NCBI GenBank assembly: GCA_029559475.1
Contig: JAKQBN010000061.1
Span: 1-64,000 of the forward strand
Origin: a bacterium
GTDB lineage: Bacteria > UBA4055
Direction of reading: 5' to 3'
DNA: 64,000 nucleotides
The translations under genes and the position numbers were made by a program. The notes under the pieces were generated by a model that had not been told where the DNA came from, searched no databases, and worked only from the letters and a program-made list of their open reading frames with translations. Shown piece by piece: positions 1-64,000 of this stretch; positions within the stretch are counted from its first letter, which is position 1, and each line of letters opens with the position of its first letter.

Positions 1-975
1 TTCGCCTTCGCTTGATTCGTAAAACCTTTCCCACTGTATGATTTCGTCAAAGGTTATAATACCGTCAGCAGTAGGTGGCGGATTTGAAGAATATCTGGGA
101 TCATTAAATCCGTCAACTAAAGAATATGGAACAGTACCGTAATGCACATTGTCAATTGTTAAATCTTTATAATAAAACTCACTATTAACCTCATGCTGTT
201 TGTGCTGATTAGCAGCCGCGTACATATGGAAATTATATTCCCAATGCGCTTGTGCATTACTAATACCATACCAGTCAATTTCAATTGAAGGAACATCAGG
301 GATCCATTCCGGTAATACGGATTCCTCAGGTTGAGATTTATTTTCAACGGGCATATTGTCCGCAAAATAAGACTCTTGATATGATTGCGCAGCAGAACTG
401 AAAATAACATTATCAAATGTACCGTTACCAGTCAGCTCTTCTTTAAAACCACCTCCGAAGCACTGAGCCATCCAGTAAACTTTCTTGTTCGCTTTTATGC
501 TGTTGAACAAAGTTGCAAAGTCTGTATCTGAGATGCTTGTATCCATCAGATTAAGATTTGACGAACCGCTGCCGTTAGTCGTACCGTGCCCGAATGTCCA
601 CACGAAAAGAAAATCATTATCCGTTGACTTTCTTCTTAACTCCAAAGCTACAGTTTCAAGATTACTGCTTGTCGCAGCGTAATCAGTAATTGGGTATCCT
701 ACTTCGAAACCGGCATGTGTAGCTGAATAGCGTCCGGGATCGACATACCCATTTGTGCAATCTGTGCCATCAGCATAAAGGACATAGATATTGGCAGGAT
801 CGAAGCCTTTCAAATACAGCATTTCCCACATCAGATATGTATCCATCCAGAATGCTGCATACGGATCGTTTTGTGTAGGAGCTTTTGCGCCTGTTACGAG
901 AACCGCATATTTTTCTGCGGACAGTAGGCACATTGAGACTGCGATTAAAATAATCGCAAAGAGTTTCTTTAACAT
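1..975 (-). CDS. C13-like (legumain/caspase-fold) secreted cysteine peptidase, cut by window edge
   Basis: An open frame runs from ATG at 975 to the window edge without a stop, so only the N-terminal 325 codons are visible. It starts with a signal peptide (residues 1-20, MLKKLF then a hydrophobic run ending LLSA). The mature part has a clan CD cysteine-peptidase pattern: a His-Gly dyad in FGHG (His130) followed by the cysteine in AQCFGGG (Cys172). This order and spacing fit family C13. A ribosome binding site (AGGAG) lies 6 bases before the ATG. The secreted neighbours suggest an exported protease; a C-terminal sorting domain, if present, lies outside the window. Catalytic residues are assigned by motif only. 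Confidence 0.7.
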   Translation of the reverse strand, partial: MLKKLFAIILIAVSMCLLSAEKYAVLVTGAKAPTQNDPYAAFWMDTYLMWEMLYLKGFDPANIYVLYADGTDCTNGYVDPGRYSATHAGFEVGYPITDYAATSSNLETVALELRRKSTDNDFLFVWTFGHGTTNGSGSSNLNLMDTSISDTDFATLFNSIKANKKVYWMAQCFGGGFKEELTGNGTFDNVIFSSAAQSYQESYFADNMPVENKSQPEESVLPEWIPDVPSIEIDWYGISNAQAHWEYNFHMYAAANQHKQHEVNSEFYYKDLTIDNVHYGTVPYSLVDGFNDPRYSSNPPPTADGIITFDEIIQWERFYESSEGE

Positions 976-1147
976 GGTGTTTCTCCTTTTTTATGATGTT
1001 TTACATTTGAGAAACCACCTGTATAACCGTATATTACTAAAGGAGGTACAGGCGGTCACCCGTACTTGTGAAGATTAGCAGCCGTAGCTTTTCCGGGCCC
1101 ACGGCTACTTTCTTGTATAGGGTTAAATCGAATAGTACCTCCTTTTT
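976..1147 (-). promoter_or_regulatory. Structured RNA leader candidate upstream of the C13-like peptidase
   Basis: This 172-base gap holds an 11-bp perfect inverted repeat (1039-1049 with 1135-1145) enclosing a 6-bp stem (1080-1085 with 1101-1106) and, on the minus strand, a short CGG/CCG stem capped by a GUGA (GNRA) loop. Read on the minus strand it would form a multi-stem leader ending about 60 bases before the peptidase ATG. The minus-strand segment GGAAAAGCTACGGCTGCTAA resembles the 3' half of class I c-di-GMP riboswitches, but the 5' half with its GAAA hairpin is not recognisable. On the plus strand the closing stem is followed by a T run, so a terminator is an alternative reading. Confidence 0.35.
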
Positions 1148-2587
1148 TTATTTTAAATACAGCATAGATTTTGTTTGGACGATCTTCCCGTTAACGACAA
1201 GCTGATAAAAATAAATCCCGGTGTTAAAATTACTGGTGTTAAACTTTACAGTATGGAGACCTTTGTTGATTTTTTTATTGATCAATTCATCGACGAACTC
1301 ACCTTTTGTATTGTATATGTTCAGTTTAATTTCTGAATTGTCAGGCACAGAGAATGTTATTTCTGTTTCATTGTTAAAAGGATTAGGATAATTCTGATTG
1401 AGTGTTGCAGTGGCTGGTAATATCATCTCTTGTTCATTTATCCCTGAATCGATCTGTCTGGATTGAAAGTAAATGTAGTTGTAATTATCCTCCATTCGCG
1501 TTTTTCTGTATACTGTATAGAATTTACCTGCAAGATCGAAGGCAACATACGGCGAACTATAATTAAACACAGAATCGGTTTCTATAATTGATTCTCCTGC
1601 CCATAAACTATCCTTTGTATATGTGTATAATAAGCATTCATAATGTTTGGTTTCAAAAAGATGCAACCTGTCCCATCGATCCAATATCATCTGTTTATTT
1701 ACGCTTGTATTACTATTGATATGTCCTTTATTTTGCCAGAGGCTGTCAGTTTGCGATAATTCATATAAATAATTATTATTGTTATAACCTGAATTGTCAC
1801 CATAAGTAATAACAGCCTTCAAAATCCCGTCACTTGTTAATACGATGGCTGTAGCCTGAGAATATTCATTAATATAATCCATGAGATGCATGGTGCCCCA
1901 TCTTTCCCTGCTTCTGTCGTATTTCATATAAAAAGGCCGGTATTCGTCCAAAGCATAAATATAATATTCACCAACTGCGTGTATATTTTTATCAGCATCA
2001 AATGTAAAATCCTTCATATACATATTTTCATAAGCGCTTATACATGATACCGTCCAGTCAGCCGTATTTGTATCTGAAGCCTCATGATAAGCGTAATATG
2101 TCTGGGTGGGACTCCAAAATAAAACATATAATCTGTCGTTTAAATCTATCTTCATGTTTATCAGATTGTTGCAAGTGGACACTTCAACCTGATCACTCCA
2201 TTCAATTCCGTTGTATTTTTTGTAGTAAATTCTATTACTTTCAGATTCATAAACGATATGTACATTGTTTTGTGAATCGCAAACAGCTTTTGTAAAATAT
2301 AACTTCTCGGTGTTTTCAGGCGTAATGTTTACTATTTCAGTCCATGTCAATCCGCCGTTTGCTGATTTTCGAAATTCTATATGACCGCGCCAAACAAAAG
2401 GGTCTTCAGTTTCGATCCATCTTATCCAGAAGGCATAAATTACTCCGTTGCTGTCGATAGTGATCGCCGGGAATGAGTTTGTTGTCTCTGGATAATTTCC
2501 GTCTTCTGAAAGCTGGATCGGTTCGCTCCATTCGTATTGGGAGAAAAGTGAGAATGTGAGTGTAAGGATAAAAAATATGTATTTCAT
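1148..2587 (-). CDS. Secreted beta-propeller-like (BNR/sialidase-type) protein with C-terminal sorting domain
   Basis: This 479-residue exported protein has a signal peptide (MKYIFFILTLTFSLFSQ). The body has recurring short blocks of the kind seen in BNR/exo-sialidase-type propellers (for example FRKSANGGLTWTE, an Asp-box-like S-x-NGG-x-TW). The last 80 residues form a Por-type sorting domain: NQNYPNPFN, IYNTKGE, GIYFYQL, then K-rich MLYLK. It is therefore expected to be exported to the cell surface by a type IX-like system. It lies 16 bases downstream of a close paralogue. No catalytic residues can be named, so sialidase activity should not be assumed. RBS AGGAGG precedes the ATG. Confidence 0.65.
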   Translation of the reverse strand: MKYIFFILTLTFSLFSQYEWSEPIQLSEDGNYPETTNSFPAITIDSNGVIYAFWIRWIETEDPFVWRGHIEFRKSANGGLTWTEIVNITPENTEKLYFTKAVCDSQNNVHIVYESESNRIYYKKYNGIEWSDQVEVSTCNNLINMKIDLNDRLYVLFWSPTQTYYAYHEASDTNTADWTVSCISAYENMYMKDFTFDADKNIHAVGEYYIYALDEYRPFYMKYDRSRERWGTMHLMDYINEYSQATAIVLTSDGILKAVITYGDNSGYNNNNYLYELSQTDSLWQNKGHINSNTSVNKQMILDRWDRLHLFETKHYECLLYTYTKDSLWAGESIIETDSVFNYSSPYVAFDLAGKFYTVYRKTRMEDNYNYIYFQSRQIDSGINEQEMILPATATLNQNYPNPFNNETEITFSVPDNSEIKLNIYNTKGEFVDELINKKINKGLHTVKFNTSNFNTGIYFYQLVVNGKIVQTKSMLYLK

Positions 2588-2603
2588 AGAGTGCCTCCTT
2601 TTC

Positions 2604-4046
2604 CTATTTTAAATAAAGCATAGATTTTGTTTGAACGATCTTCCCGTTAACGACAAGCTGATAGAAATAAATCCCGCTGTTCAGAACATTAGCCTGAAAG
2701 TTAACTGAATGATTACCTTTGTTCAGTTTCTTATTAAGCAAACTTTCTACTATCTCGCCTTTAATATTGAAAATGTTTAATTGAATATCTGATGGTGACG
2801 AAATTGAAAAAGTTATTTCTGTTTCATTGTTAAATGGATTAGGATAATTTTGATAGAGTGTCGCAGCGGTTGGTAAAGTCGACTCAGGATCATCTATTCC
2901 TGTTTCTATCTGCCTAGACTGAAAATAAATATAATTATAAAAATTTTCAGTATTTGACTTACCGTAAACTGAATAAATAAAACGATTGTTATATAATTCG
3001 ACATCGAATGGACCATAGCTATAAATTGCAGTATCCGACTGAACAACTTCCCTTAAAAATGAACCGCTAACGTTTGTCGTATATATAATGTTAGCATTAA
3101 TGCTGAATTCATTTTCTACAAAATGAAGATGATCGTCTGAGCTGATTAACATTTCTTTCGACCTTGACATATTAGAATTTACATAACCTGCATTTTGCCA
3201 CAAGGTATCTAACAATGATTTTGTGTAAATAAAATTTTTGTTCGTATAATCATTGGTACCATAGCAGATACTGCTGAATAAATTACCATCATTTGTAAGA
3301 ACAATTGCTTGTGCGGAGGAAGCTTCTTCAATATAATCCATGAGATGCATGGTGCCCCATCTTTCCCTGCTTCTATCATATTTCATATAAAAAGGCCGGT
3401 ATTCGTCCAAAGCGTAAATATAATAATCTCCTACAGCGTGAATATTGTTATCAGCATCAAAAGTAAAATCCTTTATGTATAAACACTCATAAGCGCTTAT
3501 ACATTTTACTGTCCAGTTAGCCGTATTTGTATCTGAAGCCTCATGATATCCATAGTATGTCTGGGTAGGACTCCACATTACTGCATATAACCTGTCGTTT
3601 GAATCTATTTTTAAATTCAAACCATTATTACAATAATAAACTTCAACCTGATCACTCCATTCAATTCCGTTGTATTTTTTGTAGTAAATTCTGTTACTTT
3701 CAGACACATAAACGATATGTATATTATTTTGTGAATCGCATACAGCTTTTGTATCATACAATTTTTCGGTGTTTTCAGGCGTAATGTTTATTGTTTCAGT
3801 CCAAGACAATCCGCCGTCTGCTGATTTTCGAAATTCGACATGTCCGCGCCAAACAAAAGGGTCTTCAGTTTCGATCCATCTTATCCAGAAGGCGTATATA
3901 ACACCGTTGTTATCGACAGTGATCGCCGGGCCTGAATTTGTAGTTGCAGGATAATTTCCGTCTTCTGATAGCTGGATCGGTGTGCTCCAATCGTATTGGG
4001 CGAAAAGAGAAAATGTGAGTGTAAGGATAAATAATATGTATTTCAT
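2604..4046 (-). CDS. Secreted beta-propeller-like protein, tandem paralogue of the adjacent gene
   Basis: This 480-residue paralogue of the next gene downstream has the same architecture: signal peptide, propeller-like repeats and a C-terminal sorting domain with NYPNPFN. The first 245 residues or so and the last 30 are nearly identical between the two copies, while residues of about 250-380 are strongly diverged, giving a mosaic pattern. The gene is followed after 16 bases by its paralogue, so the two are probably co-transcribed. The start has an AGGAGGT ribosome binding site. The function is unknown; extracellular binding of a polymer or partner is inference from the fold type. Confidence 0.65.
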   Translation of the reverse strand: MKYILFILTLTFSLFAQYDWSTPIQLSEDGNYPATTNSGPAITVDNNGVIYAFWIRWIETEDPFVWRGHVEFRKSADGGLSWTETINITPENTEKLYDTKAVCDSQNNIHIVYVSESNRIYYKKYNGIEWSDQVEVYYCNNGLNLKIDSNDRLYAVMWSPTQTYYGYHEASDTNTANWTVKCISAYECLYIKDFTFDADNNIHAVGDYYIYALDEYRPFYMKYDRSRERWGTMHLMDYIEEASSAQAIVLTNDGNLFSSICYGTNDYTNKNFIYTKSLLDTLWQNAGYVNSNMSRSKEMLISSDDHLHFVENEFSINANIIYTTNVSGSFLREVVQSDTAIYSYGPFDVELYNNRFIYSVYGKSNTENFYNYIYFQSRQIETGIDDPESTLPTAATLYQNYPNPFNNETEITFSISSPSDIQLNIFNIKGEIVESLLNKKLNKGNHSVNFQANVLNSGIYFYQLVVNGKIVQTKSMLYLK

Positions 4047-4123
4047 AGAGTACCTCCTATTTTTATTTTAAATAATAACCTGTGCTAACATTCCACTTAT
4101 ATCCCAGCCTGTTTCAAATAATT

Positions 4124-5767
4124 TTATCTATCTGAGCTATAATATAATAATAACAGATGAAAAAACAAAGAATTATATTTTTCTTTCAATGATTTTCGTT
4201 TATTTATCTTCGCTAATATCTCGTAACTGTCAATAGTTCCGTCATATAATTTATCTAACTTAGTTTCTGAAGCAATTAATAGTTCCGCTGTATCTCTGTA
4301 ATTGTCGTTCTTTTGTTCTTTGAGATAGAATATTGTTCGTTTCAAATTATACTCAGCCATATGCAGCCTGCCTGATGTCTGACAGTTACATGCGTAAAGG
4401 TAGCGGCTTTTTCCGGCATGATAATAGTCTTTCAAATCTTCTGCGAGTCTGATCGATCTTCTCAGACAGGCGGACGATCTTTTTCTGTCTCCTCTTCTTA
4501 AAAAAATATCCGCAAGCATCATGAGCGCATGAAGTTCATAAAATTTGCTTTTAACTTTCACTGCATCTGAAACAAGTATATTAAGACATTTAACGGCTTT
4601 TAATAATTCGCGATTTCTGTACTCTATATGAGCTAAATAAAGATATATCGACATTTCTGTTTCTTTAGTGCTGTACTTGAGTGAAGCGCTCAGGCACCGT
4701 GTCAACAGTTGTTCGGCACGTTTAAGATCATTGAGCATAAAGTAATGCACGCCTTTTTTATGATCAAGCCTGAACTTAATGCTTTCATTACCGGTTTTTT
4801 CAGAATAATCCTTTAACCGGCGGTAAATATCATCTATTGTTCTGCTGTCGTAATATTTGTAATAAACATAAACATTAAAAAGGTTTTCGAGCGAATTATA
4901 GTATTCTCTGACATTACTGTTCGTATTATTATATTCTGCTGCTTCGGTCATTTTTTTAATATAGCTGTCATAATCACCACGAAGGTAATTGTGGACCTGC
5001 ATAATATTCATGCAGTATCCTATTACATTTCTGTCGTGAGTTTCATTAGCAGATTTCATACAGCTGCAGGAATACTCTTCAGCCTTTGTGTAATCTTTTT
5101 CAATTACTGTTAGGCTGTACATTGCTCTAAAATACATATACTGTAATAAAGGATCATCAGTCTCTTTTACAACAGCCGCAGACATTTCAAGGTACTTCTT
5201 CGCTTTTGCAGTATTTAATTGCACTGAGTATATAAGGCTGATATAATAATTGATCTCTGATGCGGTGTTCTTTTCGTAATCTCTTTTACAGAATGCCAGA
5301 GCAGTTTTAAAATACTGTAACGCTGCCAGATAATCAGCCGCATAATAACAACTCAATCCTTTTGATAACAGCTTTTCTGGATCTTTGATTTCTGTTTCAA
5401 GTTGTTCCTTTGATATTTCATTGCTTTTAATCTGACCACTTGCAGTTTTCAGCCTTACAGATAATAATGATATGCTGCACTTAAGCTTGAACTTCTCACG
5501 GAGCCGTGTTAAAGTTATTTCAGGATGCGAATCTTTGAATTCTTTTAATTTTGCTAGCAGACCGGAACTGATCTTTTGTTCCTCAGTACCGTAGCTCTTT
5601 CTGTTTAGACCTGCTTCTCCGTGCTTTCTATATTGTTCAAGCCAGCGGCCTATAGAATTCCGCGGGACATTATATACTGCCGAAGCTTTTTTTATATTCG
5701 TCTGCAGCGCGTAATCGCAGATTTCGGTTTTTAATTCTGCAGGGTATTTATAATTCTTTTTAACCAT
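4124..5767 (-). CDS. HTH-TPR protein: transposase-type helix-turn-helix fused to tetratricopeptide repeats
   Basis: Residues 1-60 form a homeodomain-like helix-turn-helix of the kind found at the N-terminus of IS3/IS630 transposases (ASAVYNVPRNSIGRWLEQYRKHG). Residues of about 130-500 consist of helical TPR-like repeats (LSCYYAADYLAALQYFKTAL; KDYTKAEEYS; NDLKRAEQLL; SGRLHMAEYN). No transposase catalytic domain is present. The arrangement suggests a regulator that binds DNA and senses a protein partner. It lies between two secreted-protein transcription units read in the same direction. No good Shine-Dalgarno is seen before the ATG. The upstream 107-base gap is AT-rich and could hold its promoter. 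The role is inference. Confidence 0.6.
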   Translation of the reverse strand: MVKKNYKYPAELKTEICDYALQTNIKKASAVYNVPRNSIGRWLEQYRKHGEAGLNRKSYGTEEQKISSGLLAKLKEFKDSHPEITLTRLREKFKLKCSISLLSVRLKTASGQIKSNEISKEQLETEIKDPEKLLSKGLSCYYAADYLAALQYFKTALAFCKRDYEKNTASEINYYISLIYSVQLNTAKAKKYLEMSAAVVKETDDPLLQYMYFRAMYSLTVIEKDYTKAEEYSCSCMKSANETHDRNVIGYCMNIMQVHNYLRGDYDSYIKKMTEAAEYNNTNSNVREYYNSLENLFNVYVYYKYYDSRTIDDIYRRLKDYSEKTGNESIKFRLDHKKGVHYFMLNDLKRAEQLLTRCLSASLKYSTKETEMSIYLYLAHIEYRNRELLKAVKCLNILVSDAVKVKSKFYELHALMMLADIFLRRGDRKRSSACLRRSIRLAEDLKDYYHAGKSRYLYACNCQTSGRLHMAEYNLKRTIFYLKEQKNDNYRDTAELLIASETKLDKLYDGTIDSYEILAKINKRKSLKEKYNSLFFHLLLLYYSSDR

Positions 5768-5874
5768 ACTACAATATGGAATATAAAAAATAAAATATGT
5801 ATTTGAAATAAACTAAAATATATTTTAATCGATTTTATGAAGTTCTGAAATAATACTTCATATATCCATAATAA

Positions 5875-8800
5875 CTATTTCATCAGAACGAACTTTTTCG
5901 TAACCGAAATACCATCTGTTTCGAGCGTATAATAATACACTCCCGAATTCAACCTGCTTCCGTCGAATTCGACAGAATGTATTCCCGCAACCATTGTACC
6001 TTTGGTAAGCTCGGATACAAGCTGTCCGCTTACGTTGTAAACGCGCAGGTTTACATCTCCGGCTTCCTGTATTGCGAACCTGATCTGGGTAACAGGATTG
6101 AACGGGTTCGGATAGTTCTGGTAAAGTACCGCCGTTTCTGGAATCAGATCATCATTGCTGTTAATTCCTGTTGTAGATATTCCGGTAGCAAGGACATTGT
6201 CGATCCATACACAGTTGCTTCCGAATCCCATGCTTGCGTCTCTTGAAAAGATCCATTTGAACTCATGCGCTCCTTCAACAACCCCGTATTCAACCTTCGT
6301 CCAGTCTGAATTCCCGCTCCATGATTTTATCAGGCTGCCGTCGATATAGAATGAAAGTTTATCGTAGCCGGTTTCTGATGAAATTTTTCTATAGAAAGCC
6401 AGATTTCCGTCTACAATAAAAGTAAGCGTTAGTGATAGCTCGGAGCTCTGCCCGTCCCCGACCGGCCCTGAACACGCACTATAGCTTCCTTCATAGACTA
6501 CAGTACTGTCGGCTATCCAGTTCACATCGCCGGACAGCGCCCATCCGTTCTTTGTAAAATCCCCGCTTTCGAATCCGTCCGTGAGACCGACAACAACATC
6601 ATAATCGTATTCAAGTTTTTGTCCCGAACCGGATACGGCCGTCATTTTATATCTGATAAAAGATGAATTCGGGATATTATCGCTGTAATAACACTCGAGC
6701 TGCACATCCGAGAATGACCCTGCCTCAATGCTGTCTATTTTCACCGGATCTGTTATTGTAACATCGAATCCGGTCAGCTGATCAATTGAAACGTTCAGAT
6801 CGTAAACAGGCGCGTGTCCTTTATTCTCTATCCTGAAGATCACCGGCTGAGTCTGCCCCTGAAGAGCTGACTGCTGATTAAAGGAGTGGGATGAAGATAG
6901 AACAGGCGAACAGGCTCTCAGATAAATATCCGAACCGTAAGATCTTTTCGAATAAGTATCGGTCATCTCTATATGCAACTTTATGTTTTCCTGATCCGGC
7001 ACAAGAGGGTCAATGCTGAATGATATTTCATTGTTTAACCATGAACCGTCTGATAGAATCGTCAAATCCGAATACGAGCAGCTGTCATTTATAAAAGAAA
7101 TGTATGGGCTTTCGCAAATTGCTTTTAATGTAATTCCCGAACTGCTTTCAAGACCTATGTTCTTTATATTCAGGTTCATTACCGATTCGGTTCCGTAATA
7201 AGCCGAGCTGAACGAATAGCTGTTCACTTTCAGGTAAGGTCCTTCCGGCGGATGCACATTAACAGCTGTCTGTTTCGTCTCAAGATTGAATCCTGTTACG
7301 GTGATTATCACTTCTCCGTCCGGGATCGAATGATAAATAGTCGCATCACCGTTCGCGTCTGTAACTGCAGAAAAATTCACTCCGTTCTGTGAAAGCGTAA
7401 CCCTAGCGCCGGCAACAGGCGAACCTCCCGATAATATTCTTGTAGAATAAGCTTCCGGAAATACTGCGTTATTCGTATTTTCTATTAGCTCCGGAGTATC
7501 TGTTCTGACTTGAAGCGACGCATCTCCGAATACCGTCCATGTTTGAATAGTTTCCTGCGCATCTTTGTCGCTGTAGCCTTCAGCCAACATAAGAACGCAT
7601 CCGTTGAGAGCTACGGAACCGAACGTTGTCCTCTGATCTGATTTAGTAGTATTAGTTCCGTTTCCGGGATTTGCTGAATAATCATATCCGCCTGTCAGAA
7701 TATCGTTCATATAGTCCTGACCTTTCATCGGCGGAACCCATGCCTGATTGATAGTCGACATAAGAGTAGCTGCCGCTCCTCCGCCGGATTTTCTGAGCCA
7801 TGCCTCTGCAAAACAGGTTCCAGAATGGAATGCGCCGTTCACGCAGGCGACTGAGAAAATGACCGGAAGTTTTAATCCGTTTGTCGAGTTGTTAACATTT
7901 GTCGAACTGTAGGAACTTGTTACCCAGAATGTTTCGGCACCGTGACCGCAGTAATTGATTATTCCGAGCCCCGAGTTGACGAAATTCGCCACCTGCGAAG
8001 CGGAAGCTGAAGTTCCGTACTGTTCATTCACAGTCGAATATGTAGTCGGAAGAAGTTTATTTTCCTTTATTATATCGATATGATCATAATCTATCTCTCC
8101 ATCGTCTCCGATCCCGCTTCCTTCGTTCGATCCTATTCCCAAACCGTACTTATACCAAGTTGCGGTCAGATCAGGATCTCTTTCGTAGGCTATAGTTTTA
8201 TTAACCATTGTAGTTACGTCGGAATTCGAACCGGCGGAAAATCTTCCGATAATGATCTCGGGATATATATCGGTCCCGGCAACGCATCCCAGCATCGGAT
8301 CCATAGGCGCGTTCTGCTCGGTTCCGAGATCGCTCTTTATATCCGACCAGTCTCCGACAAGCTGTACATAAAGTATTTCCGGATTCGAGACGTAAGCACC
8401 GGCTATTAAAGACTTTACATTCGTAAGAGCTGCGACGACAGACTTCGTCACTTTGAAACCACGCTGTCTTTTCCAGTCTATGTAAGGCTGGATCACGGAA
8501 CTGTCTCTCGGGGTGCAGATAACTAGAATATCGCCCTCTTCCCCGATCTGATGAGCAAATTTCGGTTCTTTATAATTAATGAATAGAGATCTGTATATGC
8601 CCGACATCGTACGGGTTAAGTTTTGCGGTTTAATTGTAAGAGGATTTGATGATGCCCCTTTATTTTCTGAATAATTAATTTTTATGCTTTTATATACTCT
8701 GAGAATTCTCTTTTCTGAATTATATGCGAAAGGGTATGCAGAAACATTAACGCCCCTTATATCTCTGAATATATAAGGATCGGAATGATCGTAAATGTAT

Positions 8801-9231
8801 GAAGGATACATTTCATCTTTTACTGATGCCGGGTCGGTTTCGTAAGGTATTCTGTCCGGATCCTGATCTCTGTATATTACGCCTCTGGAAGGCAGGAGCG
8901 GATGATCAAGCTTTAATTCTGTATAATCCCCGTATTCCGCAGATAAAACCGCGTCATTCTTATCTCCGATTTGAACAGCCGCGCTTATCCTGGGGATCTC
9001 CGCGAAACCTTTTTTATTTAATACTGAGCTGCCGTCAAAAACGATCCTTGAAAAATACTGCCCGTTTTTAAAAACTGTTTCCGTTTTGAAATCATTTACG
9101 ATAAATAATATTTCGCCGGCATTTATAGAATTCTGTTTGTGCGACACTGAAAAATCTGCCGATAACAGAAACTCTGCAGAACCGGACATCAGTATCGTGG
9201 CCATTATGATCGTTCTTGTTAAAATATTCAT
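5875..9231 (-). CDS. Gingipain-like C25 cysteine protease with C-terminal sorting domain
   Basis: This 1118-residue secreted protease is read from the ATG at 9231, chosen because GGAG lies 7 bases upstream and it gives a clean signal peptide (MNILTRT...); an in-frame ATG at 9273 would add 14 residues. Order of parts: C25 propeptide (to about 210), caspase-fold C25 domain with catalytic His in NYCGHG (about 430) and Cys in VACVNGAF (about 463), a carboxypeptidase-regulatory-like Ig domain (about 590-660), further Ig-like domains, a carbohydrate-binding-like jelly roll (FESGDF start, about 880-1010), and a sorting domain with NYPNPFNP ending in KKFVLMK. Gingipains are surface proteases exported by the type IX system. 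Known family features support the call strongly. Confidence 0.88.
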   Translation of the reverse strand: MNILTRTIIMATILMSGSAEFLLSADFSVSHKQNSINAGEILFIVNDFKTETVFKNGQYFSRIVFDGSSVLNKKGFAEIPRISAAVQIGDKNDAVLSAEYGDYTELKLDHPLLPSRGVIYRDQDPDRIPYETDPASVKDEMYPSYIYDHSDPYIFRDIRGVNVSAYPFAYNSEKRILRVYKSIKINYSENKGASSNPLTIKPQNLTRTMSGIYRSLFINYKEPKFAHQIGEEGDILVICTPRDSSVIQPYIDWKRQRGFKVTKSVVAALTNVKSLIAGAYVSNPEILYVQLVGDWSDIKSDLGTEQNAPMDPMLGCVAGTDIYPEIIIGRFSAGSNSDVTTMVNKTIAYERDPDLTATWYKYGLGIGSNEGSGIGDDGEIDYDHIDIIKENKLLPTTYSTVNEQYGTSASASQVANFVNSGLGIINYCGHGAETFWVTSSYSSTNVNNSTNGLKLPVIFSVACVNGAFHSGTCFAEAWLRKSGGGAAATLMSTINQAWVPPMKGQDYMNDILTGGYDYSANPGNGTNTTKSDQRTTFGSVALNGCVLMLAEGYSDKDAQETIQTWTVFGDASLQVRTDTPELIENTNNAVFPEAYSTRILSGGSPVAGARVTLSQNGVNFSAVTDANGDATIYHSIPDGEVIITVTGFNLETKQTAVNVHPPEGPYLKVNSYSFSSAYYGTESVMNLNIKNIGLESSSGITLKAICESPYISFINDSCSYSDLTILSDGSWLNNEISFSIDPLVPDQENIKLHIEMTDTYSKRSYGSDIYLRACSPVLSSSHSFNQQSALQGQTQPVIFRIENKGHAPVYDLNVSIDQLTGFDVTITDPVKIDSIEAGSFSDVQLECYYSDNIPNSSFIRYKMTAVSGSGQKLEYDYDVVVGLTDGFESGDFTKNGWALSGDVNWIADSTVVYEGSYSACSGPVGDGQSSELSLTLTFIVDGNLAFYRKISSETGYDKLSFYIDGSLIKSWSGNSDWTKVEYGVVEGAHEFKWIFSRDASMGFGSNCVWIDNVLATGISTTGINSNDDLIPETAVLYQNYPNPFNPVTQIRFAIQEAGDVNLRVYNVSGQLVSELTKGTMVAGIHSVEFDGSRLNSGVYYYTLETDGISVTKKFVLMK

Positions 9232-9342
9232 CTTTGACTCCGAAAATTTGGCATAAAAGTAATTCATAAGCATTTAAAAATCAATGCTGAATATCATCTT
9301 TGCTATATACTTTTAACCGGTAGAATATAAAGGATAAATTTC

Positions 9343-9371
9343 TTGACTTCAAAAAACTCAAAGTTTATATT
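9343..9371 (+). promoter_or_regulatory. Promoter of acpP-fabF-rnc
   Basis: TTGACT (9343-9348), a 17-base spacer and TATATT (9366-9371) form a near-consensus sigma-70-type promoter. It lies 41 bases before the acpP ATG in the gap between the divergent C25 protease and acpP. A GGAG ribosome binding site follows at 9403-9406. Confidence 0.8.
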
Positions 9372-9412
9372 TCCGGTCTACTGATAATTAACAAAAACCA
9401 AAGGAGATAGAA

Positions 9413-9649
9413 ATGTCAGTTGAACAGAAAGTCAAAGAAATCATAATGGACGAACTCGGTGTAGATGAAGCTGCGGTAGTTCCTGAAGCATCTTTTATAA
9501 ATGATCTCGGCGCAGATTCGCTCGCTACTGTTGAACTCGTTATGAAATTCGAAGACGAATTTGACATAAAGATCGAAGAAGAAGAAGCAGAAAAGATCAC
9601 TACTGTTGGTTCAGCGATCGATTTCATAAAAAAACAGCTCGGTGAGTAA
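9413..9649 (+). CDS. acpP: Acyl carrier protein
   Basis: This 78-residue acidic protein carries the fatty-acid chain on a phosphopantetheine arm during type II fatty acid synthesis in the cytoplasm. The attachment serine lies in the family motif [10 protein letters not shown] at about residue 36. Length and composition are typical. It is first in an acpP-fabF-rnc gene order common in bacteria, and it has its own strong promoter. A hairpin with a T run follows the stop, so it is probably transcribed in excess of fabF. Confidence 0.97.
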
Positions 9650-9676
9650 ATCACGTCTGATTGAATAAATATAAGG

Positions 9677-9706
9677 AATAAGGGAAAGTATTTTCCCTTA
9701 TTTTTT
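9677..9706 (+). terminator. Intrinsic terminator or attenuator between acpP and fabF
   Basis: AATAAGGGAAA and its complement TTTCCCTTATT form an 11-bp stem around a short loop, followed by a T run. It lies 27 bases after the acpP stop and 50 before fabF. Partial read-through would give high acpP and lower fabF/rnc expression, which is inference. Confidence 0.75.
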
Positions 9707-9755
9707 ATAGAATAATACTGGCGAATTAAAAAATACAAAAAAAAGTTGGATTATT

Positions 9756-10997
9756 ATGAAAAGAAGGGTTGTAGTTACCGGAATGGGTGTCTTCACGGCA
9801 CTCGGAACAGAAGTTGAAGAATTTTATAATAATCTCCTCAACGGAGTATCGGGGATCAGTACGATCGAACGGTTCGACACTTCAGAACTGACAGTGAAGA
9901 TCGCGGGCGAGATAAAAAATTACGATCCGGAAAAATATTTCGAGAGGAACGAGGCTAAAAGACTGGACAGGTTCACCCAGTACGCCCTTATTGCTGCAGA
10001 GAGCGCGATGAAAGATTCCGGACTTGACCTGAACACAGTGGACAGGGACAAATTCGCTGTGATTACTGCTTCAGGTATAGGCGGAATGGAGACATGGCAG
10101 GCGAACTACAAGATCATGATGGAAAAAGGAACACGCAGGGTAAGCCCCCTTTTTATTCCGATGATGATCTCCGATATCGCTGCCGGGAGAATTTCAATTA
10201 AATGGGATCTTAAAGGCCCGAACTATTCTCTTACTTCAGCCTGCGCATCATCCGGCCACGCGATAGGAACTGCTTACAGAACTATTCAGTACGGAGATGC
10301 TGATTTCGCGATATGCGGCGGGGCCGAAGCTGTTATTACCGACCTTGCGATAGCGGGTTTCGCGAACATGAAAGCGCTTTCAACAAGAAATGACGATCCC
10401 AAAACCGCCAGCAGACCTTTCGACAGGGACAGGGACGGTTTTGTTATGGGCGAAGGCTCCGGGATGCTGATCCTTGAAGAATATGAGCACGCGGTAAAAA
10501 GAGGAGCAAGAATTTACGGAGAGATCGCCGGTATAGGTTTCTCGGGCGACGCGAAAGACATCGTAGCTCCCGATCCTGAAGGCAACGGCGCAAAAAGAGC
10601 TATGCTTTCTGCGATAAGCGACGCGGGAATAAAGCCGGAAGATATAGATCATATAAATACCCACGGCACCGCCACTCCTCCGGGAGATCTTGCAGAAACC
10701 ATGGGTATTAAAGCGGCTTTCGGAGCTCACGCTTATAATATAGCGGTAAATTCCACTAAGTCGATGACGGGACATCTTCTTGGAGCTGCCGGAGCGATAG
10801 AACTCATAGGCACGATCAAAGCCGTTCAGACGGATACTGTGCATCCTACGATTAACCAGTTCAACCCCGATCCCGCATGCGATCTGAATTACACTCCGAA
10901 TAAATCTATAACTAGAAAAGTCAGATATGCTATAAGCAATACTTTCGGATTCGGCGGGCATAACGCTTCGATACTTGTGAAAAAATTCGAAGGCTAA
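9756..10997 (+). CDS. fabF: Beta-ketoacyl-ACP synthase II
   Basis: This 413-residue enzyme condenses malonyl-ACP with acyl-ACP in fatty-acid elongation. The thiolase-fold catalytic triad is visible: Cys in SACASSGHAIG (about 165), His in NTHGTATPPGD (about 305) and His in MTGHLLGAAGA (about 342), plus the C-terminal FGFGGHNAS motif. The length equals that of typical FabF. It follows acpP and is followed after two bases by rnc, so the three form one operon. No anomaly is seen. Confidence 0.96.
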   Translation: MKRRVVVTGMGVFTALGTEVEEFYNNLLNGVSGISTIERFDTSELTVKIAGEIKNYDPEKYFERNEAKRLDRFTQYALIAAESAMKDSGLDLNTVDRDKFAVITASGIGGMETWQANYKIMMEKGTRRVSPLFIPMMISDIAAGRISIKWDLKGPNYSLTSACASSGHAIGTAYRTIQYGDADFAICGGAEAVITDLAIAGFANMKALSTRNDDPKTASRPFDRDRDGFVMGEGSGMLILEEYEHAVKRGARIYGEIAGIGFSGDAKDIVAPDPEGNGAKRAMLSAISDAGIKPEDIDHINTHGTATPPGDLAETMGIKAAFGAHAYNIAVNSTKSMTGHLLGAAGAIELIGTIKAVQTDTVHPTINQFNPDPACDLNYTPNKSITRKVRYAISNTFGFGGHNASILVKKFEG

Positions 10998-10999
10998 TT

Positions 11000-11764
11000 T
11001 TGTTCGGAAAACTTCTTTCATTTTTAAATTTTTCAAAGAAAAATAATACTCTTGAGCTCCCCGTAAATATCGGGGAGCTTGAATTTATACTCGGTCATAA
11101 ATTCAAGAACAAAGAACTTCTTATCCGCGCTCTGACCCACAGATCATATTCTGCCCAGGATAACGGGAACGGAGAATCGAACGAAAGGCTCGAATTCCTC
11201 GGCGACTCTGTGTTAAGTTTTATCGTAGCTGAATATTTATTCATTAATTATAAAGATAAACCCGAGGGCGATTTAAGCAAGATGCGATCTATTCTCGTAT
11301 CGGGTGAAAATCTCTGCCGGGTAGCGAGAGATATCAGCCTAGGTAAATTCATTCTTGTGAGTGAATTCGAGGAAAGATCCGGCGGAAGAGATAAGGATTC
11401 TCTGCTTGAAGACTGCATGGAATCAGTGATCGGCGCGGTTTATTCCGACAGCGGAATAGAAAAAGCCCGCGAATTGATAAACAGGATAATTCTGGATAAC
11501 TGCGGATCGGTGATCGCCGAAAAAAAGAATACAAATTATAAATCAGAGCTTCTGGAGCTTGTTCAGTCGTTCGGAATAGACCCGCCGAGATACGAGATAA
11601 TCAGAGAGGAAGGACCTGAGCACGATAAAACTTTTACCGTAAGCGTGATCGTGAAGGGAGAAACATTAGCCGAAGGGAAAGCGAATTCGAAAAAGAAAGC
11701 GGAACAGATCGCCAGCTCGAATGCGCTTGACAGGATCAACGGCAATCCTGACATACTGAAATAA
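11000..11764 (+). CDS. rnc: Ribonuclease III
   Basis: This 254-residue endonuclease cleaves double-stranded RNA in rRNA maturation and mRNA decay. The RNase III signature ERLEFLGDSVLSF (about residues 62-74) and the downstream acidic GAVYSDSG motif supply the Mg-binding carboxylates. A double-stranded RNA-binding domain occupies about residues 178-248 (YKSELLELVQ to ASSNALDRI). The start is TTG at 11000, two bases after the fabF stop, which implies translational coupling. Its terminator hairpin has been separated from its T run by the insertion sequence that follows. Confidence 0.95.
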   Translation: MFGKLLSFLNFSKKNNTLELPVNIGELEFILGHKFKNKELLIRALTHRSYSAQDNGNGESNERLEFLGDSVLSFIVAEYLFINYKDKPEGDLSKMRSILVSGENLCRVARDISLGKFILVSEFEERSGGRDKDSLLEDCMESVIGAVYSDSGIEKARELINRIILDNCGSVIAEKKNTNYKSELLELVQSFGIDPPRYEIIREEGPEHDKTFTVSVIVKGETLAEGKANSKKKAEQIASSNALDRINGNPDILK

Positions 11765-11768
11765 AAAA

Positions 11769-11787
11769 AGGCGGTTTTAAACCGCCT
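11769..11787 (+). repeat. Left copy of the duplicated 19-bp terminator palindrome
   Basis: AGGCGGTTTTAAACCGCCT is a perfect hairpin repeated identically at 13514-13532 on the other side of the insertion sequence. On this side it keeps the A run on its left but lacks a T run on its right, so it no longer resembles a complete intrinsic terminator for rnc. It is read as the target-site duplication of the insertion. Confidence 0.85.
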
Positions 11788-11797
11788 CAGACTGTCG

Positions 11798-11827
11798 AAA
11801 AAGTTCTTGAGAAATCAGGGACTTTTT
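11798..11827 (+). terminator. Terminator-like hairpin at left end of the insertion sequence
   Basis: AAAAAGTTC pairs with GGACTTTTT (9 bp including one G-U) around a 12-base loop, followed by further T residues to 11830. It would stop transcription coming from rnc before it reaches the transposase gene. Shielding of transposase genes from outside transcription is common in insertion sequences; here it is inferred from the hairpin. Confidence 0.6.
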
Positions 11828-11956
11828 TTTTACATTTGAATTATACACGCACGCATACATTACATATAATGAAATAGATGCAAAATACACAATATTTTTC
11901 TTGCGTTAGGATTGTTTTATGCTTATATTTCTTGTATAACTGATTTCGGAGAAATT

Positions 11957-13447
11957 ATGCTTAAAAAACAAGAAACAAAACAGTCAGAAATAGAGATGGT
12001 GATCTTGGAAGACCTTATTCCGGAAAATCATCTCTTGAGAAAAATCTCAAAGCATATTGACTTCAGCTTCGTCAGAGACAAGCTCAGTCCATTTTACTGC
12101 GACGACAACGGCAGACCTCCGGTAGATCCGGTAGTATTGTTCAAGATTTATTTTCTGGGATTTTTATACGGGATAAGGTCTGAAAGGCAACTTATGCGTG
12201 AGATAGAAGTTAATCTTGCCTACCGCTGGTTTTTAGGATATAAGATCAATGATCCGGTACCCCACCACTCCACTCTAAGTTTTAACAGGCTACACCGTTT
12301 TCAAGACAGCGATGTTTTTAGAGAACTTTTTGATGAGGTTGTTTTTTTAGCTATCCGGAAAAAACTTGTTACAGGCGAAGTATTATATACGGACTCGACC
12401 CACTTGAAAGCTAACGCCAACAAGAAGAAGTTCGAAAAGAGGGATGTAGAAGGCACGGCGAAGCATTATCTGGATGAGCTTGAAGAAGATGTAAACAAGG
12501 ATCGTCTTCGGCACGGAAAGAAAGAGCTGAATGATAAGCCTAAAGAGTCTGAAGTAAAAGAAGTACGAGTAAGCACTACCGATCCGGACAGCGGATATAT
12601 GTGCAGGGACTTTAAGGAGGAAGGGTTCGCTTATCTTGACCACAGAACAGTTGACGGTAAGCACAATATAATAACTGATGTTCATGTTACGCCGGGCAAT
12701 GTTCACGACAGCATACCGTATATAGAGAGACTTGATCATCAGATAAACAGGTTCGGGTTTGATGTTCAAGCAGTAGGTCTTGATGCAGGCTATAATACGG
12801 TCGCAGTATGTCACGGATTAAAGCAGCGCAACATTTATGGAGTACTTGCCTACAAAGCACCGAGCTCAGATAAAGATCACATTAGGAAGAAATTTTTTAC
12901 ATATGATAAAGAACAAGATATTTATATATGTCCGGAAGGATGCCGCCTTAAATATCAAAACACAGGCAGGGATGGTTATCAGCAATTTGTGTCTGACCCT
13001 GAGATATGCTCAAAATGTCCGAGGCTTGCAGAATGTACAAAGGAGAGGAATCACAGAAAGCTTATAGCTCGGCATGTATGGGAGGATGACAAGACAGAGA
13101 TGGACAAGAACAGGCTTACTGAATACGGGAAAGAAATATACAAACGGCGGAAGGAAACGGTTGAACGAAGCTTTGCTGATGCTAAACAGCTTCATGGCTA
13201 CAGATACGCACGATACCGAGGCATCTTAAGCGTCACTTTCCAATGCATCATGACCGCTATCTGCCAGAACATTAAAAAGATAGCTAACTTACTGGATAAA
13301 AGACCGGAGACAATAGTGCCTGTGTTATCGTCTAAATTATCAGCCTTAATTTTAGCCTCATATATGCTTATAAACGTACTTTTTGACCAAATTGAAAGTG
13401 CCACCAATATTTTTAAGAAAAATAAGCGTTGCTTAAAAAGCGGCTAA
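11957..13447 (+). CDS. IS1182-family DDE transposase
   Basis: This 496-residue transposase has an N-terminal DUF772-type domain (DPVVLFKIYFLGFLYGIRSERQ is part of it) and a DDE_Tnp_1-type catalytic domain. Likely catalytic acids are Asp in YTDSTHLKANANK (about residue 145), Asp in GLDAGYN (about 275) and Glu in ETVERSFADAK (about 400). A cysteine-rich insert (CPEGCRLKY, CSKCPRLAECTK) is typical of the family. The start at 11957 is preferred over 11912 because GGAG lies 5 bases upstream. The frame is intact from end to end. Confidence 0.92.
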   Translation: MLKKQETKQSEIEMVILEDLIPENHLLRKISKHIDFSFVRDKLSPFYCDDNGRPPVDPVVLFKIYFLGFLYGIRSERQLMREIEVNLAYRWFLGYKINDPVPHHSTLSFNRLHRFQDSDVFRELFDEVVFLAIRKKLVTGEVLYTDSTHLKANANKKKFEKRDVEGTAKHYLDELEEDVNKDRLRHGKKELNDKPKESEVKEVRVSTTDPDSGYMCRDFKEEGFAYLDHRTVDGKHNIITDVHVTPGNVHDSIPYIERLDHQINRFGFDVQAVGLDAGYNTVAVCHGLKQRNIYGVLAYKAPSSDKDHIRKKFFTYDKEQDIYICPEGCRLKYQNTGRDGYQQFVSDPEICSKCPRLAECTKERNHRKLIARHVWEDDKTEMDKNRLTEYGKEIYKRRKETVERSFADAKQLHGYRYARYRGILSVTFQCIMTAICQNIKKIANLLDKRPETIVPVLSSKLSALILASYMLINVLFDQIESATNIFKKNKRCLKSG

Positions 13448-13477
13448 TCAAATCAAAAAATGTTATCTCAAAAAGAA

Positions 13478-13500
13478 AACCCCCGAGAAAATCGGGGGTT
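13478..13500 (-). terminator. Terminator hairpin at right end of the insertion sequence
   Basis: AACCCCCGA pairs with TCGGGGGTT around a 5-base loop. On the minus strand the stem is followed by TTTTCTTTTT, so it looks like a terminator for transcripts entering the element from the rplT side. On the plus strand it ends the transposase message less convincingly. Confidence 0.65.
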
Positions 13501-13513
13501 GTTCTACAATCTG

Positions 13514-13532
13514 AGGCGGTTTTAAACCGCCT
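13514..13532 (+). repeat. Right copy of the duplicated 19-bp terminator palindrome
   Basis: This is identical to 11769-11787. Here the hairpin is followed by a T run on the plus strand, so it can stop transcripts leaving the insertion sequence, but for rplT (minus strand) the T run after the hairpin has been lost. Together the two copies identify the original bidirectional rnc/rplT terminator as the insertion target. Confidence 0.85.
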
Positions 13533-13536
13533 TTTT

Positions 13537-13881
13537 TTATCTAACGCTGTCAACGAGCTTTTTGAATCCGGCCGGATCCTCGACTGCCATTCCGGCGAGC
13601 ACTTTACGGTCCAGCTCAATATTCTTAACTGAAAGCTTGTGCATGAATTCAGAATACGACATGCCGTTCTCCCTTGCGGCGGCATTGATCCTGATTATCC
13701 ACAGCTCTCTGAATTTTCTTTTCTTTACTTTTCTGTCTCTGTAGGCGTACTGACCCGCCCTCTTCGACGCGTCGTATGCTGCTTCCAGCAGTTTACCGCG
13801 TCTTCCCCAATAACCTTTAACGGCCTTTAAGACCTTTTTTCTGCGGTTACGGGAGGCTACTCTTGTGTTAGCTCTTGGCAT
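13537..13881 (-). CDS. rplT: 50S ribosomal protein L20
   Basis: This 114-residue basic protein binds 23S rRNA early in large-subunit assembly and represses its own operon in many bacteria. The sequence matches the family over its whole length ([20 protein letters not shown] at the start, [23 protein letters not shown] in the middle). It follows rpmI in the conserved thrS-infC-rpmI-rplT order and is the last gene before the insertion sequence. An RBS (AGGAG) precedes the ATG. Confidence 0.97.
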
Positions 13882-13910
13882 TTTTTCTCCTTTTTTTTAC
13901 GATTTCTGTC

Positions 13911-14108
13911 TTACACTCCTGTTAAAAGTGTCCTTACTCTTACGGAATCAACTTCAGACAGAATGTCGCCTCTTCTTGATTTTCTTTTTCTTTTCTGGGA
14001 CCTGTTCGAAAGCAGATGGCTTGTGAATGCGGAACCTATCTTTACTTTTCCGCTCGCTGTAAGCCTCATTCTCTTTCTGGCTGCCCTGTGCGATTTGATC
14101 TTTGGCAT
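13911..14108 (-). CDS. rpmI: 50S ribosomal protein L35
   Basis: This is a 65-residue basic ribosomal protein with the family start MPKIKSHRAARKR and the lysine/arginine-rich middle (SQKRKRKSRRGD). It sits between infC and rplT in the standard order and is separated from each by about 30 bases. Length is normal. Confidence 0.96.
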   Translation of the reverse strand: MPKIKSHRAARKRMRLTASGKVKIGSAFTSHLLSNRSQKRKRKSRRGDILSEVDSVRVRTLLTGV

Positions 14109-14139
14109 TTCCTGTACTCCTGTACTCGTTTTTTCAGCG

Positions 14140-14682
14140 TTATTTTTTAGTTAATATCATAGATATTCTTCTAATTCCCTCCTGCTCGATCTCCTTATCC
14201 ATCTTCGCGATATCCTCAACGAATGAATAAAAAGTCTTTAAGAGTTCCATTCCCATATCTTTGTGAGCTATCTCCCTTCCCCTGTACTGAAGAAAAACTT
14301 TTACCTTGTTGCCTTCTTCCAGAAACTCCCTTGCCTTTTTGGATTTTATCTCCATGTCGTGATTGTCAATGTTAACCGACATTATCCTGATTGTCTTCAA
14401 TGAGACCGTATGCTGTTTTTTCTTTGTTTCCTTTTCTTTCCTTGCCAGTTCATAACGGTATTTTCCGTAATCAACTATCTTGCATACGGGAGGATTCGCG
14501 TTCGGTGCTATTTCAACCAGATCCAGGCTTTTTGAAGCTGCTATATCATTAGCCTCTTTTGAACTTACTATTCCGAGCTGTTCTCCGCTCTCGCTGATCA
14601 ACCTTACTTTTTCGTAAGTGATCATTTCGTTGATCGGGAGTTCGTTCTCGTCTTTTTTCTTGGGAGTGAAGGTTTTTTTAAT
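14140..14682 (-). CDS. infC: Translation initiation factor IF-3 (AUU start codon)
   Basis: IF-3 binds the 30S subunit and checks start-codon choice. The first ATG in frame (14625) would cut off the conserved N-terminal PINE segment that precedes MITYEKVRLI. Nineteen codons upstream, at 14680-14682, an ATT is followed in frame by KKTFTPKKKDENELPINE and is preceded by a strong Shine-Dalgarno (GAGGTGAG). I therefore set the start at ATT, giving 180 residues. An AUU start is the known device by which IF-3 represses its own translation in enterobacteria and many other phyla. The N-domain (to about residue 90) and C-domain (KTIRIMSVNIDNHDM onward) are both complete. The gene begins 20 bases after thrS. 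Confidence 0.95.
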   Translation of the reverse strand: MKKTFTPKKKDENELPINEMITYEKVRLISESGEQLGIVSSKEANDIAASKSLDLVEIAPNANPPVCKIVDYGKYRYELARKEKETKKKQHTVSLKTIRIMSVNIDNHDMEIKSKKAREFLEEGNKVKVFLQYRGREIAHKDMGMELLKTFYSFVEDIAKMDKEIEQEGIRRISMILTKK

Positions 14683-14702
14683 ATCTCACCTCGTAATTTA
14701 TT

Positions 14703-16634
14703 TTACAGTTCCAGCTTATATCCCTCGGGAAGAGCTCTGTTATCTCTCTCGAGTCTGATCTTTTCGATGAATGAATCCAGGGTGAATTCGCCGATATTGC
14801 CTTTTTTATGCTGTCTTATAGTGAACATTCCCGTATCTCTTTCTTTTTCGCCGATAACGAGCATGTAAGGTATTCTTTTCACGCCTTCCGCTTCTCTTAT
14901 TTTATAACCTATCTTCTCGGATCTTTCATCAAAATCCACTCTGAAAGCGGCAGCTGTTAATTTAGAGAGTACTTCTTTTGCGAAATCATTGAATTTGTCG
15001 CTTACGGGCATAACAGACACCTGTACCGGTGCAAGCCATAACGGGAAGAATCCGCCGAAATGTTCGAGAATTATACCGAGGAACCTTTCGAGAGAGCCGT
15101 AAAGCGCTCTGTGGATCATTATGACCCTTTTCTTATCTGAATTTTCATCTACATAGGTAAGGTCGAAACGCTCAGGAAGATTCATATCGAGCTGTACGGT
15201 CCCGCACTGCCATGCCTTGCCGAGAGCATTCTTTACATAAATATCTATTTTAGGTCCGTAGAATGCGGCATCGCCTTCGTTGACCACATAATCCTGACCG
15301 TATTCGTCAAGAGCGGCCTTAAGCCCGGCGGTCGCGAGTTCCCAGTTCTCAAGCGTGCCAATATATTTCTCGCCCCTTGTTGAAAGAGCCAGCGAATATT
15401 CAAGTCCGAATGTTTTATATATTCTGTCAGTCAGTCTGATCACTCCTAAGATCTCATCCTTGATCTGATCGGGCCGCATATAAATATGCGCGTCATCCTG
15501 AGTAAAGGCTATCACTCTGAACAATCCTGAGAGAGCCCCGCTGAACTCTTTTCTGTGGACGTGTCCCAGTTCCGAAATTCTCATCGGAAGTTCGCGGTAT
15601 GAATGCAGTCCGGCCTTGTACCAGAGCATTCCGCCCGGGCAGTTCATAGGTTTTACAGCATTTTCAACGCCTTCCATTTCTGTCACGAACATATTGTCTT
15701 TATAATTCATCCAGTGACCGGAAGTCTCCCAGAGCGATTTTGTCATAAGCTGCGGGGTCTGGATCTCTTTATAATTGTCTTTATTATGTTCGTATCTCCA
15801 ATAATCTATGAGAAGCTGTTTAACTATTACTCCGTTGTGGTGATAGAAAGGAATGCCCGGAGCTTCCTGATGGAAGCTGAAAAGGTCTAATTCTCTTCCG
15901 AGTTTTCTGTGATCCCTTTTCTCGGCTTCCTCTCTTATCTTTAAGAACATTTCAAGTTCTTCAGATGACGGAAAGCTTATCCCGTAGATCCTCTGGAGCA
16001 TCGCATTCTTTGAATCGCCGCGCCAGTACGCTCCGGAAGTTGCGAGCGTCTTGAATTTTTTAATGGTGCCGGTACTTAATATATGAGGACCTCTGCACAG
16101 GTCGGTAAATTCGCCGTTAGTGTACATTGATATCACAGCATCTTCAGGCAGAGCTTCGATGAGTTCGACCTTGTATATTTCGTTTTTCGACCTGAAAAAT
16201 TCAAGAGCTTCTTTTCTAGAAACTTCTTTTCTTTCGAATTTCTGGTTCTCTTTTATGATCTTATTGACTTCAGTTTCGATCTTTAAAAGGTCTTCATCCG
16301 TGAATGGTTCGTGCTCGAAATCATAATAGAATCCCTGCTCGATAGCCGGGCCGATCGCGACTCTTGTTCCCGGGAACAGCCTTATTACAGCCTGAGCCAT
16401 TATATGTGATGTCGAATGCCAGTACAGTTCCTGCCCTTCAGGATCAGAGAACTTGAAGAATTTTATTTTTGCGTCTGCTTCTATCTTTGCGCTCAGATCG
16501 CACATCCTTCCGTCAACGTTCATGCATAGAACTTCTTTTGCAAGGCCGGGACTTATGCTTTTCGCTATCTCGATCCCGGAAATGCTTTCCGGATATTCTT
16601 TTGTTTTCCCGTCGGGAAAAGTGATCTTTACCAT
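14703..16634 (-). CDS. thrS: Threonyl-tRNA synthetase
   Basis: This 643-residue class II synthetase charges tRNA-Thr. The order is TGS domain (1-62), editing/SAD domain with HSTSHIM and the later DLCRGPHI motif, catalytic core with MNCPGGM and the motif 3 region, then an anticodon-binding domain (WLAPVQVSVMPVSDK onward). Full length and conserved motifs argue for activity; the usual MNCPGHM is MNCPGGM here. It is first in thrS-infC-rpmI-rplT and has a promoter at 16683-16711. A 5-bp hairpin (16660-16674) lies between promoter and start and could be a leader control element, as in E. coli; that is inference. Confidence 0.97.
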   Translation of the reverse strand: MVKITFPDGKTKEYPESISGIEIAKSISPGLAKEVLCMNVDGRMCDLSAKIEADAKIKFFKFSDPEGQELYWHSTSHIMAQAVIRLFPGTRVAIGPAIEQGFYYDFEHEPFTDEDLLKIETEVNKIIKENQKFERKEVSRKEALEFFRSKNEIYKVELIEALPEDAVISMYTNGEFTDLCRGPHILSTGTIKKFKTLATSGAYWRGDSKNAMLQRIYGISFPSSEELEMFLKIREEAEKRDHRKLGRELDLFSFHQEAPGIPFYHHNGVIVKQLLIDYWRYEHNKDNYKEIQTPQLMTKSLWETSGHWMNYKDNMFVTEMEGVENAVKPMNCPGGMLWYKAGLHSYRELPMRISELGHVHRKEFSGALSGLFRVIAFTQDDAHIYMRPDQIKDEILGVIRLTDRIYKTFGLEYSLALSTRGEKYIGTLENWELATAGLKAALDEYGQDYVVNEGDAAFYGPKIDIYVKNALGKAWQCGTVQLDMNLPERFDLTYVDENSDKKRVIMIHRALYGSLERFLGIILEHFGGFFPLWLAPVQVSVMPVSDKFNDFAKEVLSKLTAAAFRVDFDERSEKIGYKIREAEGVKRIPYMLVIGEKERDTGMFTIRQHKKGNIGEFTLDSFIEKIRLERDNRALPEGYKLEL

Positions 16635-16682
16635 GATCTTCTTCTTTTTTACATTATCCTACGCTTGCTGCGTAAGCGCGTT

Positions 16683-16711
16683 AATATATAATAATTTACC
16701 TTTCAAGTCAA
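16683..16711 (-). promoter_or_regulatory. Promoter of thrS-infC-rpmI-rplT
   Basis: On the minus strand TTGACT (16706-16711), a 17-base spacer and TATATT (16683-16688) form a near-consensus promoter 49 bases before the thrS ATG. It lies just downstream of lspA, so the thrS operon is transcribed independently of the ileS-lspA operon. Confidence 0.78.
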
Positions 16712-16722
16712 GTAAAAACAGT

Positions 16723-17244
16723 TCATTCATTTTCTGTTTTTTTCTTATCTAGGAAAAGATATTGTACCGCTAAAAGGATCATCCCGACCGTAACGAATGA
16801 ATCCGCGATATTGAATATCGGCCATCTTTCCATAATTATATCCGGAAAATCGCAGTCTATAAAATCGACGACTTTTCCGTAGAAAGCCCTGTCTATCATG
16901 TTGCCTATCGCTCCGCCCAGGATCATGCCGAAAGCCCACAGCTCGAGTTTTTTACTGATATTCGTTTTCAACATCAGGTAAACGATAAAAAGCGATGCTA
17001 TGAACGATACCGATGTCAGAAAATACCTTCCCCCGAGATCAATGCTGAAAGCGATCCCGGTATTGTAAGCCAAAGTGAATCTCGCGAATTCCTCTCCGAC
17101 AGCTTTTACGGAACAGCCGTCAGCGTTCAGAAGAAATTTCTCAAAGAATTTTTTTGACAGCTGATCGCAGATTATGATCAGACCCGAAAGCAGAAAGAAC
17201 GGATATTTGTTCTTTAGATCGTCTTTTGTTAGCCGCAGCTGCAA
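16723..17244 (-). CDS. lspA: Lipoprotein signal peptidase (signal peptidase II)
   Basis: This 173-residue inner-membrane aspartyl protease cuts signal peptides from prolipoproteins. Four hydrophobic segments are visible, and the two catalytic aspartates lie in GNMIDR and FNIADSFVTVG. The start is TTG at 17244, directly after the TAA of the dksA-like gene, with AAAGGA as Shine-Dalgarno inside the preceding codons. The ileS-dksA-lspA order is common in related bacteria. Confidence 0.95.
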   Translation of the reverse strand: MQLRLTKDDLKNKYPFFLLSGLIIICDQLSKKFFEKFLLNADGCSVKAVGEEFARFTLAYNTGIAFSIDLGGRYFLTSVSFIASLFIVYLMLKTNISKKLELWAFGMILGGAIGNMIDRAFYGKVVDFIDCDFPDIIMERWPIFNIADSFVTVGMILLAVQYLFLDKKKTENE

Positions 17245-17619
17245 TTAATCCTTTCTCTCTTTATTTGCCTTGCATTCGAAGCAGAGAGTTGCGTGAGGAA
17301 CTATCTTCAGCCTTTTCTTGTCAATAAGCGCTCCGCACGTCCTGCAGACACCGTAAGTACCGTTGTCGATCCTTTTCAGTGCTGCATCGAGGTTCGCTAT
17401 GAATTTACCCTCTCTCTGAGCCATATAGAAGTCCATTTCTCTGGCCTGGTGCTCAGTTCCCAGCTCTTCCGTGTGGGTTTCTCCTGTCTGCTCGACTATT
17501 GATTCAGAATTAGTTTCGATGCTGTGGTCGATTATTTCCTTCGTTTCCTCGATCTGTTCAAGTATGATCTTTCTGAAGGCTTCTAGCTCTGTTTTGCTGT
17601 ATTTTTTCTTTTCGGCCAT
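17245..17619 (-). CDS. DksA/TraR-family zinc-finger protein
   Basis: This 124-residue protein has an N-terminal helical region and a C4 zinc finger near the C-terminus (CRTCGALIDKKRLKIVPHA then CFEC), the layout of DksA/TraR proteins that bind RNA polymerase with ppGpp. It lies between ileS and lspA, a conserved position for this subfamily. The start has an AAGGAG site. Whether it replaces DksA functionally is not shown by sequence. Confidence 0.88.
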   Translation of the reverse strand: MAEKKKYSKTELEAFRKIILEQIEETKEIIDHSIETNSESIVEQTGETHTEELGTEHQAREMDFYMAQREGKFIANLDAALKRIDNGTYGVCRTCGALIDKKRLKIVPHATLCFECKANKERKD

Positions 17620-17640
17620 TTGCGCTCCTTTGTTTATGAT

Positions 17641-20600
17641 TTAATTAATTCTTTCGATCTTTAATATGCATTCGTGTCCGTTTATATCCAAAACCTCGCC
17701 CTGAACTTTATCACCGCATTTTAATATTTCGACTGCCAGGGTTTCGGAGGATATATATTCTTTCTGCTTATCTATCGCTGAAGACAGTTCGTCATCGGCT
17801 GTATATTTTACTTTTATCCTATCTGCAATGTCGAAACCGCTGTCTTTTCTTAAGTTCTGGATACGGTTGATCAGCTCTCTCGCATGGCATTCGATCAGAA
17901 GTTCGGGAGTGACCGTAGTATCTAATGATACCGTTATGTCTTTTTCAGAAACCGAGAATATTCCCGGTTTGGATTCATGCTGAACCGTCATATCCTCAAG
18001 GGTTATCGTTTCGCCTTCGATCGTTATTCCGCTGCCTGTTTCAAGCTGTCTTATTTCCGCAAGGGTCAGCTGAGATATCGCGGCTGATATAACTTTCACT
18101 TTCTGTCCGTATTTTTTTCCGAGTACCCTAAAATTCGGTTTAGCTGTTATTTTTGCAAGCTCTTCCTCGTTCTCTATTACGATCACGTCTTTAATGTTCA
18201 GCTCTTCTTTTATCAGATCGCTGTATTCCGTTACCGCTTTCTGAGTAACTTCTTTATTGGCAACGACAGTGAAAGATGAAAGCGGCTGTCTTATCTTTAT
18301 GTTCTTCTCGTTCCTGAGTATCCTTCCGAGTTTTACGGCAGTCTCTACGAAAGACATCTTTTCTTCGAGCTCGAGATCGATGAATCTTTCGTCAACTTCA
18401 GGATAATCCCTTAAATGGACTGAATCTGCAGACTTCGGAAATACGGACAGCTCAAGATTCTGGTAGAGTTCTTCCGCCACGAACGGCATGACCGGAGCGA
18501 TCAGCTTTGTAAGTATTGAAAGCACTTCGTAAAGCGTTTCGTATGCGTGTTTTTTGTCCTGATCGTTCTCGCTTTTCCAGAATCTTCTTCTCGACCTTCT
18601 TATGTACCAGTTCGTGAGCTTATCTATGAAATCGACCATGGCCGGCAGCACATTATAAAGCTTGTATGCCGACATCTGATCATTAACTTCTTTGGTTAAA
18701 CTCTGAAGGTAAGACATGATCCATCTGTCGAGGTCGTTCGTCAGATCTTCGGGCTTGAAATATTCGGGTTGCGGTTGCCAGTTGTCTATTCTGGCGTATG
18801 TTACAAGAAAGCTGTAACTGTTCCATAAAGGCAGCATAACTTTTTTTATTACTTCCATTATCCCTGCTTCAGAAAATCTGAGATTTTCGGCTCTCACTGC
18901 GGGAGAATTTATAAGATACATTCTCATCGCGTCAGCACCGTACTTATCGAGAATTTCCGTTACCGGAGGATAATTTCTCTTCGATTTGCTCATCTTGCTT
19001 CCGTCTTCAGCCAGAACCGTGCCGTTTACGATCACGTTCTTGAAAGCGGGTTTGTTGAAAAGTGTCGTTGAAAGAACGTGAAGCTTGTTGAACCAGCCTC
19101 GTGTCTGATCTATTCCTTCCGCTATGAAATCGCACGGAAAATTTTCTTCGAACCTTTCCTTGTTCTCAAAAGGATAGTGATTCTGGGCATAGGGCATTGA
19201 GCCCGACTCGAACCAGCAGTCCAATACTTCGGGAGTGCGTTTCATTTCTCCGCCGCAGGAGCATTTAAAGGTCATTTTATCGACGAAATGTTTGTGGATA
19301 TCGGTTATTTCGGAAAGTCCTGTTCTCTCCTTAAGCTCCTGAACCGATCCCACGCACTCGGTGTTTCCGCATTTTTCGCATACCCATATCGGCAGCGGAG
19401 AACCCCAGTATCTGTTTCTTGAAAGATGCCATTCTGGCATTTGTTCCAGAAGATTACCGAACCTTCCGTATTTAATGTTTTCAGGTATCCAGTTTATGCT
19501 CTCGTTATTCGCTATAAGATCTGACTTTACCGGTTCAATTTCCATCACCCAGCTGTCGGTCGCTTTCTGTATAAGCGGAGTATCGCATCTCCAGCAGTGA
19601 GGATAACTGTGCTGCACGGTATCGTGCTTTATCAGCTTGCCGGCGGCTTTCAGATCCTTTATTATGTGCTTGTCCGCGGCCTTTATGTTCTGGCCTTCGT
19701 AATCGGGAACTTCAGAATTGAACCTGCCCATATCATCAACAGGATTCAGTACAGGTATATTATATTTCTTCCCGGCCTCAAAGTCCTCCTGTCCAAAAGC
19801 GGGCGCTTGATGAACTATACCCGTTCCGTCCTCTGTTGAAACGTAATCAGCCTCGATCACTGTGTGTATGAACTCATTCATGTCTTTATAATAATCGAAC
19901 AGCGGTACGTATTTTAAGCCTACTAGTTCAGAACCTTTCACGGTCTTTATTATCTCGAATTCGCCTTCTTTGAAGATATGATGTATCCTGTCAACAGCAA
20001 GTATAAGTGTCCTGTTGTTCGCTATGTCTTTTACATAAGCGTACTCTATGCTGTTCTTTACAGCGAGAGCCGCATTCGACGGAAGTGTCCACGGTGTTGT
20101 CGTCCATGCTGTCAGATACAGATTCTCTTCGCCTTTGACCTTGAATATAACAGTAACGGACGGGTCCTGAACATCTTTGTAGCAGTCGGTTCCGGCCTCA
20201 TGCTTGGACAGAGGCGTCGAACATCTCGTGCAGAAAGGATTTACCCTGTAGCCTCTTTTTATAAGCCCTTTGTCCCAGATGGATTTGAAAACCCACCATA
20301 CGCTTTCCATATAGCCGATGTCCATCGTCTTATAATCATTCTCAAAATCAACCCACCTGCCCGATCGCTCCACGATCTTTTCCCATTCGTCAACGTATTT
20401 CAGAACGATACCCCTGCATGATTCGTTGAATTTATCTATTCCGAAAGCTTCAATGTCTTTTTTAGATTCGAACTTCAGTTCTTTTTCTACTTCGTATTCA
20501 ACAGGAAGACCGTGACAGTCCCAGCCGAACCTTCTCGAAACATATTTTCCCTTCATCGTCCAGTATCTCGGGATAACATCCTTTAAAGTCCCGCCGACTA

Positions 20601-20778
20601 AGTGACCGTAATGCGGCAGTCCTGTCGCGAAAGGGGGGCCGTCGTAAAAAACGTATTCCTTTTTACCCTTTCTCTGATCGAGCGATTTTTTAAACGTATC
20701 GTTATCCTTCCAGAACCTTAATACTTTTGCTTCAAGTCCGGGAAAATTCACCTTTGCATCAACTTCTTTAAACATCAT
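17641..20778 (-). CDS. ileS: Isoleucyl-tRNA synthetase
   Basis: This 1045-residue class I synthetase has the HIGH-type motif in GLPHYGHLVGG (near residue 58) and KMSKS in GSKMSKSKRNYP (near 595). The CP1 editing insert lies between them (TTPWTLPSNAALAV). The length and the long C-terminal extension match the eukaryote-like type 2 IleS, many members of which resist mupirocin. It follows a small exported-protein gene by six bases and leads into dksA-like and lspA, forming one operon. Confidence 0.96.
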   Translation of the reverse strand: MMFKEVDAKVNFPGLEAKVLRFWKDNDTFKKSLDQRKGKKEYVFYDGPPFATGLPHYGHLVGGTLKDVIPRYWTMKGKYVSRRFGWDCHGLPVEYEVEKELKFESKKDIEAFGIDKFNESCRGIVLKYVDEWEKIVERSGRWVDFENDYKTMDIGYMESVWWVFKSIWDKGLIKRGYRVNPFCTRCSTPLSKHEAGTDCYKDVQDPSVTVIFKVKGEENLYLTAWTTTPWTLPSNAALAVKNSIEYAYVKDIANNRTLILAVDRIHHIFKEGEFEIIKTVKGSELVGLKYVPLFDYYKDMNEFIHTVIEADYVSTEDGTGIVHQAPAFGQEDFEAGKKYNIPVLNPVDDMGRFNSEVPDYEGQNIKAADKHIIKDLKAAGKLIKHDTVQHSYPHCWRCDTPLIQKATDSWVMEIEPVKSDLIANNESINWIPENIKYGRFGNLLEQMPEWHLSRNRYWGSPLPIWVCEKCGNTECVGSVQELKERTGLSEITDIHKHFVDKMTFKCSCGGEMKRTPEVLDCWFESGSMPYAQNHYPFENKERFEENFPCDFIAEGIDQTRGWFNKLHVLSTTLFNKPAFKNVIVNGTVLAEDGSKMSKSKRNYPPVTEILDKYGADAMRMYLINSPAVRAENLRFSEAGIMEVIKKVMLPLWNSYSFLVTYARIDNWQPQPEYFKPEDLTNDLDRWIMSYLQSLTKEVNDQMSAYKLYNVLPAMVDFIDKLTNWYIRRSRRRFWKSENDQDKKHAYETLYEVLSILTKLIAPVMPFVAEELYQNLELSVFPKSADSVHLRDYPEVDERFIDLELEEKMSFVETAVKLGRILRNEKNIKIRQPLSSFTVVANKEVTQKAVTEYSDLIKEELNIKDVIVIENEEELAKITAKPNFRVLGKKYGQKVKVISAAISQLTLAEIRQLETGSGITIEGETITLEDMTVQHESKPGIFSVSEKDITVSLDTTVTPELLIECHARELINRIQNLRKDSGFDIADRIKVKYTADDELSSAIDKQKEYISSETLAVEILKCGDKVQGEVLDINGHECILKIERIN

Positions 20779-20784
20779 TTTCCT

Positions 20785-21447
20785 CTACTGCTTCATTTCC
20801 GTATAGCCTTCCGGCCTCTTAGTGTATTTTTCATCTATTTTATCAATTATCTTCATGGCTGTGATCTCTTTTTCAGATACGACAGTACCGCCTATCCTGG
20901 CCACTTCTCTGACCACGATGCCGCCCGTAGCCTTGATCTTGTCCATCATGTTCTTAATGTTCTTCGAATCCTTCTGCATCTTTTCCTGCTGCCTGATCAT
21001 CAGGTCCGCCGGGAATCCTGTATCTTTCGCGACATACATATCGAGATCCATCGCCATATCCATAACTTTCGCGTTCCCGAGATACTTTTCCGTATTCCAC
21101 GGTCCTATCTTCTTTTTTTCGCCTGTCGTTTTCATTTCGAAATCTTTAAGCTGGGAGTCTGTCGAATACATAATATCAGTAAGCTCTTTGAACGTCTTTT
21201 TGTAGAAAGTCTTATTCGTAGTATTGTAGAATTCATAAGCTTTATCGTCGATGTAAGTAATGCTGAATTCATCTGCGATAATTATCAGATCGTCAGATAT
21301 AAAAGTCTCCTGCGTCAGCGTATCCATTCTTCCGTCAGCCTGAGCCGAAGCGATAAGGATCTGCTTAACGTAATAGTTTTTTGAAAATGCCGGAAACACC
21401 GTGATCAAAACGGCTGCGAGTAATAAATATTTTTTCAGGTTTTTCAC
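20785..21447 (-). CDS. Exported protein of unknown function (DUF4412-like)
   Basis: This 220-residue protein starts at GTG (21447) after GGAGGA and has a signal peptide (MKNLKKYLLLAAVLITVFPAFS). The mature part reads as a periplasmic beta-rich domain (RMDTLTQETFISDDLIIIADEFS; NTTNKTFYKKTF; KKKIGPWNTEKYLG), reminiscent of DUF4412 and LolA-like folds. No catalytic motif is visible. It heads the ileS operon, six bases before ileS, with a good promoter at 21497-21525. The function is not known. Confidence 0.6.
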   Translation of the reverse strand: MKNLKKYLLLAAVLITVFPAFSKNYYVKQILIASAQADGRMDTLTQETFISDDLIIIADEFSITYIDDKAYEFYNTTNKTFYKKTFKELTDIMYSTDSQLKDFEMKTTGEKKKIGPWNTEKYLGNAKVMDMAMDLDMYVAKDTGFPADLMIRQQEKMQKDSKNIKNMMDKIKATGGIVVREVARIGGTVVSEKEITAMKIIDKIDEKYTKRPEGYTEMKQ

Positions 21448-21496
21448 CAGTCCTCCTTTACCTAATTAACAGCTACGCTGTAAAATAAAGTCAGAG

Positions 21497-21525
21497 AATA
21501 TATTAAAATATTATAATAATATCAA
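21497..21525 (-). promoter_or_regulatory. Promoter of the exported protein-ileS-dksA-lspA operon
   Basis: On the minus strand TTGATA (21520-21525), a 17-base spacer and TATATT (21497-21502) form a good promoter about 50 bases before the GTG start. A small hairpin (ACAGC/GCTGT, about 21469-21482) lies in the leader. Confidence 0.72.
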
Positions 21526-21625
21526 GAGAGAAAAAGTAATTTACTTTAAGAGATAACGCATTTTGTAATAAAGACTTTAGTGTTTGTGACAAACGATGGC
21601 GATGGGAGTTTTTTGACGATTTATT

Positions 21626-22849
21626 TTAAATTGATTTCAACGCGCTGTCCAGACTTATACATTTGAGCGGGATTTCCGGATAAGCATTTGTAAAAGCTCT
21701 GTATTTCGATTCTGAAAAAGCAGACTTATCATATTTTACTTCGTAGGCATATAATTTACCTTTGTCGTTTTGCACTACAAAGTCAACTTCATTCTTATCA
21801 TTTGTGCGCCAGAATTTAGTGTTTTCGGGTCCGTACTTATCTTTCAGCATAAGGTAAACATAATTTTCAAGCAATTCGCCTTTATCCTGCCTCAATCCTA
21901 TCGGGCTGTAATTATTGATAAGCGCATTCCTTAATCCGAGATCCGCAAAGTACAGCTTAGGCATTTTTCTTAGTTCGGAAGACATATTATTGTAATACGG
22001 CCGCATCAGATGAATATGAAATGATTTGCGCATAACCCATATATATTGCGAAACGGTTTTATTATCCATAGCTATATCTGAAGTCAGACTGTTAACGTTA
22101 AGAAGTTCGCCGATCCTTGAAGCGAATAATTTCATAAGATTAAGATATTTTTCCTGAAAGCCGAGATTGCTTTCCGCCGCATCTTTTTTTGCGTAAGAAT
22201 CCGCTATTTCATTAAGTACCGATTTCTTTGCCTTCTCACTACCGCTCAGCACGACTTCCGGATAACCGCCCCATATAAGATAATCATATAAATACTCTTT
22301 TATTCTGTCTGAATATAAAAGCGGGATATCAGACGTATTCAGTACTTCTGCAAGCTCATTTTCGCCTTTAAATATAAGTGTTTCTTTTAGTGACATTGTC
22401 GGCAGTTCGTATATTCTTTTTCTTCCCGCCAGCGAATCTTTAAATTTACTGTCGATATAAAAACTTGATGACCCCGTTACGATAAATTTTATACCTTCGA
22501 GATAAGTGTCGTAATGGTATTTTAAAAAATTGGACGGATCTTTCAGATACTGTATCTCGTCAATTAAAACATATCTTCTTTCCTTACCTTCCGGTTTTGC
22601 TATAAGCTGCAGAAGATTTTTTGGATTTGCATCGAGGAGATTAAGTATTTCCCTGTCTTCAAGCGTAAAATAAAAAACTGACCGCTTGTTTTTTTTAAGG
22701 AATTCTGATGTTTGTTTTAAAAGAGTTGTTTTTCCTGTTTGCCTTGCACCGATGATCAGAGATATGTGTTTTTCAGGAATGTCTTTTTTTATGTCGTTTA
22801 GTAGCTGTCTTTCCAAAATTATTGCCCTTTTTCTATGTTTGCATTCCAA
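21626..22849 (-). CDS. AAA ATPase with DUF4143 domain
   Basis: This 407-residue protein has a Walker A (GARQTGKTTLL, residues of about 33-43), a Walker B (YVLIDEIQYL) and a sensor-like TGSS motif, followed by a C-terminal DUF4143 domain with a nuclease-like end (NEVDFVV...YAYEVKY). This AAA_14-DUF4143 family is widespread and functionally vague, often mobile. The assigned start is TTG at 22849; a second TTG at 22816 after AGGG is as plausible and fits the usual family start. It stands alone between two other units with no clear partner. Confidence 0.8.
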   Translation of the reverse strand: MECKHRKRAIILERQLLNDIKKDIPEKHISLIIGARQTGKTTLLKQTSEFLKKNKRSVFYFTLEDREILNLLDANPKNLLQLIAKPEGKERRYVLIDEIQYLKDPSNFLKYHYDTYLEGIKFIVTGSSSFYIDSKFKDSLAGRKRIYELPTMSLKETLIFKGENELAEVLNTSDIPLLYSDRIKEYLYDYLIWGGYPEVVLSGSEKAKKSVLNEIADSYAKKDAAESNLGFQEKYLNLMKLFASRIGELLNVNSLTSDIAMDNKTVSQYIWVMRKSFHIHLMRPYYNNMSSELRKMPKLYFADLGLRNALINNYSPIGLRQDKGELLENYVYLMLKDKYGPENTKFWRTNDKNEVDFVVQNDKGKLYAYEVKYDKSAFSESKYRAFTNAYPEIPLKCISLDSALKSI

Positions 22850-22902
22850 TATTCTTGGGATAATTTAATACTTTCATTCCAAAAAAACAAGAACTAAATG
22901 CT

Positions 22903-24291
22903 TTACAGTTTATTGAACCAGCTTTTTTTATCCTTTCTGACTTCAGATGAAGCGTAAACTTTATAATCGGTAAAAATGGTTGTCTGTCCGTCATAGACTG
23001 TTATGACCGAAGTGTTGTATGAAAGTTTGTCCTTGTTCGCGCCTGTGATTAGCTCGACTGATCTTTTCTTGTTCGGTTCGGTCAGCCCTTCAGCGATAAA
23101 TGCTTTTAATTTTTCCGTGCAGACGCCGATGTCGCCCGTTATCTCTATTACTGATTCGGTATCGTTTTTGGATATCTCGCCGTTGCTGAACATGAAATCA
23201 GTCCCGGTCAGCCTTATAATTTTAATTTTTTCTTTGTTCTGAAAAACTGCTTTGATAAGTTCGCTGACATTTAATGTCCTGTTGACAGGAATTGATTCTC
23301 CTTTATCGTTCTTTTCATAGAAAACCGCGTCGAGTGAGAAGTCCGCAGCCTCTATTCTAGCGCTTCCGCAGTCAAACTCAGGTTCTTCCTGTTTGATAGG
23401 TTTAACCGGCTCAGAGATTTTTTCTTTCTTAACTTCAGAATTTATTTTTTGATCAGCCTTCTTTTCAGACTTTATAACCTCTGCAATGATCTCTTTTTTC
23501 TCTTCGCTCTTAACTATAATTTCAGGTTTCTTTTCAGGTTCTTTTTTTACAGTCTCCTGCTTAACTGTTTCCTGTTTCTTTTCTTCTTTTACTAACGGCT
23601 CAGTTTTTATTTCGGCTGTAACAGGTACCACCGTGACAGGAGGATAATTTTCAAGAGTGAAAAACCAGCTTTTTGGATCTCTGAACGGATCGCTGCCTAT
23701 GTAGAAACGGTAATCAGGATATAATGAAAAATGATCGTCGAAAAAAGTCAGTTTGGATGAAAAATAAGCGTCGTTGTCGTGGCTTTTCCCCCATATCCAT
23801 TCGAGAGAGCTTTTCTGATTTGAAGTTAGGGCTGTATTCTCGATCAGCTCCCTGATCTTATCCTTTGATCTGTACGCAGGTTCTTTTTCCAAGTCTTTGA
23901 ACGAATTGTCGGCCAGTGATATTTTTTTCCCGTTTCCGTTGTCTATATCGAGCTTGTTTATCCTTAATATCTTCGCATTTGCTATCACATTCGATAAAGA
24001 ATCAAGTATTTCCGAGATCGTCATGTCCGTTCTGTAATCAAACTCATACTTAAATTTATTTCTTTTATAGACATCAACTCCGAACGGCCGGAATATCTTT
24101 TTAGATGATGATAATTTTTCAAGCAGAGATCTAAGTTCATCCCCTGCATAACGCGATCTGACAGAATCAAGCACGGAGCTTATCTTTAGCGAATCTGATG
24201 TTATTTCGTTGCTTTTCTTTAAATAATCGCCGTCCGACGCAAAAAGCCCGGCCAGCAAAAATAATATTATAGAAACAAGCGCTTTATTCAT
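22903..24291 (-). CDS. Exported protein with Lys/Glu-rich linker, unknown function
   Basis: This 462-residue protein has a signal peptide (MNKALVSIILFLLAGLFAS) and two globular parts joined by a low-complexity linker rich in K, E, V and P (about residues 225-320, repeats of the type KQETVKKEPEKK). The linker resembles those that span the periplasm in TonB-like proteins, but no TonB domain is recognised. The two ends share short similar elements (DPFRDPKSWFFTLE and RKDKKSWFNKL). I do not recognise the family. Confidence 0.55.
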   Translation of the reverse strand: MNKALVSIILFLLAGLFASDGDYLKKSNEITSDSLKISSVLDSVRSRYAGDELRSLLEKLSSSKKIFRPFGVDVYKRNKFKYEFDYRTDMTISEILDSLSNVIANAKILRINKLDIDNGNGKKISLADNSFKDLEKEPAYRSKDKIRELIENTALTSNQKSSLEWIWGKSHDNDAYFSSKLTFFDDHFSLYPDYRFYIGSDPFRDPKSWFFTLENYPPVTVVPVTAEIKTEPLVKEEKKQETVKQETVKKEPEKKPEIIVKSEEKKEIIAEVIKSEKKADQKINSEVKKEKISEPVKPIKQEEPEFDCGSARIEAADFSLDAVFYEKNDKGESIPVNRTLNVSELIKAVFQNKEKIKIIRLTGTDFMFSNGEISKNDTESVIEITGDIGVCTEKLKAFIAEGLTEPNKKRSVELITGANKDKLSYNTSVITVYDGQTTIFTDYKVYASSEVRKDKKSWFNKL

Positions 24292-24349
24292 AATGACAGG
24301 TAAGTTAATCCGTAAATATAAAAAAGAAAATCAAAATATCGTTGAAACA

Positions 24350-24373
24350 TAAAAAAAGCGGGATAGACCCGCT
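24350..24373 (-). terminator. Intrinsic terminator of the HesB-like selenoprotein gene
   Basis: On the minus strand AGCGGG and CCCGCT form a 6-bp stem around TCTAT, followed by seven T residues. It lies five bases after the stop of the HesB-like gene. Confidence 0.8.
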
Positions 24374-24377
24374 AATT

Positions 24378-24686
24378 TTATGAGCACTCGTTCACATCTT
24401 TCAGCTTGAGTGAAAAGCCCGATCCATAAAACCTTTTTTCGTTATAATCGAGAGTAGCACCGCCGTATCTTTTTAAAAACTCCACGCTTCTCGGATCTAC
24501 CAAAAATTCGATTTCTGAAATCTTAAGCACGTTATCTTCCGCGCCTTTGTTATCCAAAGCTATACCTAGCCTCGGTCCGCCTCATCCGATACCGTCAAAA
24601 TAAACTCTTACGAACTGGTTTTTATTTTCCGGTTTCTCCAGAACTTCTTTCACTTTTACCGCCGCAGTATCTGTTACTATAAGCAT
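24378..24686 (-). CDS. HesB-like selenoprotein (UGA-encoded selenocysteine at residue 35)
   Basis: Read through one in-frame TGA (24582-24584), this frame gives a 102-residue IscA/HesB-fold protein starting at ATG 24686 (GAGGTG upstream) and ending at TAA 24378-24380. The TGA falls at the place of the first conserved cysteine of the fold, in GIG-(UGA)-GGPRLGIALD, which is the known signature of the HesB-like selenoprotein family. The frame continues with family-like sequence on both sides (ISEIEFLVDPRSVEFL, YGSGFSLKLKDVNECS). A hairpin with a GG loop begins 6 bases after the UGA, as bacterial SECIS elements do. HesB/IscA relatives bind iron-sulfur clusters or iron; the job of the seleno form is not established. 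A one-base change making a pseudogene is the alternative, but SECIS plus family position make that unlikely. Confidence 0.88.
24554..24584 (-). promoter_or_regulatory. Bacterial SECIS element with the UGA codon
   Basis: Downstream of the UGA (24582-24584) the minus strand can form a 9-bp stem, CCGAGGCTA with TATAGCTTTGG minus its first two bases, including two G-U pairs, closed by a GGUA loop (24563-24566). The apical loop starts 16 nucleotides after the UGA and has G in its first two positions, both matching the published rules for SelB-bound bacterial SECIS. The stem lies inside the coding frame. Confidence 0.8.
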
Positions 24687-24755
24687 TTCCACCTCAGGGA
24701 TTTTTTAATTTTACTAAATATAGTATCTTCTATATATCATAGTTGATGATTTTAA

Positions 24756-26030
24756 TCAGATTTTTTCAAATATTTCAACGGGATTTTCTACTAGAAGCAC
24801 TTTGTATCCTGTTTTTTCGCTCAGATCATCGGGAGTGATATCGTCTAAGAACTTTCCGTCGTAATTCAATATTGTTGAAGGGATGAGAAGCAGATCATCT
24901 CCGGATTTTGCTTTCCCCACAGATTTTATAATATCTTTCCCTCCCAAAAGCCCCGCTACAGTAACGCTACGACCGAAAAGCATATTCTCAGCTTTGATAA
25001 GTCTGACACTCAGATTTTTTACTTTTTTTAATTCAGGCATAACTATTCTATTCATTATTTCATAAAACAGCTCTCCTGTTACGATCGTAACAGATGCCTT
25101 TTTATTGATCTTCTCAGGGATCGCATCGACCGATTCAAGAAATCTTTCTATAAAATTCCTTGCCGGTCCCACTCCGTCCTCGTACTGAAGATAATCCTCG
25201 TAAAACTCCTCTTCAGGAAGTTCAATTCCTGATGTTATAAAAAATTCATCCGCCGGGAACACGAAGCCGGTACCGGTTTCTTTTTTATACTTCTTATTAA
25301 GTTTGAAGATAAGCTTTACCGTTTCTGCTGCTATCTCCTTTGTTACAGGCTCTATTTTTGGAAGGTTCTTTCTAAAAGACGTGAGGCCTACCGGAACAAC
25401 GGCCACCGATCTGACCATCGGATAAAACCCGCGCATTACCCGAATTGTATCTTCAAGTATCTTTCCGTCATTATATCCGGGACACATAACGATCTGGGTA
25501 TGAAGTTCTATACCGTTATCCGTCAGATACTTCATTTTTTCTAAAAGTTTATCGTCTTTCTTTATGCCGAGAAGTTTTTTTCTGACGTCGTCGTTCACTG
25601 AATGTACCGAAATATATAAAGGACTCAGCTTCATTTTAACAATTCTGTCGAGCTCTTTCGGCGTAATAGTTGTCAGCGTGAAATAATTACCGTAAAGGAA
25701 TGAGAATCTATAGTCCTCATCTTTAACATAAATTGTTTTGCGCATTCCTTTCGGGTTCTGACTTATGAAACAGAAAATGCAGTTGTTACCACAATGCCTG
25801 ATCTTTAGATCTTCTACTTCTATACCGTTGTTGCCGGCGGTTTCGAAAGCTGCTTTATAAGCCCCCGCCTTTCCCTCAACAACAAATGACAGTGGTTCGT
25901 CCGCACAGTAATAATTAAAATCAATGGCGTCTTCGATCTGTTTGCCGTTAACAGATATCAGGCTGTCGCCTTTTCTGATACCCGCCTTATAGGAAGGCGA
26001 GTTTTTTTCGACCGATACGATTTTTACCAT
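24756..26030 (-). CDS. PDZ-containing radical SAM protein (DUF512)
   Basis: This 424-residue protein has an N-terminal PDZ-like domain (SPSYKAGIRKGDSLISVNGKQI), then a cluster motif CGNNCIFCF (about residues 79-87) with C-x3-C-x2-C cysteines that would hold a 4Fe-4S cluster, a radical SAM-like barrel and a C-terminal DUF512 domain (TIVTGELFYEI). This known architecture is found in Firmicutes and related anaerobes, without an established reaction. It follows purL after six bases and precedes the selenoprotein gene. Confidence 0.85.
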   Translation of the reverse strand: MVKIVSVEKNSPSYKAGIRKGDSLISVNGKQIEDAIDFNYYCADEPLSFVVEGKAGAYKAAFETAGNNGIEVEDLKIRHCGNNCIFCFISQNPKGMRKTIYVKDEDYRFSFLYGNYFTLTTITPKELDRIVKMKLSPLYISVHSVNDDVRKKLLGIKKDDKLLEKMKYLTDNGIELHTQIVMCPGYNDGKILEDTIRVMRGFYPMVRSVAVVPVGLTSFRKNLPKIEPVTKEIAAETVKLIFKLNKKYKKETGTGFVFPADEFFITSGIELPEEEFYEDYLQYEDGVGPARNFIERFLESVDAIPEKINKKASVTIVTGELFYEIMNRIVMPELKKVKNLSVRLIKAENMLFGRSVTVAGLLGGKDIIKSVGKAKSGDDLLLIPSTILNYDGKFLDDITPDDLSEKTGYKVLLVENPVEIFEKI

Positions 26031-26036
26031 TAAACC

Positions 26037-28871
26037 CTACTTGAAATATTTCGTAAAGGGTGTTTTCCAGCAGTTCTCGATCTGGACCATGTCGATATCA
26101 ATTATCTTTCCTTTGAAATCATAGACTACTGCCGAGTATTTGGAAGTTGTAGTACCTATCTGTACGGCAAGTCCGGTTTCTACAAGCTCTTCGGCAGATT
26201 CGAGATCTTTCATTTCGACAACGAAAGCTGCAGGTACTTCCGCGAACAGGGTCTTAACCTTATCGTTCACGTGAATATTGAAACCTTTTTTCCCTCCGAT
26301 CGCCATTTCAGCCAGAGTTATAAGAGCTCCCCCTTCGCTAACGTCCGAAGCGGAAAGAATACTGCCGTTCTGTATGTTATTGTACATGAGTTCATAAACA
26401 TCTTTCGCTGTCTGCATTTTTATTTCGGGAACCCGGGTTCCGAGTTGTCCCAGCCTGTCGAAGAATATCGATCCTCCGAGATGTGCTGCACTGTAATCGC
26501 CGATAAGGAGGATAGGAGAACCTGATCTTTTGAGATCGGGCGAAACAGTCTTTCTCCAGTCATCAGTGACCGCTCTTGCAGAAACGCATACAACCGGCGG
26601 AATTTCTATAGTAACATCTTTCGATTTGTAGGTTGATGAAAGCGAATCTTTACCTGAAATGATAGGAGTTCCAAAGAATTTGCAGGCCTCACTCAATGCT
26701 ACGGCCGTCTGGTACAGGTCGGCAAGATTCGTTTCTGTCGGTTTCGGCCAGATGTGATTCTCTATCAAAAATATTCTTTTCGGGTCTCCGCCTAATGCTA
26801 TCACGTTGCTCATAGCTTCATAATATGCCCAAAGAGTTCCTTTATACGGATCGATCCTATTCAGGACGGGATTTAACCCGTGCCCGAAAATAAGAGCCGC
26901 GTCAGAATTCTTTAAAGGTTTCAGGATGCAACCGCCGGTCGGACCGTCGTTCTTCTTTCCGCATAAAGGACCTTCCACGCATGTTCCCTGCACTCCGTGG
27001 TCGTACTGTCGGATCACGGGCTCTTTTGAACAGACATTGAGATGGGAAATTATATCTTTAAAAGCTTCTGTATAATTTATCTCTTCTTCATAATATTCGC
27101 CGTCTTCAAGCCCTGTCTTCGGCTTTGTTGTAGCGGTAATTGTCTCAAGAGGCTGGCCGTCGTGCAGGAACTCCATGTCGAGATCACAGACGAGTTCGCC
27201 GCCGTCGTAAATGGTCAGCTTTTTTGTGTTCGTCGCCTCGCCGAGCACGAAGAATCCCACGTTATATTTTGCGCACACTTTTTTGATCATGTCAAGCTTT
27301 TCTTTCGGAACGGCGGCTACCATTCTTTCTTGCGATTCTGATATCCACTTTTCGAATGATGAAAGTCCGGGATATTTTAACGGGATATTGTCCAGATGAA
27401 CAACTGCGCCTGTCTTCTCTCCCATTTCTCCGACCGCTGATGAATATCCGCCCGCGCCGCAGTCTGTGAGCGCGGTGAATACATCCATATCGCGGAGTTC
27501 TAAAAGGCAGTCGAACATCCTTTTTTCTTCTATCGGATTACCGATCTGAACCGCACCGCTGTTCAGTGACGATGTCTTTTCCGTCATTTCGGCTGACGAG
27601 AAAGTCGCGCCGTGAATACCGTCCTTGCCTGTTTTTCCTCCGAAGGAAACAAAAAGGTCGCCTTTTCCACATTTACCCTTTTTGGCATACTTTATCGGAA
27701 TTATTCCGTCCGCGCCTACAAGCACTGTCGGTTTAGGTCCGAAATCCTTGTGAAAATGGAATGAACCGTTGTTCGTCGGTATCCCCATCCTGTTCCCGTA
27801 ATCCCTGACGCCTTCTATGACGCCTGTGAGGATCCTTCTCGGGTGAAGACAACCCGGGAACACCTCTTCCTGCTTCATGTCCGGATCGCCCAGACAGAAT
27901 ACGTCTATTGAAGAAATGTTTTTCGCTCCCTTGCCAGTACCGGCTATGTCCCTTAATACCCCGCCCGTTCCTGTCATTGCTCCGCCGTAAGGATCGAGCC
28001 CTGAAGGAGAATTATGGGTCTCGGCCTTGATACAGATGCCGTATTCCACCCCATCCGCTTCGGCAAATCTGAAAACGCCGGAATTATCCTCGAATTTCGA
28101 GACCACATCAGGATGCGCGATCGCTTTTTCGGTATCTTTCACAAGCCCTATGATCGATCTTTTTTCCGCGCCGTCTAATATCACTTTCGCCTTGAAGGTC
28201 TTATGCCCGCAATGCTCCGACCATGTCTGGGCTATAGTTTCCAGCTCGACGTCGTATGCGTCCCTTCCGAGTTTTTTATAATAATTCTGAATAGTTTTCA
28301 TCTCTTTAAGATTAAGGAAAAGCTTATAATCCGAAGCCTCCATCAGCTCTCTATCGGTCATTGTCCTTATAGGGATCATCTCCGTCTTTCTCGGTTTAAG
28401 GCTGACAGTAAGATCATCGGGCTTTTTTAATAGCTGCATCTGTATCTGGGCGTTCATTAATGACCTGTCCCTGATCGTCTCAAGCTGAGCAGCACTTAGA
28501 TCATCTTTAAAGTAATAAGTATATGATATCATCACCGCTTCATGAGCTATCTTTTTATCTTTAAGCTCCTCCGATATTGTTTCCGCTTCGGGATTCATGA
28601 CCCCCGGCTGGAACGATATTTCGATCTTCTTCGGATATTCGCTGTAGAATTCTCCGTTCACGATATATTTTTCCGTTATCGGACATGCAAGTATCTCCGA
28701 CGCTATCCTTCCGGCATCTTCGGCCGGGATCCCCTGAACGTAAAAGTTCTTGACTATCTTCATGTCTTTGATCTTTATATTGAGAAATTCCCTGATCTGA
28801 TGCGATATGTGCTTTTCTTTAGGATCGCTTACAGCAGGGATCACCGAGATTTTCTGAATGTTTGCCGACAT
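26037..28871 (-). CDS. purL: Phosphoribosylformylglycinamidine synthase, PurS-PurL fusion type
   Basis: The start at 28871 is preferred over 28928 because GAGGT lies just upstream and family-like sequence begins there. The 944-residue enzyme makes FGAM from FGAR in purine synthesis. The N-terminal 180 residues hold PurS-like segments (VIPAVSDPKEKHISHQIREFL), and the remainder is the AIRS-fold synthetase (WSEHCGHKTFKAK; KAETHNSPSGLDPYGGAMTGTGG; DCGAGGYSSAVGEMGE). It lacks the C-terminal glutaminase of the large proteobacterial enzyme, so a separate PurQ is needed; none is in the window. It is followed closely by the DUF512 gene. Confidence 0.92.
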   Translation of the reverse strand: MSANIQKISVIPAVSDPKEKHISHQIREFLNIKIKDMKIVKNFYVQGIPAEDAGRIASEILACPITEKYIVNGEFYSEYPKKIEISFQPGVMNPEAETISEELKDKKIAHEAVMISYTYYFKDDLSAAQLETIRDRSLMNAQIQMQLLKKPDDLTVSLKPRKTEMIPIRTMTDRELMEASDYKLFLNLKEMKTIQNYYKKLGRDAYDVELETIAQTWSEHCGHKTFKAKVILDGAEKRSIIGLVKDTEKAIAHPDVVSKFEDNSGVFRFAEADGVEYGICIKAETHNSPSGLDPYGGAMTGTGGVLRDIAGTGKGAKNISSIDVFCLGDPDMKQEEVFPGCLHPRRILTGVIEGVRDYGNRMGIPTNNGSFHFHKDFGPKPTVLVGADGIIPIKYAKKGKCGKGDLFVSFGGKTGKDGIHGATFSSAEMTEKTSSLNSGAVQIGNPIEEKRMFDCLLELRDMDVFTALTDCGAGGYSSAVGEMGEKTGAVVHLDNIPLKYPGLSSFEKWISESQERMVAAVPKEKLDMIKKVCAKYNVGFFVLGEATNTKKLTIYDGGELVCDLDMEFLHDGQPLETITATTKPKTGLEDGEYYEEEINYTEAFKDIISHLNVCSKEPVIRQYDHGVQGTCVEGPLCGKKNDGPTGGCILKPLKNSDAALIFGHGLNPVLNRIDPYKGTLWAYYEAMSNVIALGGDPKRIFLIENHIWPKPTETNLADLYQTAVALSEACKFFGTPIISGKDSLSSTYKSKDVTIEIPPVVCVSARAVTDDWRKTVSPDLKRSGSPILLIGDYSAAHLGGSIFFDRLGQLGTRVPEIKMQTAKDVYELMYNNIQNGSILSASDVSEGGALITLAEMAIGGKKGFNIHVNDKVKTLFAEVPAAFVVEMKDLESAEELVETGLAVQIGTTTSKYSAVVYDFKGKIIDIDMVQIENCWKTPFTKYFK

Positions 28872-28977
28872 TATGACCTCACATAAAAAATAAGCCCTAA
28901 ATATACTGTTTTGCCGGATTCTTTGCAAGTTTATAAATAATTAAAAAATACCTTATTATTAATTATAATAATTTCTG

Positions 28978-29006
28978 TTGACACGGATTTTAACATACTT
29001 TATATT
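28978..29006 (+). promoter_or_regulatory. Promoter of the carbamate kinase-kor cluster
   Basis: TTGACA (28978-28983), a 17-base spacer and TATATT (29001-29006) match the consensus almost exactly. It lies 34 bases before the carbamate kinase ATG and is divergent from purL. The TTG of the -35 box is not a start codon. Confidence 0.85.
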
Positions 29007-29040
29007 TTCTTCCTGTTTAATTAAATCTGCAGGGATGCAA

Positions 29041-29988
29041 ATGTACAACAAAAGGGTCGTGATCGCGATCGGGGGCAACTCACTCACTCCGACGGACAAT
29101 TCCAACTGGATAGGTTCCCAGTTCAAGAACACAAGAACAAGCATTGAATCGCTTATTCCGCTTGTAGAAAAAGGATATTCTGTAACCATTACTCACGGGA
29201 ACGGACCGCAGGTCGGCGTAGCTTTAAGAAGGGTCGAAGAGACCAGGGATAAACTTCCCGATATCCCTCTGGGCGTTCTTGTAGCGGATACTGAGGGAAG
29301 CATGGGCTATATGATCGAACAGTCGCTTCAGAATAAATTATTCGATAAAGGGCTGAAGATCCCTGTTGCTACGATACTGACCCAGGTTCTCGTGGACCAG
29401 AACGATCCGGCGCTCACCAATCCTACTAAATATATCGGCAGCTTCTATACGGAAGAGGAAGCTAAAAAACTTGCCGCTGTGAACGGCTGGATCGTAAAAC
29501 AGGACGCTGACAGAGGCTGGAGAAGGGTCGTAGGCTCTCCGAAACCTATAGACATTGTAAACAAAAATATAATAAAACAGCTGCTGGATCAGAAAAATAT
29601 TGTTATAGCTGCAGGCGGAGGCGGAATACCTGTATATCTTGACGAGAAAAAGCATTTTGAAGGCGTGGATGCGGTTATCGACAAAGATATGGCGAGCGCT
29701 CTACTCGCAAATGAGATCGGAGCTGACGAACTTTTTATTATGACGGCTGTAAGCAAGGTTTCTCTCAATTTTAAGAAACCGGACCAGGTCGATCTTGATG
29801 TAATGACACTGTCCGAAGCTGATAAATATCTGAACGAGGGACATTTCCCCTATGGAAGCATGGGTCCGAAAATGAAGTCGGCCATTATGTTTTTAAGGAA
29901 CGGCGGAAAAAGAGTGATCATTACCGCTATCGATAATCTTATGGACGCTATTGAAGGTAAAGACGGCACAAGCATTGTGCAGGATTAA
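29041..29988 (+). CDS. arcC: Carbamate kinase
   Basis: This 315-residue amino-acid-kinase-fold enzyme makes ATP from carbamoyl phosphate and ADP (or the reverse). Family motifs are IAIGGNSL, THGNGPQVG, AGGGGIPV and VIDKDMASALLA. The start at 29041 (MYNKRVV) follows AGGGA at good spacing. No ornithine carbamoyltransferase or arginine deiminase is nearby; instead the korDABC genes follow after about 30 bases, suggesting one energy-conserving operon. Confidence 0.9.
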   Translation: MYNKRVVIAIGGNSLTPTDNSNWIGSQFKNTRTSIESLIPLVEKGYSVTITHGNGPQVGVALRRVEETRDKLPDIPLGVLVADTEGSMGYMIEQSLQNKLFDKGLKIPVATILTQVLVDQNDPALTNPTKYIGSFYTEEEAKKLAAVNGWIVKQDADRGWRRVVGSPKPIDIVNKNIIKQLLDQKNIVIAAGGGGIPVYLDEKKHFEGVDAVIDKDMASALLANEIGADELFIMTAVSKVSLNFKKPDQVDLDVMTLSEADKYLNEGHFPYGSMGPKMKSAIMFLRNGGKRVIITAIDNLMDAIEGKDGTSIVQD

Positions 29989-30017
29989 CATAAATAAAAC
30001 TCAGGATGGAAATCACA

Positions 30018-30293
30018 ATGAGTGAAAAAATCAATATCCCGGATCACTACAGAAGATGGGAAGCCGATATAAAGATCGGTAAAAAAGACGACCATGTTAC
30101 GATCGGCTACTGGAGAGACGGCTGTAAAGGTTGTGGAATATGCGTAGACGTATGCCCCAAAAAAGTTTGGGAAATAATCGAAGCGAAAGACAAGTGGAAC
30201 GGACAGGTGGTTCAGGTGACTGACGCATCCAAATGCATCAAATGCATGCTTTGCGAGATACACTGCCCGGATTTCTGCATAAAGATCTATTAA
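30018..30293 (+). CDS. korD: 2-oxoacid:ferredoxin oxidoreductase, ferredoxin-like delta subunit
   Basis: This 91-residue protein has two 4Fe-4S motifs, CKGCGICVDVCP and CIKCMLCEIHCP, and passes electrons from the catalytic subunits to ferredoxin. It is the first gene of korDABC. The ATG at 30018 (MSEKINIPDHY) has GGAA 6 bases upstream; an ATG at 30006 would add four residues. It fits the delta subunit of 2-oxoglutarate-type enzymes. Confidence 0.85.
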   Translation: MSEKINIPDHYRRWEADIKIGKKDDHVTIGYWRDGCKGCGICVDVCPKKVWEIIEAKDKWNGQVVQVTDASKCIKCMLCEIHCPDFCIKIY

Positions 30294-30314
30294 AAAATTA
30301 AAAGAGGTATAACC

Positions 30315-31448
30315 TTGAAGAAATCAGTACGATTCTACTCCGGAGCGGAACTTGTGGCGATAGCGGCTGTTGATGCCGGCTGCAGGTTTTTCGGAGGTTA
30401 TCCTATTACTCCTTCCTCAGAGATAGCTGAAACCATGTCTCTAATGCTGCCTAAGGTCGGAGGAACATACATACAAATGGAGGACGAAATAGCCGCTATG
30501 GGTTCGATTATCGGAGCTTCTCTAGCCGGCGAAAAGGTCCTGACTGCTACCAGCGGTCCCGGATTTTCTCTTAAGCAGGAAAATATCGGATATGCCTATA
30601 TGGCTGAAGTTCCATGCGTAATTTGCAATGTTATGCGCGGAGGCCCGTCAACTGGTCTTCCTACAGCTTTGGCTCAGGCTGACATTATGCAGGCTAAATG
30701 GGGAACCCACGGAGATCATCCCGTAATAGCTTTAACTCCCGCCTATCTTGAAGAAATTTATGAGCTCACTATTAAGGCTTTCAACTTTGCTGAAATTTAC
30801 AGAATGCCTATAATGCTGCTTCTCGATGAAGTAATTGCTCACCTGAGTGCTGCGATTGAGCTTCCGGACAAAGAGCGTCTTGTTATCAAGAACAGAAGAA
30901 GACCGACCGTGCCTCCGGAAAAATATTATCCCTACGATACTGCCTACGGAGATGTACCCCCGATGGCTAATTTCTTTGAAGGTTACAGATTTCATGTAAC
31001 AGGTTTAAGCCACGATAAGACAGGATTCCCTACTACCGACCCTGAAATTGTACAGGCTGACCAGGAAAGGCACTTGAGAAAGGTGAACAGCAAAAAAAGC
31101 GAGATCGTTGATTATGAGTATTATAAAATGAAAGATGCTGACATAGTGATCTTCGCCTATGGCTCGACGGCCAGAGCCGCAAGAGTAGCTGTTGACAATG
31201 CCCGCAGTCTCGGAATTAATGTCGGAATGATGAGACTCAGAGTTATATGGCCTCTCCCTGATGCCGAAATATTAAAACTTTGCAGTAAATCAAAAGCCAT
31301 AATCATTCCAGAAATGAACATGGGACAATTAAGCGAAGTTATCGAAAGATATGCTGCTGACAGAACTAAAATAATGAGAATAAATCATGTAGGCGGGGTT
31401 CCGATCCACCCGACAGATATACTCAATGTAATAAAGGAGGCGTTATAA
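30315..31448 (+). CDS. korA: 2-oxoacid:ferredoxin oxidoreductase, alpha subunit
   Basis: This 377-residue subunit carries the pyrimidine-binding-type domain (FGGYPITPSSEIAETM; TATSGPGFSLKQE; RGGPSTGLPT) and a transketolase C-like domain (VIFAYGSTARAARVAV). It begins at TTG with GAGGT upstream. Absence of a fused gamma domain and presence of separate gamma and delta subunits fit the four-subunit 2-oxoglutarate enzyme (reductive TCA or amino-acid fermentation), though another 2-oxoacid cannot be excluded. Confidence 0.87.
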   Translation: MKKSVRFYSGAELVAIAAVDAGCRFFGGYPITPSSEIAETMSLMLPKVGGTYIQMEDEIAAMGSIIGASLAGEKVLTATSGPGFSLKQENIGYAYMAEVPCVICNVMRGGPSTGLPTALAQADIMQAKWGTHGDHPVIALTPAYLEEIYELTIKAFNFAEIYRMPIMLLLDEVIAHLSAAIELPDKERLVIKNRRRPTVPPEKYYPYDTAYGDVPPMANFFEGYRFHVTGLSHDKTGFPTTDPEIVQADQERHLRKVNSKKSEIVDYEYYKMKDADIVIFAYGSTARAARVAVDNARSLGINVGMMRLRVIWPLPDAEILKLCSKSKAIIIPEMNMGQLSEVIERYAADRTKIMRINHVGGVPIHPTDILNVIKEAL

Positions 31449-32302
31449 TGGCTTTCGAATATGAAAAATATCTTAGAATGGATAAAATACCTCACCTCTG
31501 GTGCCCTGGATGCGGGATCGGAGTGGTACTGAAAGCGATGCTGAGAGCCGTTGAGAATATGGGGTGGAACAAGGATGATGTAGCTTTCGTTTCAGGCATT
31601 GGATGTACAAGTAGAGCGCCCGGATACATTGACTGTAACACTCTCCATACTACACACGGAAGAGCTCTTGCTTTCGCAACGGGTATAAAGCTTGCAAGAC
31701 CGGCAAAACATGTCGTCATATTCTCAGGCGACGGCGATGCGACAGCTATCGGCGGAAACCACTTTATTCACGCCTGCAGACGAAATATTAATATGACGCT
31801 CGTCGTCGTTAACAACAACACCTATGGTATGACCGGCGGACAGCATTCCCCGACAACTCCGATAGGCTATAAGACCAGCACTACCGTTTACGGAAATATC
31901 GACCCTACATTCGATATCTGTATGCTGGCGAGAGGAGCCGGAGCATCTTATGTGGCGAGAGCTACTGTGAACAAAGGCAAACAGCTTGAAAAATATATTA
32001 CAAAAGGTTTCGAACATAACGGATTTTCTGTTATCGTCGCAACCGCAAACTGCCATACCCAGTTCGGCAGAAAGAACAAGATGGGAGATCCGATCTCCGC
32101 AAGAAAATGGATAGCCGACAGAGAAATCCCGCTGGAAAAAGCGAGAGAAATGAAGGCTGAAGAGCTCAAAGACAGGGTAATTACCGGCGAGTTCATTACA
32201 GAAGAACCTGAAAAAACAAGATGGGACAACTACAACCACCCCGTACATGAATACACCGAAGCTTATCAAACGATCCGGGATAAAGCTCAGGAAAAAAAAT
32301 AA
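31448..32302 (+). CDS. korB: 2-oxoacid:ferredoxin oxidoreductase, beta subunit
   Basis: This 284-residue subunit binds thiamine diphosphate and an Fe-S cluster. WCPGCGIGVV supplies cluster cysteines, GDGDATAIGGNHF through NNNTYGMTGGQ is the ThDP/Mg motif, and SGIGCTSRAP is conserved. It overlaps korA by one base (TAATG), with GGAGG upstream, so translation is coupled. Product and partner as for korA. Confidence 0.9.
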   Translation: MAFEYEKYLRMDKIPHLWCPGCGIGVVLKAMLRAVENMGWNKDDVAFVSGIGCTSRAPGYIDCNTLHTTHGRALAFATGIKLARPAKHVVIFSGDGDATAIGGNHFIHACRRNINMTLVVVNNNTYGMTGGQHSPTTPIGYKTSTTVYGNIDPTFDICMLARGAGASYVARATVNKGKQLEKYITKGFEHNGFSVIVATANCHTQFGRKNKMGDPISARKWIADREIPLEKAREMKAEELKDRVITGEFITEEPEKTRWDNYNHPVHEYTEAYQTIRDKAQEKK

Positions 32303-32320
32303 CAACGACGGAGACATAAT

Positions 32321-32926
32321 ATGAAAACAGAACATTATGAAGCCCGGTTTGCGGGAGTTGGAGGACAGGGCGTTATCCTTGCGGGAAAAATACTGGCTTA
32401 CGGTATGGTAAGTTTTGAGGAATGCAAGGCTATTGAAACACCTACATATACCGCTCAAGTAAGAGGCGGAGCCACGAAAGTTGATGTCGTAATCGATAAA
32501 AAGCATATTGAATATCCCAGATCAGAAAATCTCGATTTTTTTCTCTCGCTCCATCAGAAATCCTTCAATATATATTATAAGGAAATAAAAAAGGATGCGA
32601 TAGTCGTCGTAGATCCGAACCTTACGCCTAAAGTTCCATCAGAAATACCGCAGAAGCTTGTCGTCGTGGATCTTGTTGAGATAGCTAAGAAGACAATGGG
32701 TAAAACCCTTTACTCTGCAGTCATCGCTGTAGGACTTTTCGCGGGAATGACCGGGATAATATCTGACAGCCATATACAGCAGGCAGTTCTTGATAATGCG
32801 CCGAAAGGGACCGAGATAGATAACCTGAAGGCTGTCAAGATCGGTCTTGAGCTCGGGAAAAAAGCACTTGCATCGAAAGAGCATGTCGTCAGGCTCACGA
32901 TAGAAGACGCGAAAATCACGGAATAA
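32321..32926 (+). CDS. korC: 2-oxoacid:ferredoxin oxidoreductase, gamma subunit
   Basis: This 201-residue gamma subunit has the family start RFAGVGGQGVILAGKILA and PTYTAQVRGGATKVDVVI. It is last in korDABC and is followed by a terminator. A canonical RBS (GGAG) precedes the ATG. Confidence 0.9.
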   Translation: MKTEHYEARFAGVGGQGVILAGKILAYGMVSFEECKAIETPTYTAQVRGGATKVDVVIDKKHIEYPRSENLDFFLSLHQKSFNIYYKEIKKDAIVVVDPNLTPKVPSEIPQKLVVVDLVEIAKKTMGKTLYSAVIAVGLFAGMTGIISDSHIQQAVLDNAPKGTEIDNLKAVKIGLELGKKALASKEHVVRLTIEDAKITE

Positions 32927-32937
32927 AATTAATTTAA

Positions 32938-32960
32938 AGCCGCTTTATGCGGCTTTTTTT
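32938..32960 (+). terminator. Intrinsic terminator of the kor operon
   Basis: AGCCGC and GCGGCT form a 6-bp stem around TTTAT, followed by seven T residues. It lies 11 bases after korC and immediately before the RBS of ndk. Confidence 0.85.
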
Positions 32961-32973
32961 AACGGAGGATCTT

Positions 32974-33411
32974 ATGCTCGAACAAAGCCTTCTTATGGTA
33001 AAACCCCATGCTTTTACCGCAAAAAAGACTGGGACAATTATCTCTATGCTTGAAGAAAATAATTTTCAGATCGTCGGTATAAAATCCATCAAGCTGACTC
33101 CCGAACTGGCGAGAAGATTCTACTTCGTTCATCAGGGGAAAGAGTTCTTTGAAAGGCTGATAAATTATATGAGCACAGGAACAGTCGCCGCTATCTGCGT
33201 AGAAAAAGAGAACTGCGTAGCTGACTTAAGAAAATTTATCGGCGCTACCGACCCCTCAAAAGCTGCCGAGGGCACGATCAGAAAAGCTGTCGGCGTAACT
33301 GTGGAGCAGAACGGCGTTCATGCGTCCGATTCCGTCGATAACGCAAAAAAAGAGATCAGATTTTTCTTCTCGGACATCGAACTTTATTCTTACAGATACC
33401 TGCAGTATTAG
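32974..33411 (+). CDS. ndk: Nucleoside diphosphate kinase
   Basis: This 145-residue enzyme transfers phosphate between nucleoside di- and triphosphates through a phospho-His. The active-site His is in NGVHASDS near residue 113, and LLMVKPHAF and GATDPSKAAEGTIRK are family motifs. The start at 32974 is chosen over 32947 because GGAGG lies 6 bases upstream and 32947 falls inside the kor terminator. Confidence 0.93.
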   Translation: MLEQSLLMVKPHAFTAKKTGTIISMLEENNFQIVGIKSIKLTPELARRFYFVHQGKEFFERLINYMSTGTVAAICVEKENCVADLRKFIGATDPSKAAEGTIRKAVGVTVEQNGVHASDSVDNAKKEIRFFFSDIELYSYRYLQY

Positions 33412-33420
33412 AGGATAATT

Positions 33421-33486
33421 ATGTCGCAGTTCCACAGGCTGATTTATATTGACAAAATGATAAATAAAGGGTCGTTACAGCTATGA
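33421..33486 (+). pseudogene. Vestigial WYL-regulator N-terminus (21-codon ORF)
   Basis: After GAGGA an ATG opens a 21-codon frame, MSQFHRLIYIDKMINKGSLQL, with a TGA that overlaps the start of the next gene as ATGA. FHRLIYIDKMINKGSL is the typical first helix of WYL-type regulators and parallels the start of the next gene (IERIVYIDRTIKQKGSI). It is either the stump of a tandem duplicate after deletion, or a short leader ORF that couples translation of the regulator. Sequence alone cannot decide. Confidence 0.55.
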
Positions 33487-34451
33487 GAGAAAAAAGCAAG
33501 ATCGAGAGAATAGTCTATATCGACAGAACTATTAAGCAGAAAGGTTCAATAACAAAAAAGCAGATAATGGACTGGTCCGGTGCCTGCGAATCATCAGTTA
33601 AGAACGATATAGATTTTTTAAAAAATGAACTGAACGCACCCATTTATTATTCCGGCAAGAAAAAAGGCTACGCATACAAAGAAGATGTTCCATTCGAACT
33701 CTTAACATTTTTAAGCGAAAATATGGTGATCCTTTACGCTCTTTTGAAGGAATTCTTCTCGAACAGGAATTTTATGCCTGTAATAACTGACAAGATACTA
33801 AAAGGTCTGAAGGATGAACTGCCTTCAGAATATAAAAACATTGATGGCAAGATAAGCTTCAGACTTTCTGAAGCTGAGAATCCTGAGATGGATAAATTCG
33901 AGATCATTTTCAACTCGATACTAAACGAGACCTGCCTTGAAATTCATTATTCTGACGCTAAAGGCGTGAGTAGTGAGAGGAGTATCGAACCGCTTCACAT
34001 TTACCACTATCAGGGGAAATGGTCTGTTTTTTCTTATTGCAAGAAAGCAAGGGATTACAGGGTATTCAACCTTTCGAGAATCACTAAACTTGAAACAACT
34101 AGTAATAAATTCAGGATTGCTAATCACCCGCAGAACGTAATTGAAAATCACCTTAACGAAGCTTTCGGAGTAGCCAGAGGAAAAGAGATCGAACAGGCCG
34201 TGATATGGTTCTATGAGCCGACAAGCCATCATGTAACCGATCAGAAGTGGCATCCTGATCAGATAACAGATCATATCACAAGAAAAGGCAAAAACATCCT
34301 GCAGTTTACGCTTCCAGTAGCTAAATACGAGGAGCTTGTCGGAAGAGTTCTGAGGTATGCGCCTGATGCTGAAGTCAGATCGCCAATAGATATGCGTAAT
34401 ATGTGGCTAGACAAAATTAAGTCCCTTTCTGAAAAGTATCTGAAAAAATAA
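33483..34451 (+). CDS. WYL-domain transcriptional regulator
   Basis: This 322-residue protein has an N-terminal winged helix (SKIERIVYIDRTIKQ to GACESSVKNDIDFLKNEL) and a C-terminal WYL region (LEIHYSDAKGVSSERSIEPLHIYHYQGKWSVFSYCKKARDYRVFNLSRI). WYL regulators are frequent guards of defence and mobile islands and respond to nucleic-acid-derived signals in several studied cases. Here it stands at the left edge of the accessory island. Its start overlaps the preceding mini-ORF by four bases. A repeated motif before the next gene is a candidate operator. Confidence 0.85.
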   Translation: MREKSKIERIVYIDRTIKQKGSITKKQIMDWSGACESSVKNDIDFLKNELNAPIYYSGKKKGYAYKEDVPFELLTFLSENMVILYALLKEFFSNRNFMPVITDKILKGLKDELPSEYKNIDGKISFRLSEAENPEMDKFEIIFNSILNETCLEIHYSDAKGVSSERSIEPLHIYHYQGKWSVFSYCKKARDYRVFNLSRITKLETTSNKFRIANHPQNVIENHLNEAFGVARGKEIEQAVIWFYEPTSHHVTDQKWHPDQITDHITRKGKNILQFTLPVAKYEELVGRVLRYAPDAEVRSPIDMRNMWLDKIKSLSEKYLKK

Positions 34452-34487
34452 AGCCTAACTTAATATTTACATAATAAGTCATTATTC

Positions 34488-34630
34488 TTGACCCGGTGCA
34501 CCTGTATATTATTATTTATAGTATCTGTATAGAAAAAATAAAAATTAAGATATGAATGAACCATATACTTTTAATTTTCACAGATCAGGACAGTTTTTTT
34601 ACCAGGTTGCATCTGTATCTTGTATTTATG
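34488..34630 (+). promoter_or_regulatory. Two-copy direct repeat, candidate promoter/operator of the island
   Basis: Two copies of a roughly 30-base motif lie 110 bases apart: 34491-34520 and 34601-34630. Shared bases are ACC-n-GGT-n-GCA-n-CTGTAT-n-TT, then TATTTAT. The first copy overlaps a possible -35 box (TTGACC at 34488-34493). They occupy the gap between the WYL regulator and the zinc-ribbon gene, so they may be binding sites of that regulator. This is inference from position and repetition. Confidence 0.4.
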
Positions 34631-34652
34631 TAATCCGGTATGAGGTGTAATT

Positions 34653-34886
34653 ATGGAAAAGATCAACTGTAAGAAATGCAGCGCAACAATAGCTACTCCC
34701 GGCTATGCGAGTAGGACTTTTGCAGGAACTTATATGACCTGCTCCCAATGCGGTACTGAACTCAAAAAAGTTTCATATATTCTAAAGTTAAGTGAAGTTC
34801 AGGTCGCATTCGTATGTAAGAAATGCATCGCCATAATCAAAAAAAGGACCGGGCTCAAATGTCCGATATGCGGCACTATAAATTGA
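34653..34886 (+). CDS. Small double zinc-ribbon protein
   Basis: This 77-residue protein has four CxxC pairs: CKKC, CSQC, CKKC and CPIC. Together they would hold two zinc ions in a ribbon pair. There is no membrane segment. It starts the small-protein trio after the repeated motif, with GAGG about 6 bases before the ATG. Nothing else about its function can be read. Confidence 0.7.
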   Translation: MEKINCKKCSATIATPGYASRTFAGTYMTCSQCGTELKKVSYILKLSEVQVAFVCKKCIAIIKKRTGLKCPICGTIN

Positions 34887-34910
34887 TATAAAGAAAATAA
34901 GGAGGTGAAA

Positions 34911-35138
34911 ATGCAGAATGAAAAAGAAGCGGCTTACTGGAAAGCTGTTCAGAAATGGGCGGAAAAAGCGCAGACGCTTGTGCAGTATCAGCAGAAAAAC
35001 ATGAAATGGTTCCTTTCGCCCGAGATAGTTCAGTGGTGCACGCCGAGCTACGAAAGTGAAGTGTCACAGCTTGAAAGAGAGGTCGAAAGACTCGAAAAAG
35101 AAGCTGACAGACTGGAAGTAGAAGCAGGATTAAACTAA
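34911..35138 (+). CDS. Small coiled-coil protein
   Basis: This 75-residue protein starts at ATG 34911, where GGAGG stands five bases away; an upstream GTG at 34905 is unlikely. The C-terminal half is a strong heptad coiled coil (SQLEREVERLEKEADRLEVEAG). The N-terminal half is rich in W, K and Q. It lies between a zinc-ribbon and a membrane-anchored acidic protein in one unit. Confidence 0.65.
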   Translation: MQNEKEAAYWKAVQKWAEKAQTLVQYQQKNMKWFLSPEIVQWCTPSYESEVSQLEREVERLEKEADRLEVEAGLN

Positions 35139-35155
35139 ACAAAAAGAGGTGAAAA

Positions 35156-35371
35156 ATGAGCTTAGGGAAAGCTTTGCTTATCGGAGCTGCGGGGCTCGCG
35201 GCGGGATTATTAATAGCCGCATGGGCGGAAACAATGGACAGTGACTCATCAGATACTGATACGGATCTCGATCTTGACGATACCGGAGATTACACATATA
35301 TCGGTGATTCGGATGAAACAATCGAAAGTGAGACTGATGAAACTTTGACAGACCAGATTCCGCAGGTATGA
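35156..35371 (+). CDS. Small membrane-anchored acidic protein
   Basis: This 71-residue protein has one hydrophobic glycine/alanine-rich helix at residues 4-25 (LGKALLIGAAGLAAGLLIAA), then an acidic tail rich in D, E, S and T with no lysine or arginine. It looks like an inner-membrane anchor with a highly negative tail, of the kind that can mimic DNA or bind metals; that is speculation. RBS AGAGGTG precedes the ATG and a terminator follows. Confidence 0.6.
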   Translation: MSLGKALLIGAAGLAAGLLIAAWAETMDSDSSDTDTDLDLDDTGDYTYIGDSDETIESETDETLTDQIPQV

Positions 35372-35373
35372 AA

Positions 35374-35395
35374 AAGGCGGGTAATTCCGCCTTTT
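35374..35395 (+). terminator. Terminator after the small-protein trio
   Basis: AAGGCGG and CCGCCTT form a 7-bp stem around GTAATT, with a short T run. It separates the trio from the following TPR/UDG cassette. An 8-bp inverted repeat (TATCCATG 35395-35402 with CATGGATA 35429-35436) follows in the next gap. Confidence 0.7.
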
Positions 35396-35495
35396 ATCCA
35401 TGCGATTCTAGCAGACGTTATTATGATTCATGGATATACAATGGTATCATTGGAACTTAGAATCTCAAACTTAAATTAAAAGAAAGGAAATATTT

Positions 35496-36032
35496 ATGAA
35501 AAACGAAATCTATGACAAAACCAGGCTGCAAAGTGCCTTTGACAATCTTGACACTATACTCACGGAGTTAGATGTTAAAGATGAGTGTAGTAAGTTGTAT
35601 AGCTTTATCGAATTTAAAGACTATGAAAAAGCCCTCGAAAGAGCCGAACTGATTATCATGAAACTACTGCCTAAATTCTGTACTAAGGAAGGCGAATTCT
35701 GCGAAGTTGATCAGTTTGTTATACTTGATTTTACTTATGCTATGTATGGCAAAGGATATTCTCTGTTCAAGCTCGGTAAATATTCTCAGGCTTATTTATA
35801 CTTTAAAGATGTTTTTGACACTCTTCAGGAAAACTGCATTAGGCCTACCGGCGATCTGTTCTATTATATGGCTAAATCAAAACAGCTTTCAGATGATTTT
35901 GGTAAAGCATCGGCATTTTCATCAGGAAAGTTCTCAGGCTTCATGAAGCTTTTAGGACCCGAATTCCCTACCATTCCTGGAAATATGCGTGAACCAATTA
36001 AAAAACTAAAAAAGAAAGGTGATAAAAAATGA
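35496..36032 (+). CDS. TPR-like protein, cassette copy 1
   Basis: This 178-residue helical protein has TPR-like repeats (FKDYEKALERAELIIMKLL and LGKYSQAYLYFKDVFDTLQE). It shares the element YxKALxRAExI and the overall layout with the protein at 43651-44088, so the two are paralogues. Its stop overlaps the start of the UDG-like gene by four bases (ATGA), which implies coupled expression. Function unknown; a protein-binding adaptor for its neighbour is inferred. Confidence 0.6.
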   Translation: MKNEIYDKTRLQSAFDNLDTILTELDVKDECSKLYSFIEFKDYEKALERAELIIMKLLPKFCTKEGEFCEVDQFVILDFTYAMYGKGYSLFKLGKYSQAYLYFKDVFDTLQENCIRPTGDLFYYMAKSKQLSDDFGKASAFSSGKFSGFMKLLGPEFPTIPGNMREPIKKLKKKGDKK

Positions 36033-36538
36033 TCATTCACGACTATTGCAAAAACTGTCCGTATTATCTAATAAATATGGCCGATAAGGGCTCACTGTCA
36101 AAAGAGGATAACGGTTCGGACACTATACTTGTTTTTCAGTCACCCGGCCGAAAAGAATGGGTAAATAAAAAGCCTTTAAGCTCAGACTCTCCCCGTTCAT
36201 GTAACGGGATCGTGTCGCGTTCCTGGGAAAGAACAGGAAGAAAGCGCGAAGAATTCGATATAACCAATGCGGTTCAATGCTATCCCGGTCAGGATCAGAA
36301 AACCAAACGCGATCTCCCGCCCGATCCCAAAGCCGTAGAACAATGCCTGTACTGCCTAGAGAAAGAAATTCTGTCTAAAAAGTATAAGATCGTTATTGCC
36401 TTCGGGAAAACTGCCGAAAAATCAGTGAACAGGATCGTTGAAAAACATAATCTTGATACTATCGTGATCAATTCTAAGCATCCTGTGGCAGGCGTAATAA
36501 AAAGAGATATTGATAATTTATGGACAAAGAAACAATAA
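36029..36538 (+). CDS. Uracil-DNA-glycosylase-superfamily protein, family 4/5-like with Fe-S cysteines, cassette copy 1
   Basis: This 169-residue protein follows the layout of family 4/5 uracil-DNA glycosylases: CKNCPYY at the N-terminus (Cys7, Cys10), a TILVFQSPGRKEW strand-loop in place of the usual GExPG, DITNAVQCYPGQDQ (Cys84), a later Cys (106 or 109), KIVIAFGKTAEK, and a final SKHPVAG (His151). Four cysteines could hold a 4Fe-4S cluster, as in family 4. The acidic catalytic position of the GExPG motif is altered, so activity is uncertain. It overlaps the TPR gene and precedes the DnaB-like gene. Confidence 0.65.
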   Translation: MIIHDYCKNCPYYLINMADKGSLSKEDNGSDTILVFQSPGRKEWVNKKPLSSDSPRSCNGIVSRSWERTGRKREEFDITNAVQCYPGQDQKTKRDLPPDPKAVEQCLYCLEKEILSKKYKIVIAFGKTAEKSVNRIVEKHNLDTIVINSKHPVAGVIKRDIDNLWTKKQ

Positions 36539-36549
36539 AAGGGGAATTT

Positions 36550-37272
36550 ATGGATACTCTCTTAAGCGGTATTGATACAATAGACAGCGGACTGGAAGGA
36601 TTTTCATTAGGAGAAATGGTTATCTCCGCTTCCAGGCCCGGGCATGGCAATATCTACCTTCTGTTGTCGATCGTGAGGGGAATTTATTACGACTTCATTG
36701 ATAGGTACAAATGCCTGGTTTTCTCGAACTCTGAAAAAAGCAGGCTAAAACCTTTACAGCCCGGAGATGAAGATATATTTATTTACTATAAGTTCCAGAG
36801 CGATTCATTAACGGGTTTTTTCTCCGAACTTGAAGATCAGATTAAACTAAACGATACGAAGATCTTGATTATCGACTACAATGAAACCAGTTTTCAGAAG
36901 AATAAGAACTTCTTCATCGGTCTTAAAAATATAGCAGTTAGAAAAAATATTCTTATCTTCATTAAATCGTATTTGACGCGGCAGTCCGCACGAAAATCGT
37001 GGTTCAATCCTCAGATAGCAGATATTGAGGGAGCACCAGTAGTTGAAAAGATCGCGGATAAGTATATAATCATGCACCGTCTTGATGTTCTCGGTATCAA
37101 GGATGCTTCCGGGCGTGATCAGACAAATATCGTCGATATCAGGCTCTGTGCAAGAGATCTGTGCCATACAGGCTCTAAGTACATTTATTTCAACAGCGAC
37201 AAGAATATTTTCGAAAATTTCACTCCGCTTCATAACAGATACGGGTACTACTATCTTTACAGTGAAAACTAA
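36550..37272 (+). CDS. DnaB-like RecA-fold protein with degenerate Walker A
   Basis: This 240-residue protein begins like the C-terminal domain of DnaB helicases (SGIDTIDSGLEGFSLGEMVISASRPGHGN). The lysine of Walker A is replaced: DnaB-type RPSMGK becomes RPGHGN (residues 29-34). The Walker B-like strand is kept as KILIIDYNE (about 107-115). A HR-x-D motif (IIMHRLDVLG) follows. It probably keeps the fold but not normal ATP hydrolysis, or it binds nucleotide differently. The start at 36550 is preferred over 36520 because GGGG lies just upstream. It forms an operon with the UDG-like gene. Confidence 0.6.
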   Translation: MDTLLSGIDTIDSGLEGFSLGEMVISASRPGHGNIYLLLSIVRGIYYDFIDRYKCLVFSNSEKSRLKPLQPGDEDIFIYYKFQSDSLTGFFSELEDQIKLNDTKILIIDYNETSFQKNKNFFIGLKNIAVRKNILIFIKSYLTRQSARKSWFNPQIADIEGAPVVEKIADKYIIMHRLDVLGIKDASGRDQTNIVDIRLCARDLCHTGSKYIYFNSDKNIFENFTPLHNRYGYYYLYSEN

Positions 37273-37304
37273 GACAGCAAAATAAATAATTTAAGGGAGA
37301 ATTT

Positions 37305-37652
37305 ATGACTATCCATTATTCAAAGCAAATTTACAGCGAATTAGCCACTATCAAAGCTGAATTTGACAGGATTGCTGAAAATTTATACAAAATAAAAAAG
37401 AAGTATTATGCAATAAATTTCGACATCTCTGAGAATGAAAAGCTCGAAGAGGAGATATTCAAAAACGAGTGCGCCCTGGAAGCTCTCGAAGACACCGATG
37501 AAGAAATTTTATCAAAGATCCGTAATAAGATCGCAGGATTACAGAAAAGAATAGAAGATAATAAAAACCAAGATACGATACTGAAAAGCATTGATGATAT
37601 TTTCTTGGATATTGATCAGAAAATTCAGATTCTGGATCACCAGATCGATTGA
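37305..37652 (+). CDS. Coiled-coil protein, unknown function
   Basis: This 115-residue protein is predicted to be entirely helical with long heptads (ELATIKAEFDRIAENLYKIK, RNKIAGLQKRIEDNKNQDT). It has no cysteine cluster and no membrane segment. It follows the DnaB-like gene by 32 bases with GGGAG as ribosome binding site. I do not recognise a family. Confidence 0.5.
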   Translation: MTIHYSKQIYSELATIKAEFDRIAENLYKIKKKYYAINFDISENEKLEEEIFKNECALEALEDTDEEILSKIRNKIAGLQKRIEDNKNQDTILKSIDDIFLDIDQKIQILDHQID

Positions 37653-37726
37653 GCATGACCCGTTCATTGAAATAGAATCAGACCTTTTACTGAAAACTCA
37701 CTAAATTTTAATTAAACGGAGTAATT

Positions 37727-37942
37727 ATGAAAAACAACCATAAAATCAGCTTCATAAAGCCTGTACCTTATGCAGTGCCTGACTTAAGATTCTGCAATAT
37801 ATATTGCTTTAAAGAAATTATCATGCCTGATGACCGGATTGGCAATATCGGTGATTCATGGACATATTGTGTAATCGATTCGCAGGAAATATTTTATAAT
37901 CCTTTATGTAAATCAAACGGAGACTATAGCTATGAATGCTGA
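37727..37942 (+). CDS. Small hypothetical protein (71 residues)
   Basis: A short frame with a GGAG site 7 bases before the ATG and a four-cysteine composition (FCNIYC, YC, LC) without a clear zinc pattern. Its end overlaps the next frame by 11 bases. It may be a real island protein, but no family is recognised. Confidence 0.4.
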   Translation: MKNNHKISFIKPVPYAVPDLRFCNIYCFKEIIMPDDRIGNIGDSWTYCVIDSQEIFYNPLCKSNGDYSYEC

Positions 37943-38348
37943 AAAAGAAATTACAGATAAGATTTTTTTTAAAAATCCCAGAACCGGAGAAACTCAGACT
38001 GTAGGCAGTAACTTAAACATCATATTTGGAGTGTTTTCCGTAATGTGCGGAATACCATTATTTATCAGAAGGCTTAACTCATGGGGATATGTTATGCTAG
38101 CTTTACAAAGCGTGTATATGCTCCTATACCCTCAGTTCAGAGAAGGCGATTATTGCTCGATCTTTTTTTTACTTTTCGTTGAAATCATAATCAGCTTATA
38201 TTTAGGCATCAAAGGTAACAGGCTCCTTACGATCTATTACTTTGAGAACGGGTGGATTATGGAAAATCCTCATAATGAAATGGTCCGGAACACATTCAAA
38301 AAATGGAAACTTGAACCTGAAGTAATCCCTCGCAAGGGAGTCAAATGA
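37932..38348 (+). CDS. Small integral membrane protein, unknown function
   Basis: This 138-residue protein has three hydrophobic segments (LNIIFGVFSVMCGIPLFI, YVMLALQSVYMLLY, IFFLLFVEIIISLYLGI). The C-terminus (VRNTFKKWKLEPEVIPRKGVK) is soluble and basic. The ATG overlaps the preceding small gene. Its TGA is immediately followed in frame by the truncated Nudix coding sequence, which marks a rearrangement point. Confidence 0.5.
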   Translation: MNAEKEITDKIFFKNPRTGETQTVGSNLNIIFGVFSVMCGIPLFIRRLNSWGYVMLALQSVYMLLYPQFREGDYCSIFFLLFVEIIISLYLGIKGNRLLTIYYFENGWIMENPHNEMVRNTFKKWKLEPEVIPRKGVK

Positions 38349-38765
38349 AAAACAGAAAAGAACAAATTTCTATGCTACAAATGTAATGGCAACGAAACAA
38401 GGCTACACAACCTGCGATCTGTCGGTATCGGAGGTCATACCGACAGGCAGGACTGTGTGAATTGCGATAATTACACAACTATTCTCAACTGCGCAGAGCG
38501 CGAATTATTCGAAGAGATCTCACTCAGAATCGATAAGAACAGACTCAAATTCATCGGGATCATCAACGACGATAAAACCGAAGTAGGCTCAGTACACTTC
38601 GGAGCCGTTTTCTTATACAAACTCGATGATATTGAAAAAATAAAAAACACTACCGAAATCGAATCATACCAATGGCTGAGCATGAAAGAGATTGACGGTA
38701 CAGATAATCTTGAAGAATGGAGCAGAATAGCTATGATCCTGTATAAAGATTTTTTCCTAAAATGA
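38349..38765 (+). pseudogene. 5'-truncated Nudix hydrolase
   Basis: Directly after the TGA of the preceding gene, the same frame continues as Nudix sequence: CYKCNGNETRLHNLRSVGIGGH, then a Nudix box with spaced GGH...AERELFEEI, and a C-terminal VHFGAVFLYKL. The R-L-H-N-L-x-S-V-G-I-G-G-H stretch belongs to Nudix proteins that normally have about 60 more residues before it. No ATG, GTG or TTG in a useful place restores the N-terminus (a GTG at 38457 starts inside the box). I call it a remnant whose 5' part was deleted. Confidence 0.7.
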
Positions 38766-38777
38766 AAATTATTCAGC

Positions 38778-38807
38778 TTGACTTTACCTCCCGGAAAATT
38801 GCATATT
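38778..38807 (+). promoter_or_regulatory. Promoter of the second UDG-like gene
   Basis: TTGACT (38778-38783), 18-base spacer, CATATT (38802-38807), 28 bases before the ATG at 38836. A GAGAGG ribosome binding site follows. It marks the start of a new transcription unit after the Nudix remnant. Confidence 0.6.
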
Positions 38808-38835
38808 TACACAACCTGAATCGAGAGGTAAAAGG

Positions 38836-39765
38836 ATGGCGATTGTTAATGTTGAATATTGTGGTAATGTAATAATTCCTTCTTTGGATATCGAAATTAC
38901 CAACCAGCACATCATAAATGCAACGGAGTTTAATTTAAATATTTTTAAACGACAAGGCATTACTTTTACTGGAACTGGGCAAAATATTTCACAAGTTGAT
39001 ATTGATTTTGATCCGAGTAAAAATGCCGTTCCAGATGTATGGAGGTATACAATAAAAATTGATAAAAAAAGATGTTTATCACTCGTAAAATCAAAAGTAG
39101 GTTACAGAACATGCCACGTTGAAGCATGTAAGAACTTCCTCAATAACAAAAATTTTCCTCAAGATGTAGATATTGCAAAATGCATTTCAAATGCAAAATG
39201 CAAATTTTATAAAAAATACCCAGTTATCCTTCTCCTTCTCGAATCTCCTCATAAAAATGAGTATACTAATGCTTTCATTCAAATCGCACCAGCGCAAAAA
39301 AGTACAGGAAAATGCATAGAGAGTAATATAATAAGTCTAATAGAAGAAATAAATAAGCGCATAAATCCTCAATTACCCATAAATACAAACTACAAGCTGA
39401 TAATAGCAAATCCTATACCGTTTCAAACTTCATTACACATTTTAAAAAATAAAGATTCAGGATTTGATGATAACCAAAGAAAGTTAAGAGATAGAATTTG
39501 GAAATCACTCTGGCATCAAAATAGCTTAAGATACAATTTTCTAAATCGTCTGAACAACGATTACAAGCCCGATCTTGTTATAAATGCCTGTACAGAAAAT
39601 CTGCAACCTTTGGTTTCCTGTTGCATAATTTGCGGAACTTGCTATCCTTTAGTTGAAACCAAACACCCAGCTAATCATTGGAATAAATATACAAAAAATA
39701 ATAAAAGCAAATTCACTCCTGCGGAAATTCTGAAACTTAGATTTGGAATAGAAGTGATCAGATAA
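38836..39765 (+). CDS. UDG-fold-like protein next to a DNA methyltransferase
   Basis: This 309-residue protein has an N-terminal region of unknown fold, a four-cysteine cluster (CHVEACKNF then KCISNAKC, about residues 95-125), and a C-terminal domain with strand motifs ILLLLESPHKNEY, LIIANPIPFQTSL, LVINACTEN and ETKHPANHW that recall the uracil-DNA-glycosylase superfamily (GExPG..., NVV..., HP). It lacks a clear copy of any catalytic motif. It sits immediately upstream of the methyltransferase. The call is by pattern; a fold comparison would settle it. Confidence 0.5.
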   Translation: MAIVNVEYCGNVIIPSLDIEITNQHIINATEFNLNIFKRQGITFTGTGQNISQVDIDFDPSKNAVPDVWRYTIKIDKKRCLSLVKSKVGYRTCHVEACKNFLNNKNFPQDVDIAKCISNAKCKFYKKYPVILLLLESPHKNEYTNAFIQIAPAQKSTGKCIESNIISLIEEINKRINPQLPINTNYKLIIANPIPFQTSLHILKNKDSGFDDNQRKLRDRIWKSLWHQNSLRYNFLNRLNNDYKPDLVINACTENLQPLVSCCIICGTCYPLVETKHPANHWNKYTKNNKSKFTPAEILKLRFGIEVIR

Positions 39766-39797
39766 TTCATTTCTCTATCATAACTCCTAATTTTTCT

Positions 39798-39826
39798 TTG
39801 ACTTAAACCCTCATTCTTTGTAAATT
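39798..39826 (+). promoter_or_regulatory. Possible promoter of the methyltransferase gene
   Basis: TTGACT (39798-39803), a 17-base spacer and TAAATT (39821-39826) lie 32 bases before the ATG at 39859, between the UDG-like gene and the methyltransferase. The -10 box is weaker than others in this window. Confidence 0.45.
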
Positions 39827-39858
39827 CAGGTTATATTTTATAAAGGATCAACCCACAG

Positions 39859-42264
39859 ATGAGTTTATATGAAAAATTACAAAAAGCTACAAGCGAAGAA
39901 GATGTTAAAGACGCATATATCAAAGCTCTGGGATTAAAAAACTACTCGAAAAATCTGATTGACCTGCAAACAAAAGAAATCTGGTTTGAAGCAAAAGATA
40001 CGAAAAGAAATTCAACGTACGCTATGTTCACACAATTGATGCATTATGTTCAGGCCGCTTTGAACAAAGGCGAATATATTCCGCCATTTTTGGCAGTAAT
40101 TGATACCGAAAAAGCAGCGATAATGAAAAGCTCGGATGTTATACCTTTCTTAGCAAAGAAAACAATAAAATGGGGTAAATCTGCGAGCCAGTACACACAA
40201 GAAGCGCTTGATGAAATCTCAACACATATCGGTACTCATTTTGTTTCGTTTAAAATATCTACGCATGAAGAAGAATTTATTAGCACTGTAAAAGAAGCTA
40301 TAAAATCAGGCGATATAATCAGGACTAATATCACTCCTGATAACCTCAAGCAGGTATTTGATAAATGGGTATCTATGATAGGCAGGGAAATAAAAGAAGT
40401 CGATGAGAAAGATTATGCTTTGCTATTCTACGCGGATATTATGCACGATGGGGTAATGGCAACTCATAGTAATTTAACTGCTCAACTGCTACATAAAAAC
40501 GACGCCCCGGTATTTAGCTTAAATGGGCACTTATACGAGCTTGGAAACAAGGAAGGTTACCGTCAGTTTTGGGCAATTTACCAAAAGCCACCTAAAGAGG
40601 AATACCGGAATTATTTACTTGAGAGGCGCGATAGTTTGATTCCTCTTGACGAGAGAGTATATAAAGGCGGCTATTACACACCTTTGAATGTCGTAGATAA
40701 GGCTTACGATAAACTTACTGAAACATTAGGCAAGAACTGGCAGAAAGATTACATAGTTTGGGATATGTGTTGCGGGGTAGGAAATTTAGAGGTTAAGCAT
40801 AGTAATCATCGAAATATTTTTATGTCAACATTGGATATGGCCGATGTTGATATTATGCAAGCTACAAAAACCTGCGTGGCAGCCCAGCGTTTTCAATATG
40901 ATTATTTAAACGACGATATCACAGATAATGGACAAATTGATTATACCCTCACAAATAAAGTACCTTCAAGTTTACTGAAAGCTATAAAGGAAGAAAAAAA
41001 GATTTTAGTGTTGATTAATCCTCCCTATGCTGAATCAACAAGTTCAGATAATATTAATACAGGAGGGGCTTCAGACTCAAGTAAGACTGGCATTGCAAAA
41101 ACAAAGCTAGCACAATCAGCTATGAGTGAGTATGGTAAAGCAAGTAATGAACTCTTTACTCAGTTTGTTGTCAGAATAGCTAAAGAAATGCCTAATGCAA
41201 CTTTAGCTATGTTTAGCACTATGAAGTATGTCAATTCTCAAACATTAGAAATATTTCGTTCTGTTTGGAATGCAAAATATTTGGATGGTTTCGTTGTACA
41301 TAGCAAAACCTTTGATGGGTTGAAAGGCGATTTTCCAATTGGATTCTTAATATGGAAAACGGATCAAAAATCAAAAACCAAACAACCCATAGTAGAAATA
41401 TCCACTGAAGTGTTAGACAGACATGTCAATCCCATTGGTGAAAAATGCTTTTACAATATTTCTAACGATTTACTTCTAACTAATTGGATAAAACGTCCCA
41501 AAACAAATGAAACAGAAGTTATCCCATTAAAAAATGCAATTACTCCTGCAACCGCGAATAAAGATTTAAGAGGAACTAAGTGGTCTAAAGATGCTCTTGC
41601 GTTTTGTTGGTGTAATGGTAATGATGTACAACAAGCTTCACGAACCGCATTATTCTCTTCTGGTTTCAATGGTGGTCATGGATTATTTGTTAATCCTGAA
41701 AATCTCTGGCAAGTCGCAATAATGTTTTCAGTTCGTCAATTAGTTAAACACACATGGGTTAATCATAATGACCAGTTTTTAATACCAACAGAGCCATTAT
41801 CTTATGAGTTTAAAACCGATTGTTTAATTTTCATGTTGTTTCATGGTAAAAATCTTTCAGCAAGTGCAAATGATCTAAAATGGAATGATAAAAAGTGGTC
41901 AATAGTAAATCATTTCATCCCCTTTACTGAAGTAGAAGTAAATTCGCCAGGCCGTTTTGAATCGGACTTTATGGTTCAGTACCTGGCTGATAAAGAGCTT
42001 TCTCCTGAAGCTAAAACAGTTTTAGATGGGGGAAGAAAATTATGGCAAAGCTATTTTTCTGAGACTGATGTTAGATCTGTACGAGATAAATACTGTCTTA
42101 ACAGAACTGATGTCGGCTGGTATCAGGTTCGTAAAGCACTTGAAGAGAGAAATGCCAGCGGAGATTTCATTCCGGTTAGTTTCAAACCCTTAGAAGAAGC
42201 ATATAAGAACTTAACCGATAAGCTGAACCCGCAAGTTTATGAGCTTGGGTTCTTGCGTAAATAA
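39859..42264 (+). CDS. N6-adenine DNA methyltransferase, type IIG/ISP-like with N-terminal nuclease-like region
   Basis: This 801-residue protein has a SAM-binding motif I (VWDMCCGVGNLE, about residue 300) and catalytic motif IV NPPYAE (about 387), typical of N6-adenine methyltransferases. The first 130 residues contain a WFEAKDTK element with E-x-K, resembling PD-(D/E)xK nucleases, so it may be a combined restriction-modification enzyme. No specificity-subunit gene is nearby; the C-terminal 250 residues could bind DNA. It is more AT-rich than the housekeeping genes around the island, in keeping with transfer. Confidence 0.75.
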   Translation: MSLYEKLQKATSEEDVKDAYIKALGLKNYSKNLIDLQTKEIWFEAKDTKRNSTYAMFTQLMHYVQAALNKGEYIPPFLAVIDTEKAAIMKSSDVIPFLAKKTIKWGKSASQYTQEALDEISTHIGTHFVSFKISTHEEEFISTVKEAIKSGDIIRTNITPDNLKQVFDKWVSMIGREIKEVDEKDYALLFYADIMHDGVMATHSNLTAQLLHKNDAPVFSLNGHLYELGNKEGYRQFWAIYQKPPKEEYRNYLLERRDSLIPLDERVYKGGYYTPLNVVDKAYDKLTETLGKNWQKDYIVWDMCCGVGNLEVKHSNHRNIFMSTLDMADVDIMQATKTCVAAQRFQYDYLNDDITDNGQIDYTLTNKVPSSLLKAIKEEKKILVLINPPYAESTSSDNINTGGASDSSKTGIAKTKLAQSAMSEYGKASNELFTQFVVRIAKEMPNATLAMFSTMKYVNSQTLEIFRSVWNAKYLDGFVVHSKTFDGLKGDFPIGFLIWKTDQKSKTKQPIVEISTEVLDRHVNPIGEKCFYNISNDLLLTNWIKRPKTNETEVIPLKNAITPATANKDLRGTKWSKDALAFCWCNGNDVQQASRTALFSSGFNGGHGLFVNPENLWQVAIMFSVRQLVKHTWVNHNDQFLIPTEPLSYEFKTDCLIFMLFHGKNLSASANDLKWNDKKWSIVNHFIPFTEVEVNSPGRFESDFMVQYLADKELSPEAKTVLDGGRKLWQSYFSETDVRSVRDKYCLNRTDVGWYQVRKALEERNASGDFIPVSFKPLEEAYKNLTDKLNPQVYELGFLRK

Positions 42265-42291
42265 ATATAAATCTTTCTCTGGAGGATGTTA

Positions 42292-43326
42292 ATGTCTGAT
42301 AACAATATACCTGAAAACAATAATAATAGTTTGGAAAATATTGCCAAAGATTACACTGAAAAAATGCTTTCTAAATCGATAAGTAATATTAATTTAGACT
42401 CTTTGAAAGGTAATTCCGATAAGATAAAAGAAATTAAAGATAAAATATCATTTCATTCAATACATAGCGAACCGGTTCTTATCACAGGTGCAAGTGGTAC
42501 AGGTAAAAGGCTCGTGGCTCATCTGATTCATAGCAACAGTATCTATAAAGAAAAGCCATACAAAGAAATAAACTGTCTGCTTTTTTCTAACGATAGGTTT
42601 AATTTTGACGAACTTATAGATCTTCCTAATGGTGGCACTATCTATATTAGTAATACTCATCAACTGCCTTTGCAAGCTCAATTAAATATAATATATCTAC
42701 TTTACGACGACTTTAAGAATGAAAAGCCCTCGATACCTAAAGTACGGTTTATCTTTAGTGCAGAGAGTAATCTCATTGAATATGTAGATAAAGGCAGCCT
42801 CCAGAAAAGCTTCTTTGATCTTATAAGTAACTTTGAAATTAAAACACCAAGTTTATACGAGATCAAAGACGATATTAAGATATTAGCTGAAAGCTTAGTT
42901 GACAAACTAAACCAAAAGTATTTAAAGCAAATTGTGTTACGTTCTGATGCCTATGCTGTTCTAAAAAATCAATTATACATGAATAATGTACATGACTTAA
43001 AGAATGTTTTGATAAAATCTTTTATTCACGCTATGTACGAAGATAATGAAATAATCATGGCTGGGGATATAAAGAAGCATTTTGAACCTTACATAATCAA
43101 ATGCATAGACGAAATACTCGTACCGATACCAATGCCTGAAAATAAGTCTCTTTCATCATACCTTGAAGAGATTAAGATCAAAATTTATGAATCTGCTTTG
43201 AACCATACTTCAAAGACTTTAGGCAAAAAGAGCCAGAAAAAAGCTAGTGAGTTTCTAAATGAAGATCAATCAACAATATCCAGGTTAGAAAATAAAAGAA
43301 AAACCAAATTTCTTAAATCACTATAA
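42292..43326 (+). CDS. NtrC-like AAA+ protein lacking the GAFTGA loop
   Basis: This 344-residue protein has Walker A GASGTGKR (about 65-72) and the following Sigma54-activation-type sequence GGTIYISNTHQLPLQAQLNIIYLL, but the loop that should carry GAFTGA is missing: the frame goes from INCLLFSNDRFNFDELIDL straight into that strand. A Fis-like helix-turn-helix is present at the C-terminus (KKASEFLNEDQSTISRLENKRK). It therefore should not activate sigma-54 polymerase. The ATG at 42292 has GGAGG 7 bases upstream; 42286 is too near. It follows the methyltransferase by 27 bases, so a joint role is likely. Confidence 0.65.
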   Translation: MSDNNIPENNNNSLENIAKDYTEKMLSKSISNINLDSLKGNSDKIKEIKDKISFHSIHSEPVLITGASGTGKRLVAHLIHSNSIYKEKPYKEINCLLFSNDRFNFDELIDLPNGGTIYISNTHQLPLQAQLNIIYLLYDDFKNEKPSIPKVRFIFSAESNLIEYVDKGSLQKSFFDLISNFEIKTPSLYEIKDDIKILAESLVDKLNQKYLKQIVLRSDAYAVLKNQLYMNNVHDLKNVLIKSFIHAMYEDNEIIMAGDIKKHFEPYIIKCIDEILVPIPMPENKSLSSYLEEIKIKIYESALNHTSKTLGKKSQKKASEFLNEDQSTISRLENKRKTKFLKSL

Positions 43327-43352
43327 TAATTTTTCACTTACATCAATTATAT

Positions 43353-43378
43353 ATTATTAATATATATATATTAATAAT
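43353..43378. repeat. Perfect 26-bp AT palindrome in the gap before cassette copy 2
   Basis: ATTATTAA, then TATATATATA, then TTAATAAT, reads identically on both strands. It lies 27 bases after the AAA+ gene. The whole gap 43327-43650 has no gene; it holds this palindrome and the promoter at 43590-43618. The palindrome may be a terminator without a T run, a binding site, or simply AT-rich sequence. Confidence 0.5.
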
Positions 43379-43589
43379 TGAAGAACTATATCGTCTTCAT
43401 TCCATTGCAAACTTATGAATATTTAAAGTACTGCCCATTACAGAATCAAAAAAATGTTTATCTATTACTTAGGCACAATTAAGTATTATATCAATTCGTA
43501 TATTATTTTTTAATTATTACTTACAGCATTATTTCATATTCGAATATTTATAGCTATTATACATAAATTTTCATAATCGATTTTTTTAC

Positions 43590-43618
43590 TTGACAAAGGT
43601 TTTTTTTTATTTTATAAT
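43590..43618 (+). promoter_or_regulatory. Consensus promoter of cassette copy 2
   Basis: TTGACA (43590-43595), a 17-base spacer and TATAAT (43613-43618) match the sigma-70 consensus in every base. It is 33 bases before the start of the TPR-like gene at 43651 and is the strongest promoter in the window. Confidence 0.85.
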
Positions 43619-43650
43619 TCGGGAGAAGTTAAAATAAAAAAAGGATCAGG

Positions 43651-44088
43651 ATGACTTGTAAAAACAACGAAATAGACACCGAAATGGTGCAAGACGCAGA
43701 ACTTGAAGCACAAAAGGAAATAGAGTATGCGATAGCCGATAAAGCTGTAAGCGAACTCTTCAAATCAATAGCTAAGAAACACTACAGAAAAGCTCTTACA
43801 AGAGCAGAAATAATTTTAAGCACCCTAAATGATTCCGTAACTCCCAGAGTTTTCACGGATAAAGAAGAATTTTATGTTAGATACTCAACTTATATCAGGG
43901 CATATTGCCACCTGATGGTTCACAATTATAAAATGGCCTTAACGGGTTATAATGATTTACTAAGATTTAATGAAAGCACTAATGCTGTAACACCAGATTT
44001 TGTAATCACTGAGCTCAAAGAAGCTCAGAATAAATCAGAAAAGATGGTCCAACCGAGACAGAAGCAACAATTAAAAAACCAGAGGTAA
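43651..44088 (+). CDS. TPR-like protein, cassette copy 2
   Basis: This 145-residue paralogue of the protein at 35496-36032 has the shared core SELFKSIAKKHYRKALTRAEIIL and the following NYKMALTGYNDLLRF repeat. It has a longer charged N-terminus and a shorter C-terminus. It has a consensus promoter and GGATCAGG before the ATG, and is followed after three bases by a small protein gene. Function unknown. Confidence 0.6.
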   Translation: MTCKNNEIDTEMVQDAELEAQKEIEYAIADKAVSELFKSIAKKHYRKALTRAEIILSTLNDSVTPRVFTDKEEFYVRYSTYIRAYCHLMVHNYKMALTGYNDLLRFNESTNAVTPDFVITELKEAQNKSEKMVQPRQKQQLKNQR

Positions 44089-44091
44089 AAA

Positions 44092-44331
44092 ATGAGAAGG
44101 CGAAAGAATAATAAACAGCATCTTTATTACAATGGTGTATGTAATTCTCAAAAGAAGAATCCTTATGAATTCGAATACAATTTCACATATAATAAAGATA
44201 GAACAGCTGTGAAAAGGTACGCATTTAATTCTGGGAACAAGGTGGTTAACGAAACGTTCCAGGAATGTATGGGGTGGTTGAATCTTGCGAAAGAGGGAAT
44301 AGATGTTGTGTTTTGCTTGTTAGGAGGATAG
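44092..44331 (+). CDS. Small basic protein, paralogue of the last gene of the cassette
   Basis: This 79-residue protein has a basic N-terminus (MRRRKNNKQ) followed by a conserved core (FEYNFTYNKDRTAVKRYAFN, then ETFQECMGWLNLAKEGIDVVF). The same core occurs in the protein at 44861-45058, so the cassette holds two copies. It has GAGG 7 bases before its ATG. No known family is recognised. Confidence 0.6.
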   Translation: MRRRKNNKQHLYYNGVCNSQKKNPYEFEYNFTYNKDRTAVKRYAFNSGNKVVNETFQECMGWLNLAKEGIDVVFCLLGG

Positions 44332-44403
44332 CTTTGACTTATAACCTGATATCTAATTCTAACTAAACTTAAAAGCCCAAAAATAAAAATATAAGGAGCA
44401 ATT

Positions 44404-44868
44404 ATGAAACAGAAAGATCTTTACGGACAACCAATAACATGTGAAAACAATAGTAGTGATACGCTTATAATGCTTGATATGCCTGATAAAAAGTCTCGTA
44501 CTTCTCATAATTTAATCAGTATGCTTGAAAAATCCTGGGTGCGGGCAGCCTTAAGCATGAAGGATTTCGATCTCTTCTTTGCTTCAAACTGCAGTCATCA
44601 GGAAGACGAAATCAATATTGGGTTGCCCATCGAAAAGTATGCTTACGATCATTATATTGAACTGCTTAAGAAGAACATCGTCAAAAAAGGGATTAAGTAT
44701 AAACGGGTCATTGCACTGGGTGATTTCTCAGAGAAAGTCGCATGGGACATATCAGACGAAATTGCAGAAAAGGACTCAAAAATCGTTTTCCTACAGATAC
44801 CATTAAATAATGTTTACGATGAGGATCTGGATAGAATCTGGACCGAAGAGGAGGGCAAAAATGATTAG
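44404..44868 (+). CDS. Degenerate UDG-fold-like protein, cassette copy 2
   Basis: This 154-residue protein is paralogous to the one at 36029-36538: both contain SDT(L/I), S-W-x-R, a DFDLFFASNC / EFDITNAVQC segment, KYKRVIALGDFSEK / KYKIVIAFGKTAEK, and DLDRIWTEE / DIDNLWTKK. It has lost the N-terminal CxxC (only Cys13 and Cys63 remain) and the final HP motif, so it should lack a cluster and glycosylase activity. It overlaps the last small gene by eight bases. Confidence 0.6.
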   Translation: MKQKDLYGQPITCENNSSDTLIMLDMPDKKSRTSHNLISMLEKSWVRAALSMKDFDLFFASNCSHQEDEINIGLPIEKYAYDHYIELLKKNIVKKGIKYKRVIALGDFSEKVAWDISDEIAEKDSKIVFLQIPLNNVYDEDLDRIWTEEEGKND

Positions 44869-45058
44869 AAGAATTAAAAGAATAAGGAGATCGAAAAGAT
44901 TCAAGTATAATTTTGAACTAGGAACGAACCCTATGGTAAAAAGAACATACCGTTATTCTTCAGGTAACGATACGGTCGATGATATCTTCCACGAGAGTGT
45001 AGCTTGTTTGAACACTGTCAAAGAAGTCATCGATATTTTTTTTGATTTCATTACGTAA
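44861..45058 (+). CDS. Small basic protein closing the cassette
   Basis: This 65-residue protein is read from ATG 44861, where GGAGGG lies 5 bases upstream and the frame begins MIRRIKRIRRSKRF. The core FKYNFELGTNPMVKRTYRYS, DIFHESVACLNTVKEVIDIFF parallels the protein at 44092-44331. Its start overlaps the stop of the UDG-like gene by eight bases. A strong terminator follows after 48 bases. Confidence 0.6.
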   Translation: MIRRIKRIRRSKRFKYNFELGTNPMVKRTYRYSSGNDTVDDIFHESVACLNTVKEVIDIFFDFIT

Positions 45059-45106
45059 TCACAGTAATCTAACTACAAGGCGAACATGCCTGTAAATATT
45101 AACATT

Positions 45107-45136
45107 GGCCAGCAATATCAAAGCTGGCCTTTTTTT
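45107..45136 (+). terminator. Terminator of cassette copy 2
   Basis: GGCCAGC and GCTGGCC form a 7-bp stem around a 9-base loop, followed by seven T residues. It ends the unit that begins at the 43590 promoter and marks the right limit of the accessory island. Confidence 0.88.
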
Positions 45137-45216
45137 ATCCTTTTCTTTTGATGTAGTCTAAGTTATTATTAAATTCGGCATAAAAACATTACAGATACAA
45201 TACGGATATATTTGAT

Positions 45217-45366
45217 CTATTTTTTAGGTTCTTCTTCGTGCGGAAGCAGTTTGTCTATAGCCACGATCAGAAAGAAAAAAATGAACATGAATAAAAATAA
45301 TGCCGTCATTCCTTTGAAGGATATGTCAATGGCCTGTGAATAAACCGATACTATTTCATTTGTCAT
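45217..45366 (-). CDS. Tiny OadG-like Na+-pump decarboxylase gamma subunit
   Basis: This 49-residue protein has one membrane helix (FLFMFIFFFLIVAIDKLL) near residues 23-40 after a short amphipathic start and a charged tail (PHEEEPKK). It begins at 45366 and lies just upstream of the OadB-like gene's end on the same strand, the usual relation of gamma and beta subunits of Na+-transporting decarboxylases. The gene is too short for most callers. OadB, 10 bases upstream, has GGAG in its neighbour's favour. Function by analogy only. Confidence 0.6.
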   Translation of the reverse strand: MTNEIVSVYSQAIDISFKGMTALFLFMFIFFFLIVAIDKLLPHEEEPKK

Positions 45367-45376
45367 AATTTTCTCC

Positions 45377-46504
45377 TTAGTGTACCAACGCTAAGATTAG
45401 TCCGCCCGCAAGAACCGATCCGATCTGGCCGGATACATTCGCACTGACTGCATGCATTAAAAGATAATTTGTGGGATCTTCTTTGAGACCCATCGTATGA
45501 ATTACCCTGGACGACATCGGGAAAGCCGAAATTCCTGCCGCGCCTATCATAGGATTGACTTTCTTTTTTAAGAAGAAGTTTAGAAGCTTGGCAAAAAGTA
45601 CGCCGCCCGCCGTATCGAACATAAAAGCTATCAGTCCAAGACCGATTATAAAAAGTGTTGAGACCTGAAGAAATCTGTCCGCGGTCATCGTTGATGCTAT
45701 AGTGATACCGAGAAGAAGAGTAACGAGGCTGGCAAGTTCATTCTGGGCAGCGAGTGAAAGTTTGTTGAGCACGCCGCATTCCCTTACGAGGTTTCCGAAC
45801 ATCAGAAATCCTATCAGCGCGACTGCAGTGGGAGCAAATAAACCGGTCAGAATTGTAACCAGTATCGGGAACAGAACGAGAGTAGCTCTCGATATTTTTC
45901 TATCGTTCCCTCCTCCGTCCATTCTCATCATCCGTTCTTCTTTTGTGGTGAGCATTTTAATAATAGGCGGCTGAATTATAGGTACTAACGCCATATATGA
46001 ATAAGCCGCTACTGATATCGGGCCAAGAAGATTTGGGGCAAATCTTGTCGCTACATAGATCGAAGTCGGGCCGTCTGCTGAGCCGATCACCCCTATTGAA
46101 GCAGCTTCCTTTATATCGAATCCGAGAAGTGTTGCAAGGATCATTGTGAAAAATATTCCGAACTGCGCAGCTGCGCCAAATAAAAGAAGCTTGGGATTTC
46201 TGAAAAGAGGGCTGAAATCTATCATAGCGCCTATTGCTACAAATATCAGCAGCGGGAATATCTCCGTTAAAATTCCGACCCTGAAAAATATCGAAAGTGC
46301 TCCTTCAACGACATGACCGCCTTCGACCTGATCAAGTACTGAAGTATATGGTATATTAGCGAGAATAGCTCCGAAACCTATTGGCAGAAGCAAAGTGGGC
46401 TCGTAATTTTTCTTAACGGCAAGAAAGATAAGTGTTCCGCCGATCATCATCATGACGAGCATCTGCCATGTCATTGATGTAAGCCCTACCATTAAACCTT
46501 CCAT
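45377..46504 (-). CDS. Na+-transporting decarboxylase beta subunit
   Basis: This 375-residue membrane protein couples decarboxylation of a biotin-bound carboxyl group to Na+ export. Many hydrophobic helices and the family's conserved segments (GSADGPTSIYVATRFAP; GFLMFGNLVRECG; MSSRVIHTMG) match OadB/MmdB/GcdB. The start at 46504 is chosen over 46510 because GAGGT is placed properly. The alpha and biotin subunits are not in the window, so the acid (oxaloacetate, methylmalonyl-CoA or glutaconyl-CoA) is open. A gamma-like protein follows. Confidence 0.88.
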   Translation of the reverse strand: MEGLMVGLTSMTWQMLVMMMIGGTLIFLAVKKNYEPTLLLPIGFGAILANIPYTSVLDQVEGGHVVEGALSIFFRVGILTEIFPLLIFVAIGAMIDFSPLFRNPKLLLFGAAAQFGIFFTMILATLLGFDIKEAASIGVIGSADGPTSIYVATRFAPNLLGPISVAAYSYMALVPIIQPPIIKMLTTKEERMMRMDGGGNDRKISRATLVLFPILVTILTGLFAPTAVALIGFLMFGNLVRECGVLNKLSLAAQNELASLVTLLLGITIASTMTADRFLQVSTLFIIGLGLIAFMFDTAGGVLFAKLLNFFLKKKVNPMIGAAGISAFPMSSRVIHTMGLKEDPTNYLLMHAVSANVSGQIGSVLAGGLILALVH

Positions 46505-46541
46505 GCACACCTCTATATTAAAAACGAACTTAAATTAAAAA

Positions 46542-46625
46542 TGCCCGGGACTGGGCTCGAACCAGCACAGCATTGCTGCCACCAGACCCTGAACCTGGCG
46601 TGTCTGCCAATTCCACCACCCGGGC
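46542..46625 (-). tRNA. tRNA-Leu (anticodon CAG)
   Basis: The minus strand folds as an 84-base tRNA with GCCCGGG/CCCGGGC acceptor stem, a class II variable arm (TGGCAGCAATGCTG), GGTTCGAGC in the T arm and loop TTCAGGG giving anticodon CAG. CCA is not encoded. It lies between the OadB-like gene and ftsK, in the same direction. Confidence 0.95.
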
Positions 46626-46703
46626 AATTCATACAGGCGGTAAATATATTATATTTTATTGCCGCGGTCAAGTAATTTATACTGAAAATGATATGGGACA
46701 GGG

Positions 46704-46818
46704 CATAACTTAATTCCGTATCTCATCCTGCAACCATTAATCTCAATCACTTCTTTATTAAGTGTGTCGTACCGGCGAAAGAGAAGATGTAACGGATATC
46801 GATCCGTCTTGAATTATG
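46704..46818. repeat. Diverged 115-base intergenic element, copy A
   Basis: Starts CATAACTT and ends GAATTATG, like copy B at 50153-50265. The last third is shared (GATGT then AACGG, then GATCCGT, then GAATTATG), while the middle differs. In this copy the flanks also form an imperfect inverted repeat (GGGACAGGGCATAA with TTATGACCTGTCC). The whole gap 46626-46995 has no convincing gene; a plus-strand frame after 46890 (DSFIEAIERMDQEWSEYE) looks protein-like but has no start and may be a remnant. Confidence 0.4.
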
Positions 46819-46995
46819 ACCTGTCCTATCACCTTAATAGGTAATTATGATCTGATACAATTCGTATGTAGGCCGCTCCGTTTACACCTCTTTACCAGCC
46901 GGTATCTGACAGTTTTATAGAAGCGATTGAACGGATGGATCAGGAGTGGTCTGAATATGAAGTTGCATCAGATCGATGGGCAGTTGAAAGTGCTA

Positions 46996-49251
46996 CTAAT
47001 CATCATCAGTCGAGGAAATTAGGACATCGCGGGACTTGGAACCCTGATGCGGTCCGACGACACCGTCCCTTTCAAGCTGATCAATAAGCTTTCCCGCCCT
47101 CGCGTAGCCTACGGACAGACCTCTCTGAAGCATCGAAACGGATGCCATCCCGGTTTTTATCACCATACGTTTAGCCTCTGCGTATTTGGGATCTTCAGAT
47201 GCGGATCCTCCGAATTCATCCTCATCGCCACCCATCGCAGCTATCATTGCTGATGACGGTTTTGCCTTGATAGAAATTTTATCGAAATCGTGCGGCTGTT
47301 TGGAAATATGATCTACGACTTTGTTGATCTCTTTGGTCTCTACAAGCGCGTTCTGGATCCTGACAAGATCTGATTCGCCCGGCGGAATAAGAAGCATATC
47401 GCCTTTGCCGAGAAGAGATTCCGCGCCTTTACCGTCAAGAATAGTGCGCGAATCGACCTGACTGATCACCCTGAAAGCGATACGGGTCGGGAAATTCGCC
47501 TTGATCGATCCTGTAACGACTTTAACAGATGGTCTCTGGGTAGCCAGAACAAGATGGATCCCTATCGCCCTTGCCATCTGAGCGAGACGGCAGATCGGAT
47601 CCTCTACAGCTTTACCGGAGGTCATCATGAGATCGCCGTATTCATCCATAATACAAACAATGTAAGGCAGCTTTTTAAACGGTTCGCTTGTAAACTCATT
47701 CAGCTTCAGCTCGCCGGATTCGATCAGCGTGTTATACTCCTCGATATTCCTCGTACCGGACTGATTCAGAAGATCGTATCGTTTCTCCATTTCCGTAACG
47801 AGAGCTTCAAGCAGCCTCACAGCATCTTCGGGGCTGGTTACAACGGCATCGTCAATGCCGTCTATCTGAAGAAGATGGTGCTTGAGAAGGCCGGAATATA
47901 CAGATAGCTCGACTTTTTTCGGATCTATCATGCAGAACTGCACTTCTTCCGGCGTGGCTCTGTAAAGGATCGAAACGATAAGTCCGTTAATGCAGACCGA
48001 TTTACCTGATCCTGTCGAACCTGCTATTAAAAGATGAGGAGTTTTCGCGAGATCGAGAATATAGTTTTCGCCGTTGATCATCTTACCGAGTGCGATCGCG
48101 AGTTTCGATTTGTGCTTAGCGAATTTTTCGGATGAGATAATGGATTTTAAATATACGACCGAAGGATTCGAATTCGGTATCTCCACGCCTATTGTACCTT
48201 TACCTGGTATAGGAGCTACGATCCTGATGCTTTTCGCCTTTAAGGCCATAGCAAGGTCATCCTCTAAAGAAGTGACCCTCGATACTTTAACTCCCTTCGC
48301 AAGTTCAATTTCATACTGAGTGATCACCGGCCCGGGATTGATCTTCACGACCTTGGCCTCGAGAGAAAATTCTCTGAGTTTCTCTTCTAGCTTTACGCCC
48401 GTGTCTCTGAGTATCTGAGTATCTTCTATAATATTTGCATTGCTTTTAGATTCGTTCAGAAGTTCGATATCCGGCGGAACATATTTATATTTCTTGTCTA
48501 TCTTAGCCTTATATTCTACCGATCTTTCTATGACAGCTTCTTCGATCTTAAAATTATTTCCGTGATCTTTCTTTTCTGCTGATGCTGGGATAACCTGCGC
48601 AGGGATTATTTCAGTTTCTTCACTCTTTTCTTCCGCGGCTTTACTTGCCTCTTCTTCCTTTAACCTCATTTCTTTTTCTAGCTTTCTTTTAGCAAAGTAC
48701 TTTCTGACAGAATTATAGATCCAATACAGAAACCTGAATGTTTTATCGAAAGGATAAATTATGAATCTTACTAGCTGAGTCAGCCTGAAGTTAGATATGA
48801 AGAGTACGATTATGAAAAAAAGTGCTAAAAGTGCGATGATGCTCCCGGAGTAACCGAGATATTCGATCATTTTTCTGCTGAATATAAACCCTAGCAGCCC
48901 TAATATATCTCCGTACTCATACTGACTTGCGCTGAAAAATTCGCTGTCGGTGCCGTAATTCCAGACCCCGATGGCAGCCGATGCGGTCGAAGCAAGAACT
49001 ATAAACGCAATAAAATTCTTTGCGTGCCTGAACGGTGATTCCATTTTTATGAAATGATAGCCTTCGACAAATAAAAATACCGGAATCAGGAAGCTGACTT
49101 TATCTCCGAATGTAAGAGAATATAAGAACTGCACCATGCCGCTGAATTTGCCGAGAGAATCCTTCGATATCAGACCGAAGAGTATTAAAAGACCGATCGC
49201 AATGAATATCACGCCGAATATATCATGAAGCTTTTCCCGAGTTAGTTTCAT
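46996..49251 (-). CDS. ftsK: FtsK/SpoIIIE DNA translocase
   Basis: This 751-residue DNA pump acts at the division septum. Four membrane helices occupy residues 1-180, then a charged linker (KEEEASKAAEEKSEETE), a beta domain and RecA-type motor with Walker A AGSTGSGKSVCIN (about 420), Walker B VCIMDEYGDL (about 535) and the final gamma winged helix (SMLQRGLSVGYARAGKLIDQL). Length is normal for shorter FtsK proteins. The ATG has an AGAGG site. Confidence 0.95.
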   Translation of the reverse strand: MKLTREKLHDIFGVIFIAIGLLILFGLISKDSLGKFSGMVQFLYSLTFGDKVSFLIPVFLFVEGYHFIKMESPFRHAKNFIAFIVLASTASAAIGVWNYGTDSEFFSASQYEYGDILGLLGFIFSRKMIEYLGYSGSIIALLALFFIIVLFISNFRLTQLVRFIIYPFDKTFRFLYWIYNSVRKYFAKRKLEKEMRLKEEEASKAAEEKSEETEIIPAQVIPASAEKKDHGNNFKIEEAVIERSVEYKAKIDKKYKYVPPDIELLNESKSNANIIEDTQILRDTGVKLEEKLREFSLEAKVVKINPGPVITQYEIELAKGVKVSRVTSLEDDLAMALKAKSIRIVAPIPGKGTIGVEIPNSNPSVVYLKSIISSEKFAKHKSKLAIALGKMINGENYILDLAKTPHLLIAGSTGSGKSVCINGLIVSILYRATPEEVQFCMIDPKKVELSVYSGLLKHHLLQIDGIDDAVVTSPEDAVRLLEALVTEMEKRYDLLNQSGTRNIEEYNTLIESGELKLNEFTSEPFKKLPYIVCIMDEYGDLMMTSGKAVEDPICRLAQMARAIGIHLVLATQRPSVKVVTGSIKANFPTRIAFRVISQVDSRTILDGKGAESLLGKGDMLLIPPGESDLVRIQNALVETKEINKVVDHISKQPHDFDKISIKAKPSSAMIAAMGGDEDEFGGSASEDPKYAEAKRMVIKTGMASVSMLQRGLSVGYARAGKLIDQLERDGVVGPHQGSKSRDVLISSTDDD

Positions 49252-49269
49252 TTTGCCTCTAAATCTGAA

Positions 49270-50049
49270 TTAATAAAATACTGCCGACAGATAGCCTACA
49301 ACTCCGGATCTGTCGCCTGATATATCGCCTGAATTCCTGTAGTCGAGCACTTCAGATTTTAGTCCCAGGCTGACCGCGCATTTGATTAGCGCTTCTATTC
49401 CTGTCATTCCGCAAGCCTCTCCGTTTTCGATCATCGAAAGATCAAGGCCGTTTATGCCGATGACAATATTGCTGTCGATCTTCCTGCATTTTTCGTACGG
49501 ATGGTAATGGCTGAGATCGGAGGATATTATAACAAGATCTTTGCCTTCTTCTATCACTGTATTAAGCACTTCGGAAAGTTTGTCGCTGCTGTAATCTCCG
49601 TAAACGAAAACGGAAATGCTTTCAGCATCAATGTATTTTTTTATGAACGGCAGCTGTATTTCCGCGCTGTGTTCGTAAAGATGCACTTGATCAATAGATG
49701 TCAGCATATGTTTTTTTACGAGCGAATCTGTCAGTTCCCGGTTTACTTTAAAATTCTTGCCTACGAACTGGTATTCGTCGAAGCCGGCACCGCTCATTCC
49801 GGAAAACGCCACTCTGTGAGAAGGGGCGAAGATCACCGCCGATCTGTATTTATACCCTTCCGCAGCTTTGTATGCGTATGTCGCCGTCAACCCGGAATAA
49901 TACAGTCCCGCGTGAGGTGCTATCAGCGCTTTAGGCTTACCGTTTTTTTTCTGCTTTACCTGCGATCCGAAAGCGGACATCATTTCGTCGAGTTCGGCTT
50001 CATCTGACGGATAGAACGCGCCTTCTACTGCCGGATACCGTATTTTCAT
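49270..50049 (-). CDS. MEMO1-family protein (AmmeMemoRadiSam system B)
   Basis: This 259-residue protein matches the MEMO family start to end: RYPAVEGAFYPSD, IAPHAGLYYSGLTATYAY, FAPSHRVAFSGM, EHSAEIQLPF and ISSDLSHYHPYEKCR, with the conserved histidines for metal binding. The bacterial family goes with AMMECR1 and a radical SAM partner, which are not seen next to it. It precedes ftsK by 18 bases on the same strand. Function in bacteria is not established. Confidence 0.88.
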   Translation of the reverse strand: MKIRYPAVEGAFYPSDEAELDEMMSAFGSQVKQKKNGKPKALIAPHAGLYYSGLTATYAYKAAEGYKYRSAVIFAPSHRVAFSGMSGAGFDEYQFVGKNFKVNRELTDSLVKKHMLTSIDQVHLYEHSAEIQLPFIKKYIDAESISVFVYGDYSSDKLSEVLNTVIEEGKDLVIISSDLSHYHPYEKCRKIDSNIVIGINGLDLSMIENGEACGMTGIEALIKCAVSLGLKSEVLDYRNSGDISGDRSGVVGYLSAVFY

Positions 50050-50152
50050 GATGTCCTCCCGATAATTGTTACTGCTTTGTTTAAGCCGAAAGAAATATAT
50101 TAAAGTTTATAATGTTTTACAATCTATAATTTGAAATAATTAATATGCTCGA

Positions 50153-50265
50153 CATAACTTCATCTCAAAACGGACCCTGCCTCATCAGTCTGATCGCTTG
50201 TATATGGCTGATTTCGAACCTGCAGGTAAAGATGTGTAACGGGATCCGTTTTTATATGAATTATG
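50153..50265. repeat. Diverged 113-base intergenic element, copy B
   Basis: Begins CATAACTT and ends GAATTATG, like copy A. An inner inverted repeat (AAAACGGA-CCC at 50167-50177 with GGGA-TCCGTTTT at 50241-50252) is followed by a T run, so it could fold into a stem around 63 bases. The remaining gap 50266-50581 up to the M6 protease shows no gene I can support; it is AT-rich and should hold that gene's promoter (TATATT at 50533-50538, no good -35). Confidence 0.4.
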
Positions 50266-50581
50266 TTTCGCTGCATAAACCATGGAGGTTATAAGTCGAG
50301 TCATATATTTTGAGAAGCAGGAACGCACCCAAGCGTTGTCTTTTGAACGAGCCATATTTCCGGAGAAAAAATATCAAAGATCGTGCCGATACGTGATTTT
50401 TTCAAATTATTTCATAATTAATGCAGACATTTTTTTGGAGGATATCATGGCGAGTGATATAAATTTCCGATATATGACAAATGTTGTTTTTATTTACCGA
50501 AATATTTATTAGATTTTTACGGAAAACTCTATTATATTGTAAAGTTTTCAAAATTGAAATAATAAATTAAAGGATAAAAAG

Positions 50582-53146
50582 ATGAAGATCAGGATCGCAA
50601 TGCTAACGCTGTTATTCGCCGCGTCACTGTTCGGAGCTATGCTCAGGAACATACCTTTTTCAGTCACTCAGCCGGACGGAACAAAACTCGACTTGTTCAG
50701 TTCGGGAGATGAATACTTCAACAGGCTCCACGACCAAAACGATTACACGATAATACAGGGAGACGACGGCTGGTACTACTACGGGATAAATTCAGGAGAT
50801 GAAGTAATCCCTTCAAAACACATCCTTGGAAAAATAAACCCTGCTCTTACCGGCATACCTTCAGGCGTAAAGATCTCTGAAAAATTATACAGGCAGAAAG
50901 TTGAAACAAAAAGATCGGTAAAGAACGGTCAGAAAGACGCGCCGACAACGGGGACAATAAACAATCTAGTTATCTTCATTAGATTCTCAGATGAAGGGTC
51001 AACGATATTCAACAGACAGCGCTCATACTACGATGCTTATTTCAACAAATCGGAGGGACCTTCGCTTCAGCACTACTATAAAGAAGTTTCGTATAACAGA
51101 CTTGAAGTAAACACAATTTATTACCCTCACGTAGATGACTTCTCAACTAACCTGTCTTATCAGGACACTCAGCCGAGAGGATATTTCCAGCCATATAATG
51201 CAACGACCAATCCTATCGGCTACCAGAACGACAGTCAGAGCACTACTAGAGAGCATGAACTTCTTGAAAGGGCGGTGAATGCCGTAGCAGCTGAAGTACC
51301 GACATCACTCGACATCGATGCTGACGGTGACGGAAACGTGGATAACGTAATATTTCTTATAAGCGGCGCACCCGGAGAATGGGCATCTTTACTCTGGCCT
51401 CATATGTGGTACCTTTACACAAAAAACGTTACAATAAACAGAAAAAGAGTCTGGAACTACAATTTCGATCTAACAGGAACCACGACATATTTTACTGTCG
51501 GTGTTATAGCCCATGAATTCTTTCACACACTCGGTGCACCGGATCTTTATCATTACTACAATGATACCGCACCTGATGCGGTAGGATCCTGGGATGTTAT
51601 GAACGGCACATCAAATCCGCCTCAGTACATGGGAGCCTGGATGAAATACAAATACGGCCACTGGATAGATACTCTGCATGTCGCGGATTCACCCGGAACA
51701 TATACTTTAAATCCGCTTCATTCAGAAACGCGCAACATTTACAAGATCCCTTCCCCCGCCTCTTTAAACGAATTCTTTATACTCGAATACAGGAAACAGA
51801 CCGGTCTTTATGAGCCGGGACTTCCCGGAACTGCCAGCGGGATTTTGATCTACAGGATTAATTCAAATTACGACGGTAATGCTGACGGTCCGCCGGATGA
51901 AGTTTATTTGTTCAGGCCGAACGGAACGTTAACTGCGTCAGGACAGCTTTCCAGTGCTATCTTCAGCGCGGAAACCGGAAGAACCGATTTTAACTTTTCC
52001 ACAAATCCTTACCCGTTCCTTTCGGACGGTTCCGACGGCGATATCAATATAACCAATATCACTTCGGCTGGCGAGACGATATCGTTCACTATCTCCTTGA
52101 ACGTACTTCCGCCTAAAAACCTTGTGTCTTCTCTCGGTTACGGGAGCGTAGAACTCAACTGGACTGAACCCGATCCTGTTGCGGGAGCATCGGTATCGAA
52201 ATATTACGTTTACAGGGACGGATTACTATTATCGGATGCTGTTACAGAAACTAGATATATTGACAATACCGTAACTGAAAGTTCGACTTATGTTTATTCA
52301 GTATCCGCTTATTATACAGGCGGATCGACAGGCGAATCAATGACCGTTTCTTCAGGATCTGTAACCTACAAAGCTCCTTTCGCAGCGCCCTATTCGACAG
52401 ATTTCGCAGACGCGGCGGACTGGTCTCAGGTATCGGAGAACTGCACTCCGAGATGGGAATCTTCTTCTACATCGAACGCTGGAGGTTCTTCTCCGGAAAT
52501 GATCGCCGTACTTGAAAATTTCAATCCGGCAGTTTCCAGACTACTAACGCCTCCTATCTCGACGACCGGTATAGACACTTTGAGAATATCATTTAAGCAT
52601 TATTATGATGCCTACGAGGCCGGCGTTGATTATAAAGTTCAGATAAGTCAGAATAAATACGACTGGACTGACACTCCCTGGTCTTTTTCAGCTTCGGACG
52701 CAGACGTTGGACCCGAAACGGTCGTTCTTGATATTGTATCTTTCCCCGACCCTGTTTATGTAGCATGGACACTGGACGGCAACCAATGGGCTTACGACGG
52801 CTGGTACATTGACGATGTCAGAGTTTCTGCAAAGAACCCGACATCTGTTAACGATGTCGCTGTTCCAAGTGAAATAAAACTTTACGGGAACTATCCCAAT
52901 CCTTTCAATCCGGAGACAACCATATCGTTCAGCATTCCTGAAAACTCTTACACCGAACTCAAGATCTTTGACATGAAAGGTTCTCTAGTAAGAACTCTTG
53001 TTTCAGGACAGCTCAAAGCCGGGCTTCACAAAATGAAATGGGACGGAAGAGACGATCGCGATAGTCAGCTTTCCAGCGGCGTGTATTACATTTCTCTGAA
53101 CGTGAAGGGCGAAAGGCTGATAAGCAGATCGCTGATGATAAAATAA
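50582..53146 (+). CDS. M6 family metalloprotease with FN3, jelly-roll and sorting domain
   Basis: This 854-residue secreted protease has a signal peptide (MKIRIAMLTLLFAASLFGA), a zinc site AHEFFHTLGAPD (HExxH near residue 310) of the immune-inhibitor-A family M6, an FN3 domain (about 505-590), a MAM/CBM-like domain (PYSTDFADAADWS, about 600-755), and a C-terminal sorting domain NYPNPFNPETTI ending in MIK. It probably acts at the cell surface. It is followed by a C1A protease after 19 bases, so both are likely co-expressed. Confidence 0.9.
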   Translation: MKIRIAMLTLLFAASLFGAMLRNIPFSVTQPDGTKLDLFSSGDEYFNRLHDQNDYTIIQGDDGWYYYGINSGDEVIPSKHILGKINPALTGIPSGVKISEKLYRQKVETKRSVKNGQKDAPTTGTINNLVIFIRFSDEGSTIFNRQRSYYDAYFNKSEGPSLQHYYKEVSYNRLEVNTIYYPHVDDFSTNLSYQDTQPRGYFQPYNATTNPIGYQNDSQSTTREHELLERAVNAVAAEVPTSLDIDADGDGNVDNVIFLISGAPGEWASLLWPHMWYLYTKNVTINRKRVWNYNFDLTGTTTYFTVGVIAHEFFHTLGAPDLYHYYNDTAPDAVGSWDVMNGTSNPPQYMGAWMKYKYGHWIDTLHVADSPGTYTLNPLHSETRNIYKIPSPASLNEFFILEYRKQTGLYEPGLPGTASGILIYRINSNYDGNADGPPDEVYLFRPNGTLTASGQLSSAIFSAETGRTDFNFSTNPYPFLSDGSDGDINITNITSAGETISFTISLNVLPPKNLVSSLGYGSVELNWTEPDPVAGASVSKYYVYRDGLLLSDAVTETRYIDNTVTESSTYVYSVSAYYTGGSTGESMTVSSGSVTYKAPFAAPYSTDFADAADWSQVSENCTPRWESSSTSNAGGSSPEMIAVLENFNPAVSRLLTPPISTTGIDTLRISFKHYYDAYEAGVDYKVQISQNKYDWTDTPWSFSASDADVGPETVVLDIVSFPDPVYVAWTLDGNQWAYDGWYIDDVRVSAKNPTSVNDVAVPSEIKLYGNYPNPFNPETTISFSIPENSYTELKIFDMKGSLVRTLVSGQLKAGLHKMKWDGRDDRDSQLSSGVYYISLNVKGERLISRSLMIK

Positions 53147-53165
53147 ATCTATAACGGAGTAACCT

Positions 53166-55937
53166 ATGATCCGCCTCATATTTGCATTGATCCTGATTTT
53201 ATCACTGACTACGGAATCAGCTGAACTTGTAAATTTGAATCCTGACCCGAAAGGCGAAAAATGGATCGCCGGAGGGTTTAAAGCACCTGACAACTTCGAC
53301 AGGTCTAAGCTTGATTTTATAGCTCCGCACGCAGTTAAGCACAGAGAACTTCCCTTTCGTGTAGACAATTCTCTTCATAAATATTTCAGACCTATATTCA
53401 ATCAGGTCGGCGGAAGCTGTTCGCAGGCGGCGGGAGTCGGATATACCTATACTTATGAAATAGACAGGCTGAGAGACGTTCCTGCCAATTTACCTGAAAA
53501 CCAGTATCCCACGCATTTTACATATAATTTTCTTAACGACGGAAGCGGCGAGAACGGATCGTGGTGGGCTGACGGCTGGGATATTATCAGTTCTTCTGGG
53601 ATAATGAATATCAAGGATTACGGCGGATCGTTCGCGACAGGCGGGAACTCAAGATGGATCTCAGGCATTGCACCGTGGACTAATGGTCAGGTGAACAGGA
53701 TAGCGTCATACACTTCGATCGATGTGGGAACGCCCGAAGGATTGAATGTTCTGAAAGGCTGGCTTTACGATCATAATGAAAATTCCCCGTACGGCGGACT
53801 TGCTGTATTCGCGGCAGGAGCGACCGGATATTCAGAGAAACTTCTTCCCGCAGGAACGTACGAAGCAGGAAAAAAGGTTATAACGAAATGGGGGCCTGAG
53901 GTCAATCACGCCATGACCTACGTAGGATACGACGACAGCGTCAGATTCGATTATAACGGTGACGGCAGATATACGAACGATGTCGATATTAACCGTGACC
54001 ATGTAGTTGACATGCATGACTGGGAAATCGGCGCGGTGATAGTCGCTAACAGCTGGGGTGATTCGTTCGGCGATTCCGGATTTATATATCAGATGTACAA
54101 ACTTCTTGCAGATTCGTATGAAAACGGCGGAATTTTCTATTCTTTTGTCGATGTAGTTACTCCACAGATCGTAGATCAGCCGCGATGGTCGGTCGAAGTA
54201 AAAATGAAACATGAACAGAGGAACACTTACAGGATAAGTTCAGGTGCTTCGCAGAATATATATTCTTCTTCACCATCAAACACTTACACTTACCCCTTTA
54301 TGAAAAATCAGGGCGGAACATTTTATCCTCAGGGTATTAAGACCGAAGCGAACAAATATATTGAGTTCGCGATTGACATAACAGGAATAGTCGGGCATAT
54401 CGATCCTTCAAGGCCGTTCAGATACTATTTCATGCTAGACGAGAACGATGTTTATAATAAATATGACGGAGAAATAATCGATGTCGCGGTAATTGATAAT
54501 CTGACAGGGCGAAGATATTATAACACATCGGGCAGCACTCCTGTAGTAAATCATGGAAAAACTACCATTTCGGTAATTATAGACGAAAATACATTCGTAC
54601 CGGAATGTCTGACAGCATATGCAGGCGACGGCATTGTAAAGCTGAACTGGTCGGCACCTGAATTAAGATCCACAGAATTCGAGAGTTTCAGCGTTTACCG
54701 TGACGGTTCTCTTTTAGAATCGGGTCTGACAGAATGTTCATATATCGATCAGGATGTTACAAACGGAAATTTATATACATACAAAGTAGCCGCTGTATTC
54801 TCGGGAACTTTTACGGGAGAAATAATGTCGTTTCAGGTTCAGGCTATGCCGAATGATCCTTCAGCTCTTCCCTATTTTACCGACTTTGAAGAGGGTGCGG
54901 ACGGATGGACATTTTCAAATCTTCTTACTACAGGCTGGCTCATAGGAGACACTTCATTCGGTTCAGAATACTGTGATTATACAGGAAACGACACACAGTT
55001 CCTTCTTGCCAATCCGGACGGTGCCGGGGACAAAACAGTTGTGATAGATCATGCGGTGTCTCCGTTATTAAATATTAGTTACTACAGCGGTCTGAGCCTC
55101 GAATTCGATTATATTCTTAATAACGAATCAGACGAATTCTACTTCTGCGATATTTCTGTAATGTATAGAACCGGCCTTGATCAGGAATGGGTGCTTCTGG
55201 AACAGCTTTCAGACGCGGACAGCTGGACACACAAAGCAATTAATATCCCTGTCGAAGCCTCGGCCTCGAACTGCACTCAGATATCTTTCTTTATCGATAA
55301 CCATTATCAGTGGTCAATGGGCGGGGGAGGTATAGACAACGTTCAATTGAACGGAACTATGAACACCATTGCTCCGGTGATAACTGAATTCGCTCCGGAA
55401 AATCCTCAGATATCGCTCAGCACATACGAAAGCGTTCAGTTCTCGGTCACAGCAGAAGATCCTGATACAGGATCTTCCGGACTGCAGTATTTGTGGTACG
55501 TCGACGATATATTGGCTCAGTCGGGGAATTCATCGGGGTTCTTATCAGGATTTGAAAAGGCCGGCAGCTATGAAATAAAGGCTGTTGTTACTGACGGCTA
55601 CAGTGAAGATTCCATGACCTGGACCGTAATGCAGACCGGAACTGATGAGAACGTTCCTCTTACCACCGAACTTTATCAGAACTATCCTAATCCGTTCAAT
55701 CCCGATACTGTGATACGATTCGATAATTCAAGAGCTTCATCAGTTAAGCTGGTAATATATAACTGCAGCGGACAGAACGTGAGGACGCTTGTTAAAGGAA
55801 ATCTCGCAGCCGGTAAATATTCTTTTATATGGGACGGAAAGGATTTTAAAGGCGCTTCTCTTTCATCCGGAGTCTATTATTACAGGATAGAAGCTGATTC
55901 TTATATAAAAAGCCATAAAATGATGCTTTTTAAATGA
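53166..55937 (+). CDS. C1A papain-like peptidase with C-terminal sorting domain
   Basis: This 923-residue secreted enzyme has a signal peptide, then a papain-fold domain with Cys in NQVGGSCSQAAG (about residue 84), His in NHAMTYVGYDD (about 247) and Asn in VANSWGDSFG (about 294). An FN3 domain (about 475-555), a jelly-roll domain (TDFEEGADGWTF onward), a PKD-like domain (VQFSVTAEDPDTG) and the sorting domain NYPNPFNPDTVI follow. It overlaps deoC by four bases (ATGA). The activation mechanism is not evident; there is no clear long propeptide. Confidence 0.87.
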   Translation: MIRLIFALILILSLTTESAELVNLNPDPKGEKWIAGGFKAPDNFDRSKLDFIAPHAVKHRELPFRVDNSLHKYFRPIFNQVGGSCSQAAGVGYTYTYEIDRLRDVPANLPENQYPTHFTYNFLNDGSGENGSWWADGWDIISSSGIMNIKDYGGSFATGGNSRWISGIAPWTNGQVNRIASYTSIDVGTPEGLNVLKGWLYDHNENSPYGGLAVFAAGATGYSEKLLPAGTYEAGKKVITKWGPEVNHAMTYVGYDDSVRFDYNGDGRYTNDVDINRDHVVDMHDWEIGAVIVANSWGDSFGDSGFIYQMYKLLADSYENGGIFYSFVDVVTPQIVDQPRWSVEVKMKHEQRNTYRISSGASQNIYSSSPSNTYTYPFMKNQGGTFYPQGIKTEANKYIEFAIDITGIVGHIDPSRPFRYYFMLDENDVYNKYDGEIIDVAVIDNLTGRRYYNTSGSTPVVNHGKTTISVIIDENTFVPECLTAYAGDGIVKLNWSAPELRSTEFESFSVYRDGSLLESGLTECSYIDQDVTNGNLYTYKVAAVFSGTFTGEIMSFQVQAMPNDPSALPYFTDFEEGADGWTFSNLLTTGWLIGDTSFGSEYCDYTGNDTQFLLANPDGAGDKTVVIDHAVSPLLNISYYSGLSLEFDYILNNESDEFYFCDISVMYRTGLDQEWVLLEQLSDADSWTHKAINIPVEASASNCTQISFFIDNHYQWSMGGGGIDNVQLNGTMNTIAPVITEFAPENPQISLSTYESVQFSVTAEDPDTGSSGLQYLWYVDDILAQSGNSSGFLSGFEKAGSYEIKAVVTDGYSEDSMTWTVMQTGTDENVPLTTELYQNYPNPFNPDTVIRFDNSRASSVKLVIYNCSGQNVRTLVKGNLAAGKYSFIWDGKDFKGASLSSGVYYYRIEADSYIKSHKMMLFK

Positions 55938-56578
55938 TAGAACTGAACAGATACATCGAACATACTGTGCTTAAACAAGGAATTACCGAATCCCTCATAA
56001 GGGATAATTTCGAGCTTTGCACCGGATATGGACTTCCTGTCTTCGTTATACCGCCGGCAATGGTAAAATTCGCTTCCTCGTTAAGGTTCGACAAAGCCGT
56101 ATCTATCTGCACGGTCATTGGTTTCCCTCTCGGATATAATACGCACAAAACCAAAATGTACGAGATCTCGGACGCCATCGAGAAAGGCGCGGATCATATC
56201 GACCTTGTGATCAATAACAGCATTATTAAAGACGCCGCCTGGGACAGATTTGATGCCGAAATGGCTGAATACAGGAAAGCCTGCAGCGGTAAAATTCTAA
56301 AAATAATAGTCGAGACATCCATTATCACCAGAAACGAGCTTGACAGGATTGCTCAGACCCTTGTGAACAACGGGATCGATTATATTAAAACATCTACCGG
56401 AATGGTCGGCGACGGTGCGAAACTCGACGACATTAAATTCCTTAAAGAATATTACGGAAATAAGATAAAGATCAAAGCTTCAGGCGGAATTAAAACAAAG
56501 GAACAAGTATTAGAGTTCATCGAAGCCGGAGCTGACAAAATAGGCACATCATCAGCAAAACAGATCCTGGAAAATTAA
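55934..56578 (+). CDS. deoC: Deoxyribose-phosphate aldolase
   Basis: This 214-residue TIM-barrel aldolase splits 2-deoxyribose-5-phosphate. The Schiff-base lysine is in KTSTGMVG (near residue 154), with DLVINNS and KASGGIKTKEQ as family motifs. Translation is coupled to the upstream protease gene by an ATGA overlap, an odd partner that more likely reflects compact packing than function. Confidence 0.93.
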   Translation: MIELNRYIEHTVLKQGITESLIRDNFELCTGYGLPVFVIPPAMVKFASSLRFDKAVSICTVIGFPLGYNTHKTKMYEISDAIEKGADHIDLVINNSIIKDAAWDRFDAEMAEYRKACSGKILKIIVETSIITRNELDRIAQTLVNNGIDYIKTSTGMVGDGAKLDDIKFLKEYYGNKIKIKASGGIKTKEQVLEFIEAGADKIGTSSAKQILEN

Positions 56579-56749
56579 TAATTAGTTCATAGATTTACTT
56601 AAGTCTAACATACATCCATTTTGAAAGATAAGAATTTATGTGATTTATTTATGCATAACAAACAGGTTCAAAATTCAATACAGTTGCGTCTGTAAAAAAA
56701 AATCATTATTATTACTATTGTGTTTAATCTTACAAGAGGAAGGTAGAAT

Positions 56750-58189
56750 ATGAAAATTAAATTTATTACCGTATTAATGATGGTTTTTGCAGCGTTGTTG
56801 TATTCCGTCACCTCGCATGATCTTTACAATACTGCCTGTAATTTTATTACAGTACACAAATTAAACATAAACGCCTCTCAAAATCATCATGAGCTAATAA
56901 ATGGCGAAGTTTGCCTTGCTTACGCATATTCTTGCTACCCTACAGGTTTCGTGGTTGTCTGCGCTGATGATAAACTGCCGCCGGTGATCGCATACAGCGA
57001 CAGGAACGACTTCGATCCTGCCTCTCCGCTCGCATCTCTATTGAAAGCCGACCTCTCGAAACGGCTCGAGAATTATGAGAAAATGGATAGCTCTGAAAAA
57101 GAAAAGATAAGTGAAAAATGGGAGTTTTTATCAAATGATAAATCTACTCCTGAATATGAGCAGTGGCCGCCCGAGGGGACGACTTCGACAGGCGGATGGA
57201 CCGAGACCAGATGGAATCAGGGTGCGCCTTATAATAAATTCTGCCCGATGGATCTTTCCTCCAATTCACGATCATATACAGGCTGTCCTGCTACCGCTAT
57301 GTCCCAGCTTTTAAATTATCATAAACAACTGAACGGAACACGTTTTCAGTACCGAAAAGACAGGTATTATCACAGTTATACCCAGAATTTTTGGATAGAT
57401 GATGCCAGCGAGACTTACGGTTTTCTCGATTTTGATCAAACAAATATTTATCTGGACAGCATAGAATCAAAATGGGCTGAAGGCAGGACCATTAATACTG
57501 ACGATATCGCCGCATTGAACTGGGCCTGCGGTATCGCTACAAAATCGGTTTTTTCAGCATCAGGCTCCGGAACATTCGGCGTTGATCAGGCTTATGACGC
57601 TTATAAAAGATTCGGATTTATGAACTGTGTTCTCATGGGCAGCGTATATTCAGATAAGGATATAAAAACTAAAATGGCCGATAACATAAAGGTCGGATTA
57701 CCTGTGCATCTCGCTACAGTTGACGAAGCATGGTCATCAGGACACAACGTTGTTTGCGACGGATATAATACGGATGATTATTTCAGGCTGAATTTCGGAT
57801 GGGGCGGCAGCGCTGACGGATGGTACAGCCTGCCCGAGGGGTTCCCCTATTCCCTGACCGTATTTGAAGGGATTGTCGCCGATATAAACCTGCCTACTGG
57901 AATTGAAGAATATCCAGCCCTCGCGACCGGCTTTGATCTTTACCAGAACTACCCTAATCCGTTCAACCCGGCGACCGAAATAAAGTTCAGCCTTGCTGTA
58001 GACGCTAAAGTGAACCTCTCCGTTTACAACACCAACGGCCAGCTTGTACACACTCTCCTTGACGGTAAGACGGAAAAAGGTTATCATACAGTCAACTTCG
58101 ATGCCTCAGAACTAAATTCAGGAATGTACCTGTACAGGCTCGATGTTAACGGAAATTTGCAGACAAGAAAAATGATAATGTTGAAATAA
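56750..58189 (+). CDS. C10 family (streptopain-like) cysteine protease with sorting domain
   Basis: This 479-residue secreted protease has a signal peptide, an inhibitor-like prodomain with the family feature FVVVCADDKLPPVIAYSD, catalytic Cys in YTGCPATAMSQLLNYH (about residue 178), and His in SSGHNVVCDGYN (about 331), followed by LNFGWGGSADGWY. It ends with a sorting domain (NYPNPFNPATEI to KMIMLK). It is separated by 170 bases from deoC; that gap has only AT-rich sequence and an AGAGGAAGG ribosome binding site. Confidence 0.88.
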   Translation: MKIKFITVLMMVFAALLYSVTSHDLYNTACNFITVHKLNINASQNHHELINGEVCLAYAYSCYPTGFVVVCADDKLPPVIAYSDRNDFDPASPLASLLKADLSKRLENYEKMDSSEKEKISEKWEFLSNDKSTPEYEQWPPEGTTSTGGWTETRWNQGAPYNKFCPMDLSSNSRSYTGCPATAMSQLLNYHKQLNGTRFQYRKDRYYHSYTQNFWIDDASETYGFLDFDQTNIYLDSIESKWAEGRTINTDDIAALNWACGIATKSVFSASGSGTFGVDQAYDAYKRFGFMNCVLMGSVYSDKDIKTKMADNIKVGLPVHLATVDEAWSSGHNVVCDGYNTDDYFRLNFGWGGSADGWYSLPEGFPYSLTVFEGIVADINLPTGIEEYPALATGFDLYQNYPNPFNPATEIKFSLAVDAKVNLSVYNTNGQLVHTLLDGKTEKGYHTVNFDASELNSGMYLYRLDVNGNLQTRKMIMLK

Positions 58190-58214
58190 TATTTCAGTAT
58201 TTTCTTAAAATTAC

Positions 58215-58243
58215 TTGATTTTAATGCGTTCTGTGCCTATATT
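58215..58243 (+). promoter_or_regulatory. Promoter of the AbrB-Doc toxin-antitoxin pair
   Basis: TTGATT (58215-58220), a 17-base spacer and TATATT (58238-58243) lie 33 bases before the antitoxin ATG. GTATATAC, a short palindrome overlapping the start point, is a candidate antitoxin operator. Confidence 0.7.
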
Positions 58244-58276
58244 GTATATACGTAAAATTTGAAATTAGGAGTAATT

Positions 58277-58504
58277 ATGATAAAAAAATTGGTTAAACAC
58301 GGAAATAGTTCTGCACTAATTATTGACAAACCTATTATCGAGATGCTGCATATTGACGAAAATACGAATCTTGAATTGTCAACAGACGGAGTCAATATAA
58401 TTATTTCCCCGGTTAGCGGAATAAACAGAACGAATTTGCTGAAAAATTCCCTCCAGAAGATAAATGAAAAACATATCAATACACTTAAGAAACTTGCAAA
58501 ATGA
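58277..58504 (+). CDS. AbrB/MazE-type antitoxin
   Basis: This 75-residue protein has an N-terminal SpoVT-AbrB/MazE swapped-hairpin domain (IKKLVKHGNSSALIIDKPIIEMLHIDENTNLEL) and a C-terminal tail that would bind the toxin. The start at 58277 is chosen over 58259 because AGGAG precedes it. It overlaps the Doc-like gene by four bases (ATGA). It probably represses its own promoter. Confidence 0.85.
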   Translation: MIKKLVKHGNSSALIIDKPIIEMLHIDENTNLELSTDGVNIIISPVSGINRTNLLKNSLQKINEKHINTLKKLAK

Positions 58505-58896
58505 CCGATCAAGATATACTTTTTCTGACCCTTGCCGAAATAATAGATATTCATCACAACCAGATAGAATTATACGGCGGGATCGAAGGTATCAGAGATA
58601 TCTCTCTTTTAAGCTCAGCTATTTCTATACCGCAATCAACATTCGACGGATATTTCTTGCACGATGACCTTTTTGAAATGGCTTCAGCTTATATTTATCA
58701 CCTATGTCAGAACCATCCTTTTGTTGACGGCAATAAAAGAGTTGCTCTGGTCGCCGGCCTTATATTTTTGGATTTCAACGGCATAAGATTAGATGATCCT
58801 GATGAAAAACTTTATCCAATGATGATTAAAGTTGCATCTGGAAAAGGCGATAAAGAGTATATTAGTAGCGTTTTAAGAAAGCTGTATAATAGTTAA
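58501..58896 (+). CDS. doc: Doc-like toxin (Fic superfamily)
   Basis: This 131-residue toxin has the death-on-curing motif NHPFVDGNKRVA near residue 77, the Doc form of the Fic HxFxDGN(K/R) active site, plus the N-terminal LTLAEIIDIHHNQIELYGG typical of Doc. Doc phosphorylates elongation factor Tu in P1. It is coupled to an AbrB-type antitoxin, not a Phd-type one, a combination seen in chromosomes of related bacteria. The gene converges on the rRNA methyltransferase with two bases between. Confidence 0.88.
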   Translation: MTDQDILFLTLAEIIDIHHNQIELYGGIEGIRDISLLSSAISIPQSTFDGYFLHDDLFEMASAYIYHLCQNHPFVDGNKRVALVAGLIFLDFNGIRLDDPDEKLYPMMIKVASGKGDKEYISSVLRKLYNS

Positions 58897-58898
58897 CA

Positions 58899-59693
58899 CT
58901 ATCTGCTTCTCTGCCTCAAGGCTTCGTAGAGAATAATTGTGGCTGCCTGATTGACATTTAAAGAATCGGCTACGCCTTTCATGGGAATGCTGACTAAAAT
59001 ATCGGCATTCTTTTTCATGGATTCGGATAATCCGAATGCTTCCGATCCTACAACGATCGCTGTTTTCTTTGTAAAATCAGCATCTAAATAAACCGTTTCG
59101 CCGTAAGGATCGGCTGAAACTATCTGAAATTTCTTCGATTTTAAATACGCTATCGTATCATCGGTCGATGCTTCGATGATCTTCTTTGAGAATATCGTTC
59201 CGGTCGATGCTCTGATGACATTCGGATTTCTGTAATCGGTGATCTTGTCAGCCAGAATTATCGTATCAATCCCAGCCCCGTCCGCCGTTCTGATGAGCGC
59301 GCCTAAGTTGCCGGGTTTCTCGACCGATTCGGCTATTAAAATGAATGAACATTCAGGATCAATGTCCTGTAAGTTCAAAGCCTGAAATTCGGCTTTTATG
59401 ATAATTCCGAAAGGCTGGCTTTTATAAGCTATTTTCTCAAAAACAGCCTTGGTAAGATAAAAGATATTATCCGTTAATTTCGCGATCTCGTTTAAAATAT
59501 CCTTTTCGTACCTTCCGAAAATCTCTTCGCAGATAAAAACATCTCTGAATTTTATCCCTGCGTCGATCGCCCTTACTATCTCTCTTTCGTCCTCGATAAG
59601 AATGTCACAGGCTGAAACTTTACCGTTCTTATCCCTGAATCTGACAAGCTCTTTTATCTTCGGATTCTGAAGGCTACTTATCATTTCTTTCAT
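58899..59693 (-). CDS. TrmH/SpoU-family RNA 2'-O-methyltransferase
   Basis: This 264-residue knot-fold methyltransferase acts on tRNA or rRNA. Motifs include LIAESVEKPGNLGALIRTADGAGID, IVVGSEAFGLSE and ISIPMKGVADSLNVNQAATIILYEALR, the SAM-binding knot. An N-terminal substrate-binding domain (SLQNPKIKELVRFRDK) is present. The start at 59693 overlaps mazG by ATGA; 59720 is an alternative without support. The target nucleotide cannot be told. Confidence 0.9.
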   Translation of the reverse strand: MKEMISSLQNPKIKELVRFRDKNGKVSACDILIEDEREIVRAIDAGIKFRDVFICEEIFGRYEKDILNEIAKLTDNIFYLTKAVFEKIAYKSQPFGIIIKAEFQALNLQDIDPECSFILIAESVEKPGNLGALIRTADGAGIDTIILADKITDYRNPNVIRASTGTIFSKKIIEASTDDTIAYLKSKKFQIVSADPYGETVYLDADFTKKTAIVVGSEAFGLSESMKKNADILVSIPMKGVADSLNVNQAATIILYEALRQRSR

Positions 59694-60460
59694 TTTACAT
59701 GCCTCTTGCTTTCGTTCCATATCGCGTCAAGCTCTTCAAGAGATCTGTCCTGTAATTTTCCGCCTGATCTTTCGACTTTTTCTTCAATATAATTAAATCT
59801 GCCTATGAATTTATTGTTCGCCTTCTGAAGTGCATCCTCCGGATTGACGTTCAGTTTTTTCGCAAGATTGACCATTACGAAAAGAATATCTCCGAGTTCT
59901 TCCTCGATATTCTCCGGATCGTTCTTCTTTATACCCTCTTCAAGCTCTGTGATCTCTTCTTTTACTTTTTCTAAGATGTCAACCGAGTTCTGCCACTCGA
60001 AACCTACCGCTCCCGCCTTCTGCTGAAGCCTTAATGACCTTAAAAGCGCGTTGAACGATCTGGGAACTCCGTCAAGTATCCTTTTCTTGCCTTCCTTTTC
60101 CTTCTTTATTATCTCCCAGTTGTTCTTTACCTGATCGGGAGTTAAAGTTTTCTTTTCACCGAAGATGTGTGGATGACGCAGTTCAAGTTTATCAGAAATG
60201 CTTTTCGCCACATCTTCGATATCGAATTCGCCTTTTTCTGAAGCTATCTGCGACTGAAATATTATCTGAAGAAGAAGATCGCCAAGTTCTTTTTTAAGTT
60301 CGGACTTATCTTTATCCTCAATAGCCTCAATGACTTCATAAGCCTCTTCAAGAATGTATTTTCTTAAACTTTCATGGGTTTGTTCGAGATCCCACGGACA
60401 GCCTTCTTTTTTATCCCTCAGCTTTTTCATAATATTTACAAGTCGCTGCATCTGTTCCAT
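59690..60460 (-). CDS. mazG: Nucleoside triphosphate pyrophosphohydrolase MazG
   Basis: This 256-residue enzyme hydrolyses NTPs to NMPs and pyrophosphate. It has two MazG domains: CPWDLEQTHESLRKYILEEAYEVIEAIE with EELGDLLLQ (E-x2-E-x12-E-x2-D helix pattern), repeated near the C-terminus. The start has GGAG 6 bases away. It leads into the methyltransferase gene through a four-base overlap. Confidence 0.93.
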   Translation of the reverse strand: MEQMQRLVNIMKKLRDKKEGCPWDLEQTHESLRKYILEEAYEVIEAIEDKDKSELKKELGDLLLQIIFQSQIASEKGEFDIEDVAKSISDKLELRHPHIFGEKKTLTPDQVKNNWEIIKKEKEGKKRILDGVPRSFNALLRSLRLQQKAGAVGFEWQNSVDILEKVKEEITELEEGIKKNDPENIEEELGDILFVMVNLAKKLNVNPEDALQKANNKFIGRFNYIEEKVERSGGKLQDRSLEELDAIWNESKRHVK

Positions 60461-60528
60461 ATCAACTCCGTTTAAAAGTTCAAATATACGAAATTGTTAA
60501 ACAATTATCATTCAAATTCGTATAATAT

Positions 60529-60557
60529 TTGACACTAAAGGTAAAAAAGTGTATTTT
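60529..60557 (+). promoter_or_regulatory. Promoter of lolA-ispE-spoVG
   Basis: TTGACA (60529-60534), a 17-base spacer and TATTTT (60552-60557) lie 25 bases before the lolA ATG. The same gap holds the palindrome AATTGTT-A-AACAATT (60491-60505) between the divergent mazG and lolA starts, a possible operator. Confidence 0.65.
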
Positions 60558-60581
60558 ACATTTGAAATAAACGGGGAAACT

Positions 60582-61223
60582 ATGAAAAAACTGATTTCGT
60601 TCCTTATGATCTTTTCGATCCTGTCCGCATCTTACGCTATCTCCGGACAGAAAATAATATCGAATATAAAGGACAATTATAAAAAGATGAAAACCTTCGA
60701 GAGCGACTTTACACAGATACAGATGTGGGAGCTTGCATCGGAGGAAAGCAGGATCACCGGTAAAATTTATATGAATTCGGATGATTCGTTCAGGGTCGAG
60801 ATGCCTGAAGGAGATTACATAATTAGCAACGGAAAAACGGTATGGAGATATTCGACCGAGAACTCGCAGGTTCTTATCGAAGATGTCAAGAATAACGAGG
60901 AATCAATGATACCGGGAAAGCTTTTTTTTGATTTTACCGACAGATACAACCTCAAGGATTATTCCGAAAAGAAAGAGGACGGCAAAGTAATTTATATGCT
61001 CGATCTCGAAGCGCCTAAGGGCAAGGACAGATTCATTTACAGGCTTAAAGTAAAAGTGAACTCTGATTTTCTGCCGGTGGAAATAGAAAGCTTCGATCTT
61101 GACGAGAACAAGAACGTTTACATTCTTGAAAACATTAAGATCAATACAGAGATCGCTAAAGACAAATTCACATACGTAAAAAAAGATGGAACTGAAGTGA
61201 TAGATCTGAGAAAGAAAAAATGA
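60582..61223 (+). CDS. lolA: Outer-membrane lipoprotein carrier LolA-like protein
   Basis: This 213-residue periplasmic protein has a signal peptide (MKKLISFLMIFSILSASYA) and the LolA pattern ISNIKDNYKKMKTFESDFTQIQ, GKIYMNSDDSFRVEMP and DYIISNGKTVWRY. LolA carries lipoproteins from the inner to the outer membrane, in keeping with lspA nearby and an outer membrane. The start at 60582 is chosen over 60549 because GGGGAA precedes it. It overlaps ispE by ATGA. Confidence 0.88.
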   Translation: MKKLISFLMIFSILSASYAISGQKIISNIKDNYKKMKTFESDFTQIQMWELASEESRITGKIYMNSDDSFRVEMPEGDYIISNGKTVWRYSTENSQVLIEDVKNNEESMIPGKLFFDFTDRYNLKDYSEKKEDGKVIYMLDLEAPKGKDRFIYRLKVKVNSDFLPVEIESFDLDENKNVYILENIKINTEIAKDKFTYVKKDGTEVIDLRKKK

Positions 61224-62062
61224 TAGTTCGTGCGAACTGCAAGCTCAACCTTCACCTGAAAGTAACAGGAAAACTGCCCGACGGATATCACTCTCTGGAG
61301 ACGATCTTCCAGGAGATACCCTTTTATGATGAGATCGATATAGTCTCGTCTGATAAAGACGTTATACAATTTACTTCTAAAGGAATAAACATACCCGGCA
61401 GCGGGAACAATATCTGCGTGAAAGCGGCGGAACTACTCAAAAATAATTTCAATATAAATAAAGGATGCAGGATCACTCTTAAAAAGAACGTTCCCATAGG
61501 AGCGGGCCTCGGAGGAGGTTCATCTGATGCCGCGGCTGTCCTTAAAGCACTTAATGTTCTCTGGGGCTTAAACCTTACTGATGAAGAACTTGAAAAACTT
61601 GGCCTGAAACTAGGCGCTGATGTACCTTTTTTCATAAAAGGCGGATGCGCATGGGCGGAAGGAAAAGGTGAACTTTTAAAACGCATTGAACCGCTTCTTA
61701 AAAACGGGTCTATTTTACTTATATATCCTCACATACACATCAGTACGCCGGATGCATATAAAAAACTGAATTTAAACTTGACAAATTTATCGGGCAATGT
61801 TATATTTGCCGAAGTCTCAAAACCGGGTGTGTCCCTGAACGTCATTCGTGCGGGATTCATTAACGATTTTGAGAGTGTGGTGTTCAGAGAATACCCTGAA
61901 ATAGGTCATATTAAGGAATTATTGCTAAGCGAAGGAGCGGCACTTGCCGCGATGTCGGGCAGCGGATCGTCGGTTTTCGGATTTTTTACGGATGAAAAAC
62001 GGCTGATCAGAGCTTCCGGGCTGATGGATAAGAACTACTTCGTTCATGCTGTAAAACTATAG
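61220..62062 (+). CDS. ispE: 4-diphosphocytidyl-2-C-methyl-D-erythritol kinase
   Basis: This 280-residue GHMP kinase acts in the non-mevalonate (MEP) isoprenoid pathway. Motifs are LNLHLKVTGKLPDGYHSLET, the phosphate loop IGAGLGGGSSDAAAVL, and the C-terminal MSGSGSSVFG. It lies between lolA (overlap) and spoVG (11 bases). Confidence 0.95.
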   Translation: MIVRANCKLNLHLKVTGKLPDGYHSLETIFQEIPFYDEIDIVSSDKDVIQFTSKGINIPGSGNNICVKAAELLKNNFNINKGCRITLKKNVPIGAGLGGGSSDAAAVLKALNVLWGLNLTDEELEKLGLKLGADVPFFIKGGCAWAEGKGELLKRIEPLLKNGSILLIYPHIHISTPDAYKKLNLNLTNLSGNVIFAEVSKPGVSLNVIRAGFINDFESVVFREYPEIGHIKELLLSEGAALAAMSGSGSSVFGFFTDEKRLIRASGLMDKNYFVHAVKL

Positions 62063-62073
62063 CGGAGGACACA

Positions 62074-62373
62074 TTGGAGATTACCGAAATCAGAGTAAAT
62101 CTAAGGGACGAAGAGAAGCTCAAGGCATTTGTTCACGTAACTTTCGACAATGCTTTTATTATCAGAGGGCTGAAGATAATCCAGGGAAAGGACGGCCTTT
62201 TCGTATGTATGCCCAGCCGCAAGCTTCCGGATGGTACCTATAAGGACATCGCTCATCCGATAGTGGATGATTTTAGGATAAAGCTTGAAAAAGAGATCCT
62301 TGATAAGTACGCCGAAGAGCTTTCGAACAAAGTTGAGGGCAAAAGCTCCGGCAGTTCCGATCAGGACGAATAA
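62074..62373 (+). CDS. spoVG: SpoVG-family RNA/DNA-binding regulator
   Basis: This 99-residue protein has the family start ITEIRVNLRDEEKLKAFVHVTFD, IRGLKIIQGKDGLFVCMPSRK and IAHPIVDDFR. SpoVG proteins bind nucleic acid and act in division and gene control. The start is TTG with GGAGG upstream. The ispE-spoVG-(tRNA)-rplY-pth order is common. Confidence 0.93.
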   Translation: MEITEIRVNLRDEEKLKAFVHVTFDNAFIIRGLKIIQGKDGLFVCMPSRKLPDGTYKDIAHPIVDDFRIKLEKEILDKYAEELSNKVEGKSSGSSDQDE

Positions 62374-62382
62374 TTTCATTGC

Positions 62383-62455
62383 TGGGGTATCGCCAAGTGG
62401 CTAAGGCTCCGGGTTCTGGTTCCGGCATTCGGGGGTTCGAATCCCTCTACCCCTG
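62383..62455 (+). tRNA. tRNA-Gln (anticodon CTG)
   Basis: A 73-base cloverleaf: GGGGTA with TACCCC, D arm with CGCCAAGTGG, anticodon loop TTCTGGT (anticodon CTG), and GGTTCGAAT in the T arm. Position 1 is T against T72, a mismatch; the neighbouring copy has an A-T pair there. CCA is not encoded. Confidence 0.93.
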
Positions 62456-62491
62456 CTCTTTAAAATATAAACCTTGATGATAAGCATGTAG

Positions 62492-62564
62492 AGGGGTATC
62501 GCCAAGTGGAAAGGCACCGGGTTTTGGTCCCGGCACTCCGGAGGTTCGAATCCTTCTACCCCTG
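62492..62564 (+). tRNA. tRNA-Gln (anticodon TTG)
   Basis: A 73-base cloverleaf with perfect AGGGGTA/TACCCCT acceptor stem, anticodon loop TTTTGGT (anticodon TTG) and GGTTCGAAT in the T arm. It is 36 bases after the CTG copy and clearly related by duplication; the two isoacceptors cover both Gln codons. Confidence 0.95.
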
Positions 62565-62599
62565 CAAATTTAACAAACCAAGAAAAGAGGCAGCTTAAG

Positions 62600-63304
62600 A
62601 TGTCAGAAAAATTAGTAGCGCAATTAAAGAGCGTAGACAGCAAAAGGGTGATCAAAGCAAAAAGAAAAACAGGCCTGATACCCGTTAATCTCTACGGTCC
62701 CGGAATAGAGAACAGCCATTCATATTATGTGAATGAGATCGATCTCAACCGCGCGATAAAATCCGGAAAGAAAATTCACGAGATCACATCCGAGATCGGC
62801 GATTTTAAAGTCGTTTTAAAAGAGGTTCAGAGACACCCCGTATCATGGAAACTTGTCCACGTCGATATGCTGTCTTTAGCACCCGGTAAAAAAGTCACCG
62901 TAAAGATACCTTTAAGGTTCGAAGGTATTCCTTTCGGCGTAAAGAACATGGGCGGCGTTCTGATCGAGAACTCAAGGGAGATAGAAGTTGAAGCTATGGC
63001 TGAATTCATTCCCAACGAGATCAAGATCGACGTTTCACCTCTCAAGCTGAAAGACACTATTCACGCCAGAGATATCAAAATGGATAATATCAGGATCGCT
63101 TCTCCTGCCGATATGCTTCTCGCAAGAGTCGGAATTACCAGGGCTGCAGTTTCTGACGCCGGCGGATCCGCAGGCGCTGAGCTTGCCGCTCACGTTGAAG
63201 GCGCTCCGGCCGCTGCTGCAAAACCGGGTGAAAAAGCCGCCGCTCCTGCTGGTGCCGCAAAACCCGCAGAAAAAGCTGATGCAAAGCATCCTGAAAAAAA
63301 GTAG
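62600..63304 (+). CDS. rplY: 50S ribosomal protein L25/general stress protein Ctc
   Basis: This 234-residue protein has the L25 domain (RVIKAKRKTGLIPVNLYGPG, residues 14-95) binding 5S rRNA and the TL5-type second domain (KVTVKIPLRFEGIPFGVKNMGG). Its tail from about residue 195 is a low-complexity A/P/E/K segment. It follows two tRNA-Gln genes and precedes pth, as often seen. RBS AGAGG is present. Confidence 0.93.
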   Translation: MSEKLVAQLKSVDSKRVIKAKRKTGLIPVNLYGPGIENSHSYYVNEIDLNRAIKSGKKIHEITSEIGDFKVVLKEVQRHPVSWKLVHVDMLSLAPGKKVTVKIPLRFEGIPFGVKNMGGVLIENSREIEVEAMAEFIPNEIKIDVSPLKLKDTIHARDIKMDNIRIASPADMLLARVGITRAAVSDAGGSAGAELAAHVEGAPAAAAKPGEKAAAPAGAAKPAEKADAKHPEKK

Positions 63305-63342
63305 CTGAATTCAAACATCATTGAAATAAAATAGAAGAAACC

Positions 63343-63969
63343 GTGCAGATAATAATCGGTCTGGGAAATCCGGGAAACAGGTACGCAGATACCTGGCATA
63401 ACCTCGGATTTATATCGGTCGACCGTTTTGCAGAGAAGCATGGTCTGTTGTTTAAAGCCGGAAAAGGCAAGTTTTATGCCGCGTCCGGCTTTTTCAATTC
63501 TGAAAAGATCATTCTTGTAAAACCGACGACCTACATGAACCTCTCAGGTGAGGCGGTCTCGCAGATCATTAATTATTTTGAGGCGGAGACGGGAAGCATT
63601 CTGGTAGTCTATGACGATATCAATCTCCCGCTGGGAACTGTCAGGCTGAGAAAATCCGGTTCTGCGGGCGGTCATAACGGATTAAGATCGATAATAGGAA
63701 CGCTGGACACTCAGGATTTTGCGAGGCTCAGGATTGGATTCAGGACCGATCAGATAAATTCGATCCTTACCAACAATCCCGCTATCCTTCCTGATCTTGT
63801 TCTGGCGAAGATACCATCCGCACTTCATGCCGATGTTCTGGAAACGGTCGACAGAAGCGTGGAAGCGATAGAATCGGTTCTTGAGAACGGCATCGACAGA
63901 ACGATGAACAGGTTCAACGAGAAGAATTCTGAGCAGGAAAAACCGGACAGCGCGGAAAAAGCCGATTAA
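63343..63969 (+). CDS. pth: Peptidyl-tRNA hydrolase
   Basis: This 208-residue enzyme releases tRNA from stalled peptidyl-tRNA. The catalytic His is in ADTWHNLGF (about residue 21); VKPTTYMNLSG, VVYDDINLPLGTVRLRKSGSAGGHNGLRSII are family motifs. The start is GTG at 63343 with a weak AGAAGA site. The C-terminal tail is charged and slightly longer than usual. It ends 31 bases before the window edge. Confidence 0.95.
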   Translation: MQIIIGLGNPGNRYADTWHNLGFISVDRFAEKHGLLFKAGKGKFYAASGFFNSEKIILVKPTTYMNLSGEAVSQIINYFEAETGSILVVYDDINLPLGTVRLRKSGSAGGHNGLRSIIGTLDTQDFARLRIGFRTDQINSILTNNPAILPDLVLAKIPSALHADVLETVDRSVEAIESVLENGIDRTMNRFNEKNSEQEKPDSAEKAD

Positions 63970-64000
63970 TTTGATTGACTTGAAATAAAAAAAGATTTAT

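Follow-up and report, generated by a model that had tools for sequence, protein, structure and literature searches.

A divergent HesB-like selenoprotein gene with an in-frame UGA in a poorly sampled bacterial phylum

The window, i.e., the whole stretch of 64,000 nucleotides that was analyzed, carries on its minus strand a hesB-like selenoprotein gene (24378..24686) of 102 codons, from an ATG (24686-24684) to a TAA (24380-24378). The product read from 24686 to 24378 is MLIVTDTAAVKVKEVLEKPENKNQFVRVYFDGIG-U-GGPRLGIALDNKG...KDVNECS, and its sole interruption is a UGA at codon 35 (24582..24584, minus strand), read as selenocysteine (Sec) within the motif GIG-U-GGP. The sequence ahead of the ATG contains a Shine-Dalgarno region, TGAGGTGGAA (24687..24700, minus strand), with the Shine-Dalgarno-like stretch TGAGGTGG directly 5' of the start codon. 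An intrinsic terminator, consisting of a stem-loop and then a T run, is found at 24357..24373 (minus strand). The initial annotation had described a continuous 102-codon frame with one TGA, a start, a ribosome-binding site and a terminator; all these coordinates hold, and only the strand, which is minus, was missing from it. Read on the plus strand, 24378-24686 has several stops and was rejected as a coding frame.

The gene is embedded in a series of genes of the same orientation. Upstream of it lie a gene for a TIGR03279-like radical SAM protein (24756..26030, minus strand) and one whose product we take, judging by its sequence, to be PurL-like (26037..28928, minus strand; synteny tested). 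Its downstream neighbor is an ORF of 462 aa that is not assigned to a family (22903..24291, minus strand). Two genes downstream there is a 407-aa ATPase-like ORF (21626-22849, minus strand) with a marginal NCBIfam match to Avs5.

To place the gene in its lineage, we used a sample of 13 genomes of the phylum, all from one family; searches at the family and at the phylum level give the same 13. The homologue search found the gene in 10 of them, in 11 copies with a UGA. The UGA is at codon 35 in every one of these copies, one per matched frame, and the ten copies besides that of the window share 43-79% identity with the window protein. In pairwise comparisons of the phylum copies, dN is far below dS both 5' and 3' of the UGA (dS being saturated in several pairs), which means that the frame beyond the UGA is under purifying selection. 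Frameshifts in sister species, which according to the initial annotation would have spoken against the gene, were not found: the copies have the same single UGA and keep the frame. The gene order PurL, TIGR03279-like radical SAM, HesB(Sec) and 462-aa ORF is also kept around 9 of the 11 UGA copies, while the block formed by the other three genes is absent within around 1.5 kb of the copies of G004 and G006. Separately, HesB-like genes with Cys and with Sec adjoin in tandem in G006 (L029/L040, G006:C70) and in G037 (L030/L041, G037:C52), two genomes of different families.

An in-frame stop seen in one assembly can be an error, and the UGA might thus be a nonsense mutation or a miscall in an ordinary HesB gene. 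No result obtained here favors this explanation. The same codon is a UGA in 11 copies from 10 assemblies, the region downstream of it evolves with dN far below dS, and the flanking signals (Shine-Dalgarno and terminator) are intact. We therefore rejected the pseudogene or miscall, whose probability we regard as negligible. Judging from the sequences, the UGA at codon 35 is functional, given its conserved position in the 11 copies and the purifying selection downstream.

A bacterial SECIS hairpin with a 9-bp stem and a GGUA loop follows the UGA (24554..24575, minus strand). Its stem pairs 24575-24567 with 24562-24554, including G-U, and leaves the loop at 24566-24563. The hairpin begins 6 nt after the UGA, and the first base of the loop is the 16th past it, so that the element had been located correctly in the initial annotation, which described a 9-bp GGUA hairpin 6 bases past the UGA with the loop 16 bases away. 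In the bSECIS model, the loop has 3-9 nt with a G in the first two positions, the stem has 4-16 bp, the spacing is 16-37 nt, and the MFE is at most -7.5 kcal/mol (PMC13188914). The hairpin satisfies these published constraints, as the initial annotation had suggested verifying, with a loop of 4, a stem of 9, GG, an MFE of -12 to -14 kcal/mol, and a spacing of 16 that is exactly the lower limit. Its fold energy of -13.8 kcal/mol is modestly unusual, with a z of -1.66 and a P of 0.014 under synonymous recoding, and is by itself a weak signal. All six upper-stem pairs together with the GG loop arise in around 0.9% of synonymous recodings, and they are present in 7 of the 8 main-group orthologues.

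The covariation test across copies revealed no compensatory changes on both sides of the stem, because the hairpins are either near-identical or, in G005/G011, folded differently. Constraint on the hairpin was shown through codon conservation, in place of covariation. In all 8 copies with the canonical hairpin, the apical stem and the loop are made by the same codons for Arg39-Leu40-Gly41, AGG CTA GGT, even though CTA is the rarest Leu codon (4.5% of the Leu codons in the long ORFs of the window). Outside the hairpin, by comparison, 3-4 different codons occur in most of the other columns with an invariant Gly, Ala, or Leu. The G005/G011 clade (L023, L025, L039) has no GGUA hairpin after the UGA, which suggests a changed SECIS, since an element at this place must differ where that hairpin is not kept. 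Reading by eye, we found there a possible alternative short stem, GAC-UGGGC-GUC, with a G in the loop.

HesB-like proteins are listed as a selenoprotein family with the motif UxGP and the model TIGR01911 (PMC13188914), and 11 of them were counted in bacteria in 2006 (PMC1794560). The window protein matches the profiles NF038090, TIGR01911, ErpA, and TIGR00049, all under the curated cut-offs. In NCBIfam, it is closest to the two HesB selenoprotein models, with scores of 51.9 bits for TIGR01911 (cut-off 66.35) and 52.3 for NF038090 (cut-off 85). The TIGR01911 cut-off, which is an annotation threshold and not a biological feature, is exceeded in none of the 13 family genomes. The AlphaFold model has a pLDDT of 88, and its top Foldseek matches are IscA and SufA, with HI1723 also matched; hence, the full 102-aa product is predicted to have the IscA/HesB fold. 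Searching PDB with the family profile gave HI1723 (2apn) and E. coli IscA as matches, and in these alignments the conserved Cys falls in the UGA column. Cys homologues align their Cys at the same position, which bears out the earlier claim that the UGA occupies the conserved cysteine site of the IscA/HesB fold. Most of these Cys homologues have GGC[SAK]G[FLY] and a CGCG C-terminus. The UGA-carrying homologues from outside the phylum that we read have the UGA at the same site, nearly always as G-x-G-U-[GS]-G-P. The search for canonical A-type carriers over the PF01521 cut-off found none in the genome, and this same search also misses the hesB-like selenoprotein gene.

The features that define TIGR01911 members, i.e., an in-frame UGA where the HesB domain has its conserved Cys, the UxGP motif, and the IscA/HesB fold, are all found here. 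The proteins of the phylum might instead form a separate subfamily of Sec-containing A-type carriers with the same fold and UxGP site, without being HesB-like selenoproteins proper. We consider this unlikely. It would fit the scores, which fall short of the TIGR01911 cut-off in all 13 family genomes and of both HesB-Sec cut-offs for the window protein, and the C-terminus, where the canonical CGC is missing. Against it, the two selenoprotein models are still the closest ones, the UxGP motif fits the published definition, and in the tree the phylum proteins group with most other Sec HesB proteins, albeit with weak support and long branches. The assignment made by the initial annotation is thus supported, with the nuance that a protein under both NCBIfam cut-offs is a divergent member: the gene is a new, divergent member of a selenoprotein family that had been recognized by 2006 at the latest.

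Decoding of the UGA as Sec depends on machinery that the initial annotation proposed to search for. We found selB over the cut-off, selA, selD, and a tRNA-Sec with a UCA anticodon in the same assembly, showing that the organism has the Sec machinery. In the selD gene (L009, G000:C53:11123-12043), the N-terminal active-site region (RAAG-U-AGK) includes an in-frame TGA, which makes selD a second selenoprotein gene in the genome, in line with the earlier guess that there might be others. There are two selA genes (L007 and L008, in G000:C40 and C67), closely similar but non-identical and both at contig starts, and they stem from a duplication or from a second strain that is part of the assembly. 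The tRNA-Sec locus (L011 1501-1596, minus strand, i.e., G000:C52:28910-29005) has unpaired positions in the acceptor stem, which we read as U5-C68, U6-U67, and position 8. Because of them, it is missed by ARAGORN, whereas Rfam detects it. Its sequence is the same in G001 and G002; the U6-U67 mismatch also occurs in G005, G007, G008, G011, and G012, and positions 5 and 6 are paired in G004 and G006.

Sec decoding is nearly universal in the sampled genomes of the phylum: 11 of the 13 have SelB over the cut-off, and 10 have a tRNA-Sec that exceeds the gathering score. One genome (G008) has SelB and tRNA-Sec and lacks a HesB match; presumably, other selenoproteins keep the machinery there. Further selenoproteins of the window's genome were sought by family searches only: the PF02662 search found no MvhD-type selenoprotein, and the HdrA model gave only weak matches below the cut-off, none with a UGA. 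Other UGA-readthrough frames in the window, at 34620-35138, 50261-50551, and 662-931, are candidates only.

A global reassignment of UGA (e.g., to Trp or Gly) would explain the internal codon with no need for selenocysteine, and UGA is indeed the rarest stop in the window. Yet it still terminates 4 of the 36 long ORFs, the other in-frame UGA that was found sits in selD, the full Sec machinery is in the assembly, and homologues carry Cys at the UGA column. Reassignment was rejected on these grounds and seems to us extremely improbable. We are thus highly confident that the frame is a genuine gene for a small Fe-S-carrier-like protein whose internal UGA is decoded as selenocysteine.

From these parts and the established biology of Sec in bacteria, we infer a SelB-dependent insertion at codon 35: SelB carrying Sec-tRNA-Sec would bind the hairpin just 3' of the UGA, and Sec would be inserted in place of termination. 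Sec35 would then take the place that the first ligand has in A-type Fe-S carriers. The canonical set of three Cys ligands with the C-terminal CGC is absent, and the window protein has only Sec35 and C101, a single C-terminal Cys that would stand for the CGC motif. Most likely, Sec35 and the C-terminal Cys serve to handle a metal or Fe-S cluster or to carry out thiol/selenol redox. The conserved neighborhood provides a handle on the function of HesB-like selenoproteins. A more specific and rather speculative view is that the phylum clade is a distinct Sec-dependent subfamily whose two-ligand site (Sec35 and one C-terminal Cys) would serve the neighboring TIGR03279-like radical SAM enzyme, not general Fe-S delivery.

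These results firmly confirm that a little-studied lineage carries an ordinary gene of a type described before, and a poorly sampled phylum is thereby added to the range of a known selenoprotein family. Standard annotation truncates such genes after 34 residues across the whole lineage, and the curated HMM cut-offs also miss those of the phylum. Like the HesB-like selenoproteins of TIGR01911 (HesB_rel_seleno) and NF038090 (IscA_HesB_Se), the phylum proteins have the small IscA/HesB fold, Sec at the first conserved Cys, UxGP, and a Cys near the C-terminus. They differ from them in having diverged below the curated cut-offs, in a C-terminus that in most copies is shortened and has a single Cys, and in the conserved PurL/radical SAM neighborhood of their genes. 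With IscA, SufA, and ErpA (PF01521) they share the fold and the position of the first ligand Cys, but they have Sec for Cys, UxGP for CSG[F/L], and no C-terminal CGC.
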